Source of the DNA: an uncultured Bacteriovoracaceae bacterium | GTDB taxonomy: Bacteria > Bdellovibrionota > Bacteriovoracia > Bacteriovoracales > Bacteriovoracaceae | Reading direction: 5' to 3' | DNA length: 50,019 nt | Assembly (NCBI GenBank): GCA_938034385.1 | Contig: CALHLC010000046.1 | Coordinates: forward strand, 1-50,019 | Shown: one piece after another, positions 1 through 50,019 of the stretch | How positions within the stretch are numbered: position 1 is the first letter of the stretch | Layout: every line of letters begins with the position of its first letter | Program-made: the position numbers and the translations under genes | The notes under the pieces: generated by a model | Databases searched by the model: none | Told to the model about the DNA's origin: nothing | What the model saw: only the letters and a program-made list of their open reading frames with translations

Positions 1-139
1 GGTGTATCACTATAATCACTATAGGCCTCATAGTTCATTGAATTACAGGCCACCTGCACCCAAAGCTAAAATTATAAAAATAGAAAAAAGCTATGTTAAA
101 CCGAGTTTGATAGTGGTATGAAATAAGGGGGAAAGGTCA
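1..139 (+). mobile_element. IS3-type insertion sequence, 3' terminal 139 bp (left copy)
   Basis: This stretch is an exact inverted copy of 49881-50019. It contains the end of a transposase reading frame (2-121) and 18 bp after the stop that finish in CA, the usual outer dinucleotide of IS3-family ends. Sequence similarity between the two window ends stops after position 139, so that is where the IS ends and host DNA begins. The rest of the element lies outside the window. The identical length at both ends suggests the assembler stopped at a repeat. Confidence 0.8.
2..121 (+). pseudogene. IS3-type transposase, C-terminal 39 codons (cut by window edge)
   Basis: The only open frame leaving the window here ends in a TGA at 119-121. 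The visible residues include the stretch YNHYRPHSSLNYRPPAP. This is the characteristic Y-N-x-x-R-P-H-x-S-L-x-Y-x-x-P block found just after the catalytic glutamate of DDE integrase-core transposases of the IS3 (and related IS481) group. The catalytic residues themselves would be upstream, outside the window. Whether the full element is intact cannot be judged. Confidence 0.8.
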
Positions 140-141
140 CA

Positions 142-882
142 AGTATCACAATTGAAATGCTTCTGACCCATAGGGGAGGTCTGCAAAAATCTGTGAATCA
201 AAAACTTCACAATGTTTTAGAAGAGAGCAAAGTCGCTGGGCAAGCTCAAAGAAAACTATTAATTTCGCAAATTTCAGAATATATGAATAAGCCAATAGGA
301 CAGTTTCATTATTCAAACTTAGGTTACGTTCTTGTTGGGCATATTTTAGAAAATGCAACTGGCCTTAAATTTTCTAAGCTTATGAAGACTTACTTATTTG
401 AGCCTTTAGAAATGAACTCTTGTGGATTTGGAGAAACAAGTACGAGAGGCAATGTTCAATCTAAATGGGGACATTTCTATTCTAAAGGTAAGCTTAAGGC
501 CTATCATTATGATTTCCCAAGGCTTTATGAGCCGGCAGCCAGTGTACATTGTAACTTCATTGATTGGAATAAATTCTTAAAGGTGACGATGGATGGGTAT
601 ATTAAAAAGAGTGATTTCTTATCCAAAAAAAGCTTTAAGAAATTATATTCAACATATGACAATAGACAATCAGGTTATACATTTGGTGGTTGGGAACTTA
701 AAAACCTTTCTGGATTCAATGGTCCTATTTTAACTCATCATGGTTATAATCAACTAAATTATGCTGAGATTTTTCTTGAACCAAGTAGAGAAAATATCTA
801 CGGCTTTGCCTCAAACTCATATCATAATGCATCTTTAGCAGTAGATAAATTACTTAGTTATATTTTAAAAACAAGAGATTAG
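142..882 (+). pseudogene. Beta-lactamase-fold serine hydrolase, 5' end lost to IS insertion
   Basis: The frame is open from the IS junction, reading SITIEMLLTHRGGL, the part of the PF00144 (class C beta-lactamase / PBP-like esterase) fold that normally follows the SxxK nucleophile motif. The second motif, Y-S-N in HYSNLGYVLVGHILE, is present about residue 52 counted from the ATG at 157. A third-motif equivalent, HHG, lies near residue 194. No SxxK motif is left, because the IS replaced the start of the gene. An ATG at 157 would give 241 residues but no nucleophile, so I call a truncated, probably inactive gene. It converges on the next gene, with a shared terminator hairpin between them. Confidence 0.75.
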
Positions 883-903
883 ACTTTTAGTTTTGAGATA
901 AAG

Positions 904-928
904 AAGAGCTCGATAGTATCGAGCTCTT
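904..928. terminator. Bidirectional hairpin between convergent genes
   Basis: A perfect 11-bp inverted repeat (AAGAGCTCGAT / ATCGAGCTCTT) with a 3-nt loop lies between two genes that end 57 bp apart. The minus-strand side is followed by a T-rich run, so termination is likely best for the metallopeptidase gene. The plus side lacks a strong T run. Confidence 0.7.
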
Positions 929-939
929 GAAATTAATTC

Positions 940-2298
940 TTATAAAAACTTACGTAATTCTTTTTCAGTAAACTGACGATGGTAAGGATTTTGAACCTTT
1001 TCAACATAGTTCAATCTTGATTTAAACATCTTCAAGTTCTTTGAGTAAATATACTTATTAAAGAACTGAGTTAAATCGACATTAAAGAAATCTTCCATTT
1101 CCTTTTTAAAGAATTCATTAGAGATAACACTTCTTTGATTTCTTTCAAAATAGTCTTTTAAAAATTTCTTTAAACCACCTTTAGATTCAAATTTATTATC
1201 TAAAAATCCTAATAATTTACTTCCAGGACCATAAGCATTTCTATCAGTCGTTCTTCTGTAAGGAGAGTGGCTAGCAACACCAGTTACTTTAGGAGATGAC
1301 GTTTGTTGATAATTATCATCACCCCAACTTGCAATGGCTTCATCGATCCATCCAGCATTCCCTCGTCCTGGCATAATATTTCTTGCAAAATATGAATGAT
1401 CCATTTCATGTCTCAAGGCACGTAAAGATGTCCAAGTCGCACCAGCGTATTCCATACCACCATTAAAAGGTCCAACAGCATTAACTAGGAAAGCATCATG
1501 AGGCCATGGCCCATAATCTTCTTCTAGAACTTTCATAAACTTAAGAGCATTCGTTTTAAAGCTGTTAATAGATAAAAGGTTTGACTTTGAATAAACTGTA
1601 ATAGGAATAGTTCTTCCATCAATAGATTTATAATTAGCTTCAGTTAGTGAGTATGAACCGGTAGGAACTAAATGATAAAATATTGAAGAAGCAGTGTAGT
1701 ATTTTGGATAAGATATCTTAAAGTGATTGTTAGCAATTTCTTTAATCTTTCCATTCGTAAAAATAACATGCTTTGAATTAGCACCTTTAATTTTCACATC
1801 CATCGTAACTTTAAATTGGTCGTACTCTAAAGGAGCAGGTAGGTATTGCTCAAGGTATTGTCTGTCACTTAGGTCAGACATCCAGAATGCACTAGAGACT
1901 GAATTAGATTGAAATTTAACTAATCTATCAAAAGTATTTTTAATTTGAACAATATGTTCACCTTTAGCGAGTTTTTTTGTAATGACTTTTATTTTTGTTA
2001 CCCCACGAATCTCAACTTCTTTAAGACTTGCAGTTGTATCATTAACTAAAACTTCGAGAGCTTCTGGGACAAGATCTAAAACAGGATAACCATTTTCTTC
2101 TAAGTTAAAAATAAAGCTTGAAGTGGCACTAGCTTTTTTGGTTCTAACATCATATTCAACTTCATAATGAGCAGCTAGAACATTTGGAAAAACTGCTTGA
2201 GAGTCTTTGTATTTTAAAGGTTTTTGCTTAACGTGAGTTTTAGCTTGCAGTGAGCTTGAAAAAAGTGATAGCGATAAAATTATCATTAGTAGTTTCAT
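940..2298 (-). CDS. Secreted M1-like (gluzincin) metallopeptidase
   Basis: Predicted exported zinc peptidase of 452 residues. A signal peptide covers about residues 1-19. The motif GGMEYAG (about 280-286) matches the GxMEN exopeptidase loop of family M1. HEMDH (297-301) followed by exactly 18 residues and Glu320 (WIDE) fits HExxH-X18-E, the M1 zinc site. The first ~200 residues look like a beta-rich N-terminal domain. It is much shorter than typical aminopeptidase N (about 850 aa), so the helical C-terminal domain is small or missing. GGAGG-type ribosome site (GGAGGATTCTA) precedes the ATG. Tyr in place of the usual Asn of GAMEN means exopeptidase specificity is uncertain. Confidence 0.75.
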   Translation of the reverse strand: MKLLMIILSLSLFSSSLQAKTHVKQKPLKYKDSQAVFPNVLAAHYEVEYDVRTKKASATSSFIFNLEENGYPVLDLVPEALEVLVNDTTASLKEVEIRGVTKIKVITKKLAKGEHIVQIKNTFDRLVKFQSNSVSSAFWMSDLSDRQYLEQYLPAPLEYDQFKVTMDVKIKGANSKHVIFTNGKIKEIANNHFKISYPKYYTASSIFYHLVPTGSYSLTEANYKSIDGRTIPITVYSKSNLLSINSFKTNALKFMKVLEEDYGPWPHDAFLVNAVGPFNGGMEYAGATWTSLRALRHEMDHSYFARNIMPGRGNAGWIDEAIASWGDDNYQQTSSPKVTGVASHSPYRRTTDRNAYGPGSKLLGFLDNKFESKGGLKKFLKDYFERNQRSVISNEFFKKEMEDFFNVDLTQFFNKYIYSKNLKMFKSRLNYVEKVQNPYHRQFTEKELRKFL

Positions 2299-2501
2299 TA
2301 GAATCCTCCATTTTTCCTACTCTACTCTTCTGGAGAGTCCTTGAGAAGATCTATCTATTATAGAGTTTTGTTATGCTGCTACTAGTCGAATGGAGCTAGT
2401 TGAAATTATTATGTTTTAATTCATTTTTTCTCGATTTATGAAAGTAGTGTTAGATAATATTAAATACGGTGAGAAGTAAAAAAGTTCATAAAGGAATAAA
2501 T

Positions 2502-2954
2502 GTGAATATTTATATTGCTGATAGCAAAGATCGAGACTTTATTGTTCAGTCACAATTACAGATGGCCCAAGAGAGTGAGAACTTAAAGCTTGATGAGAAT
2601 ACAGTTAAAAATGGTGTCGAACACATTATAAAGAATTCGAATATTGGCTTTTATCTAATCGCTGAAGTTCAAGAACAACCGGCAGCCTGCCTTCTTGTTT
2701 TAAAAGAATGGAGTGATTGGAGATGTGGTAATGTTCTTTGGATTCACTCAGTATTTGTTATCACTGAAAAAAGACGTTTAGGAATTTATTCAAAGATGTA
2801 TAAGCATTTACAGTCTAGAGTTGAATCTGATGAGTCATTGAGAGGCCTAAGACTCTATGTTGATAAATCAAACGAACCAGCAATAAAAACCTATGAAAAT
2901 CTTGGTATGAGTAGGGATCATTATCATATGTATGAATGGATGAAGACCTTCTAA
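2502..2954 (+). CDS. GNAT-family N-acetyltransferase
   Basis: Cytoplasmic acyltransferase that would move an acetyl group from acetyl-CoA to an amine; the substrate cannot be told. The N-terminus (about residues 1-45) has the usual GNAT opening, with a DRDFIVQSQLQMA helix. The acetyl-CoA loop is KRRLGIYSKMY, the R-x-x-G-x-G/A signature in a slightly relaxed form. A C-terminal NEPAIKTYENLGM is typical motif B. I chose the GTG at 2502, preceded by AAAGGA. An upstream GTG at 2469 would add 11 lysine-rich residues that do not belong to the family. The 3' end overlaps the convergent serC gene by 4 nt. Confidence 0.8.
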   Translation: MNIYIADSKDRDFIVQSQLQMAQESENLKLDENTVKNGVEHIIKNSNIGFYLIAEVQEQPAACLLVLKEWSDWRCGNVLWIHSVFVITEKRRLGIYSKMYKHLQSRVESDESLRGLRLYVDKSNEPAIKTYENLGMSRDHYHMYEWMKTF

Positions 2955-4066
2955 AGAGTTGACTCTATGCTGTGGCTTAAGAGTTGAGTTAATTTTTCTA
3001 GATTTTCTAAGCTCACATTGTGAAACATAGAAATTCTAAATTGATTTCTTCCAAGTTTCCTATAAGAGTCGATATCGTAAATTACATTTTCATCTCTTAG
3101 TTTTTGAGTGAGTTCACTGACTGGAATTTTCTCATCAACATCAATTGTAGCTACAGATCTAGAGCGATAAGCATCATCTTTTATGAAGCAGCTTAAGTAC
3201 TCTTTGCTTTCGGCCCAATCATAAATATGCTTAGCCTTCTTTTGAGCCATTTCATTAATCGCAGCTCGTCCAAGTTTATTCATATCTTTTAATTGCTGAT
3301 TTATAAAAAAGAGATTTGAAACACTTGGGGTATTATAGGTTTGATTTTTTTTAGAGTTATCGATCGCCAGTTTCCAATCCATAATAGTAGGAATATATCT
3401 TTTCTCGTCTTGCTGGATTTTTAATGCACGCTCTTTTGCTTTTGGTGATAAGAACCCAATAAATAATCCACCTTCTCCTGCAAAGATTTTCTGCGGAGAA
3501 AAATAATAAAAATCTACATTTTTATGAGTACATTCAATTTGCCCAGCTCCACTTGTTGCATCCATGCAAATAATAGTTGAGTCATCATTGGCCGGGACAC
3601 TTTTCATCTGAACTCCAGTAGAAGTTTCATTTAATGTTAAAGCGATGAGATCACATTTATCTGAATTAGAAGTAATAAGGCCCTGCCCGTATTCAACTTT
3701 TTCAAGACAAGTCTCAATCCAGGGAATCTTACTATGAGCTGCGTGCCATTTATTAGAAAATTCTCCACAAACGTGATGCTTAGAGCATTTTTCAGTTAAT
3801 CCAAGACCTATCATATCCCATAAAAATGTCGCTCCACCATTTCCAAGAATAACGTCATGATCAGTTAGTTCAAAATATTCAATGAGCCCGTCTTGAACTT
3901 CTTTGACGAGATTCTTAACTGCTGGTTTTCTATGGCTTGTACCCAAGAGCTTCACTCCAGTACTTGATAGTCTTTTAACATATTCTGTAGGTATTAAAGA
4001 AGGACCAACACCGAATCTAGGGTCATCGGGAATAAGACTGGAAGGAATTGATAAATTTTCAAACAT
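2951..4066 (-). CDS. serC: Phosphoserine aminotransferase
   Basis: PLP enzyme of serine (and pyridoxal phosphate) synthesis, converting 3-phosphohydroxypyruvate plus glutamate to phosphoserine. At 371 aa it matches the class V aminotransferase fold. The N-terminus reads RFGVGPSLIP and GTSHRKPAVKNLV, as in the serC subgroup common in actinobacteria and some other phyla rather than the E. coli type. The PLP lysine is in SPQKIFAGEGG, and MDATSGAG supplies the cofactor-binding aspartate. The ribosome site GAGGT lies 8 nt before the ATG. It stands alone, with no serA or serB next to it. Confidence 0.87.
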   Translation of the reverse strand: MFENLSIPSSLIPDDPRFGVGPSLIPTEYVKRLSSTGVKLLGTSHRKPAVKNLVKEVQDGLIEYFELTDHDVILGNGGATFLWDMIGLGLTEKCSKHHVCGEFSNKWHAAHSKIPWIETCLEKVEYGQGLITSNSDKCDLIALTLNETSTGVQMKSVPANDDSTIICMDATSGAGQIECTHKNVDFYYFSPQKIFAGEGGLFIGFLSPKAKERALKIQQDEKRYIPTIMDWKLAIDNSKKNQTYNTPSVSNLFFINQQLKDMNKLGRAAINEMAQKKAKHIYDWAESKEYLSCFIKDDAYRSRSVATIDVDEKIPVSELTQKLRDENVIYDIDSYRKLGRNQFRISMFHNVSLENLEKLTQLLSHSIESTL

Positions 4067-4157
4067 AATTTGTTACCTCAATTATTTTTTATTTTAATCA
4101 TATGGGAGCTAAAACCATTAGGAAAATCGGAACTTTTTCTTTAAACTAATTTCAGTT

Positions 4158-5312
4158 ATGAAAGTCTTTTTAATTTTATTCTTATTTGCGATCTCCTCTT
4201 TTACACAAGATAAGAAAATTTCTCTTGAAGAAATGAAGGTAGATGGAATTATCTTAATTGATAAAATGGTTCGACCTGAATTATTAGACGAAGAAGAAAT
4301 AGAAGATCAAACACTTAGTGATGAAGAAGTGATTAATGATCAAAAATTAAAAAAGAAAGATTTAAATAAAAAATTAGAAGAATTAGAAAAAAGACCTGGT
4401 CTTGATTCTATACCTGAAGCTCCGCTTCCTGAAACTCCTAAAGAGCCAGAAGTGAAAGCACCGGAATTAAAAGAACCTTCTCTTGAAGCACCTAAAAAGA
4501 AAAAAGTTTATGACTTTTTATTTGATAAAGAAAAGAAAGCGGTTTTTAAAACAAAAACCTTTTTTAGAAGTTTTAAGTTAGGCTTAGGAGCGTTTAGTTT
4601 TTACCCTAATAAATATCAAGAAAGTGGTAAAGGTGGGAAGATAGGTCATGAACTAAACCCGGCCCTTGGCTTAGGGATTGAATACGGTAGCCCTAACTTT
4701 CTTTCTTTTCAAGTTGATACTTTTTTTACATTACCAAAGACTAGCCCTGATAAATTAATGAATGAGTTTAGATTTGGTCTTGAATTCCATGCATACTTTA
4801 GAGTATTACCAATCCTTAGACCCTTCGTTGGTACAACGGTTGCGTTTAATGTTTTAAATAGTAAAGAGACAAATTTGCAGAAACTCCCTGGTGGCCAAGG
4901 ATCATTTTTTAATGTTGCGACACCTAGAACATCTATTAATAATACTTTAGATGTAGGTTTAGAATTGAAGTTAAGTAAGCTCTCCTTTGATCTTAAAACT
5001 AGCTTTACATCACTCTTTGATAAGCAAAAAAGAGATATGAGTTATGGATTGATGGTGAATTATTACTTTGATTGGGCAAAGAAAAAAGAAATTTCTGAGC
5101 AAGACAATAATTTAGATAATGAATTACCTGAGCCGTCTTTAGAATCAACTTTACCTGCACTTAATAATAAGCCTGAAGTAGAACCTGATATCAATAAAGG
5201 AGAAGTTGTTTCTCCTGCTAGTTTAACAATTCCAGAAGTACCTTCTCCATTAGAATTACCGAAAGAATTACCAAATGATTTACCAGATGAGATAAAACAA
5301 TCAGAGGAATAA
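4158..5312 (+). CDS. Secreted beta-barrel-like protein with Pro/Glu-rich tails
   Basis: I do not recognise a family. A short signal peptide (residues 1-16) precedes an acidic, proline-rich region (about 25-115, with EAPLPETPKEPEV-type runs). The middle (about 135-310) has alternating hydrophobic/aromatic strands such as FRFGLEFHAYFRVLPILRPFVG and ends in GLMVNYYFDW, which looks like an outer-membrane beta-barrel. A second Pro/Glu-rich tail (about 320-384) follows. Proline-rich segments on both sides of a barrel could span periplasm or reach peptidoglycan. The next gene starts 2 nt after the stop, so the two are probably co-transcribed. No clear ribosome site is visible before the ATG. Confidence 0.6.
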   Translation: MKVFLILFLFAISSFTQDKKISLEEMKVDGIILIDKMVRPELLDEEEIEDQTLSDEEVINDQKLKKKDLNKKLEELEKRPGLDSIPEAPLPETPKEPEVKAPELKEPSLEAPKKKKVYDFLFDKEKKAVFKTKTFFRSFKLGLGAFSFYPNKYQESGKGGKIGHELNPALGLGIEYGSPNFLSFQVDTFFTLPKTSPDKLMNEFRFGLEFHAYFRVLPILRPFVGTTVAFNVLNSKETNLQKLPGGQGSFFNVATPRTSINNTLDVGLELKLSKLSFDLKTSFTSLFDKQKRDMSYGLMVNYYFDWAKKKEISEQDNNLDNELPEPSLESTLPALNNKPEVEPDINKGEVVSPASLTIPEVPSPLELPKELPNDLPDEIKQSEE

Positions 5313-5314
5313 AG

Positions 5315-7234
<1,920 letters not shown>

Positions 7235-7248
7235 TTAATTGGTACTTA

Positions 7249-7848
7249 ATGAAACAGTATATAGCAAAGACTTTTCTAGAATCAGATAAAAATTATGTGC
7301 TATTTGGTCTTTTAGTCATCATTATTTTATTCAAGACTATATATTGGGAGAAAAATAGGGATGTGTTAGTTGTTGAGGTTATAGATGGAGATACTTTAAT
7401 TGTTGAGCTTGATGGAAGGCGTGAGAGAATTCGACTCAAAGGTATTGATGCTCCAGAGCTTGGTCAAATGGCCAAAGGTGATAGTGAATGTATAGACATA
7501 GGAGAGTATTCAAAAAAGTATTTAAAACAAAGGCTACATAATCAACTCATTAATTTGAGATGGAAGAAAAGAGATCGATATCAGCGTATATTAGGTCAAA
7601 TATACCTTGATGAAGTTGATATTAATCTTGAGTTGGTCCATGCAGGTCAAGCTCTTATCTATTGGTTTAATATCTTTGATTCAAAAGAAAAAGCAGTAAC
7701 TTATACCAAAGCTATGAAGTTTGCTAAAGAAAATCTTGTTGGTATTTGGGGACTTGGAGATTTTTATGATCCATATAAGCACAGGTCAAGAAAAACTAAA
7801 AAGCAAGTCTTGCAGAGACACCTATGTTATGAACGCCTTTACCGATAG
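7249..7848 (+). CDS. Membrane-anchored thermonuclease-like (SNase) protein
   Basis: Staphylococcal-nuclease-fold protein of 199 aa. An N-terminal helix (YVLFGLLVIIILF) would anchor or export it. The OB-fold core starts VVEVIDGDTLIVEL, followed by RIRLKGIDAPELGQ, which carries the Arg and Glu of the catalytic triad. RYQRILGQIYLDE supplies the second arginine. It probably degrades DNA/RNA with calcium in the periplasm or outside. I start at the ATG at 7249. A GTG at 7231 in the same frame would add six residues but sits 2 bp from the tgt start. The last 53 bp overlap the next, convergent gene. Confidence 0.8.
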   Translation: MKQYIAKTFLESDKNYVLFGLLVIIILFKTIYWEKNRDVLVVEVIDGDTLIVELDGRRERIRLKGIDAPELGQMAKGDSECIDIGEYSKKYLKQRLHNQLINLRWKKRDRYQRILGQIYLDEVDINLELVHAGQALIYWFNIFDSKEKAVTYTKAMKFAKENLVGIWGLGDFYDPYKHRSRKTKKQVLQRHLCYERLYR

Positions 7849-8986
7849 AGAATCTATATTGAGTAAGAATCTTGAGTTTCCAAAGATCTAATTGAACACC
7901 TGTGAAGAGATTTGGAATAAAAACTGCTGGTGACTCATCTTCAGAGAGATTCGCATTTACTCCAGTAGTTGCAGTGTTAGCAGTATTATTATTATCAACA
8001 ACAGTAATAGTAGAGTCAGCGAATGTAGCTTTTCCAGAACCAGATCCAAAGTTTAGGTTTCCACCTAGGCCTGCATATAAATTTAAAAACCTAAAGAATC
8101 TAACACTTCCAGAAAGCTCTACTGGGATACTAAATGTACTAATATCTACATCTAAATTAAGAGTACTGATAAATGAAGCAGTTGCGTTCACTCCTCCACT
8201 TGATGAAGTCTCAGTTAAGTTAACTGGCTTTTTATAGTTAAGAGTCATTTTGTTATATTGTAGTCCTGCTTGAAGATATACACGTGTTTCAATCAAAGAA
8301 GACTTTGAACTCTTAGAAGGACTTTTTACAGAAGGAGTAGGAGTCACAACTTGTGTTGCTGGTACTTGAGCATTAGGAGGTGAATTATTAGAATAACCTC
8401 CATTACTATTTTCTGTTGAACTTGTTTGTCTGTTTATTGTTGTTGGAGTTTTTGATTCTTTGTTCTTGGCAAATAATCTGAGCCTATATCTTGCTCCAAC
8501 AGTTTTAAAGTCTAATTTAAAGTCACCATCTTCTACTCCGGCAGCAAATGCATTTACGATAAATGCACCTTTATTAGCAAATTGATAACCTAGCATGATA
8601 GAACCTGATGCAGCAGCTCCTTCTATTACGTCTTCTTGGAATTCACCAGCAAGGAGATCCATTGGACTTGCTCCATCACCAACAACAGCAGGACTTATAT
8701 TGGCACCAAATAAAAATTTGAACTCATTTGTATAATCAGAACCAACAAATGAACTTGATATAACTGAAGCATTGGCCGAACTTTTAAAGTATTCAGTGAT
8801 GTCAAAGTTTACTATATCCGTTTGGCCAGCGTCTTCAACGTCTTGTAAGAGGTCCTTAATAACTGTCTGTTGGCCAGTTGTCCATGTTCCATTAAATACA
8901 GTTCCATCGATATCTATATCGAAAAATGCATTTTGTGAGTAAAGGGTAGTACTAAGAAAGATTGATAAGTATATAAAAGTTTTCAT
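7796..8986 (-). CDS. Exported protein, probable outer-membrane beta-barrel
   Basis: No family recognised. It has a signal peptide (MKTFIYLSIFLSTTLYSQ) and a mature N-terminus FFDIDIDG. A central low-complexity Ser/Thr/Pro/Asn stretch (about residues 185-230) separates two strand-rich halves. The protein ends in GVSARLAF, with the terminal phenylalanine and alternating hydrophobics typical of outer-membrane barrels. The ATG at 8986 is preferred over the in-frame TTG at 8995, because the signal peptide then begins with its own basic residue. It overlaps the nuclease gene tail to tail by 53 bp. Confidence 0.6.
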   Translation of the reverse strand: MKTFIYLSIFLSTTLYSQNAFFDIDIDGTVFNGTWTTGQQTVIKDLLQDVEDAGQTDIVNFDITEYFKSSANASVISSSFVGSDYTNEFKFLFGANISPAVVGDGASPMDLLAGEFQEDVIEGAAASGSIMLGYQFANKGAFIVNAFAAGVEDGDFKLDFKTVGARYRLRLFAKNKESKTPTTINRQTSSTENSNGGYSNNSPPNAQVPATQVVTPTPSVKSPSKSSKSSLIETRVYLQAGLQYNKMTLNYKKPVNLTETSSSGGVNATASFISTLNLDVDISTFSIPVELSGSVRFFRFLNLYAGLGGNLNFGSGSGKATFADSTITVVDNNNTANTATTGVNANLSEDESPAVFIPNLFTGVQLDLWKLKILTQYRFSIGKGVHNIGVSARLAF

Positions 8987-9115
8987 TATCTTCAATATTA
9001 AGACAATTCTAAAAAAAATCTAGGGGGAAAGCAGTAAAAGTATATTTATTGGATTCTAATTTCATACTATAAATGCTATCCTCTCAGTTATTTGGTCAAT
9101 TATTAAGGATATGAA

Positions 9116-10030
9116 ATGAAAGTTTTGATTACGGGTGCAACTGGTTTTATTGGCTCTGGTCTAGTTGAAAAGTTCCTAACAAGGAATTATTCCGTAAATG
9201 TTCTGACAAGAAATGTTCCAAGAGCTGCAGTTAAATTTGGAGATAGAGTTAATTACTTTAAATGGGATCCAACTAAAGAAATTGCTCCAAGTGAAGCTTT
9301 TAAAGGAGTTGAGTCCGTCGTTCATCTTTTAGGAGAAAATGTAGCAGGTAAGAGATGGAGTGAGAAAGTAAAAAAAGTAGTTTATGATTCAAGAATTATC
9401 GGTACTGAAAATTTAATAGAAGGACTTATCGCTAGTAAGTCTCAAATTAAAACATTTGTTTCTACTTCTGCCATTGGGATCTATGGAGTAAGAGGGGATG
9501 AAGAAGTTTCAGAGCAAGAAGAAATACTTCCAACAGATTTTCTATCAAAGCTATGTATTGATTGGGAAAAAGTCGTACATGAAAAACTACCAACTGAGAT
9601 TAGGAAATGTATCTTTAGAGTGGGAGTTGTATTAGGACGAAATGGTGGGGCACTATCAAAAATGGAATTGCCATTTAAGTGTGGTGTTGGTGGTGTTGTT
9701 GGATCTGGTAAGCAAATGATGAGTTGGATTCATGTAGAGGATTTAAGAGAGTTATATTTTGATGCTGTGAAAAAAGAAGAATTTTCTGGAATTATAAATG
9801 CAACTGCTCCTAATCCAGTAAATAATAAAACTTTCACAAAATCATTAGGTAAGGTTTTATCTCGCCCAACCATTTTTCCAATGCCAAGCTTTGCAGCTGA
9901 AATGGCTTTTGGAGAACTCTCTACTATATTGCTAGATGGGCAGAAGGTAATGCCTGAGCGTGCCTTAAAGTTGGGATATAAATACCAATATCCACAAATC
10001 GATAAAGCCTTAGAAAATCTTTACAAATAA
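9116..10030 (+). CDS. TIGR01777-family NAD(P)-dependent epimerase (SDR39U1/YfcH-like)
   Basis: Atypical short-chain dehydrogenase of 304 aa; the reaction is not established for the family. The dinucleotide loop is GATGFIG at residues 7-13. HLLGENVAGKRWS and SAIGIYG are hallmark stretches of TIGR01777, and the C-terminal PMPSFAAEMAFGEL ... VMPERALKLGY closes the family's DUF1731-like tail. The ATG overlaps nothing upstream and is preceded by AAGGATATGAA. Its TAA shares one base with the ATG of the ferrochelatase fusion gene (TAATG), so the two are translationally coupled. Confidence 0.88.
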   Translation: MKVLITGATGFIGSGLVEKFLTRNYSVNVLTRNVPRAAVKFGDRVNYFKWDPTKEIAPSEAFKGVESVVHLLGENVAGKRWSEKVKKVVYDSRIIGTENLIEGLIASKSQIKTFVSTSAIGIYGVRGDEEVSEQEEILPTDFLSKLCIDWEKVVHEKLPTEIRKCIFRVGVVLGRNGGALSKMELPFKCGVGGVVGSGKQMMSWIHVEDLRELYFDAVKKEEFSGIINATAPNPVNNKTFTKSLGKVLSRPTIFPMPSFAAEMAFGELSTILLDGQKVMPERALKLGYKYQYPQIDKALENLYK

Positions 10031-12417
10031 TGAAGAAGATTAAAGTTGTCATTGCTCAATTAGGGTCGCCTAAGACACCGACGACTAAAGATGTTAGATC
10101 GTACTTAAAAGAGTTCTTAGGTGATCCAAGGGTTGTAGATGTTAACCCCTTTCTGTGGAAAATTATTCTAAATTGTTTTGTATTACCATTTAGACCAAAA
10201 AAATCTGCATTTTTATATTCAAGAATTTGGAATGAAAAAGATCAATCATTTCCCCTTATTTCAATTTCTGAGTCTTTTGTTGAGAAGTTAAAAACTCATC
10301 TTGCTAGTGAAGAAGTTGAAATAGATTTGTGCTTTTTATTAAGCACGCCTAAACCAATCGATGTTTTTGCGAATTGGGAGCAAGAAGATGAATTGACTAG
10401 GGCCGACTCGGTTCTTCTTTTGCCACAATTTCCTCAATATTCAGAAAGTACAATTGCTTCTGTTTTTGATAATGTTGCAAAAGATGCAAAACATTTAATC
10501 AATATACCTAATTTGAATTTCGTTAGTCATTATCATAATGCAAAATGCTTTATTGATACTTATGTTCGATCAATTAAAAAAGAATTAGATCTTGGTTATG
10601 ATGAACTAGTTATTTCGTTTCATGGAATTCCTCTTAGGAGAGTTCTCCAGAAAAAAGATATTTACTACAGACATTGTTATGAGACTTTTTACTTGATAAA
10701 GCAGCGTTTAGATATCAAAGATGAGAAAATACATTTTACTTTTCAATCTCGGTTTGGCTCTGAACAGTGGCTTGGTCCTTCAACTGAAGAGTATGCAATT
10801 GAACTTGCAAGAAATGGTGCTAAGAAATTAGTTGTTGCTTGTCCAAGTTTTACTGTCGATTGTTTAGAGACAATTGATGAGATAGGAAACGAATTGTCTG
10901 AAGAGGTGCACGAATTTGGAACAGAAGTTGTTTCTGTGAGTTGTCCTAATGATGATGATCAATGGGTGAAAGAATATGCTCATTTTATTAAAACGAAAAT
11001 TTATGGATCTGAAAGTGAAAAAAGAGATTTATATTATGGCATAGATCATGGAGAAATAATGAATTCAATTCCTGAGCAAGTAGAAGAATCTCCTCCATTA
11101 ACTAAAGAGATGAAATCCACTCTCAAGATTGTTTTTCTTTCTATTTTTTTAGACCTAATAGGATTTTCGATTATTTTCCCTCTTTTTCCTGAATTAATTA
11201 AGTATTACCTTGAAGTTGATCCGGATAGCTCAATTTTAAATTTTCTATGGGGTAACATTCAATCATTAGTTAGTGCTAATAGTACAGATGTTGGCATTCA
11301 AAGTTTTAGATCTATTGCCCTTTTTGGTGGTGTTTTAGGAGCTTTATATTCATTCTTGCAATTCATCGCCGCTCCTTATTGGGGAAGACTATCAGATAGA
11401 ATCGGCCGGAAACCTGTTATGTTCTACACTGTTTTCGGGTTAGCGATGAGTTATGTTATATGGTTTTTCTCTGGGAGTTTTTTAACACTTATTATTGCTC
11501 GTATCTTGGGAGGAATAATGGGAGGGAATCTCTCGACTGCTACGGCTATTGTCTCAGATATTACAGACAAAAAGAGGCGTTCTAAAGGAATGGCCTTTGT
11601 AGGGATTGCATTTGCTTTTGGATTTATTTTTGGTCCAGCTATTGGTGGTATCTTATCCCAAGTTAGATTAAATGAAATTTTTCCTTCTTTAGTTCAATAC
11701 GGAGTGAATCCATTTTCAGCTCCTGCTTTATTAGCTGCTATTTTAAGTTTTATTAATTTATGGATGATAAAGAAAAACTTCAAAGAAACTCTACCTAAAG
11801 AAAACTTTGTAAAAGAACATTTTAGAAGTTCTAATATTTTAAAACTTTTCAAGACTTTACCATACCAAGGAATTAATCAAACAAACTTAGCAAACTTTTT
11901 CTTTATAGCGGCTTTTTCAGGGATGGAATTTACTCTTACCTTTCTAGCTGTTGAGCGTCTTGGTTATGACTCTTTAGATAATGCCATGATGTTTGTTTTT
12001 ATTGGGTTTATGATTGCACTTATTCAAGGTGGCTTTGTCCGGCGTAAAGCTCATCAAATAGGTGAGAAAAAAGTTGTATTAATGGGACTTGCTTTATTAG
12101 TGCCTGGACTTATTAGTATCTACTTTAGCTACTCTACAGTTTTATTATACCTAGGACTGTTTTTCTTATCTGTAGGATCAGCAATGATAGTACCTTGTCT
12201 TACTAGTTTAGTTTCATTCTATGCTCCTGAAGAATCTCAAGGAGAGGCGATCGGAGTTTTTAGATCACTAGGGTCACTTGGAAGAGTGATTGGCCCAATT
12301 ATGGCAAGTATCATTTATTGGAAGTATGGTTCAGGCTATCCTTATCTAATAGGTACTTTTTTATTAGTCATTCCGTTTTTTCTTGTTTTTAAATTACCGA
12401 CCATTAAAGTTGACTGA
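10030..12417 (+). CDS. hemH: Ferrochelatase-MFS transporter fusion protein
   Basis: One uninterrupted 795-residue frame with two complete domains. Residues 1-326 are a ferrochelatase, which inserts Fe2+ into protoporphyrin (or coproporphyrin) to make haem. It has SFHGIPLRR with the metal-site histidine (His198), FQSRFGSEQWLGPST (about 238-252) and CPSFTVDCLETIDEI (271-285). Residues 327-360 are a polar linker. Residues 361-795 are a 12-helix major facilitator of the DHA1/TetA type, starting IFLDLIGFSIIFPLFPEL and carrying the loop GRLSDRIGRKPVM. A longer than usual loop follows its first helix. Fusion suggests that haem or a porphyrin is made where a transporter can export or take it up; the substrate is inference. 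Confidence 0.85.
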   Translation: MKKIKVVIAQLGSPKTPTTKDVRSYLKEFLGDPRVVDVNPFLWKIILNCFVLPFRPKKSAFLYSRIWNEKDQSFPLISISESFVEKLKTHLASEEVEIDLCFLLSTPKPIDVFANWEQEDELTRADSVLLLPQFPQYSESTIASVFDNVAKDAKHLINIPNLNFVSHYHNAKCFIDTYVRSIKKELDLGYDELVISFHGIPLRRVLQKKDIYYRHCYETFYLIKQRLDIKDEKIHFTFQSRFGSEQWLGPSTEEYAIELARNGAKKLVVACPSFTVDCLETIDEIGNELSEEVHEFGTEVVSVSCPNDDDQWVKEYAHFIKTKIYGSESEKRDLYYGIDHGEIMNSIPEQVEESPPLTKEMKSTLKIVFLSIFLDLIGFSIIFPLFPELIKYYLEVDPDSSILNFLWGNIQSLVSANSTDVGIQSFRSIALFGGVLGALYSFLQFIAAPYWGRLSDRIGRKPVMFYTVFGLAMSYVIWFFSGSFLTLIIARILGGIMGGNLSTATAIVSDITDKKRRSKGMAFVGIAFAFGFIFGPAIGGILSQVRLNEIFPSLVQYGVNPFSAPALLAAILSFINLWMIKKNFKETLPKENFVKEHFRSSNILKLFKTLPYQGINQTNLANFFFIAAFSGMEFTLTFLAVERLGYDSLDNAMMFVFIGFMIALIQGGFVRRKAHQIGEKKVVLMGLALLVPGLISIYFSYSTVLLYLGLFFLSVGSAMIVPCLTSLVSFYAPEESQGEAIGVFRSLGSLGRVIGPIMASIIYWKYGSGYPYLIGTFLLVIPFFLVFKLPTIKVD

Positions 12418-12517
12418 ACTTCTCTAGCTAAGGCTAAGTGCCAACTTAGATAGTCGGCAAAAAGAGGTAATAGTTTCATTTTTTGTAGCAAGTACATGTA
12501 TCACTTATAATCAAAGA

Positions 12518-13465
12518 ATGAAATATTTTATAATCTTTATCTTATTTTTCTCGTGTCTTCGAAAGCCTAGGACGGGGATATCCAATGACTCAAATAGTGG
12601 AAAGTCAGTAGTTACAACCGATACAAATGGTGGTGAAGCAGCAGGAGGAGAAGACTCAGCAGGTGAAGATGATGGAGGAGATGACTCAGCAGGTGAAGAT
12701 AACGGTGGAGATGATTCAGGAGATGATGATGACCATGACGATGAAGATCCGGTGGGACCACCTAAAACATCAGCAAACTTTGTTTTTGAAGTAGCAGATA
12801 ATAAAATTGAACTTGCTTTAAATGAAGAAGTTATCATCCCAGTAAAAATTAAGGCCTTAAAAGACTTTAAAGGTGGAGATATTGATTTAACAATAGAAGA
12901 TATTCCTGCATATATTGAAATAAAATCAGATCTAGAAAAAATTAATTTAAAAACAAATGAATCAGCTGACTTACAAATAAGTGTAAAGGTAAACACAATG
13001 AGTGAAAGCTTTGATAGTAAGAAGTTCGTTCTTCTGGGATCTAATGGAAATGAAGCCATGGGTAACAAAATGAAGTTTGATTTAAAGGTTAAACCGGAAA
13101 TTACTATTGGGATTATTAATGATGCCATCCCACATGAGTATAATATTAAAGATAAAGATATTTGTTTAAATAAACATAATGAAGGTCTTCAAGTTATTTT
13201 TAAAAATATGACAATGAACTTTGGAGATAATGGTAATGGTCCATGTATACATACAGTTAGACCTTTAAAACATTGTGATACTAGTAAAAGAATGAAGCCG
13301 GGAGATACTTACTTACCTCCAAAAGTGATGGCTGATGCTGGAGATAGATCTGCTGTTTTTTATAATCACTTCGCTTCTAATGATAATATCCAACGAAAAT
13401 TACACTTTAATGTAACAGCAGGACAAGAGGCAACTAAGAATTGTACACAAGAGAATAATGATTAA
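12518..13465 (+). CDS. Lipoprotein with acidic 10-residue tandem repeats
   Basis: The N-terminus MKYFIIFILFFSC has a lipobox ending at Cys13, so the protein is probably lipid-anchored. Residues 43-72 are three tandem copies of a 10-residue unit (GGEDSAGEDD, GGDDSAGEDN, GGDDSGDDDD), encoded by a 30-bp DNA repeat at 12644-12733. An extracellular Ig- or cadherin-like segment may follow, and the C-terminal third has three cysteines and HCDTSKRMKPGD. The acidic repeats could bind metal cations. The stop overlaps the start of the HMA-domain gene by 8 nt, which hints at a shared metal-related role. No family recognised. Confidence 0.65.
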   Translation: MKYFIIFILFFSCLRKPRTGISNDSNSGKSVVTTDTNGGEAAGGEDSAGEDDGGDDSAGEDNGGDDSGDDDDHDDEDPVGPPKTSANFVFEVADNKIELALNEEVIIPVKIKALKDFKGGDIDLTIEDIPAYIEIKSDLEKINLKTNESADLQISVKVNTMSESFDSKKFVLLGSNGNEAMGNKMKFDLKVKPEITIGIINDAIPHEYNIKDKDICLNKHNEGLQVIFKNMTMNFGDNGNGPCIHTVRPLKHCDTSKRMKPGDTYLPPKVMADAGDRSAVFYNHFASNDNIQRKLHFNVTAGQEATKNCTQENND

Positions 13466-13790
13466 GATTTTATTATTATTGTTTTTATTTTCACTTCAAA
13501 CTTTTGCAAGTCATAAATTTACTTACTCAGTTCCTGATATTGTTTGTGAGACTTGTGAAAATGCAATTAATAAATATTTGAAATCTATTAGAACTTTAAT
13601 CTCTTCGACTTATGACAAGAAGTTGAAAACAGTAGTTATAGAGTTAAAAGAAAATAAACCATTAACTGAAGATGAAATGAAAGGTTTAGATAATCAAGAA
13701 GGATATCGAATTCTAGAAATTAAGAAAAAAACAGCTTCACAAGAAAAGCCAAAACATAAGCCAAAATTAAACTATAAGCAAAAGCAATAA
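13458..13790 (+). CDS. Periplasmic heavy-metal-associated (HMA) domain protein
   Basis: 110 aa with a signal peptide (about residues 1-17). The mature part is a single ferredoxin-like HMA domain: VPDIVCETCENAINKYL carries the metal-binding C-x-x-C (CETC) in place of the usual M-x-C-x-x-C, and YDKKLKTVVIEL is the second strand. A Lys/Gln-rich tail of about 25 residues follows. It is probably a periplasmic copper or other soft-metal binder. Its first 8 bases overlap the acidic-repeat lipoprotein gene. Its last 71 bp overlap the end of feoB on the opposite strand, which covers the Lys-rich tail. Confidence 0.75.
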   Translation: MIKILLLLFLFSLQTFASHKFTYSVPDIVCETCENAINKYLKSIRTLISSTYDKKLKTVVIELKENKPLTEDEMKGLDNQEGYRILEIKKKTASQEKPKHKPKLNYKQKQ

Positions 13791-15570
13791 AAGGCCATTT
13801 GTAGCCATGAGTTTCTCGCTTAATGACTGCAAAAGTAGAGATACATTGTGGAGCAAAAATAAACCAAACAATTAAAGCTAAAAATACTCCGAGACTATAT
13901 TGACTACTAAGAGTTTCTTGAAGATTGCTTAACCCTGCTTCACTTTCTGGATCATCCACTGCCATCACTGTAGCAAGAGTCGAAACCATTACCTCTCTAG
14001 CCGCAAAGCTTGGAATAAGGGCCACTGTTAATTTGTGATCAAAGCCCAATGGTTCAAACACTGGCATTACGATATTAGCTAATTTACCGGCATAAGAATG
14101 CTCTATCCCTGTGTTGGGATCAGTTCGACTTGGAAAATAAGTTAAAAACCACAAAACAATAGTTAAAGCGACAATGACTGTTCCAGCATTCTTTAAGAAC
14201 TCCCATGCTTGAGAAAATACATTTTTTAAAACCATCTTCATATTAGGTAATTGATAACTTGGCAGTTCTATTAAGTGAGCTTGTTTATTATCAGACTTCA
14301 AAATAAATTTCATCACAAAGGCAACAAGGAAGCTTGAAACTATTCCGATGACATAGAGTAATAAAAGGGCAGGTCCTTGATAAGAAAGTGGTAAAAAACA
14401 TGCAAGCAATAAAACGTAAACAGGTAGTCTTGCAGAACATTGAGTTAAAGGAGCAACAAGAGTAGTGATCATTCTATCTCGTTCATTATTTAATGATCGA
14501 GTAGACATAATTCCAGGGATGGCACAGGCATGACTTGATATAAGTGGGATGATTGCTTTACCTGGAAGGCCCATTTTCATCATGAAAGTATCTAATAAGT
14601 ATGCAACTCGTGATAAATAGCCTGTCTCTTCCATGATCCCTATAAATAGAAATAGGAATATAATTTGAGGTAGGAAAACAACACTTCCTCCAATTCCTGC
14701 AATAACTCCATCGGTTATAAAGCTTTCAAACATTGGAGGTAATCCAAAAGAAGCTACCACTGAAGAAAGAGCGTCAAAAGAATTTGATATCATGTCTTGG
14801 AATGGTCCTGAAAATTCAAAAAGTGTTTGAAAAATACAATACATAATAATAAGTAAAAAAATTGGACCAGAGACCGGGTGAGTAAGAATATTATCGATTT
14901 TATCACTGAGAGTATCAGGTCTGATTTTTTTTATGATTGCTTCTTTTAAAACAGAGTCAATTTCATCAAATGTGTCCTTTGACCAATTATCAACTGAAAT
15001 TAAATGGGAGAGCTTACTAGAGTTAATAGATTGAACGTCTTGCTTTTTGGTTTTCGCAAGTGCCACAATTTTTTCTTTTAATTTTACAATTGAATTTTTA
15101 TCAAGCCTTGATGTTTCATAGACTGGGATAGCTAAATGTTTTTTTAAGATCTCTATATCTATTTCTTGATTTCTTTTTTCAGATAAGTCAGTTCTACTCA
15201 AGACAAGTACTGTAGGGATATTTAATCTTTTTAACTCAATACATAAATACATGGATTTAGCTAACTTAGTTGCATCAGCGACAATGATGAGAGAGTGATA
15301 ATTAAGTTCTTCTTTAGTGAACTTTGCTAGCAGGGGATTAGAGTGATCCTTGATAATATAATCACGAGCAATTTTTTCATCCAACCCTTTGGTTTTTAAT
15401 CCATAAAGACCTGGTAGATCAATGATTTTTACTTCTTGATTGAGACTCCCAATACTTGATTCAACGGTAACTCCGGGATAATTCGCTATTTTTTGATTTT
15501 TATTTGTTAATAAATTAAATAAAGTGGACTTTCCCGAGTTTGGAGCTCCAATTAAAGCAAATGTATTCAA
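13720..15570 (-). CDS. feoB: Ferrous iron transport protein B
   Basis: Inner-membrane GTPase-permease that takes up Fe2+. The N-terminal G domain has GAPNSGKST (G1, residues 8-16), DLPGLYG (G3) and an unusual G4, LSRTD, instead of N-x-x-D. A helical spacer follows, then membrane helices with GGSVVFLPQIIFLF, LSRVAYLLDTFMMK, HACAIPGIMSTR and AAREVMVST, all FeoB signatures. At 616 aa it is shorter than the usual 700-770 aa. The start is TTG at 15570, overlapping the feoA TGA by 4 nt, so translation is coupled. Its 3' end overlaps the HMA gene. Confidence 0.92.
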   Translation of the reverse strand: MNTFALIGAPNSGKSTLFNLLTNKNQKIANYPGVTVESSIGSLNQEVKIIDLPGLYGLKTKGLDEKIARDYIIKDHSNPLLAKFTKEELNYHSLIIVADATKLAKSMYLCIELKRLNIPTVLVLSRTDLSEKRNQEIDIEILKKHLAIPVYETSRLDKNSIVKLKEKIVALAKTKKQDVQSINSSKLSHLISVDNWSKDTFDEIDSVLKEAIIKKIRPDTLSDKIDNILTHPVSGPIFLLIIMYCIFQTLFEFSGPFQDMISNSFDALSSVVASFGLPPMFESFITDGVIAGIGGSVVFLPQIIFLFLFIGIMEETGYLSRVAYLLDTFMMKMGLPGKAIIPLISSHACAIPGIMSTRSLNNERDRMITTLVAPLTQCSARLPVYVLLLACFLPLSYQGPALLLLYVIGIVSSFLVAFVMKFILKSDNKQAHLIELPSYQLPNMKMVLKNVFSQAWEFLKNAGTVIVALTIVLWFLTYFPSRTDPNTGIEHSYAGKLANIVMPVFEPLGFDHKLTVALIPSFAAREVMVSTLATVMAVDDPESEAGLSNLQETLSSQYSLGVFLALIVWFIFAPQCISTFAVIKRETHGYKWPFIAFAYSLILAYVLAFLVKLFFS

Positions 15571-15785
15571 ACTTTACTCGTTGTTGTTTTAACTTGAATA
15601 AGTGCTGCTACAGACTTTCTTATAGCAACTCGTGATCCTCGGATGAGTAGTTGCATAGGCATTAAGCAGTTATTGCTCAAGATTTCTATTTCTTCACCTA
15701 TTAAGAGACCATGCCTTTCTAGTAAAGTGTCATCTGACTTCACTACTTCTACTAATTGAAATTTTTTACACTCACTCAGTTTCAT
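15567..15785 (-). CDS. feoA: FeoA-like SH3-domain protein
   Basis: Small cytoplasmic partner of FeoB. With the ATG at 15785 the product is 72 aa and begins MKLSECKKFQLVEV, the normal start of FeoA. The core has HGLLIGEEIEIL, LMPMQLLIRGSRVAIRKSVAALIQV. AGGGAA lies 8 nt before this ATG. A TTG at 15854 in the same frame would add 23 residues without family similarity, so I reject it. No convincing Fur box was seen in the 170 bp upstream, though I cannot score one reliably. Confidence 0.85.
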   Translation of the reverse strand: MKLSECKKFQLVEVVKSDDTLLERHGLLIGEEIEILSNNCLMPMQLLIRGSRVAIRKSVAALIQVKTTTSKV

Positions 15786-15955
15786 ATAGATGTTCCCTAT
15801 GGCAAACAAATATTCGCCATGTCTGACTATATTGAGCTTTTTATTATCTGACAATAGGTTAAGAAGGAAAACCTGTATGATTAAAGGAGAGATTCCTCTC
15901 TAAATACCTAGGCTTTCTAAGAGAATGCTTTATAAGATTAAATTATTTTAATGAC

Positions 15956-16315
15956 TTATAAATCGATAATGTAATTAAAAACTAAATCTAATTCATCACT
16001 ACTTAAAACAGGTCCACCAATTGGCATATTTCCCGAATCCACTTGCATGAAAAGCTCGCTTGAGTTTGGTTCACCAGGAACGACTCTTTTTAAAACTTCA
16101 TCTTCAGATTTCACCCAAGCATGGCACCTTAAGCACTTGCCAAGAAGAAGATCGTTTTTTAATTGCTCAAAAGTAACGATTTCGCTGGTGGGACTTGCTG
16201 GTGTTGTTGTATTTGAACTAGGAGCTTTTATAGGTGGTCTTTTAAATTCAGAAGAAGAGTTTCGAACTTCTTTACATGAAATAAAAAAAAAGAATGTTAA
16301 AAAGAAAAATTTCAT
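15956..16315 (-). CDS. Single-haem cytochrome c lipoprotein
   Basis: 119 aa. A lipobox (FFFFISC) gives a lipid anchor at Cys14, followed by a Ser/Thr/Pro-rich linker to about residue 45. The haem site CLRCH lies near residue 62, and NMPIGGP near 98 offers the distal methionine ligand. The short domain ends in DLVFNYIIDL, the usual last helix of a class I or planctomycete-type cytochrome c. It should carry electrons at the periplasmic face of a membrane. Ribosome site AAGGAG lies 5 nt before the ATG. The partner is unknown; feoAB lies just downstream on the same strand. Confidence 0.82.
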   Translation of the reverse strand: MKFFFLTFFFFISCKEVRNSSSEFKRPPIKAPSSNTTTPASPTSEIVTFEQLKNDLLLGKCLRCHAWVKSEDEVLKRVVPGEPNSSELFMQVDSGNMPIGGPVLSSDELDLVFNYIIDL

Positions 16316-16471
16316 TTTTACTCCTTAGTATATCCTAAGTTAAATATAAGTTATTTTTTCAAATTGATTTAGAGTAAAAGCTGTATAGTTATAATTCCTT
16401 TTTGGAATAGATAAAACTTAAATAAACAATGATTAGTTAACTGAAGTATAAGGAGCTAGACTAATAATGGT

Positions 16472-17326
16472 TTGAATTTCATAATCTTTTTTATGGAAGA
16501 TTTATTCAAAAATGTCATAGGAAAAAAAGCGGAACAATATCTTGATATGTTGATTACCTTTGTACCTAAGTTTATTCTTGCAATTTTTGCATTGATAGTA
16601 GGTTTAAAAATTATAAATGTATTAATTGATTGGGGTCAAAAACTTTTAGAAAGAACAAATGTTAGTTTGGAATTGAGACCTTTTCTAAATAGTACTTTTT
16701 CTTTTTCTTTGAAAATAATCTTATTTTTTATAGTTGCTTCTATTATTGGAATAGAAACTACTAAGTTTGTGGCTGTTCTTGGTGCTGCTTTTTTTGCAAT
16801 AGGGATGGGGTTGCAAGGAAGTTTAGGGCATTTTGCAGCAGGTATTCTAATATTAATTTTTAGACCTTATAAAGTTGGTGATGTTGTTGAAGTTCAAGGT
16901 CAACTTGGAATAGTAAAAGGTATACAAATAATAAACACTAATATTGAACTCTTTGATAAAAAAATGGCTATTATTCCCAATGGTATTGCTATTAGCGATA
17001 TAGTAACAAACCATTCATTTGAAGGGGTAGTAAGAGTCGATACTGAAATCTCTATGCCTTATGCTGAAGATTTTCCGAAAGTGAAAAAATTATTAGAAGA
17101 GGTTGCTCAAAGTACTCCCGGAGTTTTGAGTGAGCCTAGTGTCTTTGTAGGAATTAAAGACTTTGATTCTCACAGTATACGGTTGTCTGTATGGCCTTTT
17201 GCAAAAGTAGAAGACTACTGGGACGTTTTATTTGCAGTAAATGCTAATCTAAAAAAAGCAATGAGTGAAAATAATATTAAAGTCGCTTATTCTGAAGGAG
17301 TTGAGTTGGGTCCTATCGGATCTTAA
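16472..17326 (+). CDS. MscS-family small-conductance mechanosensitive channel
   Basis: Inner-membrane tension-gated channel of 277-284 aa, the E. coli MscS size, with three N-terminal helices. The pore-lining third helix contains AVLGAAFFAIGMGLQGSLG, with the G/A packing pattern of MscS TM3. FRPYKVGDVVEVQGQLGIV opens the beta domain and PNGIAISDIVTNHS is the following conserved block. The start is uncertain: TTG at 16472 (16 nt after AAGGAG) or ATG at 16493. A two-codon ATG-GTT-TGA minicistron overlaps the leader at 16467. Confidence 0.88.
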   Translation: MNFIIFFMEDLFKNVIGKKAEQYLDMLITFVPKFILAIFALIVGLKIINVLIDWGQKLLERTNVSLELRPFLNSTFSFSLKIILFFIVASIIGIETTKFVAVLGAAFFAIGMGLQGSLGHFAAGILILIFRPYKVGDVVEVQGQLGIVKGIQIINTNIELFDKKMAIIPNGIAISDIVTNHSFEGVVRVDTEISMPYAEDFPKVKKLLEEVAQSTPGVLSEPSVFVGIKDFDSHSIRLSVWPFAKVEDYWDVLFAVNANLKKAMSENNIKVAYSEGVELGPIGS

Positions 17327-17332
17327 GAAACT

Positions 17333-18355
17333 TTATATGACCTTATGAGGTAAGCTCTCAATTCTTCCAGCAGGAGTAATTTCAATATAATCTAGTTTTC
17401 TTTGTAACTCACTAATCGTTGCTGCTCCAGCATAAGTTAAGCCAGATCTTAATCCACCAATAATATCAGCTAAAATGGCGTGTTCATTATCTGTTGCAGG
17501 TATTTCAGTTGAAACTCCCTCAGCTGTTTTCCAGTCAGGCATTTTTCCTTTGTAATCTTCTTGCACTTCCAAGCTTGCCATTCCTCTATACTTTTTAAAC
17601 TTCTTAACACTCCCATCTGGCATTGTTTTATCAAAAGTTTCTCCTGGAGTTGGACCAGTTCCTGCCATCATAGATCCTATCATGACAAAGTCAGCTCCAA
17701 AGGCCAATGCCTTAACAATATCTCCTGGAGTCCGAATTCCACCATCAGCGATGATTGATCGATCACATCTTGCACATTCTTGAACAGAGTTTAGCATAGG
17801 AACACCAAAGCCTGTTTTGATTCTTGTTGTGCAAACAGAACCACCACCAATTCCAACCTTGATAATGTCAGCTCCTTTTGACGCAAGATAATCTGCTCCC
17901 GCATAAGTGGCAACATTTCCGCCTATTATACAAGCTTCTTTACCAAGAAGTTCTCGTAGGTTTCTAAGCATTTTTCCAATATATTTAGCATGAGCATGAG
18001 CGACGTCTATGCAAAAATAATCAGCTCCAGCATCTTTAAGGGCCTGAGCTCTTTCAAATTCATTCACATTACATCCAACAGACACAACTACTTTTGATTT
18101 ACATTTCTTAAACTCTGCAACATTAGTATCAATATCCATAAATCTATGAAGAAAACCTATTCCGCCTTTTTCTCCCATAAAGTTGGCCATAGCGCTTTCA
18201 GTAATAGTGTCCATATTAGCAGTCATTACTGGGAGCTCTAATGAGAGCTTTCCTGTTCTATCAGTTATTTTGGTTTCCACTATTCTTCTTGATTCGTAGT
18301 GGTTGTAACTGGGTACTAGTAAAACATCATCATAAGTAATTGCTCTTTTGCTCAT
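17333..18355 (-). CDS. guaC: GMP reductase (IMPDH/GMPR family)
   Basis: NADPH-dependent conversion of GMP to IMP in purine salvage. At 340 aa it lacks the CBS domains of IMP dehydrogenase. Key stretches are [35 protein letters not shown] and [20 protein letters not shown], which holds the catalytic cysteine and the GMPR-like R-x-K-T-G after it. [20 protein letters not shown] and MIGSMMAGT bind the phosphate. I start at the ATG at 18355, with AAGGAAG 5 nt upstream; an ATG at 18379 in the same frame has no such site. It ends 6 bp from the convergent MscS gene. Confidence 0.87.
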
Positions 18356-18424
18356 TTTCTTCCTTTGAAAAGATAACATGTAATAGTTAAGCAGTGGTGG
18401 CTTTGTGTAAATAGAAGTTCTGGT

Positions 18425-19399
18425 TTAACTTGAAGATGTAATATTTTTATAGATCACTCTCTGATCGTAGTTTAGTACTTCTATGATTTCTTTGACCTGC
18501 TTGTCTTCCATGTAAACAACAAAATCAATTTGAGAGCAAATTAACTTCATGACGGTTTCAAATTTTAAAGTATTGCTTTGAGAGTAAAATTCAAAGAGTA
18601 TACCCAATCGATGCATTGTATCTAGAGCACTATTGGCATGCAGGGTAGACATAAACCCCTTTAATCCTGTGTTCATACTTAAGATGAATGGATATATCTC
18701 TATAGAACGGATCTCTCCAAGTATTATTCTATCTAGATACATTCTTAAACTGTACGAGCAATACTTCATAAGTTCTTCTGCATTGCTAGAAGTTAAAAAA
18801 GTCCAATGATCATGAACTGGCAATATTTCATTTGTATCTTCTATGATGAGAACATCTTCATTAGGGCAAGTACTTTGTAAAAGTGATTGCATGAAGCTCG
18901 TTTTTCCAGAGCTACTAGCTCCAGAGAACATGATGTTTTTTCTTTTTTTAAATAATTCAACGATTTTATCCGAGTATTGATAACTCTCTAGGGGGAAATA
19001 TTTTTTTATTTTTTTACGCAAAAAGTATTTATGGTTTTTAGAACCAGTTGATTTGTGAAGTAGTGAAACTCTATATTCAGAACCTAAGAGAGTGATTTTC
19101 TTTGAAACAAAAGGACAAGAGACATTCCATGTGATTTTATTTTTCATGCATAGTATTTCAAACGTCAGTTCAAGAAGTTTTTGAGAAATATCTAGTTGAT
19201 GATAGGATTTAATATTGTTTGTTCTTAGGGAAGCTAAGTTACTGTGATGGATAACTAATTCTTCAAAGTCACTCTTTAAAATTTCTGCCAGAAATTGAAA
19301 TTCAAAGCAGTCTTGATAAATTCTTAACGGGATTAAATCTTTTTCAGGTAAAAGGCCAAGGTTTAATCGAGAATACATTTTTTCGATGACTTCATTCAT
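18425..19399 (-). CDS. cpaF: CpaF/TadA-type secretion ATPase
   Basis: Hexameric motor ATPase of the VirB11/PulE superfamily that drives tad pilus assembly. Walker A is SGASSSGKTS; the Asp box is VLIIEDTNEI; LDRIILGEIRSIEIYP is the Walker B region with R-S-x-E; and MSTLHANSALDTMHRL is the His box. The order and SLRMYLDRIILGEIR wording fit CpaF rather than PilB. At 324 aa it lacks the long N-terminal extension of many CpaF proteins. The ATG at 19399 overlaps the secretin stop in an ATGA; an ATG at 19438 would reach 43 nt into that gene and is less likely. Confidence 0.87.
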   Translation of the reverse strand: MNEVIEKMYSRLNLGLLPEKDLIPLRIYQDCFEFQFLAEILKSDFEELVIHHSNLASLRTNNIKSYHQLDISQKLLELTFEILCMKNKITWNVSCPFVSKKITLLGSEYRVSLLHKSTGSKNHKYFLRKKIKKYFPLESYQYSDKIVELFKKRKNIMFSGASSSGKTSFMQSLLQSTCPNEDVLIIEDTNEILPVHDHWTFLTSSNAEELMKYCSYSLRMYLDRIILGEIRSIEIYPFILSMNTGLKGFMSTLHANSALDTMHRLGILFEFYSQSNTLKFETVMKLICSQIDFVVYMEDKQVKEIIEVLNYDQRVIYKNITSSS

Positions 19400-20826
19400 T
19401 GAGTAGCCAAGCTGAATTTGTAAAATGCAATAATGCACTTATAACTAAGTTGTTTTTTTTGATCACTGAAAATCAAGCCAACGACAGGAATTTGTCCTAA
19501 AACAGGAATTGATTTTTTATTCTTTCTCTCGGAGTACATGGCCATCTTAAAGAGTGGTTTGAAATTGTGATCCTCTTTTAAGAAATGGCTTCCTTCATAC
19601 TTTCCTCCATGAACACTTGTGTTTTGGAGATTAGTAAGATCTATTTTATAATCTAATCTTAATTTTTCTTGAATTGGCTTTATGAGGTACTCAAGTAAAA
19701 AACCTGTGTCTTTCCAATTAGTATGATTGATATTTTCTTTAGAAGTAGTGGTAAAAGGAGTACTTGCTCCAAGACGAAGTATGCCTTTTGAATTAATAGT
19801 AACGGCTATTGAGGGTTGGGCAATTGTGCTTAATTGATATTTATGATTAGCAATATGAATTAAGTTGTTTGAGATGAGGTCTATGGCTCCTTTAGATATA
19901 AGTCTTCCTACTGTAGATGAGAGTTCTTGAAGCCCAATAGAGAACTCTTGGCCATCACTTCTTTCGATTTCAATAAGTTTTAAATTCAGAACATGGTTTT
20001 GATAAGTTAACTCTTTTAAATAATGATGTACTCTAACCCCTGTCCTATCTAATATGTTTCTTTCTAGGCCCGTACTTCTCTCAAATGCTTTATATGAACA
20101 TTGAAGTTCTTTAATATTCGTACAGATATAATCATCCATCTCATATTGCATCATCATTTCATAAATAGATTGAATAATTCTACGGTTTAACACATTACTC
20201 TTACTCGTTTTATCAATTAAGAGATCATGATATTTATTTTTTAAATTTAAATAGTCTCGAAATTGTTGAGAACTTTTAAGCTCACCTGAGATCTCAAGTA
20301 ACTTTCCTTGAAATGAAATATCTAGGTCTAGCGCTTCAAAGGATTTTGCTATTTGAGCAAGTTTTAAACCTTCTCTTTTGGAGAGAACATAAATGTGAAA
20401 ATGTTCTTTTTTCCCATTAGTCCTCCAAATGATTAAATCCGTATACCCAATAGATTTTCCCTTAAGGTAGAGCGTCTTTTTTCTTTTTAAAATCTTAGTA
20501 CTTAAAATTTGGCTATTTCCTAAGGAGTAACTTTGGAGTTTATGAGAGCTGAACTGAATCTGCTCACCTTTAGAAATAAGACGAGTATTTGACGCTAGGC
20601 ATAGAGCTGGAAACATAAATCCCATTTTGACAAAGCACGTAAGATGAGTGATCTTAATGAATCTAAATATTGAGGGTAGATTTATGGCATCAAATACAAA
20701 ACAACTTAAAGCAATCAGAAAAAATAAAAAAACAAAAATGGGTACAAGAAGAAAAGCTGCCAATAGAAATAAAGGTACAACACCAAAATTTCCTATCCAT
20801 TTAGATAAGCAAGATAAGTAATTCAT
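19396..20826 (-). CDS. cpaC: CpaC/RcpA-type secretin with N-terminal hydrophobic extension
   Basis: Outer-membrane secretin of a tad-type system. The N-terminal pilus/secretin domain reads SYSLGNSQILSTKILKRKKTLYLKGKSIG (shown here only as landmarks: SYSLGNSQILS, TLYLKGKSIGYTDLIIW). A BON-like stretch with GKLLEISGEL follows, and the C-terminal secretin domain contains the beta-lip IPVLGQIPVVGLIFS. Unusually, about 80 residues with two strongly hydrophobic segments (LFLLAAFLLVPIFVFLFFL and one ending MFPALCLA) come before it. The second may be the real signal peptide. AGGGA lies before the ATG at 20826, and this start overlaps the upstream stop (ATGA), so the extension appears to be translated. 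Confidence 0.8.
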   Translation of the reverse strand: MNYLSCLSKWIGNFGVVPLFLLAAFLLVPIFVFLFFLIALSCFVFDAINLPSIFRFIKITHLTCFVKMGFMFPALCLASNTRLISKGEQIQFSSHKLQSYSLGNSQILSTKILKRKKTLYLKGKSIGYTDLIIWRTNGKKEHFHIYVLSKREGLKLAQIAKSFEALDLDISFQGKLLEISGELKSSQQFRDYLNLKNKYHDLLIDKTSKSNVLNRRIIQSIYEMMMQYEMDDYICTNIKELQCSYKAFERSTGLERNILDRTGVRVHHYLKELTYQNHVLNLKLIEIERSDGQEFSIGLQELSSTVGRLISKGAIDLISNNLIHIANHKYQLSTIAQPSIAVTINSKGILRLGASTPFTTTSKENINHTNWKDTGFLLEYLIKPIQEKLRLDYKIDLTNLQNTSVHGGKYEGSHFLKEDHNFKPLFKMAMYSERKNKKSIPVLGQIPVVGLIFSDQKKQLSYKCIIAFYKFSLATQ

Positions 20827-21095
20827 TTTAATTCCCTAAAAATTTTATAATTTTTATTAAGCATTCTCTTGTTTGCGAGAATCTTTATTTTATTTCTTAT
20901 ACAGATCTCTAAAATTTCAAATTGTCCTAGCTTTTTAGAGCACTTTTCTCTCTTGAGCGCGATGAAGTGATCAGGGAAGTTGAAGTGGTGGTTTATGATT
21001 ACTTTGACTTTTTTCGCATCTTCAAAATCCTTGTACTTAATCACCACAGGCGAAGAAAATGAGTAAAAGCTCAATAGGCTAATAATGAATTTCAT
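20823..21095 (-). CDS. Small exported protein in the tad-like locus
   Basis: 90 aa, no family recognised. A short signal peptide (MKFIISLLSFYSFSSP) leads into a basic, strand-and-helix domain with FNFPDHFIALKREKCSKKLG and a second cysteine in LEICIRNKI, which could form a disulfide. The ATG at 21095 is 4-5 nt after AGAGG; an ATG at 21125 in frame lacks a site and would delay the signal peptide. It overlaps the genes on both sides, so it belongs to the same transcript as cpaC and probably serves in pilus assembly or in stabilising the secretin. Confidence 0.6.
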   Translation of the reverse strand: MKFIISLLSFYSFSSPVVIKYKDFEDAKKVKVIINHHFNFPDHFIALKREKCSKKLGQFEILEICIRNKIKILANKRMLNKNYKIFRELK

Positions 21096-21456
21096 ATTGC
21101 CTCTTAATTTTTTTGAGTTGAACATTTTTTAATATTGGAGAAACAATTAGTTTGTTACTTTGTAAGAAAATATCTTTCTTTATAGGTGAAATTGGCTTTA
21201 TAGAAGCTAGTTCTAGCTCAGAGTCATTTAGGCTCTCAGTACTATGTAAATACCCAGATAGGAGTTGTTTGGAGAAGTTGAAATTATAGACTCCTATGAG
21301 GATATTTGGAGATGGAGTAGTTTTTACTATGGCCTTAATCTTAATTAAAGGGACTGGATTAAGGTCACTACTTTGATCTGGCGGGTAGACCTGTGCTACT
21401 ATCAAACCGGCGGTAAAAGCAGCCAGAGGTATGAATTTTAATAATTGAGTTTTCAT
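21079..21456 (-). CDS. Exported protein in the tad-like locus, possible CpaB-like role
   Basis: 125 aa with an N-terminal hydrophobic segment (FIPLAAFTAGLIVAQVY) that is a signal peptide or anchor. The remainder is strand-rich (PLIKIKAIVKTT, PNILIGVYNFNFS, SNKLIVSPILKNVQL). Size, position just after the pilin and before the secretin, and the N-terminal anchor match where CpaB/RcpC normally sits, but I see no SAF-domain signature, so the assignment is only positional. It overlaps the next gene by 17 nt. Confidence 0.5.
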   Translation of the reverse strand: MKTQLLKFIPLAAFTAGLIVAQVYPPDQSSDLNPVPLIKIKAIVKTTPSPNILIGVYNFNFSKQLLSGYLHSTESLNDSELELASIKPISPIKKDIFLQSNKLIVSPILKNVQLKKIKRQYEIHY

Positions 21457-21466
21457 ACATTGTCCT

Positions 21467-21640
21467 TCATCTTATCTTGATAGACTTGTTGATTCTTTTA
21501 GAGGATGCTTCGATTTTTCTTTCAAGCTGCTCTCCTAGCTTTTTCACAGCAAATAGACAGAAAATGCCGATTAGACCTGTAACAAGAACGTACTCCATTA
21601 AGGCCTGACCTTTTGTGTTAATAAGCTTTAATTTTTTCAT
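21467..21640 (-). CDS. flp: Flp-type pilin precursor
   Basis: A 57-residue gene below common length cut-offs. The leader MKKLKLINTKG is followed by QALMEYVLVTGLIGIFCLF. This matches the Flp/tad pilin rule: short basic leader, cleavage after Gly11, glutamate at mature position +5 followed by tyrosine (EY), then one hydrophobic helix. A charged amphipathic tail (KKLGEQLERKIE) follows. A ribosome site (AAAAGGAG) lies 4-5 nt before the ATG. It heads the tad-like operon that runs to cpaF. It would form the pilus fibre after cleavage by a CpaA-type peptidase, which is not in the window. Confidence 0.83.
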   Translation of the reverse strand: MKKLKLINTKGQALMEYVLVTGLIGIFCLFAVKKLGEQLERKIEASSKRINKSIKIR

Positions 21641-21803
21641 TTTTCTCCTTTTAAAAATTGAAAACTCTTATGCAAAAAGGAAAAAAATTCTGATATCTTT
21701 AAGTATCTAATATTTAACGGTATGATTTTGACGGTTTTTCATGTTTTACATTTATGAAAAACCTCGAGACAATGTGTTGATTAATTGTATGGGGAGAGTG
21801 TGT

Positions 21804-22649
21804 ATGGACCAGGATAAATCTTTTATTTTTAACAGAGTTGAACTAGCAATTTTGATATTGTTTTTTCTAGTGATGTCTGCCACTTCATTTGTTCTAGGTA
21901 TTAGGTTTGGAAAGAAGTTTACACTTGCAAACTCAAACACTCATAAGAGTTCAATTATTACAACTCACTCAGATGCTGAAGTGGGAGATCAAGTTTCTAA
22001 TAAAGCTGCGGCAAGTATTCGAGATCAACTTGAGTCAAGAGAAGAGCCTGAATTTGTAACAACTATTTTGGGTGAGAAGTTAAATAAGTTAAAAATAGAT
22101 GATGAGACTTATAGAGATATTCAAAAGAAAATAGCTGAACTTGAAAAAAATGAAAAAGTAAAAAGAGACTTAGACGAAATTGAGAGATCTCTACAAGCAG
22201 CAAAAAATGAGCCTGAGGCTTTTAGTGATAAAGAAATTGAATTGGCCAAGAGTTCAAAAATTGAAGAATTAGAAAAAAGTACTAAATCAATTGAAGAGGA
22301 ATTAGCACAAGTCGTGGCTGATGTTGAAACTGAAGTTGATCAAGATACAATGAATAATATTAAGGCGACTATTGATAACGAAATCATCAAAGCAGATGAG
22401 AGCTTGATGGGGAAATATACAATTCAGGTTGGTGCTTTTAAAACAGCAATTGAGGCTCGAGATTTTGCTGATTCATTTGTGGCAAGAAGCTATAGGCCTA
22501 TTATCAATGAAGTAGATCTTGGAATTAAAGGTACTTGGTACCGGGTAGGGCTTGGATTATTTGATACAGAAGCTTCTGCTAAAAAATATCTATCTAGGGA
22601 GTCATCCCTATTTGAAGGGCAGCAAGCATATATAAATATCATTGAGTAG
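21804..22649 (+). CDS. Inner-membrane SPOR-domain protein
   Basis: 281 aa. One transmembrane helix (about residues 11-32, LAILILFFLVMSATSFVLG) is followed by a long acidic coiled-coil-like region rich in Glu/Lys (about 70-195). A C-terminal SPOR domain begins KYTIQVGAFKTAIEA and includes KGTWYRVGLGLFDTEASAKKYL. SPOR domains bind denuded peptidoglycan glycan strands, usually at division septa, so this is likely an FtsN/DamX-like cell-wall protein. The ATG at 21804 follows GGGGAG at 7 nt. Earlier in-frame starts (21741, 21789) lack a site and precede a basic non-family stretch. Confidence 0.85.
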   Translation: MDQDKSFIFNRVELAILILFFLVMSATSFVLGIRFGKKFTLANSNTHKSSIITTHSDAEVGDQVSNKAAASIRDQLESREEPEFVTTILGEKLNKLKIDDETYRDIQKKIAELEKNEKVKRDLDEIERSLQAAKNEPEAFSDKEIELAKSSKIEELEKSTKSIEEELAQVVADVETEVDQDTMNNIKATIDNEIIKADESLMGKYTIQVGAFKTAIEARDFADSFVARSYRPIINEVDLGIKGTWYRVGLGLFDTEASAKKYLSRESSLFEGQQAYINIIE

Positions 22650-22742
22650 GTTGTCACACTCATATCTTATAGAAAATTTAAGTTCATCATTGAGCATTTA
22701 TTGTTTATTATCCAGAATATAGTTCAACTAAAGGATAAAATA

Positions 22743-24026
22743 ATGAAGCTTTTACTTACTTTTTTCTTGCTACCATCTTTACTATTTTCAGCGTTTAATC
22801 AGCCAGAATATGTAGGTCATAACAGTTCAGAGGCCCATGTGAGCTTTAATGCTTACTTAGATTTAAAACAAAATAACCTCAGCTCCAAAGAATTAAAGAA
22901 AAAGATTTATGCAAGTACTAAGTATCTAGTGGGACCAATGAAGTCTGCAAAATATCCGGCTAGTTTATTAGGTGGTTATGAAGTGAAGGTTTTACAAGTT
23001 GAAGGTAGAGGAGAAATTAGTCGTATCCATTATAACATTTCAGGGAAAATGGTTTTAAAAAAGGGGATTGAAGGAATATATAAATTCTATGTCTTGAATA
23101 ATCCTAGCTTTGCCCGGGCAAAAGGAAAGAGTTGTAATAATGGACAAAGTCCTTACTGGTATAGTTGGAAACCTGGAACTCATTGTGAATTAGAAGCAGG
23201 GATTGATTATCAAGTTGTGAAAATGAATATTAAGAGGATTGCTAACACTAAAAGAACTTACCCTGAGTATAAAAAATTAGTTAGTAAGAACGGTGTGATG
23301 AGAATTGATTTATATTTTGGTATGGCTCAATATGATTCTTTTCCATGGGACCCTGACCAATCAACAGATGCCAATGCATATCAGTTTAGATCTGTTCGGA
23401 ATTACTTATTAGACCTTGGCTATAAGTTAGAAGTTTGGAGTAAGGATAAAATTGAAACAATTTATAAGCCAACAGATTCTAACTATCCACATGTAGAAGA
23501 GCTCACTTTTAAAGGAAGCACAGCAAAGACAAAAATTAGAATGTTTTTTGCTGATACGGGATATTCTCACACCTCAAAAGCTTTTCATCATTTTCTACAA
23601 GATGGAGTGAAAAATGCAGATGTTGTTATGTATGGTGGTCATTCTGGTTTAGGTGCAAATTTTAATTTACCAGCGATTGCAAGAAAAACTGGATTGAATA
23701 TGGATACAAATAAGAAAAAATATCAAATTTTTGTTATTGAAAGTTGTGTTCCTTATGCTTATTACACTCAAATGCTTCATGACTGGAAAAAGAGTAAGTA
23801 TGATAAGTCGGGGACTAAGTTTATGGATGTCTTTTCTACTGGAGGGGATGTGATTACTTTCTCAGATATCGGGAGAGACATGAAAAAACTATTATTCTTT
23901 TTCCACAACTATAGTGATAGTGGATTACAAGCAAGTTATCAGGAAATTACTTCTAAGATTCACTTTAATAGAGCTCTATTTGGTGTTTCCGGAGATGAAG
24001 ATAATCCCACTGCTGCAACTAAGTGA
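22743..24026 (+). CDS. Putative secreted clan CD (caspase/gingipain-like) cysteine peptidase
   Basis: 427 aa. The signal peptide MKLLLTFFLLPSLLFS is preceded by AAAGGA. The C-terminal half has two blocks in the order and shape of clan CD peptidases: a hydrophobic strand running into a His (ADVVMYGGHSGLG, His300) and a second strand running into a Cys (YQIFVIESCVPYA, Cys335). The 35-residue spacing is close to that of gingipains. An upstream FFADTGYSH and a long N-terminal region (about 20-230) with four cysteines are unassigned. Without a profile search this is a motif-level call. The next gene starts within the stop (GTGA), so they are coupled. Confidence 0.55.
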   Translation: MKLLLTFFLLPSLLFSAFNQPEYVGHNSSEAHVSFNAYLDLKQNNLSSKELKKKIYASTKYLVGPMKSAKYPASLLGGYEVKVLQVEGRGEISRIHYNISGKMVLKKGIEGIYKFYVLNNPSFARAKGKSCNNGQSPYWYSWKPGTHCELEAGIDYQVVKMNIKRIANTKRTYPEYKKLVSKNGVMRIDLYFGMAQYDSFPWDPDQSTDANAYQFRSVRNYLLDLGYKLEVWSKDKIETIYKPTDSNYPHVEELTFKGSTAKTKIRMFFADTGYSHTSKAFHHFLQDGVKNADVVMYGGHSGLGANFNLPAIARKTGLNMDTNKKKYQIFVIESCVPYAYYTQMLHDWKKSKYDKSGTKFMDVFSTGGDVITFSDIGRDMKKLLFFFHNYSDSGLQASYQEITSKIHFNRALFGVSGDEDNPTAATK

Positions 24027-24763
24027 TTAGTCTTTTTATCTTTGGGTTAGGACACTTAGGGAAAAAAATTGTTTTAGAAACTCAAAAATCAGATAGAGAG
24101 TTCAATGTAGGTGCTACCTATAGAGAGCTCTCGAGAGTCGAAAAGTTTAAAAATCTCAGACTAGTAGAATTCAATATTCAAAATGAATTACCTCAAGTTA
24201 GTGAAAGTGTCGTTATTTTCAACTTTCCTCCAGCACCAGGATATTTAGAATTTCTAGAAAAGTGTAATAAAAAGTATGATGCAAACCAACATTGGATATT
24301 TGTTAGTTCGACATCTGTGTTTGGTAGTGGAGATATCACAGAAGAGTCCGATCGTAATGGGAATAAAAAAAATTCAAAATACTTAATAGAACTGGAGAAT
24401 TACTTATTATCCTTGAAAAGAAATGTTTCAATTGTTCGACCAGGTGGATTAATTGATGAGCAGAGATTACCAGGTAGATTTATGAAGTTTAAAGATGTTC
24501 TAATTGATTCTGAGCGAGAGATTAACTTTATTCATACTGAAGATGTTGCGAGATGTATTTTGCATATTCTTAATAAAAAAATAATGGGAGTATTTAATAT
24601 TGTCAGTGATGTTCCAATAAAGAGAAGAGATATCTATCTTAAAAATCATCCAGGGATAGAATGTGATCATCAAGGAAAAGCAAGAAAGATAAGCAATACG
24701 AAAATTAAAGAATCTGGATTTGATCTAAAATTTCCAAACTTAAGAGACTTTTTAAAAATTTAG
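24023..24763 (+). CDS. Atypical SDR / NAD-dependent epimerase-like protein
   Basis: 246 aa Rossmann protein resembling YeeZ-type sugar-nucleotide epimerase homologues. The cofactor loop is FGLGHLGKKI (G-x-G-x-x-G, residues 7-12). WIFVSSTSVFGSG and SIVRPGGLIDEQRLPGR are the usual active-site and substrate strands of the extended SDR fold, but the catalytic tyrosine/lysine pair is not in the classical Y-x-x-x-K form. Its substrate is unknown. It begins with GTG inside the stop of the preceding gene. It ends 12 bp inside the convergent trypsin gene. Confidence 0.75.
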   Translation: MISLFIFGLGHLGKKIVLETQKSDREFNVGATYRELSRVEKFKNLRLVEFNIQNELPQVSESVVIFNFPPAPGYLEFLEKCNKKYDANQHWIFVSSTSVFGSGDITEESDRNGNKKNSKYLIELENYLLSLKRNVSIVRPGGLIDEQRLPGRFMKFKDVLIDSEREINFIHTEDVARCILHILNKKIMGVFNIVSDVPIKRRDIYLKNHPGIECDHQGKARKISNTKIKESGFDLKFPNLRDFLKI

Positions 24764-25663
24764 TGTTGATCCATGCAATTGTGCTGACCTTAGCAGATTA
24801 ACACTTTCGCTCCTATGAAGAGGAGCAAATCTACTCTCAATCTCGTAACCTATAACTTGAGGGAAATCTCCCGATGTTTTAATTTCATCAAGATAGTATT
24901 GAGAGCTTACCCCAACGATTTGATTCTTTGAGTTTATTAAAGGTCCACCAGAATCTCCAGGATGAATTTGAGCAATCTGACTATGGTATGTGGATTTATA
25001 AGAGGTATTGTAAACATACTTAGTTCGCTCTGAAGTATGAGGCATCATAGGATTATTTACTTGTAAGTACAGGTGCCCAATTTGTTTCTTTCTTGTATTG
25101 TTTTGATTTTTTAAATACCCCCTGAAAAACTTAGCCGTAAGGTTTTCGATGCTCTCGATGATCGAATCTCCAAAACCAATAGTCCTGTATTGAACTTTTT
25201 TATTTTGAATTTGTGATATTGCAAAGGTGGTTGAAATTTCCATTGTTTTGTTCTGAGTATGTTCTTCAAGAATAATTATACCTATATCATATCTTGGATT
25301 GATTTCTCTGTGGCACTTACCATCTTTTTGGGTTGGAGGATTAAGAAAGTCAGAGTTCAAGAGGGTAGAGCTGACTGTTAAGGGTTTTGAATCTTCACTT
25401 AGAGAAATAAGAATATCCTTACCTGAAATTTTGTAGAGTTCGCATGACGCTCTATCTGTAATACAATGAGCAGCAGTTAAAATAGTATTGGAGCTTATAA
25501 AAGTACCGGTGCAATATTTAGTCAGACCTGCTGGAGTTTTTACTTCATAATTTATAACTTCAGTGAAATTCCCTTCAGAAACTAATTGTCCGCCGATGAC
25601 TTGTTCTTTGGCCCATATTGGGTTCATCAGTAGAGTTAGAAGGTAGAAAAAGCACCATTTCAT
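24752..25663 (-). CDS. Secreted trypsin-like serine protease (S1)
   Basis: 303 aa with signal peptide (residues 1-18). The triad is visible: LTAAHC (His), the aspartate in RYDIGIIIL, and PGDSGGPLI (Ser). The mature N-terminus VIGGQLV follows the usual I-x-G-G pattern, so activation by N-terminal cleavage is possible. CTGTFISSNTILTAAHC and CELY suggest disulfides. Trypsin-like enzymes are frequent in predatory Bdellovibrio-like bacteria, where they may digest prey protein. No strong ribosome site is seen. The last 12 bp overlap the preceding gene on the other strand. Confidence 0.88.
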   Translation of the reverse strand: MKWCFFYLLTLLMNPIWAKEQVIGGQLVSEGNFTEVINYEVKTPAGLTKYCTGTFISSNTILTAAHCITDRASCELYKISGKDILISLSEDSKPLTVSSTLLNSDFLNPPTQKDGKCHREINPRYDIGIIILEEHTQNKTMEISTTFAISQIQNKKVQYRTIGFGDSIIESIENLTAKFFRGYLKNQNNTRKKQIGHLYLQVNNPMMPHTSERTKYVYNTSYKSTYHSQIAQIHPGDSGGPLINSKNQIVGVSSQYYLDEIKTSGDFPQVIGYEIESRFAPLHRSESVNLLRSAQLHGSTLNF

Positions 25664-25789
25664 CAGCTGAACTTAGCATAGATTGCGATACTAGATTTCA
25701 AACTATGAAATTATGACTTAGCTCTGAGACTATGATTATTGAGATTAGAAGGAAATATAGTGAGAATTGATAAATTTAAAGCTTTATGT

Positions 25790-26593
25790 TTAAAAAATTA
25801 ATTTTGCATCAGGTCGAGAGATCTTATTGGGATGATCTAGTCCTTTGATAGGATAAGAATACTTGGATGATACAGGAGCATGACAATAAGATTTTTCAAT
25901 AAAGGTTAATTCCATTGTATCAGTAAAACCTTGCTCACTAATAGTTTGAGAATAGTTATTTCCATGAATATGCAGAATATGAAAAAATTCTTTCAGTTTT
26001 TGAACTGAACTATTAAACAGATTTAAATTTTTCTCTATATCATGAAACTCAATAGCAAGAAGATTAAATTTTTCAGCATGCTTTAAAATAGAATCTATAA
26101 CTAAATATTCAGCACCTTCTATATCCATTTTTAAAAAGATAGAACTTTGAGATTCTTTAGGTAATGCCTCTATTGTATCTTCTAAAGTCTTACTATCTTC
26201 TGATCTATCTTTCCAAATCCTATTTCTAAAATGTTTACATTTTCCTTTTAGGAATAAGAAGTAATCCGGAATAACAACGATGCCTGGTAATGTTTTTTTT
26301 AATCTTTTTTTATCAAAAGTGAGGATATAAAGGATACTTAAAAGGCAACACTTGAGAGTATATTGAAAGAGAGAAAATAAGCTTAAGGTATGATCATAAC
26401 CATGAATATGTACATTAGGGTTTAAATTATAGAAAGATTTTTCTAGAGACCAGTCCTTGTTGACTCCATAAGAGAGAATAGATTTAGTAGTGGACACTAA
26501 TTCTTCAGGTAGAATATAACCACCATCATTATCTCTTCCAAGTCTGATTAGTTTATCCCAATGAATAGGTTGAAGTTGTTTGGTATTAAGCAT
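25790..26593 (-). CDS. FkbM-like SAM-dependent methyltransferase
   Basis: 267 aa. RDNDGGYILPEEL, SYGVNKDWSLEKSF and LKMDIEGAEYLVIDSIL are the repeated landmarks of FkbM/Methyltransf_21 proteins, here interrupted by an insertion (about residues 75-125) rich in aromatic and basic residues. LLAIEFHDIE and LHIHGNNY continue the family's C-terminal half. The substrate is often a sugar or polysaccharide; here it is unknown. The SAM-binding glycine loop is weak. The ATG at 26593 overlaps the ABC-F stop by 8 nt, and an ATG at 26614 is possible. Codons and composition resemble the neighbours. Confidence 0.7.
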   Translation of the reverse strand: MLNTKQLQPIHWDKLIRLGRDNDGGYILPEELVSTTKSILSYGVNKDWSLEKSFYNLNPNVHIHGYDHTLSLFSLFQYTLKCCLLSILYILTFDKKRLKKTLPGIVVIPDYFLFLKGKCKHFRNRIWKDRSEDSKTLEDTIEALPKESQSSIFLKMDIEGAEYLVIDSILKHAEKFNLLAIEFHDIEKNLNLFNSSVQKLKEFFHILHIHGNNYSQTISEQGFTDTMELTFIEKSYCHAPVSSKYSYPIKGLDHPNKISRPDAKLIF

Positions 26594-28169
26594 TGATAGC
26601 AAGGTACTCATCATATGTTGTATATTTATCTTCTTTGATAGTTGTCTCGATATCTATAATTCGATTTGCAACTGTTTGAATAAACTCATGATCATGACTA
26701 GTGAAAATCAAAGATCCTTTATAGCGAATAAGTCCATCATTAACTGAAGTAATACTTTCAAGATCTAAGTGATTGGTTGGTCCATCAAGCATTAAACAAT
26801 TTGCTCCAGAGAGCATCATTTTAGAGAGCATACACCTAACTTTTTCTCCCCCAGACAAAACATTACTTTTCTTAAGTGCTTCTTCTCCAGAAAAGAGCAT
26901 CTTCCCTAAGAAGCCTCGCACAAATGTTTCAGACTTATCTTCGCTATATTGCCTTAGCCAATCAACAAGGTTAAGACTTCCATCACTGAAATGTTCTGTA
27001 TTATCAGCTGGGAAGTAGGATTTAGTAATAGTAATTCCCCATTCAAATTTTCCTGAATCAGCCTCTTGTTTGCCATTTAAAATATCTAAAAGTGTTGAGT
27101 TTGCAACATCACTACCAAGTAAAACAATCTTATCTCCTTTATTTACTGTGAAGGTTACATTATCTAAAACTTTTTCACCCTCTATAGATTTTGATAAACC
27201 TTCTACTCTTAAGATTTCTTTTCCAGCATCTCTATTTGGTTCAAAGTGAACGAAAGGGTATTTTCTACTTGATGGTGGAAGGTCTTCAAGCTTTAATTTC
27301 TCAAGTTGTTTTTGTCTTGAAGTCGCTTGCTTTGCTTTTGATGCGTTGGCACTAAATCTTTGAATAAATTCTTTAAGCTCTTTTGCTTTTTCATCGTTTT
27401 TCTTTTTAAGGTTTCCTCTAAGTTTTTGAGCAAGCTCACTAGATTTTCTCCAGAACTCATAGTTTCCGGTATAGATTTTAATTTTCTTAAAATCTAGGTC
27501 TGCAATATGAGTGCAGACTTTATTTAAAAAGTATCTATCGTGACTTACAACGATAATAGTATTTTTAAAGTTCATAATGAAGTTTTCTAACCAAACAATT
27601 GCTTTTATATCCAAATGGTTGGTTGGCTCATCCAGTAAAAGAACATCTGGATTTCCAAAGAGAGCTTGAGCTAGTAATACTTTTACTTTCTCTCCACCTG
27701 TTAATTCTTTCATGCTTTTTTGCTCTATCTCTGAGCTTAATCCAAGACCAGATAATAAAACACCAACTTCAGCTTCAGCTTCCCAACCATTCATTTCGCC
27801 AAACTCTGCTTCTAATTCACTTGCCTTAATTCCATCCTCATCAGAGAAATCTTCTTTAGCATAAAGTGCATCTTTTTCACTCATGATTTGAAATAGTCTT
27901 TTATTTCCCATTAAGACAGTATTGATGACAGAGAATTCATCAAATTCAAAATGATCTTGCTTTAAAACTGAAAGTCGCTCACCCGGAGTGATATTGACCG
28001 TACCAGTTTGTGGCTCTATATCACCTGATAAGATTTTCATAAAAGTAGATTTACCAGCACCGTTAGCACCAATGAGGCCATAACAATTTCCTGGGGTAAA
28101 TTTAATATTTACATCATCAAAAAGTTTTTGGTCTCCATAGCTTAGAGATATTTCGCTTGTACTAATCAT
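26586..28169 (-). CDS. ybiT: ABC-F ATPase, YbiT-type, with altered second ATP site
   Basis: Cytoplasmic, ribosome-associated translation factor with two ABC domains and no membrane part; 527 aa as in E. coli YbiT (about 530). Domain 1 has GLIGANGAGKST, the signature LTGGEKVKVL and LLLDEPTNHLD. The interdomain linker (about 240-300) is Lys/Glu-rich. In domain 2, Walker A is GSDVANST (no canonical lysine, a feature I recall in some ABC-F relatives), the signature LSGGEKVRCM is intact, but Walker B reads LMLDGPTNHLD with Gly in place of the catalytic Glu. The codon is GGA, one transition from GAA. The gene lies 24 bp after the HExxH gene. Confidence 0.9.
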   Translation of the reverse strand: MISTSEISLSYGDQKLFDDVNIKFTPGNCYGLIGANGAGKSTFMKILSGDIEPQTGTVNITPGERLSVLKQDHFEFDEFSVINTVLMGNKRLFQIMSEKDALYAKEDFSDEDGIKASELEAEFGEMNGWEAEAEVGVLLSGLGLSSEIEQKSMKELTGGEKVKVLLAQALFGNPDVLLLDEPTNHLDIKAIVWLENFIMNFKNTIIVVSHDRYFLNKVCTHIADLDFKKIKIYTGNYEFWRKSSELAQKLRGNLKKKNDEKAKELKEFIQRFSANASKAKQATSRQKQLEKLKLEDLPPSSRKYPFVHFEPNRDAGKEILRVEGLSKSIEGEKVLDNVTFTVNKGDKIVLLGSDVANSTLLDILNGKQEADSGKFEWGITITKSYFPADNTEHFSDGSLNLVDWLRQYSEDKSETFVRGFLGKMLFSGEEALKKSNVLSGGEKVRCMLSKMMLSGANCLMLDGPTNHLDLESITSVNDGLIRYKGSLIFTSHDHEFIQTVANRIIDIETTIKEDKYTTYDEYLAINA

Positions 28170-28193
28170 AAATTGCTCCTGAGTGGAATTAAT

Positions 28194-29399
28194 CTAGCAC
28201 AAGGAATGAATCTTAGAAAGATCACTTTGCTCAAAGAAAAAGGCATTTTCAAACTCTTCAATCAACTCTAGGCCTTTATCTGTAATTTTATTCATTTCAC
28301 TTGCCTTCATCAGCTCTTCTTGGGCCTTTGCTAGCATTACTTCCTCTTCTTTAAACCGTGCGTAAAACTTCGCTTTTTGGGCCTTTGAGAATTCATCACT
28401 ATCTATAGTTGCTAAACTTAAGTCTCCATAAAGCTTATAGGCCCATAAAAAGGTTAAATAGGCATGATAGAGACCTCTGATTGTTCTTTTAGAATCTCTC
28501 CAAGGACTATAGAAAATAAGCTCATCATCTTCTAAGATCAGCTCCTGTTGGTTTAAATGATAATTTAAGTAATGATGTCCATTTTCATGAATCAAATCAT
28601 CCATAAGATCTATTTCATCTCGATCAAACATATTTATAAGAGAATATCCGGGAAGCTCTTGAATGGAATAACTAACGACACCTGATTCATTGATAGGGAT
28701 CACAACATTTGTAAATTCCTCTAAGGCCTCCATACAAAATGGTGAATATTTTTTTAGTCGGCTAATAGCTAAAGAAATATTATCTTTTTGATTCTTTAAT
28801 ATAAGTTCATCAAAGTTATCTCTTGGTACAAAATAAAAATTTGATATTTTATCGTACTTATAATCAGATTCTTTTTTTATTTCATGGAGATTTATTGAAA
28901 AGTTTAACCTTATCGATGCATCAGTTAAGTGAATGAATTGATTATCTCCTATTTCAGGAATCATGGTATATTGAGACTTCATTCCTTGAGACAGTTGATG
29001 ATCAAGATGAATTTTATAATACGAGATGATTTGATCTTCGTATTTTTCAATAAAGTTAATAGCTATATCTATTGAGGAATTACTTTTTATCTCCTCCATA
29101 AATTCAGTTGCATATTCACTATCTGTAAAAAAATCAAAAAGACTCTCTTCATCCTCTTCATCGATTAATTCAATTAAAAGAAGTAGATCATTAATTAATT
29201 GTATCCAATAAAAATTTTTTGGCGAAAAAGAAGAAACCTTCGGAGAGACAACGATTTTATTGAGCTCATTTACAAATGAATCACTAAAGAGCTGGATCTT
29301 GGAGATCTCATCAAGTTGGGATCTGAAGTCCAAAACAAAGTCTTTATAGTCGAGAGCGAGCTTATTTTTGAGGTCTTGATAGTGAGTCTTATTAAACAT
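28194..29399 (-). CDS. HExxH-motif protein, peptide-modification (TIGR04267-like) family
   Basis: 401 aa, cytoplasmic. DDLIHENGHHYLNYHL contains H-E-x-x-H and is followed after about 20 residues by FYSPWRDSKRTIRGLYHAY. The combination of HExxH, a later YSPWR and a G-x-x-H block is the pattern I know from the 'HEXXH motif-containing putative peptide modification' family, some members of which act as iron/2-oxoglutarate hydroxylases on RiPP precursors. The N-terminal 200 residues are helical and acidic. No precursor-like small gene lies next to it. ABC-F and methyltransferase genes follow on the same strand. It starts at ATG 29399 without a clear ribosome site. Confidence 0.6.
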   Translation of the reverse strand: MFNKTHYQDLKNKLALDYKDFVLDFRSQLDEISKIQLFSDSFVNELNKIVVSPKVSSFSPKNFYWIQLINDLLLLIELIDEEDEESLFDFFTDSEYATEFMEEIKSNSSIDIAINFIEKYEDQIISYYKIHLDHQLSQGMKSQYTMIPEIGDNQFIHLTDASIRLNFSINLHEIKKESDYKYDKISNFYFVPRDNFDELILKNQKDNISLAISRLKKYSPFCMEALEEFTNVVIPINESGVVSYSIQELPGYSLINMFDRDEIDLMDDLIHENGHHYLNYHLNQQELILEDDELIFYSPWRDSKRTIRGLYHAYLTFLWAYKLYGDLSLATIDSDEFSKAQKAKFYARFKEEEVMLAKAQEELMKASEMNKITDKGLELIEEFENAFFFEQSDLSKIHSLC

Positions 29400-29458
29400 G
29401 TTGGAATTTATAGCAAATTTTATTAGATTTGGTCTATAACTAGTTTGACGGAGGAAAT

Positions 29459-29812
29459 ATGAGCTATAAATTTTATCAATATAAGAATTGTTCTACATGT
29501 AAAAAGGCCCAGAAGTATCTAGATAAGCAAGGGATCGAGTATAAGGATATTGCTATTCGCGATACTCCTCCTACAAAGGCTGATTTAAAGAAGATGCTAA
29601 AGTTTATGGATGGAGAGATAAAGAAGCTCTTTAATACTTCAGGTCAGGACTATAGAGCGATGAATATGAAAGATAAGCTTCCAGGGTTGAGTAATGAAGA
29701 AGCCTTTGATCTTCTTAGCAAAAATGGGAATCTTGTAAAAAGGCCATTTTTAATCAGCAAGGGGTTTGGAGTGGTTGGATTTAAAGAAGAGATCTATAAG
29801 AAGAATCTATAA
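29459..29812 (+). CDS. ArsC/Spx-family thioredoxin-fold protein
   Basis: 117 aa, cytoplasmic. KFYQYKNCSTCKKAQKYL holds a C-x-x-C pair as in Spx/YffB-type proteins (classical ArsC has a single Cys here). YKDIAIRDTPPTKADLKKML and NLVKRPFLI with the conserved R-P are family hallmarks. The role could be arsenate or disulfide reduction, or Spx-like regulation; I cannot decide. GAGGAA lies 3 nt before the ATG. It is divergent from the HExxH gene (59 bp apart) and convergent with the SWIB gene, with a terminator hairpin in between. Confidence 0.8.
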   Translation: MSYKFYQYKNCSTCKKAQKYLDKQGIEYKDIAIRDTPPTKADLKKMLKFMDGEIKKLFNTSGQDYRAMNMKDKLPGLSNEEAFDLLSKNGNLVKRPFLISKGFGVVGFKEEIYKKNL

Positions 29813-29826
29813 AATTCAAAAAAAAA

Positions 29827-29846
29827 GGGAAGTCCTGAGACTTCCC
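29827..29846 (-). terminator. Rho-independent terminator of the SWIB gene
   Basis: An 8-bp GC-rich stem (GGGAAGTC / GACTTCCC) with a CTGA loop sits between convergent genes. Read on the minus strand it is followed by an uninterrupted T run, the classical intrinsic terminator for the lysine-rich SWIB gene. It may also stop the plus-strand ArsC gene, but there the downstream T run is poor. Confidence 0.8.
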
Positions 29847-29873
29847 CTTCATATATCAAAAGTGATTATTTAC

Positions 29874-30437
29874 TTAAGATAAGTGCTTGCTAAGAATCTT
29901 AGCTAATTCAAACATTGTAACTTCTGCTTTTCCAAATACTTTTCTAAGTTTTGAATCTGCAAGAATGTTTCTTCTGTTCTTAGGATTTTGAAGGTCATGC
30001 TTCTTAATATAATCCCAAATTTTCTTAACTGCTTGAGACCTAGGAACTGGAGCTGATCCAATTACTTCTGCCAAATGAGCCGAAACTTTCATTGGCTTTA
30101 AAAGAGCTGGGTTCGCTTTTCTTTTTTTCTTAGGCTTTTTCTTAGCTTTTACTTTTTTCTTTTTAGGAGCGGCTTTTTTCTTTTTCTTAGTCGCTTTCTT
30201 CTTCTTCTTAGTTTTTTTCTTTTTCTTAGTAGCTTTTTTCTTTTTCTTCTTAGTAGCTTTTTTCTTCTTCTTCTTTTTCTTAGTAGCTTTCTTTTTTGTC
30301 TTTTTCTTCTTAGTAGCTTTTTTCTTCTTAGTTTTTTTCTTTGCTACTTTTTTCTTCTTTTTCTTCTTAGCTACTTTTCTTTTAGTCTTCTTTTTTGCAA
30401 CCTTTCTTTTGGTTTTTTTCTTTTTTCTTACTGCCAC
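29874..30437 (-). CDS. Histone H1-like lysine-rich tail fused to a SWIB domain
   Basis: 187 aa. Residues 1-110 are almost only lysine, with Ala, Thr, Val and Arg, in irregular repeats such as KKKATKKKKK, resembling histone H1 tails. Residues about 113-187 form a SWIB/MDM2-type fold: MKVSAHLAEVIGS, AVKKIWDYIKKHDLQNPKN, RRNILADSKLRKVFG, TMFELAKILSKHL. The protein should bind DNA and may compact the nucleoid. It starts with GTG at 30437 after a strong GGAGG. Similar fusions are known in chlamydiae, myxobacteria and other bacteria. A good terminator follows at 29827-29846, which suggests a single-gene, well-expressed unit. Confidence 0.87.
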   Translation of the reverse strand: MAVRKKKKTKRKVAKKKTKRKVAKKKKKKKVAKKKTKKKKATKKKKTKKKATKKKKKKKKATKKKKKKATKKKKKTKKKKKATKKKKKAAPKKKKVKAKKKPKKKRKANPALLKPMKVSAHLAEVIGSAPVPRSQAVKKIWDYIKKHDLQNPKNRRNILADSKLRKVFGKAEVTMFELAKILSKHLS

Positions 30438-30738
30438 GTTTGCCTCCTATTATTTGATAAACGTTATAATTATAATCAAGTATTATATATAACTAATATG
30501 TTAGTAAATATTTCTCATTAATCAACATCTTTTTATTAGTTCTTAGAAAAAAAAATTAGTTGGAATTTTAAATTTAATTTTAAAACTTAAAAAAAATACG
30601 AAAGCTTTATGAATAAAACTAGAAATTAAATTTTTAAAAACTTTGATTTAGTTTAGAGCTAAACTGGCTCAAAACTGTCTTAGATTAGAGTAGGGAGGAG
30701 ATTGTTTGTTTTTTGACACCTGTTTACTAAGGAGTCTA
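30438..30738. other. Very AT-rich 301-bp spacer
   Basis: No open frame with coding character and no RNA gene seen. It would hold the promoter for the SWIB gene (with GGAGG at its lower edge) and the 3' untranslated end of the beta-barrel gene. A 6-bp inverted repeat (AGTTTA / TAAACT at 30650-30665) may be a weak minus-strand terminator. Long A and T runs suggest intrinsically curved DNA. Confidence 0.5.
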
Positions 30739-31959
30739 TTAGAAAAATAACCTTAGCTCTGCTTCAAGTTGGCTAACTTTAGGGGTGTTTGTTCCTTTGA
30801 AAACGTTTTGATATCCGAAGATAAGTTTTCCTGGCAGAGGGAATTTTTTGTTTTTATAGAGAGTTATAGTAGTAAATTCCAGTTGAACTTTGTAGCTAAA
30901 CTTCTCAAGGTCAGTATTTGCCGCAAGAAAATCATTGGCATTACCAAAGCTAGATTCATAAGAACTTGAAAATCTTTTCTCAAAAGCAAATCCAGGGTTA
31001 ATATATAAATAAGGGAGAACTCTAAACTCTGAATAGGTCGTTGCTGAAATCATATTTCCAAGCTTTTCTGTAAACATTCCAGAAGAATCAGAGATATTTA
31101 ATCCTTGTGCAAATGGAACTCGTAATTTTTTTTCACTTTGAATTTGATAAGTAAATCTTGAAAATGCATTTAAAGTTAAGAAGCCATCAAAAAAACTTTT
31201 TGCTCCACCTAATTCAGCAAAAACGTCCCATTGACCATCTCCAAATGAGAGATCTTGAAGAATATCTGGATTATCTACTCTGCCAGTTGGAGCGACTCCA
31301 CCTAAAGTTGCAGCAAGACCACCAGTATCTGTTCTATAAAAATTATAAATAATTCCAAGTTCAGCATCGCCAAAGCCTTTTCCTTGCCAGTCACCAAGTG
31401 GTTTATAGCCAAGCTCATCAGTGATAATACTTTGAAAGTTCTCTTCTGTTACATCTGGTAACTCATCACTTACTATTTGAGCAATTGATTGGCATTCAGG
31501 GCAGTCAATATTACTTCGTAAGTTAGTACCAACTTCTTGATAAGTATTTTCTTTGGTCTTTTTAAGGTCCATTGCTACGTTGGCCCTCATATAAGGAATA
31601 AATCCATAAACACTTAATTTATCTGTAATCCCTATTCCTAATGCAAAGGCATCAGCATTGATATCTGCTTTTGCTCCCAGTTTAAATTCACCTATAGATA
31701 GTTTTTTATAGGCTTCAGGTGCAACTTGGTTAATATCATGGATAGTTGATTTGAATTCATCGATTTCTGAAACTACTGAGGTATCTAGAGTGAAGCTCTG
31801 GTCTAGAGATTCAAATTTACCTTGATCGTTAAATCCTCCAAGTATTTCACCTGTTTGAACTCTCTTGTAGACAAATGTCCTTACTCCTTTTGGAAGAGTA
31901 TCGTGATAAGCACCAAGAGCTGATAAAGAGAGTAAAATAGGAATAATAATCTTAATCAT
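30739..31959 (-). CDS. Outer-membrane beta-barrel protein
   Basis: 406 aa with signal peptide (MIKIIIPILLSLSALGAY). The mature protein has regular amphipathic strands (KLSVYGFIPYMRANVAM, AELGIIYNFYR, GGLAATLGGVAPTGRVDNP, YLYINPGFAFEKRF) and ends LEAELRLFF with terminal Phe. GVAPTGR and DAELGIIYNF recall MetA-pathway/transporter-type barrels. A C-x-x-C (CPEC) occurs near residue 155. The ATG at 31959 gives a standard signal peptide; an earlier in-frame start at 32025 adds a non-family hydrophobic stretch. Transported substrate unknown. Confidence 0.7.
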   Translation of the reverse strand: MIKIIIPILLSLSALGAYHDTLPKGVRTFVYKRVQTGEILGGFNDQGKFESLDQSFTLDTSVVSEIDEFKSTIHDINQVAPEAYKKLSIGEFKLGAKADINADAFALGIGITDKLSVYGFIPYMRANVAMDLKKTKENTYQEVGTNLRSNIDCPECQSIAQIVSDELPDVTEENFQSIITDELGYKPLGDWQGKGFGDAELGIIYNFYRTDTGGLAATLGGVAPTGRVDNPDILQDLSFGDGQWDVFAELGGAKSFFDGFLTLNAFSRFTYQIQSEKKLRVPFAQGLNISDSSGMFTEKLGNMISATTYSEFRVLPYLYINPGFAFEKRFSSSYESSFGNANDFLAANTDLEKFSYKVQLEFTTITLYKNKKFPLPGKLIFGYQNVFKGTNTPKVSQLEAELRLFF

Positions 31960-32099
31960 TAGTATATTTCTTTTATATTTAGGGTTTCGCAAAAACAGAA
32001 TAATCCAAAACAGGATTAAAATCACGACAAAAAGACGCGCCGTGTAAAAAGGATAGGCTTTAACATTTGCCCATCGAATTGGTGTTATATTTATCTACG

Positions 32100-33125
32100 A
32101 TGAAAATTCTTAGCATATTACTTATCTCTCTTTTCTTATCATGCTCTCAAGAAAGCGAAGTCACTCCTGCAGTAAAAGCAAGCTCATTAAGAAAGGTTCT
32201 TAAGGGAAAGAAGTTTACTGTTAAGTATCCGCTTACTGATTATGACCTTGGATATTATGCAGATGAAGATATTCTAGGTAGCAAGCCTACGAATATTTTA
32301 GAATCTTTTATCTATACTATTAAAAAAAATATCATTGAATTTGCAGTACATGATCTTCGTGAGGGAAAAGCAAAAGTTGAAATGCAGACCTTTTTACCGC
32401 TTGAGCTCTTATCATTAGTGAATACAGTGAAGTTGAAGCGTGCTTTTTTTATGGTTGATTCTTGTATCTCAAAAGGTTGTGAAAGAAGAATAGGAGATAA
32501 GGTATCTATTGGATGGTTTGATAATGTTTTTGCTGGGATCTCTCATTATCCTGGTTATCCAGAGTTGGGAGTTTTGGAAAGATCAAGGAAAGGATATAAA
32601 GAATTAAAAGATGATATTAATGCCTTATTTTCAGGGAAGAAAATCAAGAAGAGTAAAAAAGACTTTATACATATTGCTAGGGTCCAAACGAATAAAGGAA
32701 GAAGAAGATATTTAAAAAATGAATTTTTATTAAAAGGAAAAAGAGCAGATCTTGTTAATATCAATGATTTTTTTAGTAAGAACAAAGAACGATTAAGAAT
32801 TATTTCACTTGCTCCTCTTGGAAATATACTTTTTGTTGAAACCAAGGATGATGGAGTTGCTTTAAAGAAAGCTTCCAAATTTAATGGAGAGCTTAGATCA
32901 TTATTAAGAACAAGTTATGGAGTTGTAACTCCTACACAATGCCACACAGGAATGTGTATTGATTTTGAGGTAAATGATACGAATTTAAAAGATTTCCTAG
33001 ACGATGATAGGAATTTAAATATTCATGCATCTTTTGATATTGCCAAAATACCTAAATTGAACTTTAAATTTAAAGGCTTTCTAGAAATAGAACTTGAGTT
33101 TAATGATGAAAATCTAAATTTTTAA
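32100..33125 (+). CDS. Lipoprotein of unknown function
   Basis: 341 aa. MKILSILLISLFLSC gives a lipobox with Cys15. The remainder is a basic/mixed globular region with no recognised family. Four further cysteines occur in two pairs (VDSCISKGC near 115-120 and QCHTGMC near 285-290), likely disulfides in the periplasm. The first half is strand-rich. I start at the ATG at 32100, since the earlier in-frame ATG at 32067 would place 11 residues before the lipobox signal. The next gene starts 8 nt after the stop and is probably co-transcribed. Confidence 0.6.
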   Translation: MKILSILLISLFLSCSQESEVTPAVKASSLRKVLKGKKFTVKYPLTDYDLGYYADEDILGSKPTNILESFIYTIKKNIIEFAVHDLREGKAKVEMQTFLPLELLSLVNTVKLKRAFFMVDSCISKGCERRIGDKVSIGWFDNVFAGISHYPGYPELGVLERSRKGYKELKDDINALFSGKKIKKSKKDFIHIARVQTNKGRRRYLKNEFLLKGKRADLVNINDFFSKNKERLRIISLAPLGNILFVETKDDGVALKKASKFNGELRSLLRTSYGVVTPTQCHTGMCIDFEVNDTNLKDFLDDDRNLNIHASFDIAKIPKLNFKFKGFLEIELEFNDENLNF

Positions 33126-33133
33126 GGAAAAAA

Positions 33134-33472
33134 ATGAAATTATATTTGGGAGTGATGGAGCTTCAAGACGCCAAGAGGATTCAAGCTGAGTTGAAAAACT
33201 CTGAGGTTAATGTTGAGTTAAGGCATAATGATGAAACTTGTACTCGAGGTTGTACTATTAGAGTTGAAATGTGGGGGGAAGAGAAAAATCTAGAATTGTT
33301 TCAAGAGTTTTTCTTTAAAGAGCAGGCCCGTCATGTTGAAGGTTTAGAGATAGATCCTAATTTAATTAATGAGGTCTTTGATCCAACTTCCGAGGAAGTT
33401 GTTTGTCAGGCATGTGGTTTTAAATTTAAACCAGCTGCTCAATGCCCGGATTGTGGTCTTAGTTATGCTTAA
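33134..33472 (+). CDS. Small protein with C-terminal zinc ribbon
   Basis: 112 aa, cytoplasmic. The first ~80 residues look like an alpha/beta domain (VMELQDAKRIQAELKNSEVNVEL), with two cysteines in CTRGC. The C-terminus has two C-x-x-C knuckles (CQACGFKFKPAAQCPDCG), a short zinc ribbon. The N-terminal half has the look of DUF2007-type proteins, but I cannot confirm this. AAGGA lies before the ATG. Function unknown; it follows the lipoprotein gene directly. Confidence 0.65.
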   Translation: MKLYLGVMELQDAKRIQAELKNSEVNVELRHNDETCTRGCTIRVEMWGEEKNLELFQEFFFKEQARHVEGLEIDPNLINEVFDPTSEEVVCQACGFKFKPAAQCPDCGLSYA

Positions 33473-33657
33473 TACGTAACTTTCTTAAACTAACTGTCAT
33501 AAAATTCATAAAAAAACATATATTGGTGTCAAAGTGATTCCAAAATTGCTCATTTACCTAACACTGCCTTAACTGAGAGTCAGAAGCTAAAAGTACTATC
33601 TATCAATAATTAAGCTAGAATTATATAAGAGTTAACCATTAGAAAAAGGAGTTTCTA

Positions 33658-34689
33658 GTGAAAGTATGTATTATGTTTTTGGGGATCCTCTCCATTTACT
33701 CATTTTCAAAATCACAACAGCAACAAAGAGTCAAGGCCATTTACGGTGAAGATAATCGCCAAGACTTATCTGATGTTAGCGATCCTATCTTAAAAAAATA
33801 TGCAGATGCGACTGCAGCGATGATCTCTAAGAGTAAATTAGAAAAGATCTCTGCTTCAGAGTATAAAATTGTTGCAAACCTTTTAGGTGATAGGCAATTC
33901 CTAACAAGTGGAGGAAGTTCAGCTCTTTGTAAAGATGAGAGGTTTTTAGATCAACCTCAGGCTGCAAATTGTTCAGGGTTTTTAGTGAGTGAGGATCTAT
34001 TAATTACGGCGGGACATTGCGTAACTAGTTTAAGTAGTTGCAATGAAAGTAGATGGGTTTTTGATTATAAAGTTGATGAGAGAAGTGGAGAAGTTGAAAA
34101 TGTTGGGATTGATAGTATTTATAGATGTAAAGAAATTGTCTCTAGAGCGTTGACTAGATCTGGATCTTCACCAGATGACTATGCTCTCATAAAGCTTGAT
34201 AGAGCAGTGAAGGGAAGAACACCTTTAAAGTTTAGAAGATCTGATACTGCTCAAATAGGAGATGAAGTTGTTTTAATTGGTTACCCTTCAGGACTTCCTG
34301 TAAAGGTTGCTCAAGGGGGAGTTGTAAAAAGTGTCTTTGATACTTACTTTGAAGCAAGTATTGATGCTTTTGGAGGAAATTCTGGTTCTGCAGTTATTAA
34401 TGAAAGAACAGGAGAAGTTGAAGGCATTTTAGTTAGAGGAAGAGAAGATTACTCTTTTGATTTTAATGACCGTTGTACAAGAGCGACAACATTTTTAACA
34501 AATACTAGTTCATTTGAAGGTGTAACACATATTACGAATATAAAAGAGCTAGAAAATGTTAGCCAGCCCGTAGTTGTTCCAGATGAGCCCGTAGTTGAAG
34601 ATCCTATTGTAGAAGATCCAGTAGTGACAACTAGGACAGTAAGAAGATGTTTTTTATTTTGGTGCTGGAACGTTGAAGAAGAGATTTGA
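33658..34689 (+). CDS. Secreted V8-like (S1B) serine protease
   Basis: 343 aa with signal peptide (about residues 1-18). Catalytic residues are in LITAGHC (His), DDYALIKL (Asp) and FGGNSGSAVI (Ser), the G-N-S-G-S form of glutamyl endopeptidases rather than trypsin's G-D-S-G-G. A Val/Pro/Glu/Asp linker (VVPDEPVVEDPIVEDPVV) leads to a short C-terminal tail RRCFLFWCWNVEEE with two cysteines, perhaps an anchor or binding patch. The GTG start at 33658 follows AAAAGGAG. A gene-free 185 bp upstream probably holds its promoter. Likely an extracellular or periplasmic endoprotease. Confidence 0.85.
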   Translation: MKVCIMFLGILSIYSFSKSQQQQRVKAIYGEDNRQDLSDVSDPILKKYADATAAMISKSKLEKISASEYKIVANLLGDRQFLTSGGSSALCKDERFLDQPQAANCSGFLVSEDLLITAGHCVTSLSSCNESRWVFDYKVDERSGEVENVGIDSIYRCKEIVSRALTRSGSSPDDYALIKLDRAVKGRTPLKFRRSDTAQIGDEVVLIGYPSGLPVKVAQGGVVKSVFDTYFEASIDAFGGNSGSAVINERTGEVEGILVRGREDYSFDFNDRCTRATTFLTNTSSFEGVTHITNIKELENVSQPVVVPDEPVVEDPIVEDPVVTTRTVRRCFLFWCWNVEEEI

Positions 34690-34703
34690 TTTAATTTATA
34701 AAA

Positions 34704-35978
34704 ATGTGTCTAATGAAGAGGATGAAGTATTTACTTATCCTCTTTATTTCTTTTACTGGTTTTTCTAAGCAACCGTTTTGTTCTATTGAAGGACAAAACT
34801 ATAAAGAAAAAATTTCTCAAATGTTCATTGTAACTTATAAGCGTGGTAGTGAATTTAAAAAGTATATGAAAAGAGAACGATTTGGTGGAATTATCGGTTT
34901 TTCTTATGATTTAACAAAATTTAAAAATATCACGAGTCTAAAAAATGAATTAGAAAGTTTGCAAGCAAGTACATCTGTGCCAATGTTCATGACTATAGAT
35001 CAAGAGGGTGGCCTTGTTCAAAGATTAAAAAAATATAAAGAAATGACGTACGTACCTACGGCTAAGTTTATTGGTAAATTTCTAGATCAGCATACTTTAG
35101 AAAATGCGAAGATGCATGCTTTTAGAATTGGTGAGATAATGGGTTCAGAGCTTAGATATGTTGGGTTCAATTGGAACTTTGGGCCTGCTTTAGATTTAGA
35201 TCATAACGAACCCAAAAATCCTATATCTAAATATCAAAGAGCCTATTCCTCTATTGCTTATAGGGTCTCTGAATATGGCAGTAGTATTATTCAAGGAATG
35301 GAGAAGTATGTATTTGCAACGGCAAAGCACTTTCCAGGGCAAGGTTTAACTAAAATAGATAATCATCACAGGTCGTGTTTGAACTCTGGAACTTGTCCTA
35401 GTTTTCAAATGGATGATTTAATACCTTTCAAAAAAGCAATCAGTTCTAACGTTTCAACTGTTATGATAGGTCATATGATCTATCCTAATTTAGATAAAAA
35501 ATTATCTACTTTTTCAGATAAAATTATTAATCAAATTTTAAAATCTAAAATGAATTTTAAAGGTCTCGTTGTTTCAGATGATTTCACTATGGGAGTCTTA
35601 GGGATAGCAGCCGGAGTTAAATCAAAAGTTTTTAGAATGGGAACAGCTCCTGGGGTCATTGGTCTTGCAGCTAGCAAGGCAATTAAAGCTGGGATAAATG
35701 TGTTGGTACTTTCAGAGTTCGGGAAAGGTAGAAGAGAAGTTTACGTTAGAAACTATCTTTGTAACGCGATTAAATATGACCCTGCTTTAAGAAAAAGCAT
35801 AGATGAATCTTATAATCTCATAAAAGAATATAAATCTAAGATGACAAAAGTTGCTCCAACTGTTTTGACTAAAAAACAAAATGCTAGCTATTTTAAAAGT
35901 ATGTTAAAATCTTTAGAGAAAAAACTATCTAGAAGTGAAATAGAAAAACTAGATAAGAAGATTTATCGATACTATTAA
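34704..35978 (+). CDS. Exported GH3 beta-N-acetylhexosaminidase-like hydrolase
   Basis: 424 aa. A signal peptide (about residues 7-22) suggests it acts outside the cytoplasm, unlike cytoplasmic NagZ. Family GH3 landmarks are TIDQEGGLVQRL, GFNWNFGPALDLD, ATAKHFPGQG followed by a DNHH pair (general acid His loop), and LVVSDDFTMG with the catalytic aspartate. It could cleave GlcNAc-anhydroMurNAc linkages in peptidoglycan, possibly from prey or the host cell. The N-terminus offers ATG at 34704, 34713 and 34722; I cannot choose, as none has a well-spaced site. It follows the V8-like protease by 14 bp. Confidence 0.85.
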   Translation: MCLMKRMKYLLILFISFTGFSKQPFCSIEGQNYKEKISQMFIVTYKRGSEFKKYMKRERFGGIIGFSYDLTKFKNITSLKNELESLQASTSVPMFMTIDQEGGLVQRLKKYKEMTYVPTAKFIGKFLDQHTLENAKMHAFRIGEIMGSELRYVGFNWNFGPALDLDHNEPKNPISKYQRAYSSIAYRVSEYGSSIIQGMEKYVFATAKHFPGQGLTKIDNHHRSCLNSGTCPSFQMDDLIPFKKAISSNVSTVMIGHMIYPNLDKKLSTFSDKIINQILKSKMNFKGLVVSDDFTMGVLGIAAGVKSKVFRMGTAPGVIGLAASKAIKAGINVLVLSEFGKGRREVYVRNYLCNAIKYDPALRKSIDESYNLIKEYKSKMTKVAPTVLTKKQNASYFKSMLKSLEKKLSRSEIEKLDKKIYRYY

Positions 35979-36081
35979 AATCGAAACGTTACTAAACGAA
36001 ATCTATAGGTTTGTTTTTTATTCTTTAACTTTAATTTTTGAATTGTTAGCATTTTCATAAATATTTCAAAAGGAGTATGAA

Positions 36082-37155
36082 ATGTCCTCTACTTTAAAGT
36101 GGATTATAAGTTTCATTCTATTTTTCATTTTTGGTTGGTTCTATATTTATGTTTTTGAGAAACCACATGAAAAAATTGAAGCAAAAGTTCAGTACCAAGC
36201 CAATGAAAACCTTAAAGCTAAAGGCCTAGGACATCTAAAAGCAGTTGCTGACGGAATGGATTTAACCCTTTCAGGTAATGCTAGTTCAGAAGAACAAAGA
36301 GTGCAGGCAGTGGAAGCATGTAAGGTATGTGGCAATAACCCCGTTGATGATTCGGCTTTAAAATTAGGAAGTATTGATAAGTATAATGTTGTTGCTACTC
36401 ATTCAAAATCTCCTAAAAAGATTACTCTGAGTGGGATTGTTCCAAACGAAGATGTAAAAAATGAAATTTTATCTCAAGCTAATAGTTTATATGGTGAGGG
36501 AAATGTCACTAACCGTTTAGTCGCTGATAATTTTCAAAGTGAAGAAACCGAAATTTTTAAAGATCTTGTAAAGAGTGCTATTGGGCCATTAGATAATTTT
36601 GACGGAGATTCTTCATTTAATTTGAATTTTAATAGAACGAATTATTCTGGAAAATACTTTGATGACCAATTAGATGATAGAGCTAGATCTAACTTAAATG
36701 GGATTGCTTCAAATCATGAAGTTCAATTTCCAGAACATGCTATAGAAGTTGTGGTCACAACCACGACAACAGAGCCAGTTGCAAAAGTAAATTGTCAGAA
36801 GAAAATCAATGATTTATTAAGAGGTGAAAAAATTCTTTTCAAAACCTCAAGTGCGAGAATTAATTCTCAAAGCAATATCTTACTACAAAACTTAGCTGCA
36901 GCTCTGGCTGAATGTCCAGCTTATGGAGTTGAAGTAGGAGGGCACACAGATAAGAGAGGAAAAGCAGCTTTTAATTTAAATCTCTCTAAGCAAAGAGCAA
37001 GCTCTGTTAAAGCTAAGCTTATAAACTTAGGAGTCTCGAATACAAGAGTTCGAGCAGTAGGATATGGGGAAACAAGACCATTAGCTGATGGAAACTCAGC
37101 ATCTGATTATGCTCAAAACAGACGAATAGAAATTAAACTTCAAGGAGAACTATAA
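36082..37155 (+). CDS. OmpA-family protein with N-terminal anchor and BON-like region
   Basis: 357 aa. One transmembrane helix (residues 7-25) anchors it in the inner membrane, unlike classical OmpA. Residues about 40-150 contain two BON-like stretches (GLGHLKAVADGMDLTLSG, KKITLSGIVPNEDVK), an arrangement seen in ArfA/OmpATb. The C-terminal OmpA domain (about 240-357) has VEVGGHTDKRGKAAFNLNLS and ANRRIEIKL-type ending (QNRRIEIKLQ), the peptidoglycan diaminopimelate-binding site. AAAAGGAG precedes the ATG. The TAA shares one base with the next gene's ATG. Confidence 0.85.
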   Translation: MSSTLKWIISFILFFIFGWFYIYVFEKPHEKIEAKVQYQANENLKAKGLGHLKAVADGMDLTLSGNASSEEQRVQAVEACKVCGNNPVDDSALKLGSIDKYNVVATHSKSPKKITLSGIVPNEDVKNEILSQANSLYGEGNVTNRLVADNFQSEETEIFKDLVKSAIGPLDNFDGDSSFNLNFNRTNYSGKYFDDQLDDRARSNLNGIASNHEVQFPEHAIEVVVTTTTTEPVAKVNCQKKINDLLRGEKILFKTSSARINSQSNILLQNLAAALAECPAYGVEVGGHTDKRGKAAFNLNLSKQRASSVKAKLINLGVSNTRVRAVGYGETRPLADGNSASDYAQNRRIEIKLQGEL

Positions 37156-37619
37156 TGATGTGTGTAATGACCTCAATTTGGTTAGGACTTTTACTCGCTT
37201 TTTTACTTGGGATATTAGTAGGATGGTGGATTTTTGGATGCTGTTGGAAAAAGAAATATTTAGCTCTAAAAGATAAGCAAGGTCATATTTCTAGTAATAA
37301 TAATGTTGCTGTCTCCAGTTTTTCTGAACGTAAAGATCCTATAAATCTTCCGGCGGGAGTTAAATTAAACGACTTAAAAATTGTGGAAGGAATAGGCCCA
37401 AAAATTTCAGAGATTCTGCAAGCTAATGGAATTAAGACTTGGTGGGATTTGGCAGATTCATCCCCTGAGACAATTAAAGAGTATTTAAAAGCAGCAGGAT
37501 CACGATTTCAAATGGCTAACCCTGGATCATGGCCCAAACAAGCGAAAATGGCTGCTCTTGGTAACTTTGATGAGTTAGAGAAGTGGCAAGACGAGCATGA
37601 TCATGGAATAGAGAGCTAA
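37155..37619 (+). CDS. Membrane-anchored helix-hairpin-helix protein
   Basis: 154 aa. One N-terminal transmembrane helix (about 7-28, with GLLLAFLLGILVGWWIFG) and a cytoplasmic tail. The C-terminal 90 residues hold a helix-hairpin-helix motif, LKIVEGIGPKISEILQANGI, followed by TWWDLADS, FQMANPGSWPKQAKMAA. This domain is often coupled with OmpA/BON genes in other bacteria. Helix-hairpin-helix domains usually bind DNA or protein, so linking cell wall and nucleoid is possible. Translationally coupled to the OmpA gene (TAATG). A hairpin terminator follows at 37652-37677. Confidence 0.75.
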   Translation: MMCVMTSIWLGLLLAFLLGILVGWWIFGCCWKKKYLALKDKQGHISSNNNVAVSSFSERKDPINLPAGVKLNDLKIVEGIGPKISEILQANGIKTWWDLADSSPETIKEYLKAAGSRFQMANPGSWPKQAKMAALGNFDELEKWQDEHDHGIES

Positions 37620-37651
37620 TCTCTAATCACAATAAAGTTATTTTTAAATTT

Positions 37652-37677
37652 TTAGACCGGTTTTATTGCCGGTCTAA
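37652..37677 (+). terminator. Terminator hairpin after the OmpA/HHH operon
   Basis: A 9-bp perfect stem (TTAGACCGG / CCGGTCTAA) with an 8-nt loop, 33 bp after the stop. A T-rich tail is short, so it may need help from Rho, but it ends the operon before the next lipoprotein gene. Confidence 0.6.
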
Positions 37678-37763
37678 TTATCTCAGGTATGAAAATTCTC
37701 CTCTTTCTAGAAAAAATCTAAAATATGTTAAAATGATGTTAGAAACTAAAATGAGGAACGTTT

Positions 37764-38738
37764 ATGAGGATTTTACTAGTTTTAACAATGATGCTTTTTA
37801 GTGTTGGATGTAAAAAAGAAACAAACTTAACTGCTGTGCAAGCAAAGACTCCAACTACAAAATTAACGGAGCCATCTTGGGCCAAGCTTATCCATATAGA
37901 TAGTTTGATTCCAGGATCTTATATTAGTAATGATAAAATGCAGGTCATCATCATTGCTGAGGATAAAAAAACAATAAGAAATGTAACTTTTAGAAAGGTT
38001 GAAGAATCTATCGATTATTCAAAGCCTATTACAAAGGTTAAACATACTGACGGAACCTATGAATTAAAAGTTATTGCTCCAGGAAAAGTAACACTTGTTC
38101 CTAGCTTAGGAGCTGAGCCAATTGATTCAGATGAATGTAGAGAGATCATTGCCAATGCTTATGAAGAATTCAATCAAAAATTTGGTGGTAACCAATTTGT
38201 TTTTCAGTCCAACGGAAGCTTTGTAACTTCTCATAGTAAAGCACTAGTAATAGATGAAAGTGAGCTCACAGAAGGTTCTGTAGGAGCCGTATTTGGAAAC
38301 TCTCACATTGCTAGAGTTTATCAAAAATCTGATAAGAATATAAATATTGATGAAGTCATTAGCTTTTATGGTTCAACTGAACTTCCACATATTTGTGCAA
38401 GTCTTGATCCTGAACAAGACTTAGATTCTGATGGGTTTAAAGGTGCAGAAGATAAGTGTCCTAAAATCAAAGGATCTGCTCCTGAAGGATGCCCATTTGA
38501 ACTAAGTGGATTTGTAAATAATTGTGATGGTCAAGCTGAATTAGCTAGTAAGTTAGAGAAGAGATTTAAAAACAAAGTTGTTAAGGTTTGTGAGTCAGAA
38601 GGTAATTTTAAAGAAGTAGAATTTGTTTGTCATAAAGATTTAGATAATAATACCTTAGAGTGGGTACATCAATCAGTTGATGGAGTAGATCTCAGTGAGT
38701 TTGCTAATAAAACGTGTATTCATATAGATTCAATCTAG
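37764..38738 (+). CDS. Lipoprotein with thrombospondin-3-like calcium motif
   Basis: 324 aa. MRILLVLTMMLFSVGC gives lipobox Cys16. Residues 20-215 form a domain I do not recognise. Then DPEQDLDSDGFKGAEDKCP and APEGCPF make a single thrombospondin type 3/OmpA-linker calcium-binding repeat. The C-terminal 80 residues carry more cysteines (NNCDGQAEL, KVCESEG, VCHKDL, KTCIHID). AGGAA precedes the ATG. The last 9 bp overlap bufC on the opposite strand. A role with the bufferin genes is not indicated. Confidence 0.65.
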   Translation: MRILLVLTMMLFSVGCKKETNLTAVQAKTPTTKLTEPSWAKLIHIDSLIPGSYISNDKMQVIIIAEDKKTIRNVTFRKVEESIDYSKPITKVKHTDGTYELKVIAPGKVTLVPSLGAEPIDSDECREIIANAYEEFNQKFGGNQFVFQSNGSFVTSHSKALVIDESELTEGSVGAVFGNSHIARVYQKSDKNINIDEVISFYGSTELPHICASLDPEQDLDSDGFKGAEDKCPKIKGSAPEGCPFELSGFVNNCDGQAELASKLEKRFKNKVVKVCESEGNFKEVEFVCHKDLDNNTLEWVHQSVDGVDLSEFANKTCIHIDSI

Positions 38739-39020
38739 GCTTAACGAACTTATAAAACTTAAAAAATCAGCCCCATAATCATTAAAGTTTGGATTCCTTG
38801 AGGGATTTTTCTCGATATATAGTTTTGCGACATATCGAAAGTTATTTTCACCTAAGTCTTCAAAAACTTCTGGATTATTATTTTGTAGAGATTTTATATG
38901 TGAGAAGAGATAATTATTTTTATAAGCAATGAGGCCCCTATAGTATTTATGGTCTTGAATGTGTGATCTCTTTGAGGATCGAATTTCCTCTAAAAACTTC
39001 TCGATAATTGATTTATTCAC
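38730..39020 (-). CDS. bufC: BufC-like DUF2063 protein, N-terminal domain only
   Basis: Partner of the DUF692 enzyme in bufferin/methanobactin-type peptide modification. The sequence YRGLIAYKNNYLFSHIKSLQ, EDLGENNFRYVAKLYIEKNP and NDYGADFLSFISSLSL is a clear DUF2063 N-terminal domain, which binds and presents the precursor peptide. At 96 aa it stops directly after that domain, whereas family members are often about 180-260 aa. The GTG at 39020 overlaps the bufB TAA by 8 nt; a TTG at 39044 is possible. No continuation is visible in other frames beyond the stop, so the truncation is not a simple frameshift. Confidence 0.8.
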   Translation of the reverse strand: MNKSIIEKFLEEIRSSKRSHIQDHKYYRGLIAYKNNYLFSHIKSLQNNNPEVFEDLGENNFRYVAKLYIEKNPSRNPNFNDYGADFLSFISSLSLD

Positions 39021-39828
39021 ACATAACGCCTTTGATTTTTTCAACCTCTATAAGAAGAGATGAAAGGTCTACTAGATTAGAATCTTGTTCGAAAATAGTA
39101 GGGATGTTTTTTAAATTGCTTTTTTCAGAGGTTAAAAGTGATAGAACATCTTCTCTTAGAGCTCCTCCATGTGTATCTATCCAATGTCCATCAAAGCTCT
39201 CAGCACTAGCTAAATGAATTTCTTTAACATACTGAAAGTTTAATTGTTTTAAATAATCAATTGATTTGAGTCCTAGGTTTTTTTCATTAACCCAAATATT
39301 ATTAATGTCTAATAGACTAAAACAACCAGTTGTTTTACATATTTGATTAATAAATTGAACCTCACTAAAGGTAGACTCCTCAAATTCCACATAAGAAGAG
39401 AGATTTTCAACTAAAATTGAAGCTTTTAAGTAATCTTGAATTTTATTTATTCTAGAGGTAATGGAGAGTAGACTTTCTTTATTCATAGGGAAGGGAAGGA
39501 GGTCATGATAGTGAATTTTTTGATGGGCCTGTAAGCATAAATGATCTGAGAGATGGAAAGGTTGATATTTGTTTTTTAAATTATTTACCTTCTTCAAATA
39601 ATCATAATTAATTGAATCTATTCCAGCAATATTCATTCCTACGCAATGAAAAGATAGAGGGTAGTCTTGTCTTAGTTGTTCTAGCTTTTTATGATGAGAG
39701 CCATCATCAAACCAATTTTCGACTATGATTTCTAAGAAATCAACATTAGGCTTTTGACTTAAAAAGTCATCAATAAACTCAAGACGAAGGTTACAACCAA
39801 CGCCTTGAATAGTGTTAGTATGATTCAC
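39013..39828 (-). CDS. bufB: DUF692 multinuclear iron enzyme for bufferin maturation
   Basis: TIM-barrel oxidase of the MbnB/BufB/TglH family that modifies cysteines of a ribosomal peptide, as far as is known forming thiooxazole- or oxazolone-type groups. Metal ligands are visible in order: FHCVGMNIAG (His), FHLSDHLC (His), LVENLSSY (Glu/Asn), LLDINNIW (Asp/Asn), EIHLASAE (His) followed by GHWIDTHGG (Asp, His) and FEQDSNL (Glu). 271 aa is normal. The GTG start shares one base with the bufA TAG (TAGTG), and the stop overlaps bufC, so all three genes are translationally linked. Confidence 0.9.
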   Translation of the reverse strand: MNHTNTIQGVGCNLRLEFIDDFLSQKPNVDFLEIIVENWFDDGSHHKKLEQLRQDYPLSFHCVGMNIAGIDSINYDYLKKVNNLKNKYQPFHLSDHLCLQAHQKIHYHDLLPFPMNKESLLSITSRINKIQDYLKASILVENLSSYVEFEESTFSEVQFINQICKTTGCFSLLDINNIWVNEKNLGLKSIDYLKQLNFQYVKEIHLASAESFDGHWIDTHGGALREDVLSLLTSEKSNLKNIPTIFEQDSNLVDLSSLLIEVEKIKGVMCE

Positions 39829-40097
39829 TAGATTTTTTTAGTCTTATAGATTTTTGCTCCAGCGATCTTTAAACAAACACCTTTAGGAACGTAAACCCAT
39901 TCATTAGGATCGTTATCTTTTAGAGCTTTTCCACCACAGTCATGTCCATTTGCTCCGCAATCATTCATCCCTTTCTTAGCAATACCTTTACACTTTTCTA
40001 AAGTATCACCTTTCTTGGCCCACTTTGGTGCAGCCATAGAATTTAGGCTCGAAATTAGTAGTCCTAGAAAAGTACTCGCATAAATTAACTTTCTCAT
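39828..40097 (-). CDS. bufA: Bufferin precursor peptide (DUF2282)
   Basis: 89-residue secreted RiPP precursor. MRKLIYASTFLGLLISS with cleavage near SMAA is a Sec signal peptide. The mature part has four cysteines (EKCKGIAKKGMNDCG, GHDCGGKA, KGVCLKI), and DNDPNEWVYVPKG is the hallmark DUF2282 block. In known bufferins modified cysteines chelate copper in the periplasm. I start at the ATG at 40097, 5-6 nt after AAAGGA; an ATG at 40124 would precede it by 9 residues without a site. A likely sigma-F-type promoter lies at 40146-40172. It is divergent from the sigma-factor operon. Confidence 0.9.
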   Translation of the reverse strand: MRKLIYASTFLGLLISSLNSMAAPKWAKKGDTLEKCKGIAKKGMNDCGANGHDCGGKALKDNDPNEWVYVPKGVCLKIAGAKIYKTKKI

Positions 40098-40145
40098 TTT
40101 TATTCCTTTTTTGATAAAGTCCATCTTTATCGTGATATAAACTTA

Positions 40146-40172
40146 TTAGTCACTTTGAATAAATTTGTTACA
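40146..40172 (-). promoter_or_regulatory. Probable ECF sigma-F-type promoter of bufABC (one mismatch)
   Basis: Read on the minus strand: TGTAACA, 16 nt, CTAA. The -35 box is identical to the two plus-strand sites and the spacing is the same. The -10 element differs by one base from CGAA. The -10 box lies about 50 bp upstream of the bufA ATG, which fits a short leader with its AAAGGA site. Confidence 0.55.
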
Positions 40173-40221
40173 AAATTGATTTGTAAGAAGATTGTCAGGA
40201 AAAAAATATTTTAAGAAAATG

Positions 40222-40248
40222 TGTAACATTTCAGAAGGATTTGACGAA
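40222..40248 (+). promoter_or_regulatory. Probable autoregulated ECF sigma-F-type promoter
   Basis: TGTAACA (40222-40228), 16 nt, CGAA (40245-40248). This GTAAC-N16-CGAA arrangement is the promoter form recognised by Caulobacter sigma-F-type ECF factors as I know it. It lies about 80 bp upstream of the sigma-factor ATG, so the operon would activate itself. Confidence 0.7.
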
Positions 40249-40327
40249 GTGAAAACCTTGATTATTTAGCTCTGCCATGTTCTCTTTATATATCCATCAA
40301 TTACTTGAAAATATTGGAAAGAGGAAT

Positions 40328-40855
40328 ATGAAAAATACGAACTTAAAAGATCTTATAATAAAGACACTTGCAGGTGATCAGCTGGCATGTGAGCAATTTC
40401 TTCTGAGCTTAATACCTAAAATTAATGCTCGAATTTATAATAAAATTCAAAGAAAGGAAGACCATGAAGATGTTAAGCAAAATGCTCTAATGGCAATATA
40501 TAAGTCCTTAAAGACTTTTGATGTCAGTAAAGACTTAAGTCCATGGGTGAATGCTATTATTGACTTTAAAATTGCTGATTATTATAGAAAGAAAAATAGA
40601 ACTAAAGATAAAGAAGTAAATATTGATAGTGAACATGTAACAATTCCTGGAGTTGAGGCGAATATAGATTTTGAGATGATTGATATGATAGAGCAATTAC
40701 CAGAAAAGTTTATTGAGCCTATAGTTTTAACTAAAATTAAAGGTCATTCCACAAAAGAAGCTGCTCAAATATTAAATATCAAAGAAAATGCTCTACGGAC
40801 TAGAGTCTCTCGAGGAATACAAAAACTCGAAGTACTTATGAAGGAGTTAAAATGA
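40328..40855 (+). CDS. sigF: ECF RNA polymerase sigma factor, SigF-like
   Basis: 175 aa. Region 2 (about residues 15-80) includes HEDVKQNALMAIYKSLKTFD and WVNAIIDFKIADYYRKK, the -10 recognition helix. Region 4 (about 115-170) has LPEKFIEPIVLTKIKGHSTKEAAQIL followed by ENALRTRVSRGIQKL, the -35-binding helix-turn-helix. (These stretches are cited in parts: LPEKFIEPIVLTKI, GHSTKEAAQIL.) The ATG at 40328 follows AAAGAGG. An anti-sigma factor of the DUF1109 type comes next with a 4-nt overlap, as in sigF-nrsF loci that control bufferin genes in Caulobacter. That pairing supports the assignment. Confidence 0.85.
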   Translation: MKNTNLKDLIIKTLAGDQLACEQFLLSLIPKINARIYNKIQRKEDHEDVKQNALMAIYKSLKTFDVSKDLSPWVNAIIDFKIADYYRKKNRTKDKEVNIDSEHVTIPGVEANIDFEMIDMIEQLPEKFIEPIVLTKIKGHSTKEAAQILNIKENALRTRVSRGIQKLEVLMKELK

Positions 40856-41493
40856 AGGATCAAGATTTTATTAAATCGCTGGCCAAGAATCACTCTAAGG
40901 TCGCAAGTTTACCAAATGCCAATAGGCGAGCATTTTTATTTGGAGTCTTATCATTTATAGGAGTTTTATTTTTAATCAATTTAGGTGGAGGATTACGATC
41001 AATATCAGAAGACTATGGGTTTAACCTTCAGACCTTAGAGCTCTTATCTACACTTATTGCATTTTTCTCTCTATTAATAATTTCTTTTAATTCATCTATT
41101 CCTGGAAATTCAATTCATTTACCAATTAAGGTTTTCTATATTTGCTCATTAGTTTTTCTTACGAGTCTAGGGATTAGATATTTCTTTATTCCTAATAATT
41201 ATGCCCCAATGTTAAATAGGGTGTTTCATTGCTCAAAAGAAGTACTCTTTTATGCTGGTGCAATTCAATTATTTCTATACTGGAGAATTAGTAAAGGTGT
41301 TTTAATAAACTTAAAATCTACAGTTATCTTTACTACTCTTGCTGCAGCTATTTTACCGATGATGTTGATGGCCATTGGGTGTTGTATCACTCCAAAACAT
41401 ATTTGGACTTCTCACTTCATTCCTCTTGCGTCTTATACTTTAATTGTTGCATGTGCCCAATATTACTTTTTAAGGAAAAATTATGAATATTAA
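40852..41493 (+). CDS. nrsF: NrsF-like (DUF1109) membrane anti-sigma factor
   Basis: 213 aa with about six transmembrane helices after a cytoplasmic N-terminus (DFIKSLAKNHSKVASLP) that should hold the sigma factor. Cysteines at 98, 127, 177, 178 and 201 include a pair about 50 residues apart (Cys127 in FHCSKEV, Cys177/178 in IGCCITPKHIW). In Caulobacter NrsF, as I recall, two conserved cysteines with similar separation sense metal or thiol stress. The ATG overlaps the sigma factor stop (ATGA). The next gene begins 11 nt before its end. Confidence 0.8.
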   Translation: MKDQDFIKSLAKNHSKVASLPNANRRAFLFGVLSFIGVLFLINLGGGLRSISEDYGFNLQTLELLSTLIAFFSLLIISFNSSIPGNSIHLPIKVFYICSLVFLTSLGIRYFFIPNNYAPMLNRVFHCSKEVLFYAGAIQLFLYWRISKGVLINLKSTVIFTTLAAAILPMMLMAIGCCITPKHIWTSHFIPLASYTLIVACAQYYFLRKNYEY

Positions 41494-42175
41494 AAAAGTA
41501 AGTATTTTAAGTCTCGTTGCTATTGCAATATTTTTTCTTTACCAATCAGGATATACAAAATATTTGAGTCTTGATTATATTAAGGAGAACTTAGATTCTT
41601 TCAAAGATTATTATTCTCAAAATACTTTAAAGACGATCTTGATTTTTTCTCTTGTTTATATTGGAGCAACTGTTTTATTTCCGGGAGGAGCAACTGTTTT
41701 AACATTGACTTCAGGAGCATTGTTTGGTGTGATACAAGGAATTATTATTGTTTCATTTGCTAGTACCATTGGAGCGACTGTTGCCTTCTTATTATCTAGG
41801 CTAGTTTTTAGAGATTCTATTCAAAGTAAATATGGCGATAAATTAAAAGCAATCAATGATGGTATAAAAAAAGATGGAGCCAGTTATCTCTTAACTCTTA
41901 GGTTGCAACCAGTATTTCCGTTTTTTCTAGTAAATTTATTAATGGGGTTAACTCCAATAAAAACTTCTATTTACTATATTGTTAGTCAAATAGGGATGCT
42001 ACCTGGAACAGCCGTTTATGTTAACGCTGGATCAGAACTAGGGAAGATAAATAGTTTAAAAGATATTATGTCTCCGACTTTAATAGGATCATTTATACTT
42101 CTTGCTTGTTTTCCAATCTTAGTAAAGTTTTTAATGAAATCTTTTGGAAAAGCGAGTGTCGTTAATGAGCAATAG
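41483..42175 (+). CDS. TVP38/TMEM64 (VTT-domain) membrane protein
   Basis: 230 aa inner-membrane protein of the DedA/VTT superfamily. ATVLFPGGATVLTLTSGALFG is the conserved re-entrant loop, and LTLRLQPVFPFFLVNLLMGL is the second conserved block with the functional arginine; it is followed by MLPGTAVYVNAGSELG. VTT proteins are lipid scramblases or transporters. The arrangement with a MerA-like oxidoreductase and DUF547 recurs in other genomes. AAGGA precedes the ATG. It overlaps both neighbours, so it is co-translated with nrsF and the reductase. Confidence 0.87.
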   Translation: MNIKKVSILSLVAIAIFFLYQSGYTKYLSLDYIKENLDSFKDYYSQNTLKTILIFSLVYIGATVLFPGGATVLTLTSGALFGVIQGIIIVSFASTIGATVAFLLSRLVFRDSIQSKYGDKLKAINDGIKKDGASYLLTLRLQPVFPFFLVNLLMGLTPIKTSIYYIVSQIGMLPGTAVYVNAGSELGKINSLKDIMSPTLIGSFILLACFPILVKFLMKSFGKASVVNEQ

Positions 42176-43625
42176 AAAAAAACCAAAGAGCTTTGATTAT
42201 AATATGATCAGTATTGGAGCTGGAGCCGGTGGTTTGGTAACCAGTTATATAGGTGCTGCTGTCAAAGCAAAAGTTGCTCTTATTGAAAAACATAAAATGG
42301 GGGGAGATTGTCTTAATACAGGTTGCGTTCCTTCCAAAGCTATTTTAAAAAGTGCCAAAATTGCAAAGACTATCAGACAAGCCAGTAAGTATGGACTTAA
42401 AGATCTTGAAGTAAAGCTTGATTTTGATGAAGTCATGAAAAGAGTTCATAAAGTAATTGAAAAGATAGAACCACATGATTCGGTAGAAAGATACACGAAT
42501 CTAGGTGTTGATTGTATACAAGGAGAAGCAAAAATCCTTTCACCTTGGGAAGTTGAAGTAAACGGAAAGGTTCTGACCACTAAAAATATAACTATAGCAA
42601 CTGGTGCAAGACCATTTGTTCCACCTATTACTGGTCTTAATGACGTTCCATATTTAATCTCCGATACGCTTTGGGAATTAAAAGAGTTACCTAAAAAATT
42701 CTTAATTGTAGGTGGTGGCCCAATTGGCTTAGAAATGGCTCAATCATTTCAAAACCTTGGAAGTGAAGTGACAGTTGTAGAGAGAGCACCAAGGATTATG
42801 GCCAAGGAAGATGAAGATGTGGCCCAAGAGGTAACAAAGCACTTAGAAAAAGATGGAATAAATATTTTAACTTCTACTAATTTAGAAAGATTTGAAAAAA
42901 AAGATAGTAAATTCTTTGCTCATATTTCCAAGAATGGACAAACTGAGCTTATTGAATTTGATAAAGTGTTATTAGCTATTGGGAGAAGACCCAATATTAG
43001 TGGCTTTGGATTGGAAGAGTTAGGCGTAGAGCTTAATAAAAACGGAACAATTAAGGTTGATCAATATTTAAGAACTACAAAGTATAAAAATATTTTTGCT
43101 TGTGGAGATGTTGCTGGTCCTTATCAATTGACTCATATGGCAGCTCATCAAGCTTGGTTTTGCGCCGTAAATGGTCTTTTTGGAACATTTAAAAAGTTCA
43201 AGGTCCATTATAAAGCAACTCCTTGGGCCACCTACACAGACCCTGAAGTTGCTACTGTTGGTCATACAGAGTTAAGTGCAGCACAAGAGGGAGTTGAGTT
43301 TGATGTGACTAAATACGAATTGGACGATCTGGATAGAGCTATTGCAGAAGATGCAGATTATGGGTTTGTAAAAGTCTTAACTCAAAAAGGTAAAGATAAA
43401 ATTATAGGAGCAACGATTGTTGGTCCTCAAGCCAGTACTATGATTATAGAGTTTGTCACGGCCATAAAATATAATTTGGGTTTAAATAAAATTTTAGGTA
43501 CCATCCATGCATATCCAAGCTTTGGTGAAGGAAATAAGTATGCAGCTGGAGAATGGAAAAGATCACAGATAAAAAAGTGGCAAATGGATTTATTACAAAA
43601 GTTTCATAAATGGAGAAGATCATGA
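42165..43625 (+). CDS. MerA-like FAD-dependent pyridine nucleotide-disulfide oxidoreductase
   Basis: 486 aa, class I flavin disulfide reductase. The FAD loop is IGAGAGGLVTS. The redox pair is in GGDCLNTGCVPSKA (C-x4-C). The NAD(P) loop is VGGGPIGLEMAQ. FACGDVAGPYQLTHMAAHQA is the FAD ribityl block, and HAYPSFGEG has the catalytic histidine. It lacks both the N-terminal HMA domain and the C-terminal Cys-Cys of true mercuric reductase, so it is unlikely to reduce Hg2+ by the known route; the real substrate is unknown. The ATG at 42165 overlaps the VTT gene by 11 nt. A 43622 ATG starts the next gene within its stop. Confidence 0.85.
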   Translation: MSNRKKPKSFDYNMISIGAGAGGLVTSYIGAAVKAKVALIEKHKMGGDCLNTGCVPSKAILKSAKIAKTIRQASKYGLKDLEVKLDFDEVMKRVHKVIEKIEPHDSVERYTNLGVDCIQGEAKILSPWEVEVNGKVLTTKNITIATGARPFVPPITGLNDVPYLISDTLWELKELPKKFLIVGGGPIGLEMAQSFQNLGSEVTVVERAPRIMAKEDEDVAQEVTKHLEKDGINILTSTNLERFEKKDSKFFAHISKNGQTELIEFDKVLLAIGRRPNISGFGLEELGVELNKNGTIKVDQYLRTTKYKNIFACGDVAGPYQLTHMAAHQAWFCAVNGLFGTFKKFKVHYKATPWATYTDPEVATVGHTELSAAQEGVEFDVTKYELDDLDRAIAEDADYGFVKVLTQKGKDKIIGATIVGPQASTMIIEFVTAIKYNLGLNKILGTIHAYPSFGEGNKYAAGEWKRSQIKKWQMDLLQKFHKWRRS

Positions 43626-44428
43626 ATATTTTTAAATTAGTTACACTTATTAGTTTCTTTGGATGCCTAGGGGCTCAAAGCTCAGGAAACATGAATGCTA
43701 AAATAGCACACGTTCAAACTGCTAATAGCTTTGATCATAATCATACTCTGTTAACAAAAGTGTTAAAAAAGTTTTTAGTTCCTGGAGAGATTAGTACTTT
43801 GGTTAAGTATCAAGAATTAAAAGAAGATAGAGCAGAATTTGATACTTATTTAAAAGGCTTAGAGAGCTTATCGAAAAGCGAATTTTCAAATTTTAATCAA
43901 AATCAAAAGCTTAGTTTTTGGATCAACGCATATAATGCTTATACATTAAAACTTATTATTGATAATTATCCGCTAGAATCAATTAAAGATCTTGGAAGTT
44001 TATTAAGCTCTCCATGGAAGAAGAAGTTTATCAAGCTATTTGATAAGGTCATGACTTTAGATGATATAGAACATGGAACTATTAGAAAGAAGTTTAAAGA
44101 GCCAAGGATTCACTTTGCTGTGAATTGTGCATCAATGGGATGTCCTTCACTAGCAGATGAAGCTTTCACGGAGTCTAATCTTGAAAGCCTTCTTCAAAAA
44201 ATGTCATTGAAGTTTATAAATAATGACAAGAAAAATAGTTATAATATCCAAGAAAAAACAATGAGACTTTCAAAGATTTTCCTGTGGTACGGAGGAGATT
44301 TTAAAGAGAAATTTGGATCATATAAGAAATTTATTCAAACTCTAAAGCCGGGCGTGAAAGATCTGGCAAAATTTCGAGTAAAGTGGAATAAATATGGATG
44401 GAAGCTTAATGATTCGCCGAAGAAGTGA
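43622..44428 (+). CDS. DUF547 lipoprotein A
   Basis: 268 aa. MNIFKLVTLISFFGC gives a lipobox with Cys15. The DUF547 core includes SFWINAYNAYTLKLIIDNYP, DDIEHGTIRKKF and RIHFAVNCASMGCPSLADEAF, with the family's invariant Cys near the H-F-A block. DUF547 proteins have a papain-like arrangement of Cys and His by prediction, and no activity is established. The ATG shares bases with the reductase stop (ATGA). This gene ends the first sigma-F-type operon. About 100 bp follow before the second promoter's gene. Confidence 0.82.
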   Translation: MNIFKLVTLISFFGCLGAQSSGNMNAKIAHVQTANSFDHNHTLLTKVLKKFLVPGEISTLVKYQELKEDRAEFDTYLKGLESLSKSEFSNFNQNQKLSFWINAYNAYTLKLIIDNYPLESIKDLGSLLSSPWKKKFIKLFDKVMTLDDIEHGTIRKKFKEPRIHFAVNCASMGCPSLADEAFTESNLESLLQKMSLKFINNDKKNSYNIQEKTMRLSKIFLWYGGDFKEKFGSYKKFIQTLKPGVKDLAKFRVKWNKYGWKLNDSPKK

Positions 44429-44465
44429 TCCGAAGCGTTAAGACGAATAAGTAAATCTTTTCAAC

Positions 44466-44492
44466 TGTAACAATTGTTAATAATTTTACGAA
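44466..44492 (+). promoter_or_regulatory. Second probable ECF sigma-F-type promoter
   Basis: TGTAACA (44466-44472), 16 nt, CGAA (44489-44492). This is the same sequence and spacing as at 40222-40248. The -10 box is 40 bp upstream of the ATG of the second DUF547 lipoprotein gene and lies in the 104-bp gap after the first operon. It would start a second, separately regulated unit. Confidence 0.7.
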
Positions 44493-44532
44493 TATAAGGG
44501 TATAAAGTGGGGGCACTGAATACAGGAGTATC

Positions 44533-45432
44533 ATGAAAATTATTTTTGCAGTATTTGTTTTTTTAGCAGCTTGTTCTGGCTATCAAGATCAACCTAAAGA
44601 CTTTGGAGCAATTCAAGCTCAGGGTGCATCTGCTCCTCCTCCAAGAGAGGTTCCAAGGACAGATACAGACCTAGATCCAGTAGGGTTTGATGAAACTTTT
44701 CAAGAATTCTTAGATAAGTATGTCGTTATCTTACCAGGTAAGTACGACACACGTATTAAGTATAAAGCATACTCCAATGATCTTAAGAAAAAAGATGCAC
44801 AAACTCTTTCCTTGAGAACTGAAATCATAAATTATTTTGGATCAGACACTTATGAAGGATTAAATCTTGATGAGAAAATTGCATTTATAACAAATGCATA
44901 TAATTTCTTTGTTATTGATCTTATTGCTCGTAAATATCCAATAAAACAAATTTTTGAAGCCACGCCTGGTGAAGAAGTTTTTAAAGTAAACTTTATTAAT
45001 CTTGCAGGACAGAATATGTCTTTAGATTATTTAGAGAAGACAAAACTTGCAAAAGTTTTAAAAACAAAACTTGGGAATCCAAATGGCAACCTTACTGATG
45101 CAAGGTTACACTTCGCTCTAATTTGTGGAGCAAAAGGCTGTCCTATTTTACTAGATAAGGTTTATAAAGCTGAGACTCTTGAAGAGCAGTTAACAGATAT
45201 TACTAAAAAATCTTTTGCATTACCACGAATTATTCAAGAAAAAAGCAGTCACTATAGTTTAATAAAATTGTTTGAATGGTACAAAGATGACTTTAACAAT
45301 CATAGTTCAAGCGATCTACCTTCTGTAAGTAACCATAAAGATTTCATTGCACGTTACTTTCCTGGAACTTTCAATAGTGCAAAAATCTTGAAAGTAGATA
45401 TTGAATATAATTGGGATCTAAACCAGATTTAA
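44533..45432 (+). CDS. DUF547 lipoprotein B
   Basis: 299 aa. MKIIFAVFVFLAAC has a lipobox with Cys14, then a Pro/Ser/Asp-rich spacer to about residue 45. The DUF547 domain contains KIAFITNAYNFFVIDLI, MSLDYLEKTKL, RLHFALICGAKGCPILLDKVY with the conserved Cys. It is a paralogue of the gene ending at 44428. GGAGT precedes the ATG. The promoter TGTAACA-N16-CGAA is directly upstream. The beta-barrel gene begins 11 nt after its stop. Confidence 0.82.
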   Translation: MKIIFAVFVFLAACSGYQDQPKDFGAIQAQGASAPPPREVPRTDTDLDPVGFDETFQEFLDKYVVILPGKYDTRIKYKAYSNDLKKKDAQTLSLRTEIINYFGSDTYEGLNLDEKIAFITNAYNFFVIDLIARKYPIKQIFEATPGEEVFKVNFINLAGQNMSLDYLEKTKLAKVLKTKLGNPNGNLTDARLHFALICGAKGCPILLDKVYKAETLEEQLTDITKKSFALPRIIQEKSSHYSLIKLFEWYKDDFNNHSSSDLPSVSNHKDFIARYFPGTFNSAKILKVDIEYNWDLNQI

Positions 45433-45443
45433 GAAGGATAAAA

Positions 45444-46634
45444 ATGAAATATATAGTAATAACTTTTTTAATTTTAGGATATTCAGTAAACAGCTTTTCT
45501 ACTTCTATTAGCGAGATGAAGTTACCTAAGTGGGTTAAAGGGATGTCTTTTTCGATAGGCCCTAAAACGGACTCAAACATCTTTCAAATGAATGAGAAAA
45601 TCTTAAGTGATCAATTACAAGATCCAAATGATGGGATCTTAAAGACCAGTCTGGGGCTTAAAACAAAAATGCTTTTTAAGCCGATGAAGAAATATATTTT
45701 GATAAATACACTTAAAGCTGATGGAGTTATGCGCTACTTTAGTAATGTGAGTGATGATTATATTCGAGATGAATATTCAATTTCAAACAGTCTTGTTGGG
45801 GTAGTACCTATAAGTAAAAAGTGGCAAGTAGGTCATTTACTTTATCTAGGAGCAAATCAGTCACAATCTTTTGAGTATAGAAATGAAAGTGGAGTTAAAG
45901 AAGTGAGCTCTATTGAAAATGATCATTTAAATTATTCAGGAACAATGTTTATATCTTCTAAACTTACTAAGAACTGGAAAGTAAGCTTGGATCTAGGTGC
46001 TAGCTTATTAGATTTCAGTGAAGATTATTCGAGCTATGATGTTGTCGCCGGAGAAGAAAATGATTCATTACAAAGAAATGTAAAGTTAAACAATCAGTTT
46101 AAAATAGGGAAGATAGCGACTTTAGAAACTCCTACCTCATATTCTAAGTCATTTTTTAAAAACAGATCAGCTCTTGATAGTGATGGTTTCTTTGCTTCGT
46201 CAGGTTCTGTCCCAAGAGATATCATTGAGAAGTTTTCTTTCTTACCAAAGTTAACTATTTCTACATCTTTAGGAAGCTTCTCTTCTTCTTATGGGATTGT
46301 GAATCAAAAGGATTTAGTTTTTGGTGGTAGAAGTTATGATGGAACAAAATTGGCACTAGGGTATTCCTTGAACTTTTTAACAAATCATAATTTAACTCTT
46401 GATTATGGATTAACAAGAAATGATTATTTAAGTTCTCTGGACTTCAGTAATGATAAAAGAGATATAAGAAAAGATAAAATGACAACGATCTCATTGGACT
46501 ATAAATTATATAAAGTACTAGATAGTTCATTTGATTTTAATCTAAACTATACTTATCTTGATTCTGAGAATGGATCTTATGGTGGGAGCTTTGATTCTAA
46601 TATAATTAGTTCCAAGCTGACTTATAATTTATAA
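45444..46634 (+). CDS. Outer-membrane beta-barrel in the DUF547 operon
   Basis: 396 aa with signal peptide (MKYIVITFLILGYSVNSFS). Almost all of the mature part is amphipathic strands with aromatic girdles, e.g. KWQVGHLLYLGANQS, NWKVSLDLGASLLDFSE, LALGYSLNFL, NLTLDYGLTRNDYLS. It ends IISSKLTYNL. The strand count suggests a 16-18-strand porin-like barrel; no family recognised. AAGGA lies before the ATG at 45444. In-frame ATG at 45411 would add residues before the signal peptide. Proposed to act with the DUF547 lipoprotein at the outer membrane (inference). Confidence 0.68.
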   Translation: MKYIVITFLILGYSVNSFSTSISEMKLPKWVKGMSFSIGPKTDSNIFQMNEKILSDQLQDPNDGILKTSLGLKTKMLFKPMKKYILINTLKADGVMRYFSNVSDDYIRDEYSISNSLVGVVPISKKWQVGHLLYLGANQSQSFEYRNESGVKEVSSIENDHLNYSGTMFISSKLTKNWKVSLDLGASLLDFSEDYSSYDVVAGEENDSLQRNVKLNNQFKIGKIATLETPTSYSKSFFKNRSALDSDGFFASSGSVPRDIIEKFSFLPKLTISTSLGSFSSSYGIVNQKDLVFGGRSYDGTKLALGYSLNFLTNHNLTLDYGLTRNDYLSSLDFSNDKRDIRKDKMTTISLDYKLYKVLDSSFDFNLNYTYLDSENGSYGGSFDSNIISSKLTYNL

Positions 46635-46643
46635 AGGAAAACG

Positions 46644-46871
46644 ATGAAAAATGTAATTTTATTATTAGCCCTTCTTACTACTTTTCAAATCTCATATGCT
46701 TCTGGTGGCGGTGGCGGCGGAGGAGCAAGTGACATTGACTTATCCGAAGATCTTGATGAAGCAGTAAATGAAGCAAAAGCTGAAGCTCAAGAACAAATAG
46801 AAGAAGAAGAAAAAAAAATAGTTAAGAAGAAAAAGAAAGTAGAAGAAGCTCTAGACGACGAAGCGTTTTAG
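46644..46871 (+). CDS. Small exported Gly-rich/charged protein
   Basis: 75 aa. Signal peptide MKNVILLLALLTTFQISYA, then an SGGGGGGGAS run followed by an acidic-to-basic helix (SEDLDEAVNEAKAEAQEQI, then KKIVKKKKKVEEAL) that could form a coiled coil. No cysteine, so it is not a second bufferin. No family recognised. AAGGAAAAC precedes the ATG. It is 9 nt after the barrel and 4 nt before the SDR gene, so it belongs to the same operon. Confidence 0.6.
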   Translation: MKNVILLLALLTTFQISYASGGGGGGGASDIDLSEDLDEAVNEAKAEAQEQIEEEEKKIVKKKKKVEEALDDEAF

Positions 46872-46875
46872 ATAA

Positions 46876-47568
46876 ATGAGTAGTAAAACTAGGACTATCC
46901 TTGTCACCGGTGCTAACCGTGGAATAGGAAAGGCCATTGCTACAGGACTTGCAACTTCTAACCAGAAAGATCTTATTCTTTTAGGATGTAGAGATCTCAA
47001 AATGGGTAATGAGATTGCAAGTAGTTTTAAAAATATCCAGGCCTTGCATTTAGATCTATCTTCTATGAGCGGACTAGATAAATGCTTGCAAGAGATTTTG
47101 ACTCTATATCCTCAAATTGATGTATTAGTTAATAATGCCGGGATTTTATATGAAGATAGTGCTCTTAGTATAAGTGATGCTAGGTTTGATGAAGTGTTAC
47201 AAATTAACCTCTTAGCGGCTTATAAACTTATTAAGGTTCTAGCTCCAAACATGATTAAAAATTCATATGGAAAAATTGTAAATATGTCCTCAGGTTGGGG
47301 ACAGTTTGAAGATGGATTGACTGGACCATTTTCTTATTCTTTATCAAAAGCGGCACTTAATGCATTAACTCTCACTCTTTCAAAAGAGCTCCCTGCCTCT
47401 ATAGAAATAAATTCGATGTGTCCTGGATGGGTTCATACTAGAATGGGAGGATCTGAAGCACCAAGAACTCCTGAAGAGGGTGCTAAAACTGCTATCTGGC
47501 TTATAAATAGAGACAAACCAAGTCATTCGGGACGCTTTTACCGCGATGAGCAAGAGATTAGTTGGTAA
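46876..47568 (+). CDS. Classical short-chain dehydrogenase/reductase
   Basis: 230 aa, cytoplasmic NAD(P)-dependent oxidoreductase. TGANRGIGKAI (residues 11-21) is the cofactor loop, NNAG (about 87-90) and SSGWGQF ... YSLSKAALNA carry the Ser-Tyr-Lys triad, and CPGWVHTRMGG is the usual substrate lid. It resembles the carbonyl-reductase-like SDR group with an arginine after TGAN-R. Its substrate is unknown. It ends the second putative sigma-F-type operon, 4 nt after the Gly-rich peptide gene. Confidence 0.87.
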   Translation: MSSKTRTILVTGANRGIGKAIATGLATSNQKDLILLGCRDLKMGNEIASSFKNIQALHLDLSSMSGLDKCLQEILTLYPQIDVLVNNAGILYEDSALSISDARFDEVLQINLLAAYKLIKVLAPNMIKNSYGKIVNMSSGWGQFEDGLTGPFSYSLSKAALNALTLTLSKELPASIEINSMCPGWVHTRMGGSEAPRTPEEGAKTAIWLINRDKPSHSGRFYRDEQEISW

Positions 47569-47678
47569 AAATTTCACTATTTTACTGTATTAAAGGGCAT
47601 CTAATATTTAACTCTTCCCAACTAAACAAAAAATAAGTACAAAAAACTATTATTTATCTGAACTAATCAAGGAGTTTT

Positions 47679-48959
47679 ATGAAAGTTTTAAGTTTATGCG
47701 TACTACTTTTTTCCACTTTGTCATTTTCTCAATTACTGACAGCTGGAAATTTAGGGTGTGACAATGTTATCGATTTTTCTGACTACAAAGGCAGAACATT
47801 TCTTAGTTTTATGGAAAATGTAGGTAAGCCACTACTAGATGATTATGCAATAAATGGATATGAAATAGCAGACGCTGATACAGTGATGGCCCGAGTTGAG
47901 CAAATGGACTCTAAAGTTCAATGGCAAGTAGGAAAAGCACTTAATAGAAAAAGCTTAAAGAAAATTGTGAAAAAACTTGAGGGTAAAACAGCTAATTTAT
48001 ATACACTTCCAGATATGATCTCTTCAGTTCAAAGAGGAGTGAATAAGTACAAACTATCAACGACTATTGGTCTTGCTAGTTGTGGTGGAATGATTATGAA
48101 GCTTTATGAAAATAATTATGCTTATAATATTCATTATGGAACAGGTTCTGAAAGAAAAGATAAACAGACTGGTAGAAGTTTTGCTGAAGGACCTACGAGA
48201 AACGCAAACGATGCTTCAGATAAAAATTACTTAAAAGATCTTGAAGCTTATACAAAAGATTATCCTGAAAATATTCAGACTTTTTATTATACATTATTAA
48301 CGACTTTAACGAATAATGATACAGAGACGTATAATTTAATAGAAGATCATGGCCAAGATTTATTAACTGACTTCTTAGCTGTTTATACTGCTGAACAAGC
48401 AAGAAATTTAATGGATAATAAGGTAAGCCTTCATTGGGATGCAGCTTTATTAGAAGTTACTCTTTTAGGAGCATTTCATGCTGGGCAAAACGAGATTGCA
48501 CTATTTTATAAAGACCCTCGAGATCCTTCGAAGTTAATGTTTACAGATACAGTCATCAATCAAGGTCCAGGTTGTTCTGAAAGAGATCTTTCAAAGAGTA
48601 GACAGGCTTTCATGTATGACTATTGGCAATTTAGCTCAAGTGTTAACCCTGAGCACTGTAAAAGAAGTGGGATTAATATAACTAAGAAAGAATTTAGAAA
48701 ATTAGGATCACTAATTTCAAAATATCATAGAGCTAAAAACCCTACTTTAATTAAAAATATTGAAAAGCACTTTAGTTCTAGAAATAGAGGTGGAAATGTT
48801 TTTTATCAATTAAGTAAATTTTTAATTAACTCTAGAACTCCTAAAAAGCTTGGAAGTAAATCATACAAGCTTGCAGAAGATTTCACTAAGTTTCTTTTAC
48901 AGGTTAGAAAAGATGCGAAACTAGTAACGAAGAAAATTGTTAACAAGCAATTAAAATAA
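47679..48959 (+). CDS. Exported protein of unknown function
   Basis: 426 aa with a signal peptide (residues 1-17). No family recognised. The mature part is mostly helical with Asp-, Asn- and Lys-rich segments, and has LASCGGMIMKLYENN, GPGCSERDLS and PEHCKRSG, so three or four cysteines could form disulfides. LHWDAALLEVTLLGAFHAGQ and NIHYGTGSERKDKQTGRSF are the best conserved-looking stretches. AAGGAG precedes the ATG. The 110 bp upstream do not contain the GTAACA-type promoter, so it is probably outside that regulon. Confidence 0.55.
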   Translation: MKVLSLCVLLFSTLSFSQLLTAGNLGCDNVIDFSDYKGRTFLSFMENVGKPLLDDYAINGYEIADADTVMARVEQMDSKVQWQVGKALNRKSLKKIVKKLEGKTANLYTLPDMISSVQRGVNKYKLSTTIGLASCGGMIMKLYENNYAYNIHYGTGSERKDKQTGRSFAEGPTRNANDASDKNYLKDLEAYTKDYPENIQTFYYTLLTTLTNNDTETYNLIEDHGQDLLTDFLAVYTAEQARNLMDNKVSLHWDAALLEVTLLGAFHAGQNEIALFYKDPRDPSKLMFTDTVINQGPGCSERDLSKSRQAFMYDYWQFSSSVNPEHCKRSGINITKKEFRKLGSLISKYHRAKNPTLIKNIEKHFSSRNRGGNVFYQLSKFLINSRTPKKLGSKSYKLAEDFTKFLLQVRKDAKLVTKKIVNKQLK

Positions 48960-48969
48960 TTTATTAAAG

Positions 48970-48996
48970 GATCTACGGTCTCTATGATCGTAGATC
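48970..48996 (+). terminator. Hairpin between two plus-strand genes
   Basis: Inverted repeat GATCTACG / CGTAGATC, 8 bp with an 11-nt loop, starting 11 bp after the stop of the preceding gene and ending 7 bp before the DUF3147 ATG. It may terminate the upstream transcript or fold over the start region of the next gene. The T run after it is short. Confidence 0.5.
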
Positions 48997-49002
48997 TATA
49001 TT

Positions 49003-49335
49003 ATGAGTCAAACAATTCTTAAAATTTTAATTTCAAGTAGTATCATTGCTTTTGTTTCATGGTTGTCTGGAAAGAAAACATCTCTAGCAGGTTTTTTAAC
49101 GGCACTACCTCTCATTAGTATGTTGGCGTTAGCATTTTCTTATACGGATTATAAAGATAGTTACAAGAGTGTTGAATATGCCAAGAGTATCTTTTATGCC
49201 ATCCCCTTGAGTCTCACTTTCTTTATTCCATTTTTGTTTTCAGAGAAATTGAATATCGGTTTTTGGACTTGCTATATACTTGGCTTTATCTTTCTAAGTT
49301 GTGGTTTTTTTATTCATCAAAACTTTCTAAAGTAG
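49003..49335 (+). CDS. DUF3147-like membrane protein
   Basis: 110 aa with four predicted helices: ILKILISSSIIAFVSWLSG, LAGFLTALPLISMLALAF, SIFYAIPLSLTFFIPFLF and IGFWTCYILGFIFLSCGFF. The layout and GFLTALPLISMLAL wording fit DUF3147. Function unknown. There is no clear ribosome site, only the hairpin. Its end overlaps the barrel fragment on the other strand by 9 bp. Confidence 0.65.
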   Translation: MSQTILKILISSSIIAFVSWLSGKKTSLAGFLTALPLISMLALAFSYTDYKDSYKSVEYAKSIFYAIPLSLTFFIPFLFSEKLNIGFWTCYILGFIFLSCGFFIHQNFLK

Positions 49336-49878
49336 CCAAATGGCAACTAAACTATATTTTGAATTACTTTTTTTTCCACGAATATAAGAACTCATAACAT
49401 TTTCGCCTTGGGTAATTTGGCTCCTCGTATAGTTCATAATCATGATACCACCAAGAGGAAGGAATGGGATGAATAGTCCTGCTTTGTAATCAAGGTGAGC
49501 TAGACCACCAACTGCACCATTCCCATAGACATAAGAATTGTTTTTCAGGTCACCAAATCCTGCTCCTATACCTATAGAGACAAGTGGAATAAATGAAGCT
49601 GAAGCATCCAAGTTAAAGTAATTGCCATGATGCTCATTTAAGTCTTTATGAAATGAACTTTTAAATTTAATGTATCTGTGTTCAAACTTCTTTTTATATT
49701 CATGACTGAGGTAAAGCCCCCAAGTAGATTCTCTTGTGTTTTTGTAATCTAAGTCTTTGCTTTTTAGCTTTATGAGTGGAAATCCTGGGCGATCTCGAAA
49801 CATCTCGGATCCAAACTGGAGCTTGTGTTCCCCCCATTTCTTTTTGAAGTTCAGACCACCTCTACCAAAGCTAATAGT
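49327..49878 (-). pseudogene. Beta-barrel-like protein, 5' end lost to IS insertion
   Basis: The frame runs open from the IS boundary at 49880, reading TISFGRGGLNFKKKWGEHKLQFG. (Landmarks: TISFGRGG, KKWGEHKLQFG.) No ATG, GTG or TTG with a ribosome site is seen before 49803, so the start lies on the far side of the IS. Strands such as WGLYLSHEYKKKFE and SFIPLVSIGIGAGFGDL, and a C-terminus SLVAIWLL, suggest an outer-membrane barrel. No signal peptide remains. Converges on the DUF3147 gene with 9 bp overlap. Confidence 0.65.
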
Positions 49879-49880
49879 AT

Positions 49881-50019
49881 TGACCTTTCCCCCTTATTTC
49901 ATACCACTATCAAACTCGGTTTAACATAGCTTTTTTCTATTTTTATAATTTTAGCTTTGGGTGCAGGTGGCCTGTAATTCAATGAACTATGAGGCCTATA
50001 GTGATTATAGTGATACACC
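49881..50019 (-). mobile_element. IS3-type insertion sequence, 3' terminal 139 bp (right copy)
   Basis: Exact reverse complement of 1-139. It starts after the last shared base (TCA... on the minus strand) and carries the C-terminus of the transposase. It has a different flank from the left copy, so two separate insertions in opposite orientation border the window. Confidence 0.8.
49899..50018 (-). pseudogene. IS3-type transposase, C-terminal 39 codons (right copy, cut by window edge)
   Basis: Identical to the reading frame at 2-121 in reverse orientation. The same YNHYRPHSSLNYRPPAP block and TGA stop (49899-49901 on the plus strand) are present. The remaining coding part lies outside the window. 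Confidence 0.8.

Follow-up and report, generated by a model that had tools for sequence, protein, structure and literature searches.

Among the closest described systems, SigF-NrsF of Caulobacter (ECF16) consists of an ECF sigma factor and a six-TM anti-sigma factor with two conserved cysteines that matter for its function; chromium stress releases SigF from NrsF, the mapped SigF promoter is GTAACC-N16-CGAA, and a DUF2282-DUF692-DUF2063 operon lies nearby (PMC3511200). The locus described here resembles this system in all these genes and in its promoter-like boxes. It differs in that its sigma operon also contains genes for a VTT protein, a reductase and a DUF547 protein, and in showing a second, box-preceded DUF547-barrel operon and a further box inside the sigma gene; a term search of the Caulobacter paper (PMC3511200) returned no mention of an internal promoter. 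BcrS-AbcS of Brucella likewise pairs an ECF16 sigma factor with a DUF1109 anti-sigma factor with conserved cysteines and is linked to oxidant stress; unlike the locus studied here, it has MsrPQ-type genes and a Met-rich protein among its targets, and HOCl as its known inducer (PMC8315932). In bufferin Buf1 clusters, bufABC is also found near sigma and NrsF genes, and the terms VTT, DUF547 and Bdellovibrio are absent from that paper (PMC12452194, term search). Finally, in Corynebacterium glutamicum the promoter PrshA lies inside the ECF gene sigH, is recognised by SigH itself and drives the anti-sigma gene rshA alone (PMC3489674). The sigma and anti-sigma families differ from those considered here, and PrshA was shown in one species, whereas our site is kept in a sigma clade spanning two phyla and would also feed effector genes. 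In the Bdellovibrio-like bacterium analysed here, a metal-binding peptide, a membrane reductase and envelope proteins appear to be induced jointly by one stress-sensing sigma factor. A box inside the sigma gene, kept in relatives of two phyla, probably feeds back on the inhibitor of this sigma factor.

The window, the whole stretch of 50,019 nucleotides analysed, lies on contig C46; the assembly that contains it measures 2.67 Mb, is 99% complete and has Bacteriovoracaceae MAGs (Bdellovibrionota) as its closest named relatives. Open reading frames together with Pfam and NCBIfam searches showed all the genes named in the original prediction in place, and stop/start overlaps run from the sigma gene through DUF547a as it had described. 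A TGTAACA-N16-CNAA box is present ahead of all three units that it had delimited, the bufA copy ending in CTAA and the others in CGAA. The bufA reading frame opens at 40124, with a likelier start at 40097; this start and the likelier one of sigF are both accompanied by a Shine-Dalgarno sequence.

Table 1. Genes and SigF-type boxes of the locus, with positions in the window.
Feature	Position	Strand	Evidence
bufC-like, DUF2063 domain only, about 100 aa	38730..39032	-	Pfam PF09836 1.9e-13
bufB, MNIO (DUF692) maturase, conserved putative metal ligands	39013..39828	-	PF05114 2e-78; alignment
bufA, DUF2282 four-Cys precursor, signal peptide	39828..40097	-	PF10048 3.2e-19
SigF-type box TGTAACA-N16-CTAA before bufA	40146..40172	-	pattern search
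SigF-type box TGTAACA-N16-CGAA before sigF	40222..40248	+	pattern search; conserved in G065
ECF sigma, SigF-like, NrsF-like anti-sigma as partner (sigF)	40328..40855	+	Pfam sigma70 r2, r4_2; tree
Intragenic box TGTAACA-N16-CGAA, sigma2-sigma4 linker	40636..40662	+	proposed promoter for nrsF and downstream genes
NrsF/DUF1109-like six-TM anti-sigma, Cys127 and Cys177 (nrsF)	40852..41493	+	alignment; PF06532 in relatives
VTT-domain membrane protein	41483..42175	+	PF09335 1.3e-22
FAD pyridine-nucleotide disulfide oxidoreductase, CLNTGC redox pair	42144..43625	+	PF07992 7e-69; alignment
DUF547 protein a, NCASxGCP motif	43610..44428	+	PF04784 2.5e-26; alignment
SigF-type box TGTAACA-N16-CGAA before second operon	44466..44492	+	kept in 4/4 genus genomes
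DUF547 lipoprotein b, lipobox LAAC	44533..45432	+	PF04784 1.2e-17
Predicted outer-membrane beta-barrel, likely start 45441	45411..46634	+	AlphaFold2 model
Short Gly-rich exported protein, 75 aa (Gly75)	46644..46871	+	linkage to DUF547b and barrel in relatives
SDR-family oxidoreductase	46876..47568	+	NCBIfam SDR matches

The sigma factor contains sigma regions 2 and 4 (Pfam), and in the tree it groups with NrsF-partnered sigma factors plus six proteobacterial plasmid SigF-like sequences. Neither the anti-sigma factor nor any other protein of the window genome matches PF06532 directly, so the homology to NrsF depends on relatives, of which six of nine aligned match this family. Residues C127 and C177 are invariant in the nine aligned sequences and correspond to the cysteine pair that Caulobacter NrsF needs (PMC3511200). 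A PDB sequence search found no solved relative of the anti-sigma factor. With both sigma regions, a six-TM partner carrying the two cysteines and a promoter match, the two proteins are probably an NrsF-controlled ECF pair of the SigF/ECF16-like type. The boxes of sigF and DUF547b, GTAACA-N16-CGAA, closely resemble the mapped Caulobacter promoter, from which the last base of the -35 element differs.

The pattern TGTAACA-N15..17-CNAA has five matches in the window, 0.34 being expected from shuffling. Three further genomes of the genus (G032, G065 and G076; Bacteriovoracaceae) were found by sigma similarity. Across the four genomes, exact TGTAACA-N16-CGAA occurs 5, 6, 2 and 3 times and the reversed control pattern 0, 1, 1 and 0 times, and most of the exact matches precede genes of the locus set. 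The sigF-nrsF-VTT genes and DUF547a are kept in all four, as are DUF547b and the barrel gene behind a conserved TGTAACA-N16-CGAA box, which supports the earlier proposal that SigF-type control reaches the VTT, reductase, DUF547 and barrel genes. The box before sigF is conserved between the window and G065, the only relative in the genus with the SDR gene at the locus; G032 and G076 show no recognisable box before sigF, so the sigma gene must use another promoter there. The reductase is present in G032 and G076 and absent from G065. The regulon also extends elsewhere in the genome: a redoxin/thioredoxin-like gene beside a MerC gene bears a box in G000 and G065 (two species), a Gly75-homologue gene bears one in G032, and in G076 a box lies beside a related 343-aa neighbour gene. 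Matches on contig C50 of G000 and C28 of G065 fall within or across opposite-strand genes and were taken as chance. In the other genera examined, no box was found at VTT/DUF547 genes. Boxes there lie inside sigF and at bufA, and G012 has a further one upstream of an MsrA-like gene; sigma control of the VTT/DUF547 module therefore looks specific to the genus.

The buf genes are missing from the locus in three of the four genus members. In G032 and G076, MAPEG and DUF2177 genes lie divergent from sigF in their place, and bufB was found nowhere in either genome. This could be read as the bufferin genes being a chance neighbour, functionally unrelated to the VTT/reductase/DUF547 module. However, G065 has distant bufAB genes, located on a different contig, and a perfect CGAA box lies upstream of them at a place equivalent to that of the window bufA box. 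Furthermore, of the 369 genomes of the phylum, 120 contain bufB and 107 the reductase, and in nine of the 35 with both bufB and the VTT-reductase the two lie at most 20 kb apart (8/34 without the window genome), against 0.63 expected from genome size; the close pairs come from several families. We therefore regard a chance association as unlikely. By phylogenetic footprint the regulon is real, yet neither self-contained, as had been proposed, nor anchored on bufferins as a fixed partner.

The neighbourhoods of the close pairs contain fused VTT-reductase, DUF547 and glycosyltransferase genes together with genes that we take to be ArsS-like, ArsM-like and PiT-like (transporter); the radical SAM/DUF3641 and methyltransferase assignments were verified by Pfam. 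Some neighbourhoods also show an ECF sigma factor with a short anti-sigma-like protein, and arsenosugar-type genes are often beside the pairs. As in the window, the fused VTT-pyridine nucleotide disulfide oxidoreductase near ArsS/ArsM contains a homologous reductase and VTT domain, often with DUF547 adjacent; unlike these loci, the genus studied here has separate VTT and reductase genes, located in the sigma operon, and no ArsS/ArsM at the locus. Although synteny is loose, this gene context supports the view that bufferins and the VTT-reductase/DUF547 set are functionally linked outside the window as well. Literature searches found nothing on point for VTT/DUF547/arsenosugar operons and nothing linking bufferins with arsenic.

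The box at 40636-40662, inside sigF, had not been listed in the original prediction. A motif GT[A/C]ACA-N16-CG[A/T]A was found in the sigma2-sigma4 linker of 14 of 45 NrsF-partnered sigma genes, with the spacer fixed at 16, as in the mapped promoter of Caulobacter (PMC3511200). A first set was searched with spacers of 15 and 17 as well, and there every linker box still had 16. Synonymous recoding with native codon usage (300 trials, 45 genes) gave a mean of 0.23 genes with the motif and a maximum of two, although this and the codon comparisons below overstate independence, since the clade sequences are related. The carriers fall in one clade of 17 (support 94/93) that includes families f1, f6 and f10. 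The window and G065 share all 27 nt of the internal box; where both encode the same residue, the codon is identical at 9/9 positions in the motif and at 95/135 elsewhere. In an out-of-sample check, two Nitrospinota genomes each showed one sigF-nrsF pair, picked by protein profile alone, and both sigma genes have GTCACA-N16-CGAA in the linker. The six proteobacterial plasmid SigF genes show no box with CG[A/T]A inside the gene; upstream, GTAACC-N16-CGAA is present in four of them.

The 14 genes share a constant frame, V-T-x5-[A/S/T]-[N/K/Y]. The linker VT-x5-[AST]-N might thus be a protein feature of the sigma clade, the promoter-like DNA being a by-product of its codons, and the invariance of V104 and T105 in the clade does indicate some protein constraint alongside that on the DNA. 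Against this stand the recoding result (0.23 genes expected, 14 found) and the third constant position, at which Ala, Ser and Thr alternate while the codon is always GCG, TCG or ACG, G-ending codons that make up 3-23% of usage. In addition, Asn is replaced by Tyr in L177 and the DNA still reads CGTA, a -10 form common in upstream SigF-type boxes. We consider an origin in protein sequence alone highly improbable; codon choice indicates that the internal box is constrained at the DNA level.

Alternatively, the box might bind the sigma holoenzyme as a decoy or roadblock and be no promoter for nrsF; sequence alone points to a binding site, not to initiation. However, the internal box is co-directional with the genes, and in C. 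glutamicum transcription of rshA alone from a sigma-dependent promoter within sigH is proven (PMC3489674). Box positions also argue for initiation: 12 of the 45 genes have an internal box only, 20 an upstream box only, two (the window and G065) both and 11 neither (Fisher p=0.003), as if one replaced the other for driving nrsF. A decoy or roadblock is accordingly judged quite improbable, and most likely the internal box serves as a promoter for its cognate sigma factor, from which nrsF and the genes after it are transcribed. On balance we lean towards the view that a SigF-type clade in two phyla moved its feedback promoter from upstream into the linker DNA of sigF, so that active sigma would make more inhibitor (and, in this genus, envelope effectors) and not more sigma, and that the need to encode this promoter has partly shaped the linker of the protein.

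Taken with the genus footprint, it is fairly probable that the locus is an NrsF-controlled envelope-stress regulon of four units, one starting inside sigF, with the internal promoter as negative feedback. Points against this model are the imperfect CTAA box of the window bufA, the lack of a recognisable sigF box in G032 and G076, and the reading GTCACA, in place of GTAACA, in half of the internal boxes. At rest, the membrane anti-sigma factor would hold the sigma factor. By analogy with Caulobacter, thiophilic metals or oxidants might act on the two conserved NrsF cysteines and free it; copper or thiol stress as the trigger, as originally suggested, would be consistent with SigF/NrsF there (PMC3511200). 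The freed sigma would recognise GTAACA-N16-CGAA boxes, and from this step onwards we infer transcription of bufABC, of its own operon sigF-nrsF-VTT-reductase-DUF547a, of DUF547b-barrel-Gly75-SDR, and, from the box inside sigF, of nrsF with the downstream envelope genes. This last unit would raise inhibitor and effectors without extra sigma and thus put a brake on the response.

If this is true, one sigma/anti-sigma system recurs in nature in two circuit designs that can be compared directly: with the upstream promoter, sigma and inhibitor would both rise, and with the internal one, inhibitor and effectors alone. It would also illustrate clearly how a promoter within a coding sequence can be conserved at the DNA level between phyla. 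Furthermore, bufferins would be tied to a membrane reductase/DUF547 envelope module and to arsenosugar-type islands, and exposure to metals, metalloids and oxidants could then be used to test what DUF547 and the VTT-reductase do.

Regarding the effector proteins, the window has the set of a Buf1 cluster: a Cys-containing DUF2282 precursor, an MNIO maturase (NCBIfam MNIO_BufB 2.8e-79, below the curated cut-off) and a DUF2063 partner, BufC being its N-terminal domain only. The reductase, whose CLNTGC pair is seen in the alignment, resembles MerA/dihydrolipoamide dehydrogenase structures (PDB sequence search); it scores 389 bits against the curated MerA model, under the cut-off of 454, and its best subfamily is PRK06370. 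In the alignment, it has a Tyr where dihydrolipoamide dehydrogenases carry the catalytic His (HxYP). Scores for RclA/HypR-type reductases were far under their cut-offs. VTT and reductase are fused in most related loci (neighbourhood survey). In the DUF547 alignment Cys, His and Glu are invariant; a PDB sequence search found no solved relative, and the confident predicted fold no PDB match below E=0.001. The barrel protein has no Pfam match, and AlphaFold2 predicts it, with low confidence (pLDDT 63), to consist mainly of long strands. The Gly-rich gene is linked with DUF547b and the barrel gene in loci L031, L089 and L155.

The sigF operon, which in the window runs sigF-nrsF-VTT-reductase-DUF547a, varies within the genus. 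In G065 VTT and DUF547a lack the reductase gene between them, and no close homologue of the reductase was found elsewhere in that genome. The G076 genome shows two tandem, apparently near-identical copies of the whole block, which represent either a recent duplication or an assembly artefact. The window DUF547a protein gave a confident AlphaFold2 model (pLDDT 88.6), for whose predicted fold no match was found in the PDB. The window BufC consists of the DUF2063 domain alone (roughly 100 residues), whereas BufC of relatives has about 250-260.

Predicted SigF-type boxes also lie between a MerC-domain gene and the following redoxin-like gene on another contig of the window's genome, a gene order shared by G065 (redoxin identity, 62%), and immediately upstream of an MsrA-like methionine sulfoxide reductase gene in G012, of another genus, which recalls known ECF16 regulons.

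Some loci adjoining bufferin or VTT-reductase genes show an ECF sigma gene followed by one encoding an 80-85 residue Cys/His anti-sigma-like protein, possibly a second regulator type of these islands; the single member searched had no Pfam match. In several Bdellovibrionota families, arsenosugar-type (ArsS/ArsM), PiT and glycosyltransferase genes are found 3-17 kb from bufferin operons.

Location of the features in the window and related genomes
Feature	Locus	Position
bufC	window	38730-39032 (-)
DUF547a	window	43610-44428 (+)
Tandem sigF blocks, G076	L033	8910-15289
VTT-DUF547a, G065	L031	7301-8906
MerC-redoxin, C22	L044	7738-8783
MsrA-like, G012	L233	1501-2619
Short Cys/His anti-sigma-like protein	L060	2364-2621
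Same	L063	6166-6408
Same	L156	
Bufferin operon near arsenosugar-type genes	L155	1-16001
Same	L151, L153, L154, L156
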